A DNA stretch of 38,034 nucleotides, from positions 1 through 38,034 of the forward strand of contig NZ_WNXZ01000012.1 in assembly GCF_009733845.1 (NCBI RefSeq). Direction: 5' to 3'. The first letter of the stretch is position 1. Each line of letters starts with the position of its first letter. Position numbers and translations under genes: made by a program. Positions 1-38,034 of this stretch are shown in pieces. This stretch comes from Pseudactinotalea terrae. Its GTDB lineage: Bacteria > Actinomycetota > Actinomycetes > Actinomycetales > Beutenbergiaceae. The notes under the pieces are model-generated. The model had not been told where the DNA came from, searched no databases, and saw only the letters and a list, made by a program, of their open reading frames with translations.

Positions 1-1699
1 CCTCCAGCACGGTGCGGTCCAGGGGGTCGGTGACCATCCGCGCCCACGGCCCTCCCGCGGCGAGGGCGCGGGCCACGGAGGCGGGGATGGGTCCGTAGCC
101 TTCGAGGTGGGCGGGTTCCTCGGATCCGGGTAGGTCGGCGCCGGGACCGTGCTGGCCACCCATGAGGGTGGTCAGCGGGATCACGACCCGCACGTGCGCG
201 GACTTACCTCCGATCACTCCGACCCGCATGCTTTGACCGGGTGTGGGGCATGCCCCGGTGGCCGCACCCGCTGCCGTGCGTGCTGCGGCATCCTGTGTCG
301 TTCCTGCCGCACGGTCGGTGCCAGCTCGCGAGACATCCTCGCGGGTGACCCTGGGGACAGGCGGGCCTGCGGCGCCCTGGCCTGGCGCATCGGATCGACG
401 CTGCTCTGCTAGGCCATCGAGTGGCTCAGCGCCGCCGAGGAAGAACGGCGGCGAGCCGCTCTGGTCGATATCGCCATGCTCGGATCCGGGATCACGATGC
501 CGCGATGCACCGCCAGCCGGCCCACCGCTACCGCCGCCACCAACGGGCTCCGCACCCGAGATCGGATCCGGGGTGGCGTCGTGGGCGTGTGGGGTGGCGT
601 CGTGGGTGGGGTGGGGGCAGGGGCCGATGATGCCGGTCACGATGGCGGTCCCACCCATCAGGGCGAGGGCGTCGGCGCGGAGCTGGTCCAGGGTGCGGGG
701 GTCGCCGCTGGTCTTGGCTGAGCGGGCGGCGGCGTCCAGGGCGCGGTAGAGCTGGTTGGCCTCCACCGCGGGCATGAACGCGTAGATGCTCGCCATGCCA
801 TCGGGCAGCACCCGGGGCCGGTCCACCCGCCGCTGGGTTGCTGCTCGTTGGCAGCGGTCCTCGAATCGTTCGGGTTGCACGCTGGCCCTCGCGGCAGCCA
901 CATCACGGCGTACCGCGGTCGCGGTGGCGTGCGGTGCTTTGGCCAGCACGATGTCCTGCACCTGTAAGGCTTCCAGCATGCCCAGGTCCTCGATGCCCAG
1001 GGCGATGATGTCGGCCTTGGCCGGGTCGATCTGCCCGCTCTCCAACGCTTCCGCGGTCGGACCGGCCGGGCCCGCGAGCAGCCGGGCCGAGCGCACCAGC
1101 CGGCTCGCGGCCCGTTTACCCATACCCAGGCGCAGCGCAATGTCGTCGGAAGCGATGCTGGGCTGGTTGACCCGGATCCCCAGGTGGTCCAGGTTCGCCA
1201 GGCCTTGGTCCAGGCCCTCGCTGTTGGCCAGCTCAGCGACCGCTTCCCGCATCTTGGCACCGGCGTAGGAGACCAGCCGGGACCAGTGCGCCACCAGCTC
1301 CAGCGCGTCGTAGTCGTTCTGCACCAACCCCGCGGGCAGGTGCTCCAGCTCGTTCATCAGATACCCCGACGCAGGCACCTCCTCCAACCACCCGACCGGC
1401 CCCAGCTCGGGATGACTGGGCTGGGCAGCCCACTCAGCCTCGAGCTGCTCCACCCAGCCCGCTGGCGGCTCATCACTCCAGGGCCGCACCGGCACCCCCG
1501 ACCAGTCACGCTCGTCCCAGACCGCGTTACCCGCCTCCACCATGATCCCGTCGACCTCGACCCACTCACGCCCAGCGATCGCAGCCGGCACCTCGGAATC
1601 GGCCAGGGCGTGCTCAGGCAGCGCGTGCTCAGGCAGCGCGTGCTCAGGCTCCTCTGCCTGATCGCTCTGCTGGGGCTGCTCACCCGTCGGCTCGAACAT
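1..1699 (-). CDS. DUF222 domain protein (HNH endonuclease family), 3' end cut by window edge
   Basis: The frame is open from an ATG at 1699 down to the window edge, so about 566 residues are visible and the C-terminus lies outside. The middle matches the DUF222 (13E12-repeat) fold of actinobacterial HNH proteins: a helical region with GKRAASRLVRSARLL and a later VVIPLTTLMGG strand. The last visible residues, PWARMVTDPLDR, are the segment that normally comes just before the HNH zinc-finger nuclease domain, so the nuclease would be encoded just outside the window. A low-complexity Pro/Gly/Ser-rich linker lies at about residues 350-450. The N-terminus is acidic and carries a short HALPE repeat. 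Family members are abundant in actinomycetes. They are often annotated as HNH endonucleases, but the biological role is mostly unknown. Nuclease activity here is inferred. Confidence 0.85.
   Translation of the reverse strand, partial: MFEPTGEQPQQSDQAEEPEHALPEHALPEHALADSEVPAAIAGREWVEVDGIMVEAGNAVWDERDWSGVPVRPWSDEPPAGWVEQLEAEWAAQPSHPELGPVGWLEEVPASGYLMNELEHLPAGLVQNDYDALELVAHWSRLVSYAGAKMREAVAELANSEGLDQGLANLDHLGIRVNQPSIASDDIALRLGMGKRAASRLVRSARLLAGPAGPTAEALESGQIDPAKADIIALGIEDLGMLEALQVQDIVLAKAPHATATAVRRDVAAARASVQPERFEDRCQRAATQRRVDRPRVLPDGMASIYAFMPAVEANQLYRALDAAARSAKTSGDPRTLDQLRADALALMGGTAIVTGIIGPCPHPTHDATPHAHDATPDPISGAEPVGGGGSGGPAGGASRHRDPGSEHGDIDQSGSPPFFLGGAEPLDGLAEQRRSDAPGQGAAGPPVPRVTREDVSRAGTDRAAGTTQDAAARTAAGAATGACPTPGQSMRVGVIGGKSAHVRVVIPLTTLMGGQHGPGADLPGSEEPAHLEGYGPIPASVARALAAGGPWARMVTDPLDRTVLE
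1608..1651 (-). repeat. Three in-frame 15-bp tandem repeats in the DUF222 gene
   Basis: Three nearly identical 15-bp units (start points 1608, 1623 and 1638) encode PEHAL three times near the N-terminus. Because the unit is a multiple of three, copy-number change by slippage would keep the frame. Confidence 0.8.
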
Positions 1700-1953
1700 G
1701 CATACAGTCTATAGGTAGTGTCCGACAATGGCCAGACTTTCGGCGAGATTCCAAAGAGAATCCGGGACACCGCCGTCGGCCCACAGCTGTCTGACCCGAC
1801 GCTAGAGACGGGGACCGACACGGAGAGCACTGAGTCAGCGATGACGCAGTCGCTCGCTGGCGCCGAAAGACTGGTCCGGCGCAGTGCGAGGCCGGCCGCT
1901 GACGCGTGCAGCGCGGTCAGCAGCGCAGCTCGTCGGGGCGGGCCGGGTGTTGC
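1700..1953. other. Intergenic region; possible near-leaderless promoter of the DUF222 gene
   Basis: This is 254 bases without a convincing gene. On the minus strand a TATAGA-like -10 element (1713-1708) sits eight bases before the ATG at 1699, which would give a near-leaderless transcript. The -35 is not clear. The rest holds no hairpin or ORF I can support. Confidence 0.35.
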
Positions 1954-2619
1954 TCAGCCGCCGGGCCGCACCAGCCCGGACTCGTACGCGAGCACCACGA
2001 GCTGGGCACGGTCGCGCGAGTGCGTCTTGGTGAGCAGCCGGGACACGTAGGTGCGGGCCGTGGCCGGGCTGATGACGAGCTGGTCGGCGATCCCGGCGTT
2101 GTCGAGCCCCTGCCCGATCAACGTGAGGACCTCGCGCTCACGCTCGGTCAATGACGCGGAGCCCGGGTGATCGTCAGGATCCTTGAGCGGGCCACCGGAG
2201 ACAGCCGCCGCGACGACCCGCCGCGTCACCGCGGGCGCCAGCAGCGCGCCACCGTCGGCCACCGTCCGCACCGCGCTGCGCAGCTCCTCGGGACGTGCGT
2301 CCTTGAGCAGAAAGCCGGCGGCGCCCGCGCGGAGGGCGTCGAACACGTGGTCGTCGGTGTCGAACGTGGTCAGCACGAGCACTCGCACGGCCGCGAGCGC
2401 AGGGTCGGCGACGATCCGCCGGGTCGCCTCGATCCCGTCGATCCCGGGCATCCGGATGTCCATGAGTACGACGTCGGGCACGATCGCCCGAACCTGCTCG
2501 ACGGCGGCCAGCCCGTCGGCTGCGTCACCCACCACCTCGATGTCCTCTGTCCGCGACAGCAGGGCCCGCAGCCCGGCGCGGATCAGCTCCTGGTCGTCGG
2601 CGATGAGGAGGCGGATCAT
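1954..2619 (-). CDS. NarL/LuxR-family two-component response regulator
   Basis: This 221-aa cytoplasmic DNA-binding regulator has an N-terminal receiver domain (about residues 1-120) with the acidic pair D8/D9, the predicted phospho-acceptor D54 in LMDIRMPG and the conserved K106 in LLKDARP. A linker follows, then a LuxR-type helix-turn-helix (about 150-215) beginning SLTEREREVLTLIGQG. Its ATG overlaps the stop of the histidine kinase by ATGA, so the pair is one transcript and probably translationally coupled. It is expected to be phosphorylated by that kinase. The paired dyads at 3793-3840, in the divergent promoter region upstream of the kinase, are the natural candidate binding sites; that link is inferred. 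Confidence 0.95.
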   Translation of the reverse strand: MIRLLIADDQELIRAGLRALLSRTEDIEVVGDAADGLAAVEQVRAIVPDVVLMDIRMPGIDGIEATRRIVADPALAAVRVLVLTTFDTDDHVFDALRAGAAGFLLKDARPEELRSAVRTVADGGALLAPAVTRRVVAAAVSGGPLKDPDDHPGSASLTEREREVLTLIGQGLDNAGIADQLVISPATARTYVSRLLTKTHSRDRAQLVVLAYESGLVRPGG

Positions 2620-3758
2620 GTGGGAATCCTCGCCGAGACGCTGAAGCCGGTGCCGTCGGCACGCGGGCCGGTGCGCAGCGAACCACCCACGAGCTGGACC
2701 CGCTCGGCCATCCCGCGCAGCCCCGCGCCATCGGCGGCAGGTCCGCCAGCGGGCCCACGGCCGTCATCCTCCACGCGCACCACGACGACCCCCGGCTCCG
2801 AGGTCACCGTGACCCACGCACGCTCCGCGCCCGCGTGCCGGAGCACGTTGGTGAGCCCCTCCTGGACGATCCGGTACGTCGTCATGCCGGCCGTGGCCGG
2901 CACGGCCTGAGGTTCGATCTCGATGACCTGGACGACGTCGAGACCAGCGCTCCGGGCGCCGTCGACCAGACCCTCGATCGCAGCGATCCCACCCACGGGG
3001 TCGAGCGAGTCGGGGCTGTCGCCGCGCAGCACCTGGACCGTGCCGCGCAGGTCCCTCATCGCGGTGCCGCTGGCCTCCTGGATCGCGCGCGTGGCCTCGA
3101 GCGCCGCATCCTGCTCACCCGCGACGACCGCCTCCTCCGCGACCGCGGCATGCAGGGACACCACCGACACGGTGTGGCCGAGCACGTCGTGGAGGTCACG
3201 TGCGAGCCGCACTCGCTCGTCGGCGAGCCGCTGCGCCGTGCTGCGCTCCGCCTCCCGCCGGACGGCCGCGAGCGTGCGCTCCTGCTCGGCGCGCAGCTCG
3301 TGCCGGCTGCGCACCGCGTCACCGAGTGCGATGGCGCCGCAGAACACGGCCAAGGTCGTCGGTACCTGCAGGCCGAGGAGCAGCAGCAGGTCCTGGCCCA
3401 GCAGCACCCGCGAGGCATAGGCGAACACCGCCACTGCCAGCGCCCACACCGCGGCGAACCGCCAACGCCCGGCCCACGCCACCGTGTAGATCGGCACCGC
3501 CAGCGGGATCTCGAGACCGACGGCGGGGAAGCCCGACGCGTAGTAGCCGAAGATGCCGACGGTGCACACCAGCAGCACCGGGATCGGCCACTGCCGACGG
3601 AAGAACACCACCACCGCGATGCCGACCAGGAACGCGTAGCCGAGCACGTCGAGCGGCCGATCCTGCGCGCCGGGATCACGCGCGACCGTCGCCAGCAGCA
3701 GCACCGCGAGCACCACGACAGCGAGCACGCCGTCGCTGAGCGGGCGGACGCGGTTCAT
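2616..3758 (-). CDS. Sensor histidine kinase (HisKA_3 type)
   Basis: This 380-aa membrane kinase has about five hydrophobic segments in residues 1-150 with almost no extracytoplasmic loop, so it probably senses membrane state or an intramembrane signal. The cytoplasmic half has a coiled-coil-like stretch, then the dimerisation box ARDLHDVLGHTVS, whose His is the predicted phosphorylation site. The ATPase domain follows, with N-box NVLRHAG, the DDGRG G1 motif and GAGLRGMAERV. This is the usual partner of NarL-type regulators. It overlaps the regulator gene by 4 bp. Its upstream region is shared with the divergent membrane protein and multicopper oxidase genes, suggesting this system controls them (inference). 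Confidence 0.94.
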   Translation of the reverse strand: MNRVRPLSDGVLAVVVLAVLLLATVARDPGAQDRPLDVLGYAFLVGIAVVVFFRRQWPIPVLLVCTVGIFGYYASGFPAVGLEIPLAVPIYTVAWAGRWRFAAVWALAVAVFAYASRVLLGQDLLLLLGLQVPTTLAVFCGAIALGDAVRSRHELRAEQERTLAAVRREAERSTAQRLADERVRLARDLHDVLGHTVSVVSLHAAVAEEAVVAGEQDAALEATRAIQEASGTAMRDLRGTVQVLRGDSPDSLDPVGGIAAIEGLVDGARSAGLDVVQVIEIEPQAVPATAGMTTYRIVQEGLTNVLRHAGAERAWVTVTSEPGVVVVRVEDDGRGPAGGPAADGAGLRGMAERVQLVGGSLRTGPRADGTGFSVSARIPT

Positions 3759-3792
3759 GCCTCGAGCCTAGGGACAACCCTCCCCCCGCACA

Positions 3793-3840
3793 GTCGCCCG
3801 GAGGCGACACCGCGTGCTCCGCAGGTCGCTCTGAGGCGAC
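3793..3840. promoter_or_regulatory. Two tandem dyads (GTCGCC-N4-GGCGAC type), candidate operators
   Basis: Site 1 (3793-3808) is a perfect inverted repeat GTCGCC-CGGA-GGCGAC. Site 2 (3825-3840) is GTCGCT-CTGA-GGCGAC with one arm mismatch. The starts are 32 bp apart, about three helical turns, so the sites would face the same side of the helix. They lie between the divergent histidine kinase (start 3758) and membrane protein (start 3894) genes. Binding by the adjacent response regulator is inferred. Confidence 0.6.
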
Positions 3841-3893
3841 ACCCAGGTATCGACCCCGGGCCGATGTGTGGCGATGACGCCGTTCGTAGCGTC

Positions 3894-4385
3894 ATGGAGA
3901 TGACGACGTACCCACTCGCCGTGCCTCCGGCGCCGCCGCCTGCACGTTCCGCAGGAGCGACCGCCGGGACCCTGTGGATCCTGCGCCTCCTCTCGGGAGT
4001 CCAGGCGGTGCTGCTGCTGGCGCAGCCGATCCTCGCAGGCCGGTTCCTCGACGGCGACTTCCCCTCGCTCTCGCAGCACGGCGCCGTCGGTCTGCTGCTC
4101 ATGGGCCTCGCATGGCTGGTCGTGATCGCTGCGGTGCTCGCCTGGCGGCCCGGGCGGCTGCCGGCGTGGCCGATCGCAGTGGCCGCGGCCTGCGCCTTCC
4201 TGCTCCCCATCCAGCTCGGCATGGGGCACGCCCGCATGCTCGCGGTGCACCTCATCCTGGGCGTCGGGCTGGTCGCGGCCGGGGTCGCCGTCGCGATCTG
4301 GGCCTGGCGGCCGGGGCGGGCGCGGCACTCGTACCGAGCGCCGAGCAACCGCGCGGTGCCCGACGGCGGGGTGCAGTACCGATGA
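3894..4385 (+). CDS. Small four-helix membrane protein upstream of multicopper oxidase
   Basis: The 163-residue protein has four hydrophobic segments (roughly residues 27-46, 65-83, 90-108 and 115-137) and a basic C-terminal tail. It belongs to no family I can name with certainty. Small membrane proteins of this type often precede multicopper oxidases or cytochrome-like genes in actinomycetes. The stop overlaps the oxidase start by ATGA, so the two are co-translated. A second in-frame ATG at 3900 is possible; neither start has a strong ribosome binding site. The gene is divergent from the two-component system and likely shares its regulatory region. Confidence 0.7.
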   Translation: MEMTTYPLAVPPAPPPARSAGATAGTLWILRLLSGVQAVLLLAQPILAGRFLDGDFPSLSQHGAVGLLLMGLAWLVVIAAVLAWRPGRLPAWPIAVAAACAFLLPIQLGMGHARMLAVHLILGVGLVAAGVAVAIWAWRPGRARHSYRAPSNRAVPDGGVQYR

Positions 4386-5857
4386 TCGCGTCACGTCGGA
4401 CCTTCCTCGGGCTGGCAGGGACGGCCGCGGCGACGGCGGTGCTCGCGGGATGTGGCGGCGGCAGCTGGTTCACTGGCAACGGGACCGGGTCCCAGGGCGC
4501 GCTGCTCGCCAGCGCGGTACCGCTCCCCGAGCCGTTCCAGGTGCCGCTGCCGATCCCGCCCACGATCGAGCCCACCAACGGGACGATCGAGCTGACGGCG
4601 CGGCGCTCCGCCGTCGAGATCCTGCCCGGCCGCACCACGGAGATCCTCGGCTACGAGGGCATCTTCCCCGGGCCTACCATCCGCGCCAGCTCGGGTGAGG
4701 AGCTTCAGGTACGGCTGCGCAACGACACCGAGATCGACACGGTCCTTCATCTTCACGGCGGCCGCACCCCCGCCGAGCACGACGGCTACCCGACCGACCT
4801 GATCGTGCCCGGTGCAGAGCGGTCGTACGTGTACCCCCTTCAGCAACGTGCCGCGCCGCTCTGGTACCACGACCACGCGATGGACTTCACGGGCCCGAAC
4901 GTGTACGCCGGGCTGGCCGGCATGGCGCTGCTCGGCTCGCAGGAGGAGGGCGCGCTCGGCCTGCCGAGCGGCGAGCGCGACGTCCCGCTCGTGATCGCCG
5001 ATCGATCCTTCGACGGCGATGCCGCCTTCGCCTACCCGCTCGCCGATCCTTCACGCGGGCGACCGGGTGTGACGATGCGCTACCACGGTGGCGTGCTGGG
5101 CGACTGCGTGCTGGTCAACGGTGCCCCGTGGCCGGTGATGGAGGTCGATGCGGCCCGGTACCGGTTCCGCATCCTCAACGCCGCCAACGCGCGGCGCTTC
5201 GACCTCACCCTGGACCAGGGTGTGACGTTCACCCAGGTGGGGACCGACGGCGGGCTGCTGGAGCGCCCGGCGGTGCGCCGCGTGATCGCGGTGGCCGGTG
5301 CCGAACGAGCCGACGTCGTCATCGACTTCTCCTCGGTGCCGGTGGGCACGCGGGTGACGATGACGAACTCGCTGGACGCGGGCGGCCCCGGCCAGGTGAT
5401 GCAGTTCCATGTGGTCCGCAAGGCGGCATCAGACGACACCCGGGTGCCGGAGCAGCTGTCCGTGATCGACGCGCTCGACCCCGGTGCGGTGAGCGTCACC
5501 CGCGACCTGCACTTCGCGCTCGGCGCCACCGGGTCCGGTCATCACGGGATGGCTGACTGGAACGTCAACGGCGTGACCTTCCACGACGGTGACGTCTTCA
5601 CCGCCCAGCGCGGCACCCTGGAACGGTGGCGGCTGAGCAGCGACGTGCACCACCCTGTCCACGCGCACCTGCTCCACTACCAGGTGGGCGCCCCGGGTGG
5701 CGACGGCCTCGCATGGAAGGACACGATCGACCTCCGGCCCGGCGGCTCCGCCGAGGTCCTGGTGCCGATCGAGGGCTACGCCGGCCGATACGTGCTGCAC
5801 TGCCACAACCTGGAGCACGAGGACATGATGATGATGGTGAACTTCAGCGTCGTGTGA
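4382..5857 (+). CDS. Multicopper oxidase, Tat-exported lipoprotein
   Basis: The 491-aa enzyme has a twin-arginine signal (RR at residues 5-6, RTFLG) and a lipobox ending at C24, so it is probably exported folded and anchored outside the membrane. All four copper-ligand clusters are visible: HLHGG (H123, H125), YHDHA (H163, H165), HPVHAH (424-429) and HCHNLEHEDM (473-482). From these the type-1 copper ligands should be H424, C474, H479 and M484. The layout is that of CotA/CueO-like laccases, which oxidise phenols or cuprous ions while reducing oxygen to water. A C-terminal run of four Met follows the last motif. Substrate is not decided by sequence; copper tolerance is one option. Confidence 0.95.
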   Translation: MIASRRTFLGLAGTAAATAVLAGCGGGSWFTGNGTGSQGALLASAVPLPEPFQVPLPIPPTIEPTNGTIELTARRSAVEILPGRTTEILGYEGIFPGPTIRASSGEELQVRLRNDTEIDTVLHLHGGRTPAEHDGYPTDLIVPGAERSYVYPLQQRAAPLWYHDHAMDFTGPNVYAGLAGMALLGSQEEGALGLPSGERDVPLVIADRSFDGDAAFAYPLADPSRGRPGVTMRYHGGVLGDCVLVNGAPWPVMEVDAARYRFRILNAANARRFDLTLDQGVTFTQVGTDGGLLERPAVRRVIAVAGAERADVVIDFSSVPVGTRVTMTNSLDAGGPGQVMQFHVVRKAASDDTRVPEQLSVIDALDPGAVSVTRDLHFALGATGSGHHGMADWNVNGVTFHDGDVFTAQRGTLERWRLSSDVHHPVHAHLLHYQVGAPGGDGLAWKDTIDLRPGGSAEVLVPIEGYAGRYVLHCHNLEHEDMMMMVNFSVV

Positions 5858-5868
5858 GCAGGTCGCCG

Positions 5869-5889
5869 GCCGGGTCTAGACGACCCGGC
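5869..5889. terminator. GC-rich hairpin between convergent genes
   Basis: A perfect 8-bp stem (GCCGGGTC / GACCCGGC) with a 5-base loop lies just after the oxidase stop and spans the stop of the convergent YciI-like gene. There is no T-tract. It may act as a two-way terminator, as is common in high-GC genomes. Confidence 0.5.
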
Positions 5890-6232
5890 GGACCTCTTGC
5901 GGCCACCCGCACCCGACGGCGACCTTCGCCGCCCAGAGCCGCGCGGTCTCCTCGTCGGGGACGTCGACGACGGCGAACCCACCCAGCACCTCGGTGCTCT
6001 CGGTGTAGGGGCCGTCGGTCAGGGTGGCGTTCACGTCGTCACCGGTCGGGACCGCGTGGGCGACCGTGAACCTGGGGTCGCCCTCCTCGACGAGGCCGCC
6101 GGCGAACACGTACACACCGGCCTGCTTCATCTCCTCGACGACCGCCTTCGACGGCTCGACGCGACCGCGGAACCACTCCTCGGTGTGCTCCCCCACCCAC
6201 TGCTGGTTGAAGTAGATGACGTACTCGGCCAT
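5876..6232 (-). CDS. YciI-like (DGPF-type) protein
   Basis: This small cytoplasmic protein of 118 residues has the alternating strand/helix pattern of the YciI/DGPF ferredoxin-like fold, including TDGPYTESTEVLGGFAVVDV, the segment that names the DGPF family. Such proteins are often found near ECF sigma factors or AHSA1 proteins, but their enzymatic role is generally unproven. The ATG at 6232 is preferred because a GGAGGGAGC ribosome binding site precedes it; a longer reading frame to 6271 has no such site. A strong GC hairpin (6247-6269) stands immediately upstream. Confidence 0.85.
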   Translation of the reverse strand: MAEYVIYFNQQWVGEHTEEWFRGRVEPSKAVVEEMKQAGVYVFAGGLVEEGDPRFTVAHAVPTGDDVNATLTDGPYTESTEVLGGFAVVDVPDEETARLWAAKVAVGCGWPQEVRRVV

Positions 6233-6246
6233 GACGTGCTCCCTCC

Positions 6247-6269
6247 GGGCGGGCTCTGGCTGCCCGCCC
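6247..6269. terminator. Perfect 8-bp GC hairpin between methyltransferase and YciI-like genes
   Basis: GGGCGGGC and GCCCGCCC pair around a 7-base loop. The hairpin lies downstream of the minus-strand methyltransferase stop (6315) and just before the ribosome binding site of the YciI-like gene, so it could end the upstream transcript. No T-tract is present. Confidence 0.45.
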
Positions 6270-6314
6270 AACTCGTTGTCCCTATGACGCGCGGGGGCGA
6301 CCGATATCGACAGG

Positions 6315-7055
6315 TCAGCGACGCCGACGCAGCGCGATCAGCCAGGACCCGTAGTGCTCGGTCACGGTGCCGCCCAGTTCACGTACGGCAGCGGCGGCCT
6401 CCTCGACCTCCACCTCGCTCCAGTCGGAGAAGGTGCCGAACAGCAGCCGGATCTGTCGCTCGCTGAGCTCGATGGACCAGGCGAAGTGATCGAGGCTGAC
6501 CTGCTCGAACAGGCCGTCGGAGGTGAGCTTGGCCGCCGTGAGTTCGGCGATGGACAGACCGTGCCGGGACGGCTGGTCCCGCTCTGCCACGATCTCGCGG
6601 ACCCGCTCACGGAACGGCGTGTCCGCGACGCCCTCGCCGGGGCCGTAGACGTTGCGCCAGACGAGCAGCAGGCCGTTCTCGGTGAGCGCGCGATGGACCT
6701 TCGGCAGGAGCCTGTCGAGATCCATCCAGTGGATCGCCGTCGCAGCGACCGCCAGGTCGAAGGCGCCCGCGCCGAGGTCGGCATCCTCGGCCGCGGTCTC
6801 GATCACGTGCGCGGCGGGATACCGCTCGCGCAGCCGGGTCGCGAGCTGATGACCGGGCTCGACGGCGGTGACCTCCAGCCCAGCCTCCAGCAGCACCCCG
6901 GTGGCCTGACCGGTGCCCGCACCGAGGTCCACGGCCCGCTGCCCGGGCCGCAGCGCACCCAGCTCGTCGATCCGTTGCCAGAGCTCCGGCGGGTACGGCG
7001 GCCGCGCCTCCTCGTAGGTCGCCGCATGCTTCTCGAAGTGCCGGGGGTCAGTCAC
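6315..7055 (-). CDS. Class I SAM-dependent methyltransferase
   Basis: The 246-aa protein has the SAM-binding glycine loop VDLGAGTGQAT (motif I, near residue 42), an acidic residue ending the next strand (VTAVEPG), and the later IHWMDLD and LLLVWRN segments typical of the methyltransferase_11/25 group. The methyl acceptor cannot be told from sequence. The GTG at 7055 is chosen because it begins where family similarity begins (PRHFEKHAATYEEARPPYP) and overlaps the stop of the upstream DinB gene by 8 bp, which implies coupled translation. An open frame continues upstream but is antisense-like noise inside the DinB gene. Confidence 0.88.
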   Translation of the reverse strand: MTDPRHFEKHAATYEEARPPYPPELWQRIDELGALRPGQRAVDLGAGTGQATGVLLEAGLEVTAVEPGHQLATRLRERYPAAHVIETAAEDADLGAGAFDLAVAATAIHWMDLDRLLPKVHRALTENGLLLVWRNVYGPGEGVADTPFRERVREIVAERDQPSRHGLSIAELTAAKLTSDGLFEQVSLDHFAWSIELSERQIRLLFGTFSDWSEVEVEEAAAAVRELGGTVTEHYGSWLIALRRRR

Positions 7056-7824
7056 GATCGTCGATCCTAGGATCGCTCGCGCCGTCGAGGGCATCCAGGT
7101 CCCGCAGCGCGAAGCGCAGGTGCTCCCACTCCTCCTCCAGGATGGTGTGCAGGCAGGAGCGCACGGTCTCGGCGTGCTCGGGCGAGTGCGGGTTGGCACG
7201 CGGCTCGTCGAGCTGCTCGGGGGTGAGCGCCGCGATGAGGTCCCGCACCATCGCGACACGCTCGGCCCGTACCTCCAGCACCTCGGCGAAGGGCGGCGTC
7301 CCGGGCCTGAAGGCTGCTGCGTCACCGCCGTCGCTGCCGTACGAGGAGTCGGGCTGGCCGATCGGGTGGTGCGGGCTCTCCACCTGTTGGATCGCCTGGC
7401 GGAGCCAGGTGTCGGTGGCCATGACCAGGTGGCGCAACGTCTGCGAGAAGGACCACTCGCCGTCGACAGAGATGTCCACCGATCCGGCAGGCATCGCCGC
7501 CGCTCGCTCCTGGGCGGCGCCCCACGCCTGCTCGACCTTCGCCCACGCCGAGCCCAGCCCGGCCGGATCGGCGGCTCGCCGCTCGTCGCGCCCAGGGAAG
7601 CGCCGGTTGAGCTCCGCCTCCACGTACGGCGCCACGTCGACGCCGTTGACGAGCATCCCGCTCGGGTCACCGGGCAACCAGGGTGCGTCGATGTCAGCGC
7701 CCGCGATGTCGACGCCGCGCATCACCACGCCGCTCAGGTCGGATTCGACGAAACGCGCCCCCTGCAGGTTCGCAGCGACGAACGTGGCGCCGCGCAGGTC
7801 ACCGTTGAACGCATTCTCCGACAT
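7048..7824 (-). CDS. Pentapeptide-repeat / DinB-like fusion protein
   Basis: The first 45 or so residues carry pentapeptide repeats (LRGAT, LQGAR, LSGVV, IAGAD) that would form a short beta-helix. Residues about 85-258 form a four-helix DinB_2-like bundle, with His residues in a HLVMATDTWL segment and a second set in HTILEEEWEHLRFA that may bind metal. DinB-superfamily proteins include mycothiol- or bacillithiol-dependent transferases, but many have no known reaction. The ATG at 7824 is chosen where the repeats begin; an in-frame TTG at 7854 is less likely. It overlaps the downstream methyltransferase gene by 8 bp. Confidence 0.85.
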   Translation of the reverse strand: MSENAFNGDLRGATFVAANLQGARFVESDLSGVVMRGVDIAGADIDAPWLPGDPSGMLVNGVDVAPYVEAELNRRFPGRDERRAADPAGLGSAWAKVEQAWGAAQERAAAMPAGSVDISVDGEWSFSQTLRHLVMATDTWLRQAIQQVESPHHPIGQPDSSYGSDGGDAAAFRPGTPPFAEVLEVRAERVAMVRDLIAALTPEQLDEPRANPHSPEHAETVRSCLHTILEEEWEHLRFALRDLDALDGASDPRIDDRD

Positions 7825-7915
7825 GCCCGCAAGCCTGGCACCAGCCGCCGACAAGGGCTACCCGTGCCGGGCCGCCCTACGACGAGGTGCTCGCGGTGCG
7901 GGAGCGGCACTCGAC

Positions 7916-8272
7916 TCAGCCTGACCCCAGCCCGACCACGTAGGAGTCGACCTGCGCGATCAGGTCCTCGCGGAAGGTGAACACGTCGTTGTAGGCGAAC
8001 CGGAACCGCCCTGCCTCCCGGTGGTGCCCGGTCCCGGTACCCGTCACCACGATGACGTCACCGGCGTCAATCGTTCGTTCGACGGCGAGCTCAGGGCTCC
8101 CCTCGAACGCCGGGTTCTCGATCTCGTCGTCGAACTCGACCTTCCCGTTCGTGGTGCGCAGGCCGTGGATGCACCAGCGCACGTCATCGGTGAGGCAGTC
8201 GAGGATCGCCCCGTGGTCGCTGCGCCTGAAGCCGTCCATGTAGCGGTGGACGACTGCTTCTCTGCTGCTCAT
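7916..8272 (-). CDS. SnoaL-like / NTF2-fold protein
   Basis: The 118-aa protein begins MSSREAVVHRYMDGFRRSDHGAILDCLTDDV without a signal, a typical NTF2-like start in which a helix is followed by the conserved D-x-x-x-W segment (DDVRWCIHG). It ends in strands containing YNDVFTFREDLIAQVDSYV. Family members include polyketide cyclases and ketosteroid isomerase-like proteins; many in small stress operons are uncharacterised. It is third in an operon with ArsR and AHSA1 genes and overlaps the AHSA1 stop by ATGA. Confidence 0.85.
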   Translation of the reverse strand: MSSREAVVHRYMDGFRRSDHGAILDCLTDDVRWCIHGLRTTNGKVEFDDEIENPAFEGSPELAVERTIDAGDVIVVTGTGTGHHREAGRFRFAYNDVFTFREDLIAQVDSYVVGLGSG

Positions 8273-8730
8273 CTCGTTCCTTCGATGGGGTTCTGGGTTT
8301 CGACGACGGCGGCCAGCCGGTCGAGCACGCCCGCCAGTCCGGCCCTGGCTTGCTCGGACCGCAGCTCCGGTGGGAGCCGTCGCTGGTGGACGAGCACCTC
8401 GGTCCCGGTGCCGCTGGGGCGCAGGGTGATCTCGGTGACCAGGCCCGTGCGCGACTCGAGCAGCACCAAGCGTGCCGGCGGTTCGACAGCGGTGTACTCG
8501 AAGCGCAGCAGCCGGCTCGCGCCATCAGGGCTGCGGGTCTCGAGCTCGACGGTGCCGCCCACATGAAGATCGACCGTCACCGAGTCCGGTGGCACGGTCG
8601 CATGGTCGCCGCCCCAGAAGGCGGCGAGGTGCTCGGCGGTGGTGAACATCTCCCACACCAGCTCAGGATCGGCATCGAGGAGACGCGTGCCGATCAGCTG
8701 GTCGCCGTCGAGCCTGACGCTCGCCGTCAT
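8269..8730 (-). CDS. AHSA1/SRPBCC-domain protein
   Basis: The 153-aa protein has the START-like SRPBCC fold: a first strand ending GTRLLDADPELVWEMFT, the signature HLAAFWGG, and a long C-terminal helix (SEQARAGLAGVLDRLAAVVE). AHSA1-like proteins paired with ArsR regulators are very common in actinomycetes. They probably bind a hydrophobic ligand; the ligand is unknown. The ATG at 8730 overlaps the ArsR stop (ATGA), and its own stop overlaps the SnoaL-like start (ATGA), so the three genes form one tightly coupled operon. Confidence 0.9.
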   Translation of the reverse strand: MTASVRLDGDQLIGTRLLDADPELVWEMFTTAEHLAAFWGGDHATVPPDSVTVDLHVGGTVELETRSPDGASRLLRFEYTAVEPPARLVLLESRTGLVTEITLRPSGTGTEVLVHQRRLPPELRSEQARAGLAGVLDRLAAVVETQNPIEGTR

Positions 8731-9077
8731 CGGCCGCGCTCCTCGCGCACCGAGGCCAGGTGGCTCTCGAGGCTGTTGAACCGTGACTCCCACTCCCGCT
8801 GCTGCTCGCTGATCCAGCCGACCAGCTCCTGCATGCGGTCGACATCCAGCCGACATGGTCGCCGCTGACCGTCGACCCGTTGCTGGATCAAGCCGCAGCG
8901 CCGCAGGATGCCCACGTGCCGCGAGATGGCCTGATGGGTCAGGTCGAAGGGCTCGGCGAGCTCGCCGACGGTCGCCTCCCCCCGCGCGAGCCGACTGATC
9001 ATCGCCCGGCGGGTCCGATCCCCGAGCGCCGCGAAGGCCTCGTCGAGGTCGAGCTCGGGTTCAACGACTGCCGTCAT
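8727..9077 (-). CDS. ArsR-family winged-helix transcriptional regulator
   Basis: This 116-aa regulator has the ArsR-type HTH: FAALGDRTRRAMISRLARGEATVGELAEPFDLTHQAISRHVGILRRCGLI, followed by a wing (QRVDGQRRPCRLD) and a long C-terminal helix. The metal-binding ELCVCDL motif of true metal sensors is absent, so it belongs to the AHSA1-linked group rather than arsenic or metal sensors. It is first in the ArsR/AHSA1/SnoaL operon, and probably controls it through the GCTTG-TG-CAAGC dyad at 9104-9115. Confidence 0.92.
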   Translation of the reverse strand: MTAVVEPELDLDEAFAALGDRTRRAMISRLARGEATVGELAEPFDLTHQAISRHVGILRRCGLIQQRVDGQRRPCRLDVDRMQELVGWISEQQREWESRFNSLESHLASVREERGR

Positions 9078-9103
9078 GGCAGCAACGGTATCTGCAACAT
9101 TTA

Positions 9104-9115
9104 GCTTGTGCAAGC
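9104..9115. promoter_or_regulatory. Dyad GCTTG-N2-CAAGC, candidate ArsR operator
   Basis: Perfect 5-bp inverted arms lie 26 bp upstream of the ArsR start codon, in the promoter region shared with the divergent MarR gene. Assignment to ArsR rests on position only. Confidence 0.4.
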
Positions 9116-9159
9116 GTTCGTTTGTATATGGTGCCGACGCGCAGCGCCCAGCGTCGACC

Positions 9160-9195
9160 TTGCGGAACCCTGACAGCGCTGTTATAACAGCACTG
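9160..9195 (+). promoter_or_regulatory. marR promoter with overlapping palindromic operator; leaderless start
   Basis: TTGCGG (9160-9165), a 17-bp spacer and TATAAC (9183-9188) form a good vegetative promoter. The -10 ends six bases before the GTG at 9195, so transcription should start at or next to the start codon. A perfect 14-bp palindrome (GCTGTTATAACAGC, 9178-9191), extendable to 22 bp (9174-9195) with one mismatch pair, covers the -10. This is the expected layout for autorepression by the MarR protein. Confidence 0.7.
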
Positions 9196-9680
9196 TGAAT
9201 TCTTCGGCCGCCGACCCGACACGCGCACCGGGCCGCTGGGACAGCCTCTTCGCGCTGCTCAAGCGGATGGACGACGACATCGAGCAGCTCTACGTGCGCC
9301 GCGGCGTGGAGGGCGTGCGTTCCCGGTTCGTCAGGCCGATGATCCGGCTGCGCCACGACGGCCCGATGACGATCTCCGCCCTGGCGTCCTCGCTGGGAGC
9401 GACACACTCCGCCACGAGCCAGACCGTGGCAGCGATGAAGCGCGCCGACTTCCTCACGAGTGCGCCCGGCGAGGACGGGCGCACGCAGGTCCTCAGCCTC
9501 ACCCCGAGGGCGGTCGAGCTGGTGCCGCTGCTGGAGTCCGAGTGGCGAGCCACCGAGGCGGTCGTCGCCGCGCTCGACGACGAGCTCGGGGGTGCCGTCA
9601 CCGATCTCAGCACAGCCCTCGGCCGCGCGCTGGCGGCGCGGCCGATGTCGCAGCGCCTCGAGGAGGAGCTCGGCAGGTGA
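9195..9680 (+). CDS. MarR-family transcriptional regulator
   Basis: The 161-aa protein has the MarR winged-helix core: GPMTISALASSLGATHSATSQTVAAMKRADFL, then the wing motif GEDGRTQVLSLTPRAVEL, with helical dimerisation ends. It starts at GTG 9195 with no Shine-Dalgarno, consistent with a leaderless transcript from the promoter directly upstream. Its stop overlaps the GTG of an MFS exporter gene (GTGA), so both are one operon. MarR proteins next to MFS exporters usually repress the exporter until a toxic aromatic or drug-like ligand is bound. The ligand here is unknown. Confidence 0.93.
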   Translation: MNSSAADPTRAPGRWDSLFALLKRMDDDIEQLYVRRGVEGVRSRFVRPMIRLRHDGPMTISALASSLGATHSATSQTVAAMKRADFLTSAPGEDGRTQVLSLTPRAVELVPLLESEWRATEAVVAALDDELGGAVTDLSTALGRALAARPMSQRLEEELGR

Positions 9681-10927
9681 GCGTGCGCCGGCATCTCACC
9701 GACATCCGGCCGCTGCGCTCCTCGCGGAGCTTCCGCGAGATCTGGGGAGCATCGGTGCTCAACGGGTTCGCGGGCCAGATCGCCGCCGTCGCGGCGCTGG
9801 CGCAGGTGTGGGAGCTCACGCACAGCGCCATCTGGACGGGCGCGATCGGGCTGGCCCAGGGCATCCCGCTGCTGCTCCTCGGCGCCGTCGGCGGCTCGCT
9901 CGCGGACCGCCTGGATCGCCGCACGATCGTCGTCGTCAGCACGCTCGCGCAGGCGCTGACCGCACTCGGCCTGACCGTGCAGGCGAGCATCGGCAACACC
10001 TCTCCGCTGGTGGTGCTGGTCATCCTCGCCATCGGCTCGGCGGCAGGAGCGCTCGGCTCGCCCGCGCGTCGCACGCTCCCCGTGCGGCTGCTCCCCCGCA
10101 ACCAGGTGACGGCCGGGCTGGCGCTGCAGAACCTCGCGTTCCAGGCGTCGATGCTGGTCGGCCCGGCCATCGGCGGACTGCTCGTGGCGATCGCGCTGCC
10201 CGCCGGTTACGCGGCGCAGATGCTGATGATGCCGTTCGCGCTGATCGCGGCGCTCCGGCTGCCGGCACTGCTCCCGGACCGAGCACCCGGCACCAAGGTC
10301 GAGCCCGGTGGCTGGACCTTCCCGCTCCGCAGGCCGGTGCTGCGCGGCGCCCTTCTCACCGACCTCGCCACCATGACGCTGTCGATGCCGATCGCGATCT
10401 TCCCGATGGTCGACGAGCTCCGGTTCGACGGCGATCCGCGGACCCTGGGCCTGTTCCTGACCGCGATCGGTGCGGGTGGCATCGTCGCCGGGCTGGTGTC
10501 CGGGCTCGTCGCTCAGCTGCCCCGACCCGGCCTCGTCCAGCTGGTCTGCTCGGCGTGCTGGGGTATCGCCCTCGTCGGGTTCGCGTTCGCCTCTCACGCC
10601 GCGATCGCACTCCTGGCCCTCGCGGTGGCCGGCGCCGCCGACACCGTCGGGGTGGTCACCCGCGGCAGCCTGGTCCAGCTCGTGACCCCGGATGCCTTCC
10701 GGGGTCGGGTCAGCGCCCTCGACCATGTCATCGGCGTCGCGGGGCCCGAGGTCGGGAACCTGCGCGGCGGCATCCTGGCGGCTGCGCTCGGCGCGCCCGC
10801 CGCGCTCGCGGTCGGGGGGCTGAGCGCGGTCGCGGCTGTCGCGCTCATCGGCCTCAGTCACCGCGAGCTGCGCCGCTACGAACCCGGCGCCGGTCTTCCC
10901 CTGTGTCGTACCGAGCCAGCACACTGA
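9677..10927 (+). CDS. MFS transporter (enterobactin-exporter-like / multidrug)
   Basis: The 416-aa membrane protein shows about twelve hydrophobic segments. It has the MFS loop 2-3 motif as GGSLADRLDRRTIV and the related loop 8-9 region. The N-terminal RSFREIW and VWELTHSAIWTGAIGLAQGIPLLLLG segments are typical of the MFS_3 (EntS-like) group of drug and siderophore exporters. GTG 9677 is the chosen start: it overlaps the marR stop and follows GAGGAGGAG at good spacing. The substrate is unknown, and control by the upstream MarR protein is likely. The metal-dependent hydrolase gene follows after only 4 bases. Confidence 0.93.
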   Translation: MSVRRHLTDIRPLRSSRSFREIWGASVLNGFAGQIAAVAALAQVWELTHSAIWTGAIGLAQGIPLLLLGAVGGSLADRLDRRTIVVVSTLAQALTALGLTVQASIGNTSPLVVLVILAIGSAAGALGSPARRTLPVRLLPRNQVTAGLALQNLAFQASMLVGPAIGGLLVAIALPAGYAAQMLMMPFALIAALRLPALLPDRAPGTKVEPGGWTFPLRRPVLRGALLTDLATMTLSMPIAIFPMVDELRFDGDPRTLGLFLTAIGAGGIVAGLVSGLVAQLPRPGLVQLVCSACWGIALVGFAFASHAAIALLALAVAGAADTVGVVTRGSLVQLVTPDAFRGRVSALDHVIGVAGPEVGNLRGGILAAALGAPAALAVGGLSAVAAVALIGLSHRELRRYEPGAGLPLCRTEPAH

Positions 10928-10931
10928 GATC

Positions 10932-11744
10932 GTGAGCTTCTGGATCTGCGCGACCTGCGCCGTCGAACATGCCGAGAAGGTCGCCGTGTGCGCGATCTGC
11001 GACGACGAGCGGCAGTGGGTGCCGGCCGAGGGCCAGGGCTGGACCTCGCTTCCCGAGCTGGCCGAGGCCGGGACCACGATCACCGTCACCGAGATCGAGC
11101 CGGACCTGTACGGGCTGAGCACACGGGGCTCGGTGGGGATCGGGCAGCAGAGCAAGCTCGCCCGCACCTCGGGCGGGAACGTGCTGTGGGACCCGCTGGG
11201 CTACATCGACGACAAGGCGGTCGCACGCGTGCGCGAGCTCGGTGGCGCCGCGTACATCGTGGCCTCGCACCCGCACATGTTCGGGGTGCAGGTCGAGTGG
11301 AGCCGCGCCCTGGGCGGCGTGCCGATCCTCGTCGCCGAGGCCGACATGGGCTGGGTCGCCCGCCCGGACGAGGCGATCCAGACATGGTCCGACGACGTCG
11401 CGCTCCTCCCCGGGATCACCCTCACCCAGCCGGGTGGTCACTTCCCGGGCAGTGCGGTCGCGCACTGGGAGGGTGCCGACGGGCGGGGTGTGCTGCTCTC
11501 GGGCGACACGATCTTCGCCAACCCCGACCGCACCTCGGTGTCCTTCATGCGTAGCTACCCGAACCGGATCCCGCTCTCGGCCGCGGTGGTCGAGCGCGTC
11601 GCGGCGCACGTGGGCAGGTTCGCTTTCGACCGGCTCTACAACAACTTCGAGGGCATCATCCCTGCCGATGCCGCGGCGGTCGTGCAGCGCTCAGCCGCTC
11701 GCCACGCCGCGTGGGTGCGAGGTGACTTCGACCACCTGACCTGA
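10932..11744 (+). CDS. MBL-fold metallo-hydrolase with N-terminal zinc-ribbon-like segment
   Basis: The 270-aa protein opens with CATC...CAIC, two CxxC pairs that look like a small zinc ribbon. A metallo-beta-lactamase-like domain follows. The usual HxHxDH motif is changed to ASHPHMFG, while GGHFPGS (third His region) and LLSGDTIF (conserved Asp) are kept, so the metal site is atypical and activity is uncertain. It sits four bases after the MFS gene, in the same transcript as MarR and MFS, so it may modify the molecule that the exporter handles (inference). Confidence 0.85.
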   Translation: MSFWICATCAVEHAEKVAVCAICDDERQWVPAEGQGWTSLPELAEAGTTITVTEIEPDLYGLSTRGSVGIGQQSKLARTSGGNVLWDPLGYIDDKAVARVRELGGAAYIVASHPHMFGVQVEWSRALGGVPILVAEADMGWVARPDEAIQTWSDDVALLPGITLTQPGGHFPGSAVAHWEGADGRGVLLSGDTIFANPDRTSVSFMRSYPNRIPLSAAVVERVAAHVGRFAFDRLYNNFEGIIPADAAAVVQRSAARHAAWVRGDFDHLT

Positions 11745-11761
11745 GCGCCGCCGCTGGGCCC

Positions 11762-11779
11762 GCCCTCGCGTCAGAGGGC
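11762..11779. terminator. Short hairpin between convergent MBL and GNAT genes
   Basis: GCCCTC and GAGGGC form a 6-bp stem around a 6-base loop that contains the GNAT stop codon. Position between convergent genes is the main support; there is no T-tract. Confidence 0.35.
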
Positions 11780-12223
11780 CAGCTTGAAGCCCACGTGGCT
11801 GGGCGTGAAGCCGAGGCGTTCGTAGAAGCGGTGCGCGTCGGTGCGGGTGGCATCGGTGGTGAGCTGCACGAGGCCGCAGCCGTGGCGGCGCGACTCCTCG
11901 ATCGCCCACTCGATGAGCTGGGCACCGAGCCCGGTGCCGCGCGCGGCGGCGTGGACGCGCACGGCCTCGATGATCGACCGCAGCGCACCGCGTCGCGACA
12001 AGCCCGGGACGAAGGTCAGCTGCAGCGTGCCGACGACGGCGCCGTCGCGGCTCAGCACGACCAGCCGCTGGTTGGGGTCGGTCGCCAGCTGTTCGAACGC
12101 CGTCCGGTACGGCGTGAGGTCCTCGGGCGACTCGCGCGCAGCACCCAAGGGGTCGTCGGCGAGCATCGCGACGATCGCCGGCAGGTCATCGATGGTGGCG
12201 GGGCGGATGTCGAGGACGGTCAC
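11771..12223 (-). CDS. GNAT-family N-acetyltransferase
   Basis: The 150-aa protein has the GNAT core: a first strand and helix (LDIRPATIDDLPAIVAML), the acetyl-CoA binding segment VRVHAAARGTGLGAQLIEWAIEESRRHGC (Q/R-x-x-G-x-G/A type) and a C-terminal DAHRFYERLGFTPSHVGFKLAL, the usual Y-x-x-x-G-F ending. The acceptor is unknown; the overall form is that of small-molecule or amine acetylases. GTG at 12223 is preferred (AAGG eight bases before it); an in-frame GTG at 12241 is possible. It is convergent to the MBL-fold gene. Confidence 0.88.
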   Translation of the reverse strand: MTVLDIRPATIDDLPAIVAMLADDPLGAARESPEDLTPYRTAFEQLATDPNQRLVVLSRDGAVVGTLQLTFVPGLSRRGALRSIIEAVRVHAAARGTGLGAQLIEWAIEESRRHGCGLVQLTTDATRTDAHRFYERLGFTPSHVGFKLAL

Positions 12224-12256
12224 GCTCCTCACCTTAGGCACCGCAGGGCGCGTACC

Positions 12257-13402
12257 TCAGGACACGATGGCGTGCGGGTATGCCTCCGCACGGTGCTGGA
12301 AGCTCGTGATGCGGGGGTTCTGGATGACGCCGTCGCGGATCTCGATCGCGCGGCGGATCGTCTCGTCCGCGTCCCAGCCCTCCGGTCCGGCCATGACCGC
12401 CGGGAGGTACTCCAGCAACGCGTCGCTGTTCTCCCAGGTGGCCGAGCTCCAGAGGAAGGACGGGCTGTGATCCACGGCGTAGTTGTGGAGGCCGTTGCCG
12501 ACCTCGAAGATCGGGTCCGCGAAGGAGGTGGGGCGCGCCCACTCGAACCCCATCCCCTCGTCGCAGGAGACGTCGATGAAGAGCGTGCCTGGCGCGAAGT
12601 GGTGCAGGTCCTCGTTCATCACGAACATCAACGGGGCGTCGGTGTCCTGGAGGATGCAGTTGACGACGATGTCGTAGCCGGCCAGCACCTCCGCCAGCGG
12701 GCCGGGCTCGGGGTCCTTGAGCGCGAGCGTACGGCTCGGGTTCTTGGGGTCGCGGGCGAAGTGCTGCAGCACGACCGACGCGAACGGGGAGGCCACCGCC
12801 GTGGTGTGCCGCTGTGTGAGCACGGTGACGTCGCTGACACCGAGGGCGGACAACGCGCGCACCGCGCCGCGCGCCGTGGCTCCGAAGCTGATGACGGCGG
12901 CGCGGAGGCGCCTGCCGTAGTCCCCGGTCATGCCGCGCAGCCCGAGCGCGTGGAGGACCGAGGAGTACCCCGCGAGCTCGTTGTTCTTGTGGAACACGTG
13001 CAGGTTGAACGCGCCGTCCCGGGTCCAGTGGTTCATCGCCTCCCACGCGATCAGCGTGAGGCGGCGATCGATGGCCAGCTGCGTCATGCGCTCGTCCTGG
13101 ACGCAGTGCGGCCAGCCCCACAGGATCTGGCCCTCGTGCATCTCCTCGAGGTCCTCCGGCACGGGCTTGGGGAGCACGACGACGTCGGACTCCGCGACGA
13201 GCTCCGCGCGTGAACGCACGCCGCCCACCAACCGCCTGAGCTCGTCGTCGGGGACGCCGAAGCGCTCGCCGTACCCGTGCTCGAAGAAGAGCCGCGAGCG
13301 CAGCCGCTCCTCGATGCGGTCCAGGTGCGCCGGGTGGATCGCCACGCGGTGCTCGTCAGGTTTGCGGGTCGAGCCGAGGACACCAGCGGTCAGGTTTCTC
13401 AC
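12257..13402 (-). CDS. N5-(carboxyethyl)ornithine synthase-like / alanine dehydrogenase family
   Basis: The 381-aa protein belongs to the alanine dehydrogenase / transhydrogenase-alpha superfamily. Its N-terminal domain starts AGVLGSTRKPDEHRVAIHP, and the central part has AAVISFGATARGAVRALSALGV, a Rossmann dinucleotide loop. The segment WGWPHCVQDERMTQLAIDRR and the end (SFQHRAEAYPHA) match actinobacterial proteins annotated as N5-(carboxyethyl)ornithine synthase, which would reductively condense pyruvate with ornithine. That reaction was shown for lactococcal enzymes only, so the substrate here is inferred. The GTG start overlaps the stop of a four-helix membrane protein gene (GTGA) that itself follows a cupredoxin gene. 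Confidence 0.8.
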   Translation of the reverse strand: MRNLTAGVLGSTRKPDEHRVAIHPAHLDRIEERLRSRLFFEHGYGERFGVPDDELRRLVGGVRSRAELVAESDVVVLPKPVPEDLEEMHEGQILWGWPHCVQDERMTQLAIDRRLTLIAWEAMNHWTRDGAFNLHVFHKNNELAGYSSVLHALGLRGMTGDYGRRLRAAVISFGATARGAVRALSALGVSDVTVLTQRHTTAVASPFASVVLQHFARDPKNPSRTLALKDPEPGPLAEVLAGYDIVVNCILQDTDAPLMFVMNEDLHHFAPGTLFIDVSCDEGMGFEWARPTSFADPIFEVGNGLHNYAVDHSPSFLWSSATWENSDALLEYLPAVMAGPEGWDADETIRRAIEIRDGVIQNPRITSFQHRAEAYPHAIVS

Positions 13403-13848
13403 TTCGTGACTGTACGCGCCGGTCCGGCAGCGTAGGGCCGAGGCCGCGGCTGATGCCGACCGGCCCGCACCAGCGCCGCTGCCGCCAGCAGCACCGTGAG
13501 ACCCTCAGCGACAGCGCTGGCCGTCTTGGCCGGGTACCACATCGGGTCGTACATCGACGGGACGGGACCCATCGCCGGGATCTCGAACCAGGTCGATGCG
13601 AGCACCGCGACCAGCGATGCGCCGGCGACCAGGAGCGCAGCGGCGTGGGCCCACCACCGGCCGGTGACCAGCACGGCGAGCGCGACCAGCGCGGCGGCGA
13701 GCGCCTGCAGCCGGAACAGCGTCTCGCCACCGATGCCTCCGGGTGCCGCGAGCCCGATGGGCTCGGCGAGCTGCCAGTGCACGACGGCGGAGACCGCGAG
13801 ACCCGCGGTGACGCCGAGCCGCAGCAGCCCGGCTACGGGCGCGGCCAT
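13399..13848 (-). CDS. Four-helix integral membrane protein
   Basis: The 149-aa protein has four hydrophobic segments (about residues 5-25, 45-62, 68-88 and 108-128), short loops, and a basic Pro-rich tail. I do not recognise a named family. It lies between a cupredoxin lipoprotein gene (one base away) and a carboxyethylornithine-synthase-like gene (4-bp overlap), so the three are translated from one message. A role in copper or redox handling at the membrane is possible from this context but not shown. Confidence 0.75.
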   Translation of the reverse strand: MAAPVAGLLRLGVTAGLAVSAVVHWQLAEPIGLAAPGGIGGETLFRLQALAAALVALAVLVTGRWWAHAAALLVAGASLVAVLASTWFEIPAMGPVPSMYDPMWYPAKTASAVAEGLTVLLAAAALVRAGRHQPRPRPYAAGPARTVTK

Positions 13849-13849
13849 C

Positions 13850-14212
13850 TCAACCGACCACCAGGGTGGCGGTCATCTGGGGGTGCGGGATGCAGTGGAA
13901 CGGATACTCCCCCGGCTCGTCCGGGGCGGTGAACGTGACCTCCTCGCCGGGTCCGACGGCCACGTCGAACCCGCCGGCCTCGTCCGCGGTCACGGTGTGC
14001 CCGACGTTGTCCTCGTTCCGCACGGTCACGGTCGCCCCGGCCGGCACCTCCTCCGGGACGTGGAACGTGAAGTCGGAGATCACGATGGTGAGCGGTGCCG
14101 CGCCGGGGTCGGTCGACGCCTCGTCAGCGCCGTTCGAGGTGCAGGCCGCGAGCAGGAGCAGCAGCGCGGCGAGCAGCGAGGCCGGCGCGAGCGTCGAACG
14201 ATGGCGATCCAT
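13850..14212 (-). CDS. Cupredoxin-domain lipoprotein
   Basis: The 120-aa exported protein has a short basic N-terminus, a hydrophobic stretch and a lipobox LAAC (C24), so it should be lipid-anchored outside the membrane. Residues 40-120 form a plastocyanin-like beta-barrel. Type-1 copper ligands are visible: H72 in VGHTVT, C107 and H110 in HCIPHPQM, and M113. It probably carries electrons or binds copper. The ATG at 14212 is preferred over a longer frame from 14260, because a CAATC-N18-CGTA promoter element ends nine bases before it, the same spacing as at the sigma-factor gene. Confidence 0.9.
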   Translation of the reverse strand: MDRHRSTLAPASLLAALLLLLAACTSNGADEASTDPGAAPLTIVISDFTFHVPEEVPAGATVTVRNEDNVGHTVTADEAGGFDVAVGPGEEVTFTAPDEPGEYPFHCIPHPQMTATLVVG

Positions 14213-14221
14213 GCCCGGTGG

Positions 14222-14248
14222 TACGTGCCGAGGCGGGCGCGGAGATTG
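14222..14248 (-). promoter_or_regulatory. ECF-type promoter element CAATC-N18-CGTA, upstream of cupredoxin operon
   Basis: On the minus strand CAATC (14248-14244) and CGTA (14225-14222) are separated by exactly 18 bases. CGTACC lies nine bases from the ATG counted from CGTA. The same element and spacing occur upstream of the sigma gene and the COG4315 lipoprotein gene. Recognition by the local ECF sigma factor is inferred. Confidence 0.65.
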
Positions 14249-14272
14249 CCCCGGCCGCAAGGTCGCACCCGG

Positions 14273-14959
14273 TCAGAGCCGGGCGGCCGACCAGACGCGC
14301 TCGTCGGGCGTGATCAGCTGGACCTCGACGACCTCGCCGTCGACGGCGTCGATCACCCAGCTGTTCGGCCTGTCGTCGGCCAGCGACCACTCGGCGACAT
14401 CCTGGGTGCTGCCGTCGGCAAGCACCAGCCGGCAGGTGTACCGCTGCCCGGCCGGGCCGTCGGTCACCTCGAGCACCAGCACCGGACCGTCAGCGCCGTA
14501 GCTGGTCGAGACACGGCCGACCTCCTGACCGTCGGCCGTGACCAGCGCCGTCTGCCACTGCTCGGTGACGCTCGGCGGTGGCACCTCCGCGTCGCCACCG
14601 GGCCACCAGCTGATCGCTCCCGCGCCGATGGCCATCCCGGCCAGGGCCGCAGCGGCAGGCAGCAGCCAACGGCGTGGCCGCCTCGGCTCGGCGACGGAGA
14701 CGGCGGCGTGGCGCTCGGTCGCGGGACCCGCGGCGGCCCGCTGGAGCCGGTCCAGCACCCGCACCTGGAAGTCGGCGGGCGGCGCGGTCCGCGGGGCAGC
14801 GGGAAGCACCAGCGCCACCGAGGCCGCGTACTCGTCGTAGTCGCGTCGGCACGCGGTGCAGGCGGCCAGGTGCTCGGTCAGCCGCTCCTGGTCGCCGTCG
14901 ACAAGCCCGAGCGCGAGCGCCACGAGGTCGTCGGTGTCGGGGTGCGCGGCGTCAGTCAT
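14273..14959 (-). CDS. Anti-sigma factor (zinc-finger, RskA-like)
   Basis: The 228-aa protein has an N-terminal anti-sigma domain with the zinc motif H30-x3-C34-x2-C37 (HLAACTAC). One transmembrane helix follows (about residues 97-118). The outer domain ends VITPDERVWSAARL-like, with the two-strand pattern WQTALVTADGQEVGRV and GQRYTCRLVLADGS seen in RskA-type anti-sigma factors. It should hold the ECF sigma factor at the membrane until an outside signal releases it. Its start overlaps the sigma stop by 8 bp (ATGACTGA), giving coupled synthesis. It ends 60 bp before the cupredoxin start, so the cupredoxin genes follow in the same orientation but have their own promoter element. Confidence 0.9.
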   Translation of the reverse strand: MTDAAHPDTDDLVALALGLVDGDQERLTEHLAACTACRRDYDEYAASVALVLPAAPRTAPPADFQVRVLDRLQRAAAGPATERHAAVSVAEPRRPRRWLLPAAAALAGMAIGAGAISWWPGGDAEVPPPSVTEQWQTALVTADGQEVGRVSTSYGADGPVLVLEVTDGPAGQRYTCRLVLADGSTQDVAEWSLADDRPNSWVIDAVDGEVVEVQLITPDERVWSAARL

Positions 14960-15530
14960 GGCTCACCTCCGCCTCCGTGCGCAGGCGTCGCAGCCCGTCC
15001 CGGATACGCGTCTTCGCCGTGCCGAGCGGGATGCCTTCCCGATCAGCGACCTCGGCCGCGGTGCAGCCGCCCAGCACGGCGAGCACCACCGCGCGCGCCT
15101 GGACCGGGGACAGCCTGTGCAGGTGCGCGATCGCGCGGTCGGTCTCGACGCGGTGCAGCGCCGTCTCCTCGGGGTCCTCGGTCGGCGCCCCGGCGTCGCG
15201 GAGCAGCTGGTCGAGAGCCTCGGTGTCGGCAGGCGCGGGGCGGCGCGCCCGGATCGCGTCGATGGCGGCGTTCCGGGTGATCGTAAGCAACCAGGTCAGC
15301 ACCGACGCACGGCGGATGTCGTAGCTGGCCGCAGCACCCCAGGCACGCACGAACACCTCCTGACTCACATCCTCGGCCAAGCCGGCGTCGCGCGTGATGC
15401 TGACCGCCATCCCGTACACCGCCCGCTGGAACCGACGCACGAACGCGACCGAGACCTCGGCGTCGTCGAGCGCCAGACCCGCGAGCAGGGCAGCATCGCC
15501 TGCGCGATCGGCGCGCGAGAACACTGCCAT
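14952..15530 (-). CDS. ECF RNA polymerase sigma factor (SigK-like)
   Basis: The 192-aa protein has sigma region 2 (about residues 25-95: AFVRRFQRAVYGMAV, AEDVSQEVFVRAW, the -10 reading helix with TWLLTITRNAAIDAIR) and sigma region 4 (about 135-185: LSPVQARAVVLAVLGGCTAAEVADREGIPLGTAKTRIRDGLRRLR). The combination with an RskA-like anti-sigma resembles the SigK group, but group assignment needs alignment. It is preceded by CAATC-N18-CGTA, which would make the operon self-activating. The ATG at 15530 follows GTGAGGT and lies nine bases after CGTA, so the message may have almost no leader. Confidence 0.93.
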   Translation of the reverse strand: MAVFSRADRAGDAALLAGLALDDAEVSVAFVRRFQRAVYGMAVSITRDAGLAEDVSQEVFVRAWGAAASYDIRRASVLTWLLTITRNAAIDAIRARRPAPADTEALDQLLRDAGAPTEDPEETALHRVETDRAIAHLHRLSPVQARAVVLAVLGGCTAAEVADREGIPLGTAKTRIRDGLRRLRTEAEVSHD

Positions 15531-15539
15531 ACCTCACGG

Positions 15540-15566
15540 TACGAGCGTGCTGCCCCCAAGGGATTG
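15540..15566 (-). promoter_or_regulatory. ECF-type promoter element CAATC-N18-CGTA, upstream of sigma/anti-sigma operon
   Basis: CAATC (15566-15562) and CGTA (15543-15540) on the minus strand have an 18-base spacer. The ATG of the sigma gene is nine bases further. This is the likely autoregulatory promoter. Confidence 0.65.
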
Positions 15567-15591
15567 CTTCGGCACCGCTTTCGCGTGCACC

Positions 15592-15618
15592 CAATCTCGC
15601 CACCGTGGTCGCGGCGTA
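15592..15618 (+). promoter_or_regulatory. ECF-type promoter element CAATC-N18-CGTA, upstream of COG4315 lipoprotein
   Basis: CAATC (15592-15596) and CGTA (15615-15618) with an 18-base spacer, on the opposite strand from, and next to, the sigma promoter element. It would give a leader of about 50 bases. Confidence 0.62.
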
Positions 15619-15677
15619 TCACCAGGAGCACGACGCGCGGCGGGAGGCCCGCCGTCGGCGATGAGATGGAGACGCAG

Positions 15678-16208
15678 ATGCGACGCATGAAGACAGCGGC
15701 ACTCGTCCTGGTCCTGGGCTTCGGCCTGGCTGCCTGCGGAAGCGGCGGCGCGGGCGACGAGCCCCCCGACTCGGCCCCTGCCGGGGAGGAGAGCAGCGAC
15801 ATGGCGGAGGAGACCACGGACTCCGCACCGGGCGAGGCGACCATGCTCGGGGTGGCGAGCTCCGACGTCGGCGACATCGTGGTCGACGGCACCGGCATGA
15901 CGCTGTACATGTTCACCCAGGACAGCGAGGGCATGAGTGCCTGCAGCGGCGACTGCCTCGCGGCGTGGCCGCCGTTGGAGGGCGAGCCGAGCGCGGGTGA
16001 GGGCGTCGACGAGTCGTTGCTCGGCAGCATCGAGCGCGACGACGGGTCCACCCAGGCCACGTACGGCGGCTGGCCGTTGTACTACTTCGCGCAGGACGCT
16101 CAGCCCGGCGACCTGACGGGACAGGGCGTCAACGAGGTCTGGTACGCGCTCTCCCCGGCGGGTGAGCCGATCATGGAGGCGGCGCCAGCGGACGCGTCCG
16201 GCTACTGA
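15678..16208 (+). CDS. Secreted COG4315 lipoprotein (Yx(F/W/Y)xxD repeats)
   Basis: The 176-aa protein has a lipoprotein signal (LAAC, C20), an acidic Ser/Pro/Glu linker (about residues 21-55) and two copies of the COG4315 motif: TLYMFTQDSEGMSACSGDC with the following WPPL, and PLYYFAQDAQPGD with a following VNEVWYALSP. The Cys pair in the first copy is probably disulfide-linked. The family is exported and of unknown biochemical role, though it often accompanies ECF systems and redox or copper proteins. ATG 15678 has GGAG seven bases upstream; ATG 15666 and 15687 are alternatives. It is divergent from the sigma operon and carries the same promoter element. Its 3' end overlaps a convergent gene. 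Confidence 0.88.
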   Translation: MRRMKTAALVLVLGFGLAACGSGGAGDEPPDSAPAGEESSDMAEETTDSAPGEATMLGVASSDVGDIVVDGTGMTLYMFTQDSEGMSACSGDCLAAWPPLEGEPSAGEGVDESLLGSIERDDGSTQATYGGWPLYYFAQDAQPGDLTGQGVNEVWYALSPAGEPIMEAAPADASGY

Positions 16209-16719
16209 TGGGCGCTGCTCGGTGCGGGCGACCCGTACCGAGCCGGTCGAGGACGGCGAGGTCGTGGAGGTCGACCTCCCGGTGCGCGTAGCCGCTGCGC
16301 AGGGAACGGAGCCTGGCGGCCGACGCGACGACGACCTCGCGACCGCCGATCGTCCCCACCACGCGATCGGCCGCTGCATGGACGAAGACCTGCTCGCCCG
16401 GTCCCTGCTGCACGCCGTCGCCGTTGCGCTGGATGACCATGGGGTGGACGTCCACGCGTCCGGTGGCCGATGTCAGCTCCACCCGGATCGGTCGCCAGTC
16501 CTCGACGATCGCGTACCCGCGCTCACCCAGCCAGGCCAGCAGCCGTGGTGCGGCCGCAGCGTCGACGAAGACATCGAGATCGCGGTGAGCGCGCGTCTGC
16601 GCACCCGCGAGCGCGTCGACCGCCCAGCCGCCGTTGACCTGATAGGTGAGCCCGGCCTGCTCGAGCCAGTCCACGATCAGGGCGACCTCCTGGGCCGAGG
16701 TGTAGCACGCTGCCTCCAT
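16171..16719 (-). CDS. Nucleotidyltransferase, aminoglycoside/lincosamide ANT-like
   Basis: The 182-aa protein has the minimal nucleotidyltransferase signature NGGWAVDALAGAQTRAHRDLDVFV (GGW start, then the D-x-D metal pair) and a later strand with a third acidic residue (GRVDVHPM). This matches the LinA/ANT(2'')-like domain family. Some members adenylylate antibiotics, many chromosomal ones have unknown substrates, so resistance must not be assumed. It is convergent with, and overlaps by 38 bp, the COG4315 lipoprotein gene. The C-terminal Arg/Pro-rich tail lies in that overlap. Confidence 0.82.
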   Translation of the reverse strand: MEAACYTSAQEVALIVDWLEQAGLTYQVNGGWAVDALAGAQTRAHRDLDVFVDAAAAPRLLAWLGERGYAIVEDWRPIRVELTSATGRVDVHPMVIQRNGDGVQQGPGEQVFVHAAADRVVGTIGGREVVVASAARLRSLRSGYAHREVDLHDLAVLDRLGTGRPHRAAPISSRTRPLAPPP

Positions 16720-16748
16720 CGCGCCATGCTGTCCCTACAGTGGTGCTG

Positions 16749-16970
16749 ATGCCGCACCACACCGACATCGCGATCCGCGACGAGTCCATCCGCCTCGGCC
16801 AGCTCCTCAAGCTGGCCGGCCTCGTCGACGACGGCGGGCTCGCTCGCCTGGTCATCGCGAACGGCGAGGTGAGGGTCGACGGCGAGGTCGAGACCCGCCG
16901 CGGCGCGCAGATCCGTGTGGGTCAGGTCGTGCAGTACGCGGATCAGACGGTGCGCATCACCGCGCAGTAG
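16749..16970 (+). CDS. S4-domain RNA-binding protein (YbcJ/YaaA type)
   Basis: The 73-aa protein is a single S4 domain: SIRLGQLLKLAGLVDDGGLARLVIANGEVRVDGEVETRRGAQIRVGQVV, the alpha-L motif seen in ribosomal protein S4 and small free-standing S4 proteins. It should bind structured RNA; a ribosome-linked role is known only for some relatives. ATG 16749 is used. GTG 16740 is also in frame but lacks a site. No ribosome binding site is evident. TACAGT (16736-16741) at the right distance suggests a leaderless transcript, without a clear -35. Confidence 0.85.
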   Translation: MPHHTDIAIRDESIRLGQLLKLAGLVDDGGLARLVIANGEVRVDGEVETRRGAQIRVGQVVQYADQTVRITAQ

Positions 16971-17047
16971 ACCGAGCGCGACGAGCAACGACTGCCGACC
17001 CGTACCCTCGAGCGCGTGAGCGGGTGGCGGTCCGGAGGGTGCACGAT

Positions 17048-17905
17048 GTGCAGATGAAGTTTCTCTCCATCCAGTCGTCGGTCGCGTACGGGCACGTCGG
17101 CAACTCGGCCGCCATGTTCCCGCTGCAGCGGCTCGGTCACGAGGTGTGGCCGGTGTTCACGGTGGTCTTCTCCAACCACACGGGGTACGGCGCATGGCGC
17201 GGCCCGATGCTGGACCCCGATGACGTGCGCGGCATCGTCACCGGGATCGAGGAGCGGGGCGCGCTCGGTGAGGTCGGCGCGGTGCTCTCGGGCTACCTCG
17301 GCGGCGAGGGCATCGTGGACGTGGTGGTCGACGCCGTGCAGCGGGTCAAGGCCGCCAACCCTGCCGCGACCTACACCTGCGACCCGGTGATGGGGAACGC
17401 GAAGTCCGGCTGCTTCGTGGCCGACTCGATCCCGCCGCTGATCCGGGAGCGCGTGATCCCGGTGGCCGACATCATCACGCCCAACCAGTTCGAGCTCGGG
17501 TTCCTCACCCGCACCGAGCCCGGCTCGCTGGAGTCCACGCTCGCGTCGGTGGACATCGCCCGCGACATGGGGCCGCGGACCGTGCTGGTGACCAGCGTCG
17601 AACGGCCCGACCGACCCGAGGGCACGATCGAGATGCTCGCCGTCGACGACGAGGGCGCCTGGATCGTGCAGACGCCCTACCTGCCGTTCAAGGCGAACGG
17701 CTCGGGTGACGTGACGAGCGCGTTGTTCACCGCGCACTACCGCACGAGCGGCTCCGCCGCGCAGGCACTGGCCGCTACGGCGTCGAGCGTGTTCGATCTG
17801 CTGACCAACACGCTCGACTCCGGTGAGCGCGAGCTGCAGCTGGTGGAGTCGCAGGAGGCGTACGCGCACCCGCGGATGCAGTTCGAGGTGCACCAGGTCC
17901 GCTGA
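17048..17905 (+). CDS. pdxY: Pyridoxal kinase PdxY
   Basis: The 285-aa cytoplasmic kinase phosphorylates pyridoxal (and related vitamers) for vitamin B6 salvage. The N-terminus has SIQSSVAYGHVGNSAAMFPLQRLG, the PdxY/PdxK signature. YTCDPVMGN marks the magnesium/ATP region, TPNQFEL is next, and FKANGSGDVTSALF holds the anion-hole GSGD with the catalytic Asp. Length is normal for PdxY. GTG 17048 is chosen because GGAGGG lies eight bases before it; the ATG at 17054 (MKFLSIQ) is an alternative two codons in. A broken second copy of the 3' half occurs at 24530-24846 and 26823-26851. Confidence 0.94.
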   Translation: MQMKFLSIQSSVAYGHVGNSAAMFPLQRLGHEVWPVFTVVFSNHTGYGAWRGPMLDPDDVRGIVTGIEERGALGEVGAVLSGYLGGEGIVDVVVDAVQRVKAANPAATYTCDPVMGNAKSGCFVADSIPPLIRERVIPVADIITPNQFELGFLTRTEPGSLESTLASVDIARDMGPRTVLVTSVERPDRPEGTIEMLAVDDEGAWIVQTPYLPFKANGSGDVTSALFTAHYRTSGSAAQALAATASSVFDLLTNTLDSGERELQLVESQEAYAHPRMQFEVHQVR

Positions 17906-17953
17906 CGCGGCTCAGCTCGCCGTGGCGTCGGGTCGTGTCGTAGCGTCGGTGGG

Positions 17954-18814
17954 ATGTCACCGACCTTCGTGCTGGTCCATGGGGCCTTCGCCAACTCGTT
18001 CTCCTTCGCTCCGCTGCAGGCTGAGCTGGCGATGCTGGGGCATCGCTCGCTCGCCGTCGATCTGCCCGGCCACGGCTTCGAGGCGACGTTCTCGACGGCG
18101 TACCAGTCGCCTCAGGACCTGACGCGCCTCGCGGGTGAGCCCGGCGCGATCGCCGGCGTCACCCTCGCCGACAACGCCGCCCGGGTGATCGAGGTGCTCG
18201 AGCGCGTACGTGAGCACGGCCCGACGATCCTGGTGGCGCACAGTCGTGGCGGTGCTGCGATCACCGCCGTGGGCAACACCCGACCTGACCTGGTGGACCG
18301 GCTCGTGTACGTCTCGGCGTGGGCGCCGGTCGATCTCGAGGTGGGCGCGTACTACGCCGAACCGGAGATGGCCTCGGTCGAGGTCGCGGGAATCGCTGGT
18401 GCGATGATCGGCAACCCGGCGGAGCTCGGGCTGCTGCGCAGCAACTTCCGCACCGCTGACCCGGTCACCCTCGCCGCGTACCAGGCGGCGTTCCTCGCCG
18501 ATGGCACGGAGTCGGAGTTCCTCACCTTCCTCAACTCCTTCCAGCCGGACGAGAGCCTCGACGGCGGCGGCCCGGACGACCGGGCCCGCGCCGACACCTG
18601 GGGCACGATCCCGCGAACCTACGTGCGGCTCAGCGAGGACGCGAGCATCCCGGTGGCCATGCAGGACCGGATGATCCGCGAGGGTGATGCCCTCACACCG
18701 GACAACCGCTACGACGTGCGCACCCTGACCTCGAGCCACCTCAGCTGGCTGGTCCGGCCCAGGCCGGCCGCGGAGCTGCTCGGCAGCCTGGCGTCGGGGG
18801 CGTCATGGGCATGA
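17954..18814 (+). CDS. Alpha/beta hydrolase
   Basis: The 286-aa protein has the alpha/beta-hydrolase fold: an oxyanion loop HGAFANS near residue 9, the nucleophile elbow AHSRGG (S97), an acidic residue after strand 7 (YVRLSEDASIP) and a C-terminal His (about H262, TSSHLSW). This is close to the EstA/salicylate-esterase-like group of small esterases. The substrate is unknown. There is no signal, so it is cytoplasmic. It overlaps the downstream kinase gene by 10 bp, which makes the two one transcript. Confidence 0.88.
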   Translation: MSPTFVLVHGAFANSFSFAPLQAELAMLGHRSLAVDLPGHGFEATFSTAYQSPQDLTRLAGEPGAIAGVTLADNAARVIEVLERVREHGPTILVAHSRGGAAITAVGNTRPDLVDRLVYVSAWAPVDLEVGAYYAEPEMASVEVAGIAGAMIGNPAELGLLRSNFRTADPVTLAAYQAAFLADGTESEFLTFLNSFQPDESLDGGGPDDRARADTWGTIPRTYVRLSEDASIPVAMQDRMIREGDALTPDNRYDVRTLTSSHLSWLVRPRPAAELLGSLASGASWA

Positions 18815-19350
18815 TCGTGGTGACCGGCATCCAGGCCGCGGGCAAGTCGACGATCGCGCAGGCGCTGGCCGAGCGGCTGGAGCGGTCTGTGCACGTGCGT
18901 GGCGACGCCTTCCGACGCATGATCGTCAGCGGCAGAGAGGAGATGGGCCCGGCCGAGCCCTCCGCCGAGGCGGTGCGCCAGCTCGAGCTGCGGTACCGGC
19001 TGGCGGCCGGCGTGGCCGACGGCTACGCCGACGCAGGCTTCGACGTCGTGCTCCAGGACATCATCCTCGGGCCCTACTTGCGCCAGCTGGTGGCGACCAT
19101 CAGGACCAGGCCGCTGGCCGTCGTCGTGCTCGCGCCCGATCCCGAAGCGGTACGCCGACGCGACGCCGACCGCCAGGCCGCGCGGGGCAAGGTCGCCTAC
19201 CGGCCGGGCGAGGACTCGATCGACGACCTCGACCGCTACCTGCGCGAGCAGACGCCCCGGATCGGGCTGTGGCTCGACACATCCGGGCAGACCGTCGAGC
19301 AGGCCGTCACCGAGATCCTCGACCGGGTCTGGGACGAGGGACTCGTCTAG
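18805..19350 (+). CDS. P-loop kinase (AAA_33 / chloramphenicol-phosphotransferase-like)
   Basis: The 181-aa protein starts with a Walker A loop GIQAAGKST (residues 8-16), followed by VHVRGDAFRRM, where the Asp is at the usual substrate/base position, and a C-terminal RDADRQAARGK lid-like segment. It belongs to the small-molecule kinase group with gluconate, shikimate and chloramphenicol phosphotransferases. The substrate cannot be decided. Two ATG codons (18805 and 18811) are possible. The gene overlaps the upstream hydrolase and is convergent with the XRE regulator. Confidence 0.85.
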   Translation: MGMIVVTGIQAAGKSTIAQALAERLERSVHVRGDAFRRMIVSGREEMGPAEPSAEAVRQLELRYRLAAGVADGYADAGFDVVLQDIILGPYLRQLVATIRTRPLAVVVLAPDPEAVRRRDADRQAARGKVAYRPGEDSIDDLDRYLREQTPRIGLWLDTSGQTVEQAVTEILDRVWDEGLV

Positions 19351-19361
19351 CGCTGCGTCGT

Positions 19362-20198
19362 TCAGCTCGCGGACGCCCCCACGACGCCGAGGAGCTGCAG
19401 CTTCTCGTAGCTCTCGCTGCCCGGCACAGCGGTGTAGACCAGCAACGAGTGCCCCTGCTCGGGATCGAGGAGGATCTGACAGCTCACCTCGATCTGCCCG
19501 ACGGCGGGATGGAGGAATCTCTTGACCTCGCGCGGGCGGATGCCCACCTCGTGCCGTGCCCACACCGCACGGAACTCCTCGCTCTGCTGGGTGAGCAGAT
19601 CGGCCAGCTGCGCCGCCCAGGAGGAGGGGCCGCGCAGCGCGAGCACGCCACGCAGGCCGGAGGCATACAGGCGCGAGTAGAAGTCATGGTCCTCGGGCGG
19701 GTGGCGGTCACGCACCGCTGGGTCCGTGAACCACCGGTAACCGATGCTGCGCGAGGGGCCGGTATGAGCGGTCAGGTCGCCGACGAGCGCGATGCCGAGC
19801 GGGGTCTGCCGCAGCGTCTCGCCCAGCTCGGTGACGATCTCCGCCGGGGTGTCGATGAGCCGGTCGAAGATCCTCAGCATCCCTGGGCTGACGTGGTCGC
19901 TGGCGGGACCCATCACCGGCGGCTGGTGGCCGGCCAGGCGGAACAGGTGGTCACGCTCGGCCCGCGACAGGTGCAGACCCTGGGCGATCGCGGCGATCAT
20001 CTGCTCGGACGGTTGCGGGCCGCGCTCACGCTCCAGCCGCGCGTAGTAGTCGGCCGACATGTGGCACAGCGCTGCGACCTCCTCGCGTCGCAGGCCGCTC
20101 GTGCGGCGGCGACGACCCCGCGGAAGGCCCACGTCCTCCGGCTGCAGCACCTCGCGGCGGGTGCGGAGGAACTCGGCGAGCCCACCTCGATCGATCAT
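19362..20198 (-). CDS. XRE-family regulator with MmyB-like ligand-binding domain
   Basis: The 278-aa protein has an N-terminal helix-turn-helix (residues about 10-75: LAEFLRTRREVLQPEDVGLP and LRREEVAALCHMSADYYARLERERGPQPS) and a C-terminal MmyB-like/MltR PAS-type domain beginning VSPGMLRIFDRLIDTPAEI. Regulators of this type usually sit divergent from a short-chain dehydrogenase gene, exactly as here. They are thought to bind a small ligand, reported as fatty acids for some. ATG 20198 matches the family start; the open frame upstream to 20336 crosses the neighbouring gene's start and is not used. Candidate operators are at 20223-20302. Confidence 0.92.
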   Translation of the reverse strand: MIDRGGLAEFLRTRREVLQPEDVGLPRGRRRRTSGLRREEVAALCHMSADYYARLERERGPQPSEQMIAAIAQGLHLSRAERDHLFRLAGHQPPVMGPASDHVSPGMLRIFDRLIDTPAEIVTELGETLRQTPLGIALVGDLTAHTGPSRSIGYRWFTDPAVRDRHPPEDHDFYSRLYASGLRGVLALRGPSSWAAQLADLLTQQSEEFRAVWARHEVGIRPREVKRFLHPAVGQIEVSCQILLDPEQGHSLLVYTAVPGSESYEKLQLLGVVGASAS

Positions 20199-20222
20199 GC
20201 TGGCATCTTGCCTGGCGCCGGG

Positions 20223-20302
20223 GTGGCTCAGCCACGGATCGTCAGGCCGTGGATACCGCGGCCGGTGTCGGAGAGGCTCAAGGGCGAGCACCGGTCCCGG
20301 TG
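20223..20302. promoter_or_regulatory. Two dyads in the XRE/SDR divergent promoter
   Basis: GTGGCTCAGCCAC (20223-20235, 5-bp arms, 3-base centre) and CACCGGTCCCGGTG (20289-20302, 6-bp arms) lie between the divergent starts (20198 and 20330). They are different sequences, so not both need bind the XRE protein. Confidence 0.4.
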
Positions 20303-20329
20303 CACCGAGCGTTCTAGCCAGGAGAACAG

Positions 20330-21268
20330 ATGCCACGTCGCCACGACATCGAGATACCCGACCTGTCCGGCCGCCGGGCGGTGGTCACCGGCGCCAGCGA
20401 CGGCATCGGGCTGGAGATCGCCACACGACTGGCGGCAGCGGGCGCCGAGGTCGTCATGCCGGTCCGCAACCGGACCAAGGGGGAGGCAGCGCTCGCCCGG
20501 ATCCGGGACGAGCATCCAACGGCGAGGCTCGCGCTCGAACAGCTCGACCTGTCCTCGCTCGCCTCGGTGACCGCGCTGGGCGAGACCCTGCGGCGGCAGG
20601 GCCGGCCGATCCACCTCCTGATCAACAACGCGGGGGTGATGACGCCGCCCGACCGGCAGCGGACCGCCGACGGTTTCGAGCTGCAGCTGGGCACCAACCA
20701 CCTCGGCCACGTGGCGCTCACGGCGCGCCTGCTCCCGCTACTGATCGAGGGCCGCGCCCGCGTCGTCTCCCAGACGAGCATTGCGGCGCGCAGCGGTGCC
20801 ATCAACTGGGAGGACCTGGGCTGGGAGCGCGACTACGACGGGATGCGCGCCTACCGGCAGTCGAAGATCGCCTGCGGGCTGTTCGGCCTCGAGCTCAGTC
20901 GGCGCAGCAACGCGGCCGGCTGGGGGATCAGCAGCGCGATCTCCCATCCCGGCGTGGCGCCGACCAGCCTGCTCGCTGCCCGCTCCGAGATGGGTCGGAC
21001 CGACGACACCGGGAGCGTGCGGCTGATCCGTTGGCTCTCGACGAGGGGGGTCATCGCCGGGACGGTGCAGAGCGCGGCGCTGCCTGCCCTGATGGCGGCG
21101 ACGTCTCCTGAGGCGAAGGACGGCGGCTTCTACGGTCCGCAAGGGCTCGGGAACATGGGCGGACGCCCCGGCGAGCAGAGCCTCTGGCGCCCGTTGCGCA
21201 GCACCGAGGATGCGGCGCGGCTCTGGGCGTTGTCCGAGGAGCTCACGGGTGTGAGCTTCGCTCGCTAG
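20330..21268 (+). CDS. Short-chain dehydrogenase/reductase (XRE-linked)
   Basis: The 312-aa oxidoreductase has the NAD(P) loop TGASDGIG near residue 20, the NNAG motif (LLINNAGVM), a catalytic Ser in QTSIAA and the Y-x3-K motif YRQSK. The extended C-terminal part is typical of the retinol-dehydrogenase-like SDRs. An Arg after the second strand (PVRNRTK) suggests NADP use. AGGAG lies seven bases before the ATG. It is divergent from the MmyB-type regulator, which is its likely controller. The substrate is unknown. Confidence 0.9.
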
Positions 21269-21357
21269 CTGCGCCCCGACCTCACATCGGCGCCCAGGCC
21301 AGCGTCTGCTCCTGTGGTGGCGCATCCGCGTCGCCGACCCCAGACGCAGGAGAAGTT

Positions 21358-22080
21358 GTGAGCACAGCACTGATCACCGGTGGGAACCGCGGGCTCGGCC
21401 GCGCCGTCGCGGAGGCTCTGGCCTCCCGTGGCACCAGGGTCGTCATCGCCGCCCGCGACGCCCAGGCGGGCGCGGCCGCCGCCGCACAGATCGGGGGTGC
21501 CACGATGTCCGTGCAGCTCGACGTCACCGACCCGGCATCGGTGCGTTCGGCCGCCGCCTGGCTCGAGGAGGCAGTGGGCGGCATCGACGTGCTGATCAAC
21601 AACGCCGGTGTGCTGCCCGAGGGAAGCGCCGAGGTCGGAGAGGTGGTCGACCTCGAGCTCTTCGAGCAGACCTACGCGACGAACCTCCTGGGTGTCGTCT
21701 CGGTGACGCAGGCGTTCCTGCCGCAGCTGCGCAGATCTGCGGGTGGGCGCATCGTCAACGTCTCCTCGACGATGGGCTCGATCGCGGACCAGACCAACCC
21801 CGCGTCCCCGTACTACGGCACCGTCGTTCCGGCCTACCAGAGCTCGAAGGCGGCCCTCAACAGCGTGACGATCTCGCTGGCCAAGGCGCTCGCCAGCACG
21901 CCGATCAAGGTCACGTCGGTCTGCCCCGGATTCGTGCAGACCGACCTCACACCGATCAGTCGCGAGCAAGCGCCGCTCACCGCGTCGCAGGGGGCCGCGG
22001 TCGTCGTGGAAGCCGGCATGCTGCCCGACGACGCGGCGAGCGGCACGTTCATCGACAGCAGCGGCGTCGTCGCCTGGTAG
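21358..22080 (+). CDS. Short-chain dehydrogenase/reductase (classical)
   Basis: This classical 240-aa SDR has TGGNRGLG (7-14), Asp in QLDVTD, NNAG (81-84), catalytic S136/S137 and Y160-x3-K164. It resembles carbonyl reductases of plant or bacterial type, with an insertion around residues 139-158 just before the catalytic Tyr. GTG 21358 has AGGAG eight bases upstream. It follows the other SDR by 89 bp, in the same direction, with a possible alternative hairpin over its ribosome binding site (21302-21352). The two enzymes may be co-transcribed. Confidence 0.9.
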   Translation: MSTALITGGNRGLGRAVAEALASRGTRVVIAARDAQAGAAAAAQIGGATMSVQLDVTDPASVRSAAAWLEEAVGGIDVLINNAGVLPEGSAEVGEVVDLELFEQTYATNLLGVVSVTQAFLPQLRRSAGGRIVNVSSTMGSIADQTNPASPYYGTVVPAYQSSKAALNSVTISLAKALASTPIKVTSVCPGFVQTDLTPISREQAPLTASQGAAVVVEAGMLPDDAASGTFIDSSGVVAW

Positions 22081-22158
22081 CCGCTCGCACCCCGCCCGGC
22101 GGGCTCGGCGCGGCCGGCTCGAGGGCGACACCCGGGGAGGTGTGTTAGGACGGAAGGC

Positions 22159-23217
22159 ATGGATCTCTGGCCAGTTCTCAGATGGATCATCGCGGTCGCG
22201 GCCTCGGCCGGCGCGATGGTGCTCGTGCTGCTCGTCATCAACATCGTCGCCAGCCGGATCGGTCGCCGGCTGCCCTGGGTCCTGGCAGCGTGGCGTCAGG
22301 TGCGGCGCCCGCTCGGGGCGCTGGCGCTGTCGGTGGCGCTGCGGATCGCGTTCGCGGCGACAGCGGAGCCGGGGTCGTTCCGCGACCTCGGGCTGCACGT
22401 GCTGCTGATCGCCATCATCGTCTCGGCGGTGTGGCTCGCGGCCACCGTGGTGCTGGCGTGGCTCGAGCACGCGCGGACGCGCGTGACGAGCCGGATGAAG
22501 GACGATCGCGCACAGCGACGTGCGCAGACGCAGATGCGGCTGATCGGGCGGGTCGTCGGAGCGGTCTTCGTGGTCGTCGGAGCAGCCCTGGTGCTGCTCA
22601 CCTTCCCCGGCGTCGAGCGGATCGGCGCCACGATCCTCGCCTCGGCCGGTTTGCTCTCGGTGGTGATCGGCGTCGCGGCGCAGTCGACCCTGGGCAACCT
22701 GTTCGCGGGTATCCAGCTCGCGTTCACCGATGCCATCCGGATCGGCGACATCGTGGAGGTGGACGGCACCTGGAGCACGATCGAGGACATCACCCTGTCC
22801 TATGTGGTGGTGAGCATCTGGGACGAGCGGCACAAGGTGCTGCCCTCCACCTACTTCACCACCACGCCGTTCATCAACTGGAGCCGCACCGGCAACACGG
22901 TGACCGGCACCATCCTCTTCTCGCTCGACTGGCGGGTGGACCTGGCACGGATGCGGGAAGCGTTCGAGAGGATCGTCGACGACAGCGGGCTGTGGGACGG
23001 CCGCTCCCGCTCGATCCTGGTCACCGACTCCGCCGGCGAGCGGCTCACGGTACGCGCCCTGGTGACCTCACGGAACACTGACGACGACTGGACGCTGCGC
23101 TGCCTGGTGCGCGAGCAGCTCGCCACCTGGTTGCGCGAGCACAACCCCGAGGCGCTGCCGCTGCAGCGGGTCGCCGTCAGCGATCTGGCCGGTGCAGCGG
23201 GGCTGTCGGCTCAGTAG
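22159..23217 (+). CDS. MscS-family mechanosensitive channel
   Basis: The 352-aa membrane protein has about four hydrophobic segments. The last is the pore-lining TM3-like helix (GATILASAGLLSVVIGVAAQSTLGNLFAGIQLAF), followed by the beta domain (RIGDIVEVDGTWSTIEDITL) and the C-terminal cytoplasmic domain. MscS channels relieve turgor after osmotic downshock. Length is in the range of small MscS homologues. ATG 22159 follows GGACGGAAGG. The end overlaps the convergent toxin gene by 7 bp. Confidence 0.93.
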   Translation: MDLWPVLRWIIAVAASAGAMVLVLLVINIVASRIGRRLPWVLAAWRQVRRPLGALALSVALRIAFAATAEPGSFRDLGLHVLLIAIIVSAVWLAATVVLAWLEHARTRVTSRMKDDRAQRRAQTQMRLIGRVVGAVFVVVGAALVLLTFPGVERIGATILASAGLLSVVIGVAAQSTLGNLFAGIQLAFTDAIRIGDIVEVDGTWSTIEDITLSYVVVSIWDERHKVLPSTYFTTTPFINWSRTGNTVTGTILFSLDWRVDLARMREAFERIVDDSGLWDGRSRSILVTDSAGERLTVRALVTSRNTDDDWTLRCLVREQLATWLREHNPEALPLQRVAVSDLAGAAGLSAQ

Positions 23218-23465
23218 TGGTAGCGCGCCTGCAGGATGACGAGGTCTTCGTTGATCACGAGGTAGACCAGCCGGTGCTCGTCGGTGATGCGCCGCGACCA
23301 CGAGCCCTGCGCCCCGTACTTCAGCTGCTCGGGCTTGCCGATCCCGGAGAACGGCTCACGGAGGCAGGCGTCGATGAGCGTGTTGATGCGCTTGAGGATC
23401 TTCCGGTCGGCCGTCTGCCAGTGCTTGTAGTCTTCCCACGCCGACTCGTCCCAGACCAGGCGCAC
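23211..23465 (-). CDS. yoeB: YoeB-type toxin (ribosome-dependent mRNA interferase)
   Basis: The 84-aa toxin has the YoeB fold and the same length as E. coli YoeB. Expected catalytic residues are present: E46 (KPEQLK), an Arg in WSRRI and the terminal H83-Y84 (ARYHY). It cleaves mRNA at the ribosomal A site in studied relatives. The GTG start directly follows the YefM stop (TGA-GTG, no gap), giving coupled translation under antitoxin control. It is convergent with mscS and overlaps its stop. Confidence 0.95.
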   Translation of the reverse strand: MRLVWDESAWEDYKHWQTADRKILKRINTLIDACLREPFSGIGKPEQLKYGAQGSWSRRITDEHRLVYLVINEDLVILQARYHY

Positions 23466-23726
23466 TCAGGTGTCCGCGTCAGCACGATCGAGGTTGTGGA
23501 GCTCCGCCTTCCCTGCGCGGGCGCGATCGTAGGCATCGAGCAGTCGGCGGGCGTTGGCTGGCGAGCGAAACAGGTACGCGGTTTCCTGCCACGCGGCGTA
23601 CTCGTCGGCGGGCATGAGGACGGCGTTGCCCTTGCGGGAGACGATCTCGACAGCCTCGCGGTCCTCGTTCACGCGCTCGATGAGCGGGAACAGGGTTTTG
23701 CGCGCCTCGCTTGCACTGATGGACAT
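23466..23726 (-). CDS. yefM: YefM-type antitoxin
   Basis: The 86-aa antitoxin has the Phd/YefM N-terminal domain (MSISASEARKTLFPLIERVNEDREAVEIVSRKGNAVLM) that binds DNA as a dimer. The C-terminal helix (SPANARRLLDAYDRARAGKAELH) should wrap the toxin. GGAGAGG precedes the ATG at eight bases. The operator at 23750-23776 lies upstream. As in other YefM-YoeB pairs, the complex probably represses its own operon. Confidence 0.95.
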   Translation of the reverse strand: MSISASEARKTLFPLIERVNEDREAVEIVSRKGNAVLMPADEYAAWQETAYLFRSPANARRLLDAYDRARAGKAELHNLDRADADT

Positions 23727-23749
23727 GCCGCGGACCTCTCCGATCGGCC

Positions 23750-23776
23750 GAGTGGTACCACATCACTGTACCACTC
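23750..23776. promoter_or_regulatory. YefM-YoeB operator: GAGTGGTAC-N9-GTACCACTC
   Basis: Perfect 9-bp inverted arms with a 9-base spacer lie 24 bp upstream of the yefM ATG. The arm also contains the 10-bp palindrome GTGGTACCAC. Studied YefM operators have paired palindromes with a TGTACA-like core; the GTAC core here fits. Confidence 0.7.
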
Positions 23777-23821
23777 ACCCACGCCAGCATCGGACGGGTC
23801 CCGGCCCGGCGAGAAAGTTCG

Positions 23822-24481
23822 TCAGCCTGGCGCGGCTCCGCGCAGCTCCTTGAGGATCGGTGCGGCGACCCGACGCGCCGCCCCGCCGCGCTCGTGCAGC
23901 GTCTGCACCAGGTCGGCGACGGCGTCGCGGAGAGCTGGGCGCTGCTTGACCACCGCACGCAGCGCCATGGTCTGCGCCTGCGCGACCAGCTTCCGCTCGT
24001 CGATCTGCTCGCCGAGAACCGGCAGCAGCCGGGCGAAGCTCGCATCGGGAGCGGTGCGGTCGTGCAGGGCGAGCGCCCACAGCAGCGCGTAACCCGCACG
24101 CTTGACGAACAACGGCTCCGCCACGCACCAGTCGCCGACGACGTCCCACCGCGGGCCAACCCGGTCGAAGAGGCGGAAGCAGACCGTGTCGACGATGGCC
24201 CAGCTGTCGAAGTCCGCGGCCCAGGCCTGCATCTGCTCGACCGCGACCTTCTCGGGTTCGTCGACGAGGGCAGCCACGGTGCGCGCCTCGTAGACGCCGC
24301 TCCCCCACAGCGCCTGCGCGAGGTCGTGGGAGGGCGCGAGCTGCTTGCCGATCTCCAGCATCCGCCGCATGGGCAGCCCCAGCACGCCGTCGGCAGGGAT
24401 GCCGAACCTGTGCTGCTGGGCCCGCGCCGCCTCCGGGTCCGCCTCGGCGCGCAGCGTCTGCATGACTCGCTCGAGCTCCAT
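23822..24481 (-). CDS. AlkD-like DNA alkylation repair protein (HEAT-like)
   Basis: The 219-aa protein begins MELERVMQTLRAEADPEAARAQQHRFGI and contains helical repeats of the DNA_alkylation/AlkD family, such as LAQALWGSGVYEARTVAALV and MQAWAADFDSWAIVDTVCFRLF, the conserved segment around the DNA-contacting Trp and Asp. The full-length AlkD family is about 220-240 residues. Relatives remove bulky alkylated bases; activity here is inferred. ATG 24481 is used: the upstream open frame to 24835 is antisense to the pdxY fragment and not real. Confidence 0.86.
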   Translation of the reverse strand: MELERVMQTLRAEADPEAARAQQHRFGIPADGVLGLPMRRMLEIGKQLAPSHDLAQALWGSGVYEARTVAALVDEPEKVAVEQMQAWAADFDSWAIVDTVCFRLFDRVGPRWDVVGDWCVAEPLFVKRAGYALLWALALHDRTAPDASFARLLPVLGEQIDERKLVAQAQTMALRAVVKQRPALRDAVADLVQTLHERGGAARRVAAPILKELRGAAPG

Positions 24482-24529
24482 CACGCTGGCAGTATCGCCG
24501 GTGGCTGGGACACCCTGCGGTGCTCCCTC

Positions 24530-24846
24530 CCGCCGCTCATCAGCGAGCGCGTGATCCCGGTGGAGGACATCATCACGCCGAACCAGTTCGAGCTCGGGTA
24601 CCTCCCCCGCACCGAGCCCGGCTCGTTGGAGTCGACGCTCGCCTCGGTGGACATCGCGCGCTGCCCTGGCGCCCCGGACCGTGCTGGTGACCAGCGTGGA
24701 ACGGCCCGACCCCCCGAGGGCGCGATCGAGATGCTCGCCGTCGACGACGACGGCACTCGGATCCTGCAGACGCCCTACCTGCCGTTTAGGGCAAACGGCT
24801 CCGGTGACGTGACGAGCGCCCAGTTCACCGCGCACTACCGCACGAG
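24530..24846 (+). pseudogene. pdxY second-copy fragment (middle part)
   Basis: This fragment is a close copy of pdxY 17432-17745, from PPLISERVIPVEDIITPNQFEL to FTAHYRTS. It has no start and no N-terminal half. Compared with the intact gene it has one inserted base near 24662 and one missing base near 24710, so about 16 codons are out of frame before the frame returns. The homology stops abruptly at ACGAGC (24846), where transposase sequence begins. It cannot make a working kinase. Confidence 0.88.
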
Positions 24847-25013
24847 CAAGTGGAAACGCCGCTACGACGACCTCGGCGAGCTGGGCCTGGTCGACCGGGC
24901 CAGCGTCCCGGGCCGCTCACCCACCCAGCTGGCTCCGGCGCTGATGGCACAGATCCAGAGCATGGGCCGGAAGCAGAAGATGACCGCCCGCCAGATCCGG
25001 CGCGAGCTGCGCT
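24847..25013 (+). mobile_element. IS481-family transposase remnant, N-terminal part
   Basis: The frame continues as KWKRRYDDLGELGLVDRASVPGRSP...MTARQIRREL, which is the HTH region of IS481-family transposases (the form ...RWRRFGEVGLLDRSSVP.. in relatives). The first 30-40 residues and everything after RRELRW are missing. It is fused directly to the pdxY fragment. The catalytic domain is found in pieces at 26365-26802. Confidence 0.75.
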
Positions 25014-25239
25014 GGGGGCAGGAGGGCGTCTGCCTCCCATTGCGGGAAAGCCCATGATGTTGGAGAAGTCCCCGGCAAGCCAGGTCGGCAGACCGTCGAC
25101 GCGAAGACCCTCAGGAGAAGCGGGCCTCAACCAAGTCGAATCCGACGCTAGCGCGATCGACCTCGGCAAGCGCTGAGCGCCTTGTGGCGGCGTGACGACG
25201 ACGCCCGCCGCCGATCCCGCCGCGACGTCGTCTGGGCTC
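25014..25239. other. No recognisable gene between IS remnant and lipoprotein gene
   Basis: After RRELRW the sequence leaves IS481 similarity. Short open frames run through but none looks like a real protein. The convergent lipoprotein gene ends at 25240. Confidence 0.4.
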
Positions 25240-26229
25240 TTAAGCCGGCCAGTCAAGAACGAGCGTGGTCTCACCTTCGATCTCGGCCTCGAAGGGTTCG
25301 AGCGGGTCGGCACCCTCCGGCGCGACGTGGCGGTCGCCGACCGCGGTCACCTGAACGACGGCGCCGATCTCCACCGGTTCGGTGCCGCCGTCGAACGGGA
25401 CCTCGATGACATCGACGACGGTCAGCCAGTCATCGGCGGCGGGCACGGCGGCGTAAGTCTCACCGGCGACGCTCACTCGGACCTCGTCGAGCTCGAGCCT
25501 GGCCGAGCCTGCGCCGTCCGGCCATCCGTCGACGTCGAGCCCGGTCGTGTCCTCGCCGACGCAGTCCAGTGTCAGCCACGCGGACCCGGGCGGCGCCCAT
25601 CCAACCTCGGGTGCCCACGTGGACATCGTCAACCGGAGGTTGAACGGCAGGGGCACCACATCGTTGAGGCCGACGTCGGCAGGGAATCCGGTCGTGGTGA
25701 CGGCCCAGTCCTCGAACCTGACCAGGTTCGTGGTCTCCAGGTACGGCTCCGAGCCGTCGGCGACGCCGCCCGTGCTGAGGTCGTACGCGAGGTCGCGACC
25801 ATCGAAGGTGGCGACGAATGTGCTGCTCGCTCCGCCGTCGGGCACGATGACGGCGGAGTGCACCTCCGGGTCGATCACGGCCCGCTCGTCGCCGGTGACG
25901 ACCGCGAACGTGGTCTCGCTCGGCCCGCCCGAGTAGCCCGCGACACCACCGACGACGACGATCGCCGCGCCCCTGGGAACCACCAGCTGTCCGTCGGGGA
26001 CGCGGACGCCGTCGACCACAGCGAGGCCCGAGACGATCCAGGTGCTCTCCGGCACCGGGATCAGCAGCTGGGTCGGGACGGCGTCGTCGAGCGCCTCGGC
26101 GTAGTCGTCCTCGCTCAGCACGATGACATCGCCGATATCGGCGCTCGGACCCGACGGAGCACACCCACTGAGCGCGGCGATACCGACCGCGACTGTCAAC
26201 AGGGCCGTGACGACGGGGCGGCGGTGCAT
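25240..26229 (-). CDS. Predicted lipoprotein of unknown function
   Basis: The 329-aa exported protein has a basic N-terminus (MHRRP), a hydrophobic stretch and a lipobox LSGC (C22). The mature part is acidic, rich in Val, Asp and Gly, and looks all-beta, with repeated strand-turn patterns (VVVGGVAGYSGGPSE, TFAVVTGDER). I do not recognise the family. GGAGATCC gives a good ribosome binding site at ATG 26229. It lies between two pieces of an IS481 transposase and within two pieces of a pdxY copy, yet appears intact, so it was either carried in or left as the survivor of several insertions. Confidence 0.8.
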   Translation of the reverse strand: MHRRPVVTALLTVAVGIAALSGCAPSGPSADIGDVIVLSEDDYAEALDDAVPTQLLIPVPESTWIVSGLAVVDGVRVPDGQLVVPRGAAIVVVGGVAGYSGGPSETTFAVVTGDERAVIDPEVHSAVIVPDGGASSTFVATFDGRDLAYDLSTGGVADGSEPYLETTNLVRFEDWAVTTTGFPADVGLNDVVPLPFNLRLTMSTWAPEVGWAPPGSAWLTLDCVGEDTTGLDVDGWPDGAGSARLELDEVRVSVAGETYAAVPAADDWLTVVDVIEVPFDGGTEPVEIGAVVQVTAVGDRHVAPEGADPLEPFEAEIEGETTLVLDWPA

Positions 26230-26364
26230 GGATCTCCTCGGTCGGGTCCACCCATCCCATCGGCACGATGCGCACTCCGCGATGGGCAGATGTTCCGCGC
26301 GACCTCGCCAAGGACGTCGTCGGACACTCGTTCCGCACCCGAGGGCGGTCGATTGAAGAGTCGG

Positions 26365-26802
26365 ATCGATGGCCACTCCCGGCTCGCTTACACCGAGCAC
26401 CTACCCGACGAGAAGGCCACCACCACGATCGGGTTCTATCACCGCGCTCGGGCGTTCTTCGCCGCTCACGGCATCACCCGGCTGGTTCGCGTCGTCACCG
26501 ACGACGGGTCCAACTACCGAGCCGGGACATTCACCCGCTGGGTGCTGGCCACAGCGTCCCGCCATCAGCGGATCCGACCCTTCACACCCCGCCACAACGG
26601 CAAGGTCGAGCAGTGCCACCGGATCTTTGCCGAAGAGCTTCTCTACGCCCTTATCTGGACCAGCGAGACCGACCGCGCCAACGCAATCCAGATCTGGAAC
26701 CTGCACGACAACCACTATCGCGACCACACCGCCATCGGCGGCCGACCCCCAGCCTCACGACTACGCACCGGCGTCACCAACGTCATGAGCCACAACACCT
26801 AG
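26365..26802 (+). mobile_element. IS481-family transposase remnant, C-terminal (rve) part
   Basis: The frame reads RIDGHSRLAYTEHLPDEKATT...FYHRARAFFAAHGITRLVRVVTDDGSNY, then PFTPRHNGKVEQCHRIFAEELLYA and RPPASRLRTGVTNVMSHNT, closely matching the C-terminal half of IS481-family transposases. The second catalytic Asp (VVTDDG) and the catalytic Glu (KVEQCHR) are present. The first Asp, and about 90 residues between this and the N-terminal piece, are missing. It has no start, so it is not functional. It ends at TAG 26802. Confidence 0.88.
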
Positions 26803-26822
26803 GGGGCCGCAGGCTCACTCGT

Positions 26823-26851
26823 GATGCAGTTCGAGGTGCAGCAGGTCCGCT
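26823..26851 (+). pseudogene. 3' remnant of the second pdxY copy
   Basis: 29 bases match the 3' end of pdxY (17874-17902; MQFEVHQVR with one H-to-Q change) with one mismatch. The first difference after this is that the stop codon is lost (TGA becomes TCA). With the fragment at 24530 it brackets the IS481 pieces and the lipoprotein gene. Confidence 0.75.
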
Positions 26852-26939
26852 CAACATTCTCATGGACGGCTTGCCGCGCTCGGACCCGACCATGGCTTGG
26901 CGAGCCAAGAGTGCGGAGCACCTCGCACACCTGAGCCGC

Positions 26940-28181
26940 TCAGCCGCTGGTACTCGCAGCCTCCTGCAGGAGAGCCAGAGAGGGGCGTGGTCCTACCTGG
27001 CCGGCCTCATCGACCAACAACAATCTCGACGGCGACTTGACGATGTGCGTGTAGTAGAGCCGGGTGTAGCGCGGCTCCGACTCGGCAAGGCCCAGGAGGT
27101 ACTCCAGAGCGTCGAGCTGGCGCGCGTCCGTCATCTCCTCATGCGTGTAGAAGCCCGGCTGGCCCACGCCATCCTCGGTGTTCCAGATCTCCGCGCCGCC
27201 CCAGGTGCCGCGGAACGCGAACATCACGCGCTCGAGCAGGCAGTCGTCGTATCCGGTGCAGGTGCGGGATCCGTTCAGATAGGCGTTGGTGTCTGCCCAC
27301 CCGTGGTAGGCCACGATGTCAGGGCGGAAGTCGGGGCGTAGCCCGAAGTCGGTGGCGGCGTTCGCGATCTCGTTCCGGTAGAGGTCGAGATAGCTCGGCC
27401 CCAGGTTGGTGGTGTTGTGGATGCTCGGCTTGCTGCAATGCTCCTCGCGCGGCACCGCGGCTTCCTTGCAGTTGGTCATGTAGTCGACCCAGCTGCCTCC
27501 GTTGGAGCCGAAGTTCACCGCAGCCACGACGCAGTCGTGCGACTGGCAGATTCGCTCGGCCGCCAGGTAGTACTGAGCTGCCAGCCGCGCACCCACGACC
27601 GGGTCGGCGCCCGGACCCGGCGACGGATAGCCACTTCCAGCGCCAGAGTTCAGGTTCGGCTCGTTCCATGCAGCGAACGCGAAAGACCCGGCGTAGCCGG
27701 TGAGACCTTCCCAGTCGAACGTCACGTAGTCGCTGAACGCCGCCATGAACTCGAAGGGGGTCGGCGGCACGGGGTCGAACTCCTCGTCCGGGTCAGCAGA
27801 GGATGCAGCCTTGAACGAGATCAGCACCTCCTCGCACCCACTCTCATGCGCGACCTCGAGCCATGCGATGTTCGCGGCCAGACCACTCGGGTGATCGGGC
27901 TCGCCATCGACGTGGACGGCGGTATCCCATCCGGTGTAGTACTGACACAACCGGGGCCCGCGATCGTCCTGACCGTAGAAGTGGTCGATCATCTCGATCT
28001 GCTCGGTGCGGCCGTTGAAACCGACCTGCAGCGGCGCCGCCTGGGCGGCTTCGGGTGCCGGAGATGCCGAGGCTGGGAGCACCTCGGTTTCCGCGGCCAT
28101 GGTCCCTAACAGCGCAGCGGCTGCAGCGGCGGCAACCCAGCGCCGCCTCGAGCCTGTCGCGAGCTTCTTGGTGAGCGTCAT
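26940..28181 (-). CDS. Secreted clan-GH-A-like glycoside hydrolase (putative)
   Basis: The 413-aa protein has a basic N-terminus, a hydrophobic signal and a likely A-x-A cleavage region near residue 40. The body looks like a (beta/alpha)8 barrel: AFAAWNEPNLNSG (predicted acid/base E174) and AEIWNTEDGVG (predicted nucleophile E336) sit where clan GH-A enzymes have their two Glu residues. Eight Cys in the mature part fit disulfides in a secreted protein. The exact GH family is not clear; the substrate is unknown. ATG 28181 has GAGGAGAG before it. It is the last gene of the sugar-uptake operon, 32 bp after the 699-aa gene, which suggests it releases the sugar that the transporter imports. Confidence 0.72.
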   Translation of the reverse strand: MTLTKKLATGSRRRWVAAAAAAALLGTMAAETEVLPASASPAPEAAQAAPLQVGFNGRTEQIEMIDHFYGQDDRGPRLCQYYTGWDTAVHVDGEPDHPSGLAANIAWLEVAHESGCEEVLISFKAASSADPDEEFDPVPPTPFEFMAAFSDYVTFDWEGLTGYAGSFAFAAWNEPNLNSGAGSGYPSPGPGADPVVGARLAAQYYLAAERICQSHDCVVAAVNFGSNGGSWVDYMTNCKEAAVPREEHCSKPSIHNTTNLGPSYLDLYRNEIANAATDFGLRPDFRPDIVAYHGWADTNAYLNGSRTCTGYDDCLLERVMFAFRGTWGGAEIWNTEDGVGQPGFYTHEEMTDARQLDALEYLLGLAESEPRYTRLYYTHIVKSPSRLLLVDEAGQVGPRPSLALLQEAASTSG

Positions 28182-28213
28182 CGTCTCTCCTCGTGGATGC
28201 AGGTGTGCTTCGT

Positions 28214-30313
28214 TCAGGTGTGCTGCGGGGCCCCGGCGCCGAGCGGCGCCAGGGAGAGCGCACCCACGCGCTCGCCCCACGTGGGCTGATCCTGGGCGTG
28301 CGGGTCGAACTCCAACCGCCACGTCCCGCCGGGGACTGTGACGTCCACACGGTGCGTGCCGGCATCGTCGACCTCGTGGACGAGGCGGGGCCGCGCGTCC
28401 TCGGGCCGACGCACACGAACCACCCAGGCAGCCTCGACGATGGACCCGCCCGCGGGGACCCAGTACCGACCGTGCCTGGCCCCCGCGGCGATCCGCTCCA
28501 CGCCGATGCTCCGAAGCCCGGAGGTGCTGCTCACCGGGTGCGACGAGACGCTCAGCGGCTGGTCGGACACCACGTCAAGCTGACCGTCCACGCACAGCGC
28601 CTCGTCGTCGACCCCCACGATCGAGTGCTCGGAGGTGGTGTGCACGTCGTTCGGTATCAGCAGGTTCAGTCCCAGCGCACTCAGCAGCGGTGGGCGCAGA
28701 CCGCGAGCACGGGCGAGGTGCAGCCCCACCACAGTCGCATCGTCCGGAAGCGCTGCCACCACGATCCAGCTGTCAGCGACAGGCTCGGCACCGTGCCACC
28801 CTTCGGCGATCCGCAGGGCGCAGCCTTCCTCGACACGGGCAGCCGTCAGGAAGCCGCCGTCGAAGGTCTCCAGCTGGTATCCAGCTAGACGGCGCTGCGC
28901 CTTCGGCGACTCGGTGGGCGAGGCGGGCGCGCCATCGCCCTCGAACCTCAGCACGGGGCAGAGGTTGAGCGCCCACTCGGCCATGTCGGGGCGGGCGGTC
29001 GGGAACGCGAGCACCTGGGTACCGCTGGCCGCGCGCCACGAAGCTGAGGCGATGCGGTTCTCGCCTCGCGTCATGGCGAAGCCGTGCTCGTCGTCGCTCC
29101 ACGCCGACGTCGTGGGCTCAGGATCCGCCGGGCGACCGGCCACGCGCCGCGCGGCGTGGTGCAACCAGCGGCCGAGCACGCATGCCCGGTCGGTCTCGAG
29201 GCGCGCGCGGTAGTAGGGCTGCGCGATACCCAGCGGGTCCAGCCGCCGCCCGTAGAGCGATCCGTCCGAGGTCTCGGCGCGTTCACGTTCGACCAGTCGT
29301 AGGTAAGCCGAGGCCAGCTCGCTCGCACCCGTATCGCCCAGCTCGTGCTCCGCGTACTGCAGGGCCGGCAGCAGGTACTCCTGGCAGTACGCGTACCGCA
29401 CCCGGGTGTCGCCGCCGACGCGCACCAGACGACCATCGGGCGCGACCAGTGCGCGGATCCGTTGCCACAGGTCGCCCTGGTGCCACGACAGGGATTCCGG
29501 AACCGCCCGACCCTGGGAGAGCAGGTCCAGGTGTGCGAACGCGGCGTTGCTGGTGCAGATCACCATGTAGCCGACGTTGAGATAGTCGTGGTGGTCCAGC
29601 GCATAGGACTCGAAGAAGTTCGGTCCTCCGTGGACATCTGCCACGCGAACACCATCGCGTACCTCGTCGCTGGTGGCGTCGCTGGGGACAGAGACGGCGT
29701 TGAGCAGGAACGGCACGGCGACGTCACGCCACCGCTGCGCGCGCGGATGATCGGGGTAGCGCTCGGCCGTGCGCCACAGGTGCGCGCCGCACCAGAGGTT
29801 CGACTCCGGACGGTTCAGGCCCTCATGGCTCCACCGGCTGCCGCGGATGCCGCCCTCACCGGCACGTTCGTGGTGCTCGGCCTGCCAGTCTGCTTCATCG
29901 ACGAGCAGCTGATCCAGCCCCGCACGGTACCGGGGCTCCAGCTCCGGACCGAGCTCGTCGATCACCCAGCCGGCCCGCTCCAGGCCGAGCACGCTGATCC
30001 ATGTCCGCCCCCACCGTCGACCATCCTCGGCATCAGCGAAACCGGTCACATGCGTGGCGATGCTGTATCGCAGCGCCGCGAGTGCCCGCCGCCGCGCCCA
30101 GCGACGGGTATCGGGGGTGGCGGCATGCACGGCCACTGCGCCGGCGGCGGCGAGGTACTGCAACGTCGTCTGGGCACCCCAACCGGTGTAGCCGCTCCCG
30201 TACCAGCCCTGTTCCAAGGCAGCGTCGTCCTGCCGGGTGTGCCAGTCCTGCTCGGCGTAGCGCAGCCATTCGACCAGCCACGAACCGACGCGATCAGCCT
30301 CGGGATCGCTCAC
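28214..30313 (-). CDS. Unrecognised 699-aa protein in sugar operon (helical-toroid-like N-terminus, beta C-terminus)
   Basis: The protein has no signal and should be cytoplasmic. The N-terminal two thirds are helix-rich with repeated aromatic/His segments (WYGSGYTGWGAQTTLQYLAAAGA, GGPNFFESYALDHHDYLNVGY, WHQGDLWQRIRALVAPDGRLVRVGGDTR), as in (alpha/alpha)6-toroid lyases and hydrolases such as heparinase II/III-like proteins. The C-terminal third (from about residue 430) is beta-rich, with GRYWVPAGGSIVEAAWVVRV and WRLEFDPH near the end. The domain order resembles polysaccharide lyases, but I cannot name a family. Start ATG 30313 overlaps the solute-binding-protein stop (ATGA). Its position between that gene and a secreted hydrolase suggests it processes the imported sugar. 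Confidence 0.8.
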   Translation of the reverse strand: MSDPEADRVGSWLVEWLRYAEQDWHTRQDDAALEQGWYGSGYTGWGAQTTLQYLAAAGAVAVHAATPDTRRWARRRALAALRYSIATHVTGFADAEDGRRWGRTWISVLGLERAGWVIDELGPELEPRYRAGLDQLLVDEADWQAEHHERAGEGGIRGSRWSHEGLNRPESNLWCGAHLWRTAERYPDHPRAQRWRDVAVPFLLNAVSVPSDATSDEVRDGVRVADVHGGPNFFESYALDHHDYLNVGYMVICTSNAAFAHLDLLSQGRAVPESLSWHQGDLWQRIRALVAPDGRLVRVGGDTRVRYAYCQEYLLPALQYAEHELGDTGASELASAYLRLVERERAETSDGSLYGRRLDPLGIAQPYYRARLETDRACVLGRWLHHAARRVAGRPADPEPTTSAWSDDEHGFAMTRGENRIASASWRAASGTQVLAFPTARPDMAEWALNLCPVLRFEGDGAPASPTESPKAQRRLAGYQLETFDGGFLTAARVEEGCALRIAEGWHGAEPVADSWIVVAALPDDATVVGLHLARARGLRPPLLSALGLNLLIPNDVHTTSEHSIVGVDDEALCVDGQLDVVSDQPLSVSSHPVSSTSGLRSIGVERIAAGARHGRYWVPAGGSIVEAAWVVRVRRPEDARPRLVHEVDDAGTHRVDVTVPGGTWRLEFDPHAQDQPTWGERVGALSLAPLGAGAPQHT

Positions 30314-31920
30314 TGCATCGCCTGGATCGCGTCGTAGGACGCCTGGTACTCCTCAACGATCGTCGTGCCGCCGCCGTCCAGGAACGCCTGCGCGGCAGCA
30401 TCCCAGTCGCTGACCGGCCTGCGTCCGTAAATGATGTCCTGCTCCACGCTGCTGAGCTCGCCCGTCAGCGAGTTGAGGACGCGGGAGGCGGTCGCGGACT
30501 CCAGTCCATAGGTAGGGTCGGGGACCGTCTTCGCCGTGACGGCGCTCTGGTGGTCCCAGGCGGACTGGACGGCCTCGGGGCGGCCGGGTGAGTAGATGAC
30601 CCGGGCGGCATCGCTCATATACAGCGAGCCGATGTTCACCTCGGTGGCCAGCGCACTGGGCACCGGGTCGGAACCCACGACGTCATAGTTGCGGCCGGCG
30701 ATCCCATACTTGTTGAACAGGTACTCCTCGGTGCCGAACGGGGCGGCCAGCCAGTCTGCGATGCGCAGCAGCGTGGGCAGGCGGTCGCCGACCTCGGCTG
30801 AGAACGCCGTGAATCCGGCATTCGGGCGGGGCAGGTTCTGGGTCCCGGTGCCACCGGTCATCCCCGGGATGCCCATGGCCTGGATCTCCAGGCCCTCGAC
30901 CGCCTCGTTGGCGACATACAGGCTGAACCAGGCGATGAACGAGTCGCTGATGAAGGCGGCCTGGCCACCACCGAACCACTGCTTCTTGGTCGACGCCGGA
31001 ATTCCAGCGGCATCGGGATTGACGCTGCCGTCCGCCACGAGGGCCCTCGTCGCCTCAAGCGCTTCGTGCTGTCGCTCGTCCAGGAGGTTGGTGTCGAGCA
31101 CCCCGTCCTCGATGGTCCATCGGATCGGGATATCAGCCATGCGGCGCAGGTGGCCGAGCGGGGCGTCTCCCCACGCCCACCGGTTGCCACCCGTCATCTC
31201 GCTGGAGATCTCGCGGAGCGCCTCGAAGGACGTGATGTCTGCACGGTCGATGCCGGCGCTGGTGAGCAGGTCGTTGCGCATGAGGACGCTCGGCAGTGAC
31301 ACGAGCCCCCGGTTGAGAGGGATCGCCCGGATGGAGCCCTCGAAGATGCACTCTTGCCAGGAGTCGGTCGGGATCGAGGCGAGCCCTGGGTAGTCCTGCA
31401 CCGCATCCCCCGAGAGGTACTCGGTCAGGTCGGCGGCCTTGGCGACCATGAACTTGGCACGGGCGGGCATCGAGCCGACGTAGAACGCATCCGGCAGGCT
31501 GTTGCCGGCCACCGTGGTCGAGAACTTCGCGTCGTACTCACCGGCGGGTGTGAGCGAGATGTCCAGATCGCTGCCGATCCGCTTGTTCATCTCCTGCCAG
31601 AACGGGTTGTCCGGCAGTGCCGGGGGCAGGCCGAAGCTCGTCGGCCCCATGAACCGCACCGGCTGGCCATCGCCTGGCGCCTCGGTGCTGAACGTTGCCG
31701 GGTCCGGGTAGGCGAAGAAGGCAGCGCTGGTACGGCCGAGCTCGGCCGGGAGGTCGGGCTCCACGCCGGCATAGGGCACGTAGGTCGGCAGCGCCGCCGT
31801 GTTCGCGGACTGCTCAGCGACGGGGTCGGTGCCGCCGCCGGAATCGCAGCTCGCCAGGGCCATGGCGGCTCCGGCGCCCAACGCTCCGGTGAGCAGGGTT
31901 CGGCGGGACATCGTGATCAT
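30310..31920 (-). CDS. Sugar ABC transporter solute-binding lipoprotein (LplA/YtcQ-like)
   Basis: The 536-aa protein has a twin-Arg-type signal (SRRTLLTG) and a lipobox ending at C25, followed by a Gly/Asp linker. The mature part has the large family-1 extracellular solute-binding fold typical of the LplA/YtcQ group (about 500 residues), with segments GLPPALPDNPFWQEMNKRIG and FGTEEYLFNKYGIAGRNYDVVG. It should bind an oligosaccharide or similar polyol outside the cell. ATG 31920 follows AAAGGA. The gene is 33 bp after the second permease and overlaps the 699-aa gene by 4 bp. Confidence 0.93.
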   Translation of the reverse strand: MITMSRRTLLTGALGAGAAMALASCDSGGGTDPVAEQSANTAALPTYVPYAGVEPDLPAELGRTSAAFFAYPDPATFSTEAPGDGQPVRFMGPTSFGLPPALPDNPFWQEMNKRIGSDLDISLTPAGEYDAKFSTTVAGNSLPDAFYVGSMPARAKFMVAKAADLTEYLSGDAVQDYPGLASIPTDSWQECIFEGSIRAIPLNRGLVSLPSVLMRNDLLTSAGIDRADITSFEALREISSEMTGGNRWAWGDAPLGHLRRMADIPIRWTIEDGVLDTNLLDERQHEALEATRALVADGSVNPDAAGIPASTKKQWFGGGQAAFISDSFIAWFSLYVANEAVEGLEIQAMGIPGMTGGTGTQNLPRPNAGFTAFSAEVGDRLPTLLRIADWLAAPFGTEEYLFNKYGIAGRNYDVVGSDPVPSALATEVNIGSLYMSDAARVIYSPGRPEAVQSAWDHQSAVTAKTVPDPTYGLESATASRVLNSLTGELSSVEQDIIYGRRPVSDWDAAAQAFLDGGGTTIVEEYQASYDAIQAMQ

Positions 31921-31953
31921 CGTTGATTCCTTTCGATGGCAGTACAGGGCCGG

Positions 31954-32874
31954 TCAGCCCTTGATGGCACCTGTCAGGGCGCCCTTGGCGAAGTGCTTCT
32001 GGAGCCACGGGTAGACGAGCAGGATCGGCAGTACAGAGATCACGAGGATCGCCATCTGCAGTGCTGGTTGCGCGGGGATGACATCGGAGGCGAGGTCGTA
32101 GCCGGTGATCGTGTTGTCATCGACCACATAGGTCCGCAGCACGAGCTGGAGCGGCCACATGGCCGAGTCGTTCAGGTAGATCAGCGCGGAGAAGAACGCG
32201 TTCCAGTACCCGACCGCGTAGAACAGTCCGATCACGGCCAGCGCAGCCTTCGAGAGCGGGATCACGATGCTGGTGAGCAACCGCATCTCAGAAGCGCCGT
32301 CGATCTCTGCCGCATCGAGGATGTCCGGGGGAAGACCGCCGAAGAAGGCGCGCAGCACGATCACGTTGAAGGCGCTCAGTGCCGTTGGCAGGATCAGCGC
32401 CGCCAGCGAGTTCAACAAGCCGTAGCTCTGCACCGCCAGATAGGTGGGAAGCAGGCCCGGGCTGAAGAACAGGCTGACGACCACCAGCAGGGTGAGGCCG
32501 CGCCGAAACGGCAGCGCACGACGAGTGAGGGTGTAGGCAAGAAGTGAGCTGACCGTCAGGCTGACGGCTGTCCCGCCGACGGTGACTAGCACGCTCACTC
32601 CCAGTGCGCGGGTGACGATACCGCCGGACAGGATCGCGTCGTAGGCGGAGAAGTCGAGTCGTTCGGGAAAGAGCACGAGGCCACCGGCGGCAGAGATCTG
32701 CTCCGCGGGCGCCATCGAGGTCGCGACGATGCCGATGAACGGGAGGATCACCAGCGCGCACGCGATGCTGAAGACAGTGCCTTTGGCGATGGTGGCGGGG
32801 ACGGAGGGTCGGGCTTGGCCGCCGCTCATCGTCCTCCGCGCCCTGGTCCGGGACTCGGATGTCATGGTGGTCAT
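31954..32874 (-). CDS. ABC sugar permease (LplC/YtcP-like, MalG type)
   Basis: The 306-aa protein has six hydrophobic segments and the EAA loop as DAAEIDGASEMRLLTSIVIPLSKAALAV, the ATPase contact site. The N-terminal segment LPFIGIVATSMAPAEQISAAGG and the end KHFAKGALTGAIKG are characteristic of the LplC/YtcP group. It forms the inner-membrane channel with the LplB-like permease upstream (4-bp overlap). No ATPase gene is present in the operon, so a shared MsiK-type ATPase encoded elsewhere is expected. Confidence 0.93.
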   Translation of the reverse strand: MTTMTSESRTRARRTMSGGQARPSVPATIAKGTVFSIACALVILPFIGIVATSMAPAEQISAAGGLVLFPERLDFSAYDAILSGGIVTRALGVSVLVTVGGTAVSLTVSSLLAYTLTRRALPFRRGLTLLVVVSLFFSPGLLPTYLAVQSYGLLNSLAALILPTALSAFNVIVLRAFFGGLPPDILDAAEIDGASEMRLLTSIVIPLSKAALAVIGLFYAVGYWNAFFSALIYLNDSAMWPLQLVLRTYVVDDNTITGYDLASDVIPAQPALQMAILVISVLPILLVYPWLQKHFAKGALTGAIKG

Positions 32875-33875
32875 GAGCGGTACAGCCCATCCTCTCCGAA
32901 GAGGTGAGCCACTTTGTTGGCTCCCCAGACGAGCACCACGGCGACGAGACCCTTGACCAGCCCCACGGCCGCTGCCTGACTCCAGTTCTGATCGACTATG
33001 CCGTTGTTGTAGACGTAGGTATCCAGCACCTCGGAGGCCTGCAGTCCGACGGCGGGTTGCTGAAGGATGATCTGCTCGAACCCGACGGAGAGTGCGTCAC
33101 CGAGCTTCAGGATGAGCAGCAGCACGATGATCGGCCGTAGCGCCGGCAGGGTCACATGCCACATCTGGCGCCACCGGCCCGCGCCGTCGACGCTCGAGGC
33201 CTCGTAGAGCTCGGTACTGACCCGGGAGAGCACCGCGAGGAACAGGATCGTGGCCCAGCCGGAGTCTTTCCACACGACCTGTGCCGTGATCAGCGGGATG
33301 AAGGCGTCGGGGTTGCCGATGATCGAGAAAGTGTCCCCGCCTTGGCTGCGCAGGAAGTTGTTGATCATCCCGGCGCCGCCGAGAAACTGTTGGAAGACCG
33401 CCACGACGATCACCCAGGACAGGAAGTGCGGCAGGTAGAGAACCGACTGCACCAACCGCTTGATGCGCTCAGAGACGAAGCTGTTCAGCGCAAGTGCCAG
33501 TGCGATGGGGATCGGGAACACCAGGACCACCTGCACCAACGTGATCAGCAGCGTGTTGGTGAGGGCATTCAGAAAGCGCGGGTCGCCGTCCAGGATGATG
33601 CGGAAGTTGTCAAAGCCCACCCACGGGCTGTCGCCTATGCCGACGAAGGGCAGGTAGTCCTTGAAGGCGATGACATTTCCCAGCAGCGGCACGTACTGGA
33701 ACGCCAGCAGCAGCACGACCCCAGGCAGCGCCATCAAGATCAGCGGAGTGGCGCCTGGCAGGCGTCGGGATCTCCGCGGGCCAGGAGCCTTCGACGTGCC
33801 GCTCGATCGGGTGCGGAGCTCAGCCACGATTGAGGGCTGATCTGTCTGGGCCACAGTCGGCACGGTCGTCCCCAC
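32871..33875 (-). CDS. ABC sugar permease (LplB-like, MalF type)
   Basis: The 334-aa membrane protein is the first gene of the minus-strand sugar operon. It has about six hydrophobic segments, LQYVPLLGNVIAFKDYLPF-like LplB signature near residue 65, and the EAA loop YEASSVDGAGRWRQMWHVTLPALRPI. It ends with AHLFGEDGLYRS, as LplB proteins do. GTG 33875 is used; a second in-frame GTG at 33863 has GGGGA before it and may be the true start. A dyad TGTCAC-GA-GTGACA lies directly upstream. It is paralogous to the permease at 36531. Confidence 0.92.
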   Translation of the reverse strand: MGTTVPTVAQTDQPSIVAELRTRSSGTSKAPGPRRSRRLPGATPLILMALPGVVLLLAFQYVPLLGNVIAFKDYLPFVGIGDSPWVGFDNFRIILDGDPRFLNALTNTLLITLVQVVLVFPIPIALALALNSFVSERIKRLVQSVLYLPHFLSWVIVVAVFQQFLGGAGMINNFLRSQGGDTFSIIGNPDAFIPLITAQVVWKDSGWATILFLAVLSRVSTELYEASSVDGAGRWRQMWHVTLPALRPIIVLLLILKLGDALSVGFEQIILQQPAVGLQASEVLDTYVYNNGIVDQNWSQAAAVGLVKGLVAVVLVWGANKVAHLFGEDGLYRS

Positions 33876-33888
33876 CTGATGTCGTCGT

Positions 33889-33902
33889 TGTCACGAGTGA
33901 CA
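33889..33902. promoter_or_regulatory. Dyad TGTCAC-GA-GTGACA, candidate operator
   Basis: Perfect 6-bp arms lie 14 bp upstream of the LplB-like gene start, between the divergent sugar operon and the hybrid regulator. It is the best operator candidate for that regulator, by position only. Confidence 0.5.
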
Positions 33903-33940
33903 CAACTGTGGGGCGGGCGCGCAGTCGCGGCCAAGCGATC

Positions 33941-33957
33941 CGATCACGAACGATCAC
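33941..33957. promoter_or_regulatory. Direct half-site pair CGATCAC, 10 bp apart
   Basis: CGATCAC occurs at 33941-33947 and 33951-33957, one helical turn apart, in the same divergent region. The sequence matches one half of the LacI operators near 36420-36457, hinting at cross-control by that LacI protein (inference). Confidence 0.4.
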
Positions 33958-34042
33958 CTTTCGGTCGCAATCAGTCGTAGTGGTGAGCGAATCTGGTCAC
34001 AGACTTGAGCAGGATCGTCACGCGAGACCCCTTGGAGCTGAC

Positions 34043-35149
34043 ATGACCGACCGCCTTCCCAGCGAGCGCCGCGAGCGCGTGCTCTCGCTCCTCCGCAGCC
34101 GGGGATCCGTGCGGGTTGGCGACATCGCCACCGAGCTCGGCGTCTCTCAGCCCACGGTCCGACGAGACCTGAGGCTGCTGCAGAGCCGCGGCCTGATCAG
34201 GCGCGAGCATGGTGGTGCGGTGGCGGCGAGCCGCCCCACCCCTGACCGAACGGCCTCAGACGGCTGGAAGGGCGCCGTCGGGGTGGTGGTGCCGAACCTG
34301 AGGTACTACTTCCCCGACGTGCTGCGCGGCGCCAAGGCCGCCGCCGACGCCGCCGGGGTTCGGCTGATCCTGCACGGTTCGGAATACGATCCGGTGGCGG
34401 ACCGCAAGCAGGTGGGGTTGCTTGTGGCACGGTCGGAGATCCAGGGTCTGATCGTCTCGCCGGAGCTGCGGCAGACCGCCTCCCGCGATCTCGTGCGTTG
34501 GCTGGACGGGCTGCCGATCCCCGTGGTGCTGGCCGAGCGGCAGCCACCTGCGGATCTGTTCGTCGAGCACCTGCAATGGGTCGCGTCGGACCACCGGCGC
34601 GGCGGTGAGGAGGCCGTAGAGCATCTGCATGCGCAGGGCCACCGGTGGATCGGCCTCTTCGGGACGGACAACGTCACCGGAACTCAGGTGGCGATGGGAT
34701 GGCGTGACAGTCTGCGACGCCACGGACTCGACCCCGACCGCCAGCTGGTCGGCCGCATGGGTATGTTCCATCGCGACTCGGGCGTCTCCGCATTCGCCGA
34801 GGTGATCGACCGTGTACGAAACGGCACCCTGACGGCGCTGATCGTGCAACCGGACCCCGATGCTCTCGCCCTGGCACAGCGATGCAGGGAGATGGGCATC
34901 CGCATCCCCGAGGATCTCGCGCTCGTGGCGTACGACGACGAGATCGCCTCCATGGCCGAACCTCCGCTGCCGGCGATGCGACCTGCCAAGGCACACATCG
35001 GCCGGCTGGCGATGGAGATGCTGCTGACCCGGCTTCGGCTGGGACCGGACGGACCTCGCCAGCAGCTGCTGATCCGACCGCAGCTGGTCGTTCGGAAGTC
35101 GAGCATCGGCATCGCGCCTGAGGTAGCGAGCATCCCCGCGCTGCCGTGA
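34043..35149 (+). CDS. Hybrid regulator: DeoR-type HTH with LacI-type sugar-binding domain
   Basis: The 368-aa protein joins a DeoR-type helix-turn-helix (residues about 5-58: RRERVLSLLRSRGSVRVGDIATELGVSQPTVRRDLRLLQSRGLI) to a LacI/PBP-type sensor domain (about 75-365: GVVVPNLRYYFPDVLRGAKAAADAAG, GRMGMFHRDSG, LVAYDDEIASMAEPPLPAMRPAKAHIGRLAMEML). The sensor should bind a sugar and alter DNA binding. ATG 34043 has GGAG six bases before it. It is divergent from the LplB/LplC operon, which it probably controls. This domain mix is known in actinomycetes but is less common than pure LacI. Confidence 0.9.
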   Translation: MTDRLPSERRERVLSLLRSRGSVRVGDIATELGVSQPTVRRDLRLLQSRGLIRREHGGAVAASRPTPDRTASDGWKGAVGVVVPNLRYYFPDVLRGAKAAADAAGVRLILHGSEYDPVADRKQVGLLVARSEIQGLIVSPELRQTASRDLVRWLDGLPIPVVLAERQPPADLFVEHLQWVASDHRRGGEEAVEHLHAQGHRWIGLFGTDNVTGTQVAMGWRDSLRRHGLDPDRQLVGRMGMFHRDSGVSAFAEVIDRVRNGTLTALIVQPDPDALALAQRCREMGIRIPEDLALVAYDDEIASMAEPPLPAMRPAKAHIGRLAMEMLLTRLRLGPDGPRQQLLIRPQLVVRKSSIGIAPEVASIPALP

Positions 35150-35404
35150 CGTCGGGTGTGACGTGCCGGACCGAGCCCGGTGCATGACGGGCGGCACTAC
35201 GGTCAGTGGGACGCCGCTGACGACGAATCGCAGGCACCGAGGACCACCGCATCGGGACCGACAGCACCAGCAGGCTCGCGGGCTGGAGCACACTCGACTC
35301 CGGCGCAGCCGCGCGAACTTCACCATGGCGGCGTTATTGGCGCCGGCCGCTGCTGGCGTTCGCTCTCCTGCCGCACTGCAGGCGTCACACCCCGAATCGG
35401 TCGT
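35150..35404. other. Convergent intergenic region, no gene seen
   Basis: The 255 bases between the two convergent regulator genes hold only short, unsupported open frames. I see no RNA gene and no clear long terminator hairpin; one short inverted repeat (CCTGC-N6-GCAGG near 35369-35384) could help termination. Confidence 0.4.
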
Positions 35405-36406
35405 CTACGGCGCCGGGCCGGTCGTCCCGCGCAGCGCGATCTGCGTCAGTCTGGTCGCCAACGGTGGCGGCTCCTCCTCGCCGCGGATCGCAGCGATGAG
35501 CCGCTGCATGGCATGGCGTCCAGCGCTCTCCCGATCGACGACCACGGTCGTCAGCGGCGGCACCGCGTACCGCATCAGCAGCATGTCGTCCCAGCCGGTC
35601 ACGCTGAGCCGCTGCGGCACGGACCAGCCGCGTTGCGCCGCTCCGAACAGGACGCCTGCAGCGATGAGATCGCTGGCTGCCAGGATGGCGGTCACAGGCG
35701 AGTCGGCATCGAGCGCAGCGACGACACGCATACCGTGCGCGGGTTCCCAGAACCCGTCGGGCTCCCCGTGGGAGGTCAGGCCCAGCTCTTCGATCGCGCT
35801 CAGGTATCCCTGTTGCCGCAGCTTCGCCGAGCGCCAGCCCTGCGGGCCAGCGGCGTGCAGGAAGTGCCGGTGACCCAGCTCCGCCAGCGCACGCACGAGC
35901 GCAGCCATGGTGTCGGCGTCGCCAGACACGGCTTCCACCGCCCGCATCCGGTGGTCGTACTCACCGGTGTCGACGACGGCGCCGGTGCGATCCGTGGACG
36001 CGTTGATCGGCGCCACCGAGAGCACGCCCTCGACCCTGCCGCTGTCGAGCAGGTCGCGCGCGCGGAGGCTGAGCTCTTCCGCGCCCTCGTCCACGCCGAT
36101 GATCACCTCGACCCGGAAGCCACGAGCGCGAGCCTCCTCGACCGCAGCCTCGATCGTCCGCTCGGGCCCCCTCATCGTCGGCACCACGATCGCCACCACT
36201 CCCGAGCGCGTGGTGCGCATCGATCGTGCCGCGAGATTGGGCCGGTAGCCGAGCGCGTCGACGGCGTCCTGCACCACCTGACGGGTCTGCGGCCGCAGCG
36301 TGGGGTCGTCACGCAGGAACCTCGAGACCGTCTGGTGGGACACGCCAGCGCGCCGCGCGACCTCGCGGATCGTCGGTCGTCGTCGCACCTCGGCCATGGC
36401 GGTCAT
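35405..36406 (-). CDS. LacI-family transcriptional repressor
   Basis: The 333-aa protein has the LacI headpiece (TIREVARRAGVSHQTVSRFLRDDPTLRPQTRQVVQDAVDALGYRPNLAARSM, including the hinge segment) and a PBP-type sensor domain (VVAIVVPTMRGPERTIEAAVEEARARG, GWDDMLLMRYAVPPLTTVVVD). It should release DNA upon binding a sugar. ATG 36406 or 36397 are the likely starts; a longer frame from GTG 36433 would run through the operator itself. It is divergent from the second permease pair, and two 14-bp operators lie between them (36421-36434, 36444-36457), so it represses that operon and probably itself. Confidence 0.93.
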   Translation of the reverse strand: MTAMAEVRRRPTIREVARRAGVSHQTVSRFLRDDPTLRPQTRQVVQDAVDALGYRPNLAARSMRTTRSGVVAIVVPTMRGPERTIEAAVEEARARGFRVEVIIGVDEGAEELSLRARDLLDSGRVEGVLSVAPINASTDRTGAVVDTGEYDHRMRAVEAVSGDADTMAALVRALAELGHRHFLHAAGPQGWRSAKLRQQGYLSAIEELGLTSHGEPDGFWEPAHGMRVVAALDADSPVTAILAASDLIAAGVLFGAAQRGWSVPQRLSVTGWDDMLLMRYAVPPLTTVVVDRESAGRHAMQRLIAAIRGEEEPPPLATRLTQIALRGTTGPAP

Positions 36407-36411
36407 GGTAG

Positions 36412-36457
36412 TTGACGCCGAGTGATCGATCACTTATCGTCCAAGTGAACGATCACT
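36412..36457 (+). promoter_or_regulatory. LacI-controlled promoter with two operators
   Basis: TTGACG (36412-36417), a 17-bp spacer and TATCGT (36435-36440) form a good promoter for the downstream permeases. Operator 1, AGTGATCGATCACT (36421-36434), is a perfect 14-bp palindrome that fills the spacer. Operator 2, AGTGAACGATCACT (36444-36457), has a one-base variation and covers the expected start site near 36447. The centre-to-centre distance is 23 bp. Binding by the adjacent LacI protein is inferred but strongly supported by layout. Confidence 0.78.
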
Positions 36458-36477
36458 CACGGCCCGAAGGAGCGCCT

Positions 36478-36534
36478 GTGTCGGCACCCATGCACGACTC
36501 ACGCACCCGCGTCCCACGGAGGTGCGGCGCATGA
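36478..36534 (+). CDS. 18-codon leader ORF upstream of the permease gene
   Basis: GTG 36478 follows GAAGGAG at five bases, a strong site. The frame runs 18 codons (VSAPMHDSRTRVPRRCGA) to TGA 36532-36534, whose first two bases overlap the permease ATG (ATGA). The permease's own GGAGG site lies inside this ORF. Such spacing suggests a translated leader that couples, or gates, permease translation; the Arg-rich tail could matter. No homologue is known to me. It might also be a chance ORF. Confidence 0.45.
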   Translation: MSAPMHDSRTRVPRRCGA

Positions 36535-37535
36535 CCACGACGTCGGAGCGGCGAGCCTCCTCGCCGTCACGACCTCTCGCCCCTGGGAGCTCGCCTGGAA
36601 CGGGAGGCTCAGCGCGCCGCCCGGGGCAGGGTTGGTGGGCTCGGTTGCGGCGTGATCATCCGGTGTTGTTGTTGGCGTTGCCGGGTATTGCTGTGGTGAT
36701 CGTGTTCCAGTATGTGGCGCTGGGTGGGAATGTGATCGCGTTCCAGGATTATCAGCCGTATCTGGGGATTGATCGCAGCCTGTGGGTGGGGTTGGAGAAT
36801 TTCTCGATTCTTTTTGATGGTGATCCGCGGTTCTTGCAGGCGTTGCGGAACACGTTGTTCATCACGTTGTTGCAGACGGTGTTCGTGTTCCCGGCGCCGA
36901 TCGTGGTGGCGTTGTTGTTGAACAGTCTGGTCTCGAACAAGGTCAAGCAGGCGGTGCAGTCGGTGCTGTATCTGCCGCACTTTCTGTCCTGGGTGATCGT
37001 GGTGGCGGTGTTCCAGCAGGTGCTGGGGGGTGCGGGGATGATCAACAACTTCCTGCGCGCGAACGGGTTCGAGGCCGTGAACATCATCGGTAACCCGGAG
37101 GCGTTCTATGTGTTGATCACCTCGCAGGTGATCTGGAAGGACACCGGCTGGGCCACGATCTTGTTCCTGGCGGTGCTGTCCCAGATCGACCGGTCCTTGT
37201 ATGAGGCCTCCGCGATGGATGGTGCGTCCCGGTGGCGTCAGACCTGGCACGTGACCCTGCCCGGGATGCGGGCGATCATCGTGCTGCTGCTGATCCTCAA
37301 GCTCGGCGACTCCCTCTCGGTCGGGTTCGAGCAGCTGCTGCTGCAGCAGCAGGCCGTAGGCCGGGACGTCTCAGAGGTGCTGGACACCTACGTCTACAAC
37401 AACGGCGTCATCGGCGGCGCCTGGGGCGTCAGCGCCGCGGTCGGCCTGGTCAAGGGCCTGGTCGGGCTGGTGCTGGTGCTGGTCGCCAACAAGATCGCCC
37501 ACGCCCTGGGCGAGGAAGGCGTCTACCGCGCATGA
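36531..37535 (+). CDS. ABC sugar permease (LplB-like), second system
   Basis: The 334-aa protein is a close paralogue of the permease at 32871-33875: both have FQYV-x-LGGNVIAF-like starts, LPHFLSWVIVVAVFQQ and YEASAMDGASRWRQTWHVTLPGMRAI (EAA loop), and both end GEEGVYRA or similar. ATG 36531 is used, with GGAGG eight bases before it. From about 36640 to 37130 codons end often in G or T, with many TTG Leu; further downstream they end in C, so base composition changes along the gene. No solute-binding gene precedes it. It is under the LacI promoter and a leader ORF. Confidence 0.93.
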   Translation: MTTTSERRASSPSRPLAPGSSPGTGGSARRPGQGWWARLRRDHPVLLLALPGIAVVIVFQYVALGGNVIAFQDYQPYLGIDRSLWVGLENFSILFDGDPRFLQALRNTLFITLLQTVFVFPAPIVVALLLNSLVSNKVKQAVQSVLYLPHFLSWVIVVAVFQQVLGGAGMINNFLRANGFEAVNIIGNPEAFYVLITSQVIWKDTGWATILFLAVLSQIDRSLYEASAMDGASRWRQTWHVTLPGMRAIIVLLLILKLGDSLSVGFEQLLLQQQAVGRDVSEVLDTYVYNNGVIGGAWGVSAAVGLVKGLVGLVLVLVANKIAHALGEEGVYRA

Positions 37536-38034
37536 CCACCACCCACACCACCCACAGCCACAGCCACACCAGCACCGGCACCGGCACCGGCGCCGGCGCG
37601 CCACCCCCGCGGCGACGACGTAGGCCGGGGTCGGGGACGCTGATCGATGGGGTGCCCCGCCCGGGCCGGGTCGAGACCATCATCAAGACCATCGTGCTGG
37701 GCGCCGCGTGCGCGATGGTGATCGGCCCGTTCATCGGGATCATCTCCACCAGCCTGGCACCCGCCGAACAGGTCAACCAGGCCGGCGGGTTCGTGCTCCT
37801 CCCCCAAGGCATCGACCTGACCGCCTACCGCTCCATCCTGACCGGCGGAGTCGTCACCCGGGCCCTGCTGATCAGCGCCGGCGTCACCGCCGTCGGCACC
37901 ACCCTGAGCCTGACCCTGACCGCGATGCTGGGCTGGGCCCTCTCACGCCGCCACACCATCGGCAACCGACCCCTGCTGCTGCTCGTACTCATCAGCCTGC
38001 TGTTCAACCCCGGCATCATCCCCAGCTACCTCGT
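37532..38034 (+). CDS. ABC sugar permease (LplC-like), second system, cut by window end
   Basis: The visible 167 residues begin with a His/Thr/Ser-rich run (TTTHTTHSHSHTSTG) then Arg-rich and Gly/Ala-rich stretches. From about residue 48 the sequence matches the LplC-like permease at 31954: IIKTIVLGAACAMVIGPFIGIISTSLAPAEQVNQAGGFVLLPQG. The ATG overlaps the LplB-like stop (ATGA). The N-terminal extension is unlike the first system and is repeat-like at DNA level. The rest lies outside the window; the expected solute-binding gene may follow. Confidence 0.9.
   Translation, partial: MTTTHTTHSHSHTSTGTGTGAGAPPPRRRRRPGSGTLIDGVPRPGRVETIIKTIVLGAACAMVIGPFIGIISTSLAPAEQVNQAGGFVLLPQGIDLTAYRSILTGGVVTRALLISAGVTAVGTTLSLTLTAMLGWALSRRHTIGNRPLLLLVLISLLFNPGIIPSYL

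Follow-up and report, generated by a model that had tools for sequence, protein, structure and literature searches.

The described systems closest to the locus analyzed here are SigK/RskA of Mycobacterium tuberculosis and its relatives, sigma-U/RsuA of Streptomyces coelicolor, and a set of ECF systems that respond to HOCl or metals. Excerpts from one account assign SigK/RskA and related pairs to ECF18/ECF19 and describe SigK of M. tuberculosis as autoregulated, with the antigenic MPT70 and MPT83 among its targets (PMC7509140). For sigma-U, passages of the published work list the lipoprotein gene SCO0930 as part of the regulon (PMC6295645). The HOCl- or metal-responsive systems, again as given in portions of their reports, are RpoE2 of Haemophilus influenzae (PMC7907618), sigma-F of Caulobacter (PMC3511200), and BcrS of Brucella (PMC8315932).

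We analyzed a window of 38,034 nt, the whole stretch of DNA under study, from the genome of Pseudactinotalea terrae (here, the host). Our main reading, to which we assign a probability of roughly 85%, is that a SigK-like, autoregulated ECF sigma factor, paired with a membrane-bound zinc-type anti-sigma factor, drives three units through copies of one promoter element: its own operon, a cupredoxin operon, and the gene of a COG4315 lipoprotein. Among the open-access papers that our searches listed, none concerned a CAATC-N17/18-CGTA regulon, and the term COG4315 had zero occurrences in the papers searched for it.

The promoter element in the window and the host genome

In the window, a pattern search of both strands gives CAATC-N18-CGTA at three places and no others. 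One is the putative promoter of the sigma/anti-sigma operon (15540..15566, minus strand); the others precede the divergent COG4315 lipoprotein gene (15592..15622, plus strand; core, 15592-15618) and the cupredoxin operon (14218..14248, minus strand; core, 14222-14248). The original prediction described the three elements as identical, which is true of the two boxes and their spacing but not of what follows, as CGTA is followed by NN-AC in the cupredoxin and COG4315 copies but not in the sigma copy. Its placing of CGTA nine bases before the start codon at two of the three genes was borne out, with 9 nt separating the end of CGTA from the ATG of both the sigma gene (15530) and the cupredoxin gene (14212). 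The leader is longer at the COG4315 gene, with 59 nt from CGTA to the ATG at 15678 and 47 nt to an in-frame ATG upstream.

A genome-wide search, which the original prediction had proposed as a check, found the element to be rare in the host, with five CAATC-N18-CGTA matches in 4.76 Mb, three of them at this locus, and two matches to a reversed-pattern control. Relaxing the gap to N16-N19 added three sites, all of them N16, and none with N17 or N19. Within the window, dinucleotide shuffles gave an expectation of 0.05 matches and reached three in 0 of 100 trials, and the Poisson probability of three sites within 1397 bp is ~3e-11 with the two other host sites as background, or 5e-10 when all five host sites serve as background.

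The extended form, CAATC-N17/18-CGTA-NN-AC, occurs at exactly two places in the host genome, both inside the window. Allowing one mismatch added four host sites beyond these two, compared with seven in the control, which is no excess. The two remaining exact N18 sites (L004 and L005) have no AC after CGTA; these and the three N16 sites (L116-L118) were looked at with codon statistics and are not claimed as targets. As no further convincing target emerged in the host, the regulon may consist of just the three promoters in the window.

Promoter conservation and two promoter sub-classes

Relatives of the sigma factor were gathered by protein similarity and not by the DNA motif, and the best 80 of 85 loci were kept; because they were located by short peptide patterns, the set is not exhaustive. 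In every one of the 41 close orthologous loci (L006-L046; at least 59% identity; 11 named genera and metagenome bins), the sigma gene is directly preceded by an exact CAATC-N17/18-CGTA, although these loci are not independent of one another, 15 being from Streptomyces. More distant sigma loci (L047-L058) have an exact site in 3 of 12 cases and lack it in 9, and the site was found within 250 nt of none of the 27 remote ECF genes (L059-L085). Altogether 49 sigma sites were available, 48 matched by script and one, L087, labeled anti-sigma by the script and reassigned by hand. The spacer measures 17 nt in 43 of them; the 6 with a spacer of 18 are those of the window, its family members L006, L087, L091, and L092, and one Ornithinimicrobium locus, L007. 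The exact spacing of 18 bases that had been proposed is therefore right for the three copies in the window, while 17 is usual among relatives.

The distance to the start codon is similarly constrained. Of the 49 sigma sites, 45 have an in-frame start codon exactly 9 nt downstream of CGTA, and six Streptomyces loci among these have a further in-frame ATG 3 nt past it. At cupredoxin sites, the start codon is 8 or 9 nt past CGTA in 8 of 10, and script-assigned distances for COG4315 genes span 6 to 82. If transcription began at the position usual for ECF transcripts, so short and constant a distance would leave no room for a ribosome-binding site, which suggests leaderless or near-leaderless messages for the sigma and cupredoxin genes.

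To describe the output promoters, we scanned 64 sources, namely the window, L006-L058, and ten others, six of which were chosen for bearing a site. The scan returned 101 sites: 48 at sigma genes, 30 at COG4315 genes, 10 at cupredoxin genes, 1 at an anti-sigma gene (the one relabeled as sigma), and 12 with no match to a window protein. AC stands at bases 3-4 after CGTA in 29 of 30 COG4315 promoters and all 10 cupredoxin promoters but in only 5 of 49 sigma promoters, and it is present in half (6/12) of the sites that lack a window-protein match. For 39 of 40 outputs versus 5 of 49 sigma promoters, Fisher's P is 1.5e-18, a value uncorrected for the kinship of these related sequences. AC lay outside the search pattern. 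In L010 and L015, where an exact divergent site is missing, CCATC-N17-CGTA-NN-AC is found in its place. What is new here is that the promoters fall into two sub-classes, with output promoters bearing the extra CGTA-NN-AC and sigma promoters mostly lacking it.

Across whole genomes, the extended element goes with the sigma gene. Among 39 genomes, the host and its relatives, it occurs in all nine that carry the sigma gene (the host's own included) and in 5 of the 30 that do not, one match in each, which is chance level; the reversed control gave 7 over all 39. Extended sites number 16 in the nine sigma-bearing genomes and belong to the sigma locus; in G003, one lies ~2.5 kb from the others. In a set of 40 genomes, 39 have at least one extended match, compared with 6 matches in all for the reversed control; many of these are located away from the sigma locus, which in at least five genomes (G044, G047, G049, G053, and G074) carries no extended element. 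The pattern CAATCCCT-N14/15-CGTA gave 42 matches over 24 of 36 sigma-bearing genomes and 0 for its reversed control, with 9 of the 42 accounted for by one unexplained Streptomyces sequence. This identical 26-base CAATCCCT-N14-CGTA occupies a distal position in each of nine Streptomyces genomes and is not claimed as a target; one copy (L190, G060:C5) lies upstream of a frame that by eye is PhoX-like.

COG4315 and cupredoxin genes carry the promoter in several genera, and the output genes of relatives suggest that other redox-type proteins are swapped in. Ruania (L006 and L008) and Ornithinimicrobium (L007, L012, and L016) have a third site beyond the anti-sigma gene, where a cupredoxin operon follows. 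In Nesterenkonia, the third site instead precedes a unit made up of a small membrane protein and then a lipoprotein (6233-7105 in L036; from 6227 in L043); the L036 lipoprotein has a cytochrome b5 domain (68.5 bits). In L018, a cupredoxin replaces COG4315 under the divergent promoter. Farther afield, 4 of 14 distal sites picked by hand (L148-L152, L154, and L185-L192) precede fitting genes, encoding DoxX (L185), CHRD (L188), and YceI (L148, 1636-2365, assigned by Pfam, and L149, by likeness). Both YceI sites are of the form CAATCCCT-N15-CGTA without AC and lie far from the sigma locus. The L189 site has AC but is followed by a frame read by eye as glycosyltransferase-like, and the nine remaining picks have no fitting gene. 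A protein after a site in L032, CHRD-like by eye with no Pfam match, was left uncounted.

Proteins encoded at the locus

The sigma factor (192 aa; 14952..15530, minus strand) has regions 2 and 4 only, matching Pfam Sigma70_r2 (68 bits) and the Sigma70_r4 family (Sigma70_r4_2, 36 bits) above cut-off. Its gene overlaps the anti-sigma gene by 8 bp (14952-14959), and the promoter is common to the operon; a short two-region protein with an anti-sigma partner and a promoter at the operon is what places it with the ECF (group 4) factors. SigK is its closest solved structure (4NQW; E, 9e-20). However, the protein differs from SigK in lacking both regulatory cysteines, with His136 and Glu186 aligned to C133 and C183 of 4NQW, and its score of 129.7 bits against the NCBIfam SigK model does not reach the cut-off of 226.

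The anti-sigma factor (228 aa; 14273..14959, minus strand) combines a zinc-type inner domain (HxxxCxxC), one predicted membrane helix, and an outer beta-sandwich with Cys176. The motif residues H30, C34, and C37 are invariant in 38 of 38 aligned proteins, an invariance partly built in because relatives were first picked with the motif as a guide. The alignment holds 37 of 43 relatives and the window protein and leaves out four that resemble rows kept (L027, L031, L040, and L058) and two, L019 and L045, that look frame broken. In the latter two, both Streptomyces records, the broken frames may reflect sequencing error or real loss. By its inner-domain motif the protein would be a class I zinc-type (ZAS) anti-sigma factor, predicted to inhibit the sigma factor, and its profile matches RsiW (2.5e-7) and ChrR. 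Cys176 is present in 33 of 38 aligned sequences, the five without it being among the most distant. The structural model (mean pLDDT, 82.6) has inner helices, then a helix at 100-117 (pLDDT about 50-62) that we read as the probable membrane span, then the beta-sandwich at 136-227 (pLDDT mostly above 90). The protein has no Pfam match at E 0.01 and hence none to the RskA outer domain. Fold searches with the anti-sigma and COG4315 models returned no solved structure at E 0.001, and a weak resemblance (E, 0.007) of the former to the sandwiches of Cu,Zn superoxide dismutase was set aside.

Of the outputs, the cupredoxin (120 aa; 13850..14212, minus strand) matches Pfam Cupredoxin_1 at 44.8 bits (cut-off, 27) and has an apparent lipobox cysteine, read by eye. 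Comparison with PDB entries aligns its GHTVT and FHCIPHPQM with copper nitrite reductase, the His and the Cys-His-Met region being present, so that it fits a type 1 copper protein and is predicted to bind copper. A small membrane protein of the same operon (149 aa; 13399..13848, minus strand) has no Pfam or NCBIfam match and is kept beside the cupredoxin in relatives. The COG4315-type lipoprotein (15678..16208, plus strand) owes its label to the earlier reader and was placed here through Pfam Lipoprotein_15 (106 bits; cut-off, 24.4). Its lipobox cysteine does not vary among the 24 proteins aligned (the window protein and 23 of 29 relatives, leaving out L021, L031, L038, L041, L044, and L045), and it has CxxxC and two Yx(F/W/Y)xxD motifs, found in 29 of 29 relatives. 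In the L021 protein (4011-4862, minus strand), the CxxxC/Yx(F/W/Y)xxD unit is duplicated. The end of the COG4315 gene is overlapped, tail to tail, by a nucleotidyltransferase-like gene (16171-16719, minus strand; Pfam Aminoglyc_resit, 118 bits), whose nearest NCBIfam models are lincosamide nucleotidyltransferases, below their cut-offs.

Limits of the regulon, proposed mechanism, and known systems

How far the regulon extends downstream was part of the original prediction, which tied copper/redox surface proteins and an amino-acid-like enzyme to one signal. The first part is supported for the COG4315 and cupredoxin units and the sigma operon, given the site at 41/41 sigma orthologues, outputs in several genera, and an extended element at background where the sigma gene is missing. 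The second concerns P0005 (12257..13402, minus strand), named carboxyethylornithine-synthase-like in that prediction, an alanine dehydrogenase/PNT-like enzyme whose only domain matches are of that type and whose nearest model is alaDH, at 67 bits against a cut-off of 392. If the whole minus-strand group formed one regulon, amino acid chemistry would join the signal, and the 4-nt overlap of the enzyme gene with the membrane-protein gene makes read-through plausible in this genome. Against such an extension, tblastn found no enzyme homologue in 62 loci (nine of which, L086-L094, the window's own included, are too short, and some others short), among them all five long loci with a cupredoxin operon (L006, L007, L008, L012, and L016). 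In six of six other genomes with both genes, they are not adjacent: the enzyme gene is ~1 Mb or more from the cassette in G008, G019, G021, and G022 and on another contig in G003 (a fragmented assembly) and G016. The same-genus genome G001 has an 86% identical enzyme with no sigma cassette beside it and is without a close sigma orthologue. The enzyme is thus not a conserved member of the cassette, with read-through possible in this strain, and we consider its inclusion in the regulon improbable.

Other readings concern the element itself, and each seems to us still less probable. It might be read by another host sigma factor, the local one being a co-target and not the reader; the host carries a second related ECF gene (35% identity; G000:C7), and actinobacteria have many ECF factors. 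This reading, which we judge quite unlikely, sits poorly with the background level of the extended element in sigma-less relatives, several of which have related paralogues, and with a site that stays with the sigma gene in 41/41 loci. That a DNA-binding regulator uses the element as its operator strikes us as very improbable: although sequence alone cannot distinguish between protein readers, two asymmetric boxes at 17/18-nt spacing, in fixed orientation and at a near-constant distance from the sigma start codon, look like a -35/-10 pair. Short boxes with 9 fixed bases could also recur by chance or through base composition, which the original prediction had deemed unlikely and which the shuffles (0/100), the Poisson value (~3e-11), and conservation in 41/41 orthologues refute on these data.

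The limits of the cassette can be drawn from nucleotide similarity. G022 and Ruania albidiflava (L006) resemble the window from 13467/13502 to ~16215, interrupted near the divergent promoters, and the part in common encodes the membrane protein, cupredoxin, anti-sigma factor, sigma factor, and COG4315 lipoprotein. G001 matches the window up to 13416 and resumes at 17033; a block at 16760-16931 also matches, shifted by one gene, and the intervening ~2.9 kb is different sequence. Together these matches make the left edge sharp (13417-13467) and the right edge less so. On our main reading, the ECF cassette is a self-contained unit of ~2.8 kb, at roughly 13.42-16.21 kb.

Returning to an autoregulated sigma factor as the reader of the element, the system may work as follows. 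At rest, the membrane anti-sigma factor would hold the sigma factor through its zinc-type (HxxxCxxC) inner domain. An outside signal, probably related to redox state or copper, would be sensed by the outer beta-sandwich with Cys176 and would free the sigma factor, which with RNA polymerase would start transcription at CAATC-N17/18-CGTA promoters. Its targets would be its own operon, as feedback, the COG4315 lipoprotein, and the cupredoxin/membrane-protein operon. The extra CGTA-NN-AC, usually missing from the autoregulatory promoter, probably gives the output promoters a different strength.

We offer a broader view tentatively, holding it possible at somewhat less than even odds. The locus may represent a widespread, undescribed actinobacterial ECF regulon for electron carriers outside the membrane, in which one promoter code, CAATC-N17/18-CGTA, is combined with lineage-specific redox-type proteins (blue copper protein, cytochrome b5-domain lipoprotein, COG4315 lipoprotein, DoxX, YceI, and CHRD). 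Two promoter classes, CGTA-NN-AC at outputs and a sigma start codon 9 nt past CGTA, would provide differential gain via leaderless messages; one conserved cysteine would let the anti-sigma factor read the outside redox or copper state, and COG4315 proteins would be redox or metal carriers. The Pfam family of the latter is still named "Secreted repeat of unknown function," and the locus supplies a testable context and inducer class for these lipoproteins. The promoter code can be used to seek new members across actinobacterial genomes. Sigma and output promoters, split as they are, form a natural set for studying the role of the bases that follow the -10 box of an ECF promoter, and the constant spacing of 9 nt lends itself to tests of leaderless translation.

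Comparison with described systems sets these features in context. The likeness to SigK/RskA lies in the closest solved sigma structure and in the pairing of sigma and anti-sigma factors; it is drawn from proteins and not from promoters, the passages of the SigK literature at hand containing no SigK consensus, and the anti-sigma factor differs from RskA in having no Pfam match at all. The likeness to sigma-U was drawn from regulon content, and the COG4315 lipoprotein (P0006) matches the SCO0930 lipoprotein model below cut-off (134 versus 275 bits). The sigma-U locus is presumably distinct from the Streptomyces loci of this analysis. RpoE2, sigma-F, and BcrS, as far as the available passages describe them, resemble this locus in their small regulons with envelope redox genes, with DoxX genes in the H. 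influenzae and Caulobacter systems. They differ from it in the methionine-sulfoxide repair genes of Brucella and H. influenzae, and those passages contain no COG4315 protein or cupredoxin. In the same passages, Caulobacter sigma-F and Brucella BcrS have similar -35/-10 copies at the sigma and target operons, as here, but their boxes are of the GTAAC/CGAA type, unlike CAATC/CGTA, and the Brucella anti-sigma factor (six-helix DUF1109) and that of H. influenzae (a 67-aa cytoplasmic protein) are unlike the zinc-type protein of this locus. Known ECF systems already place similar promoter copies before both the sigma gene and envelope redox genes, and the locus described here is, on this comparison, one with its own boxes and its own outputs.
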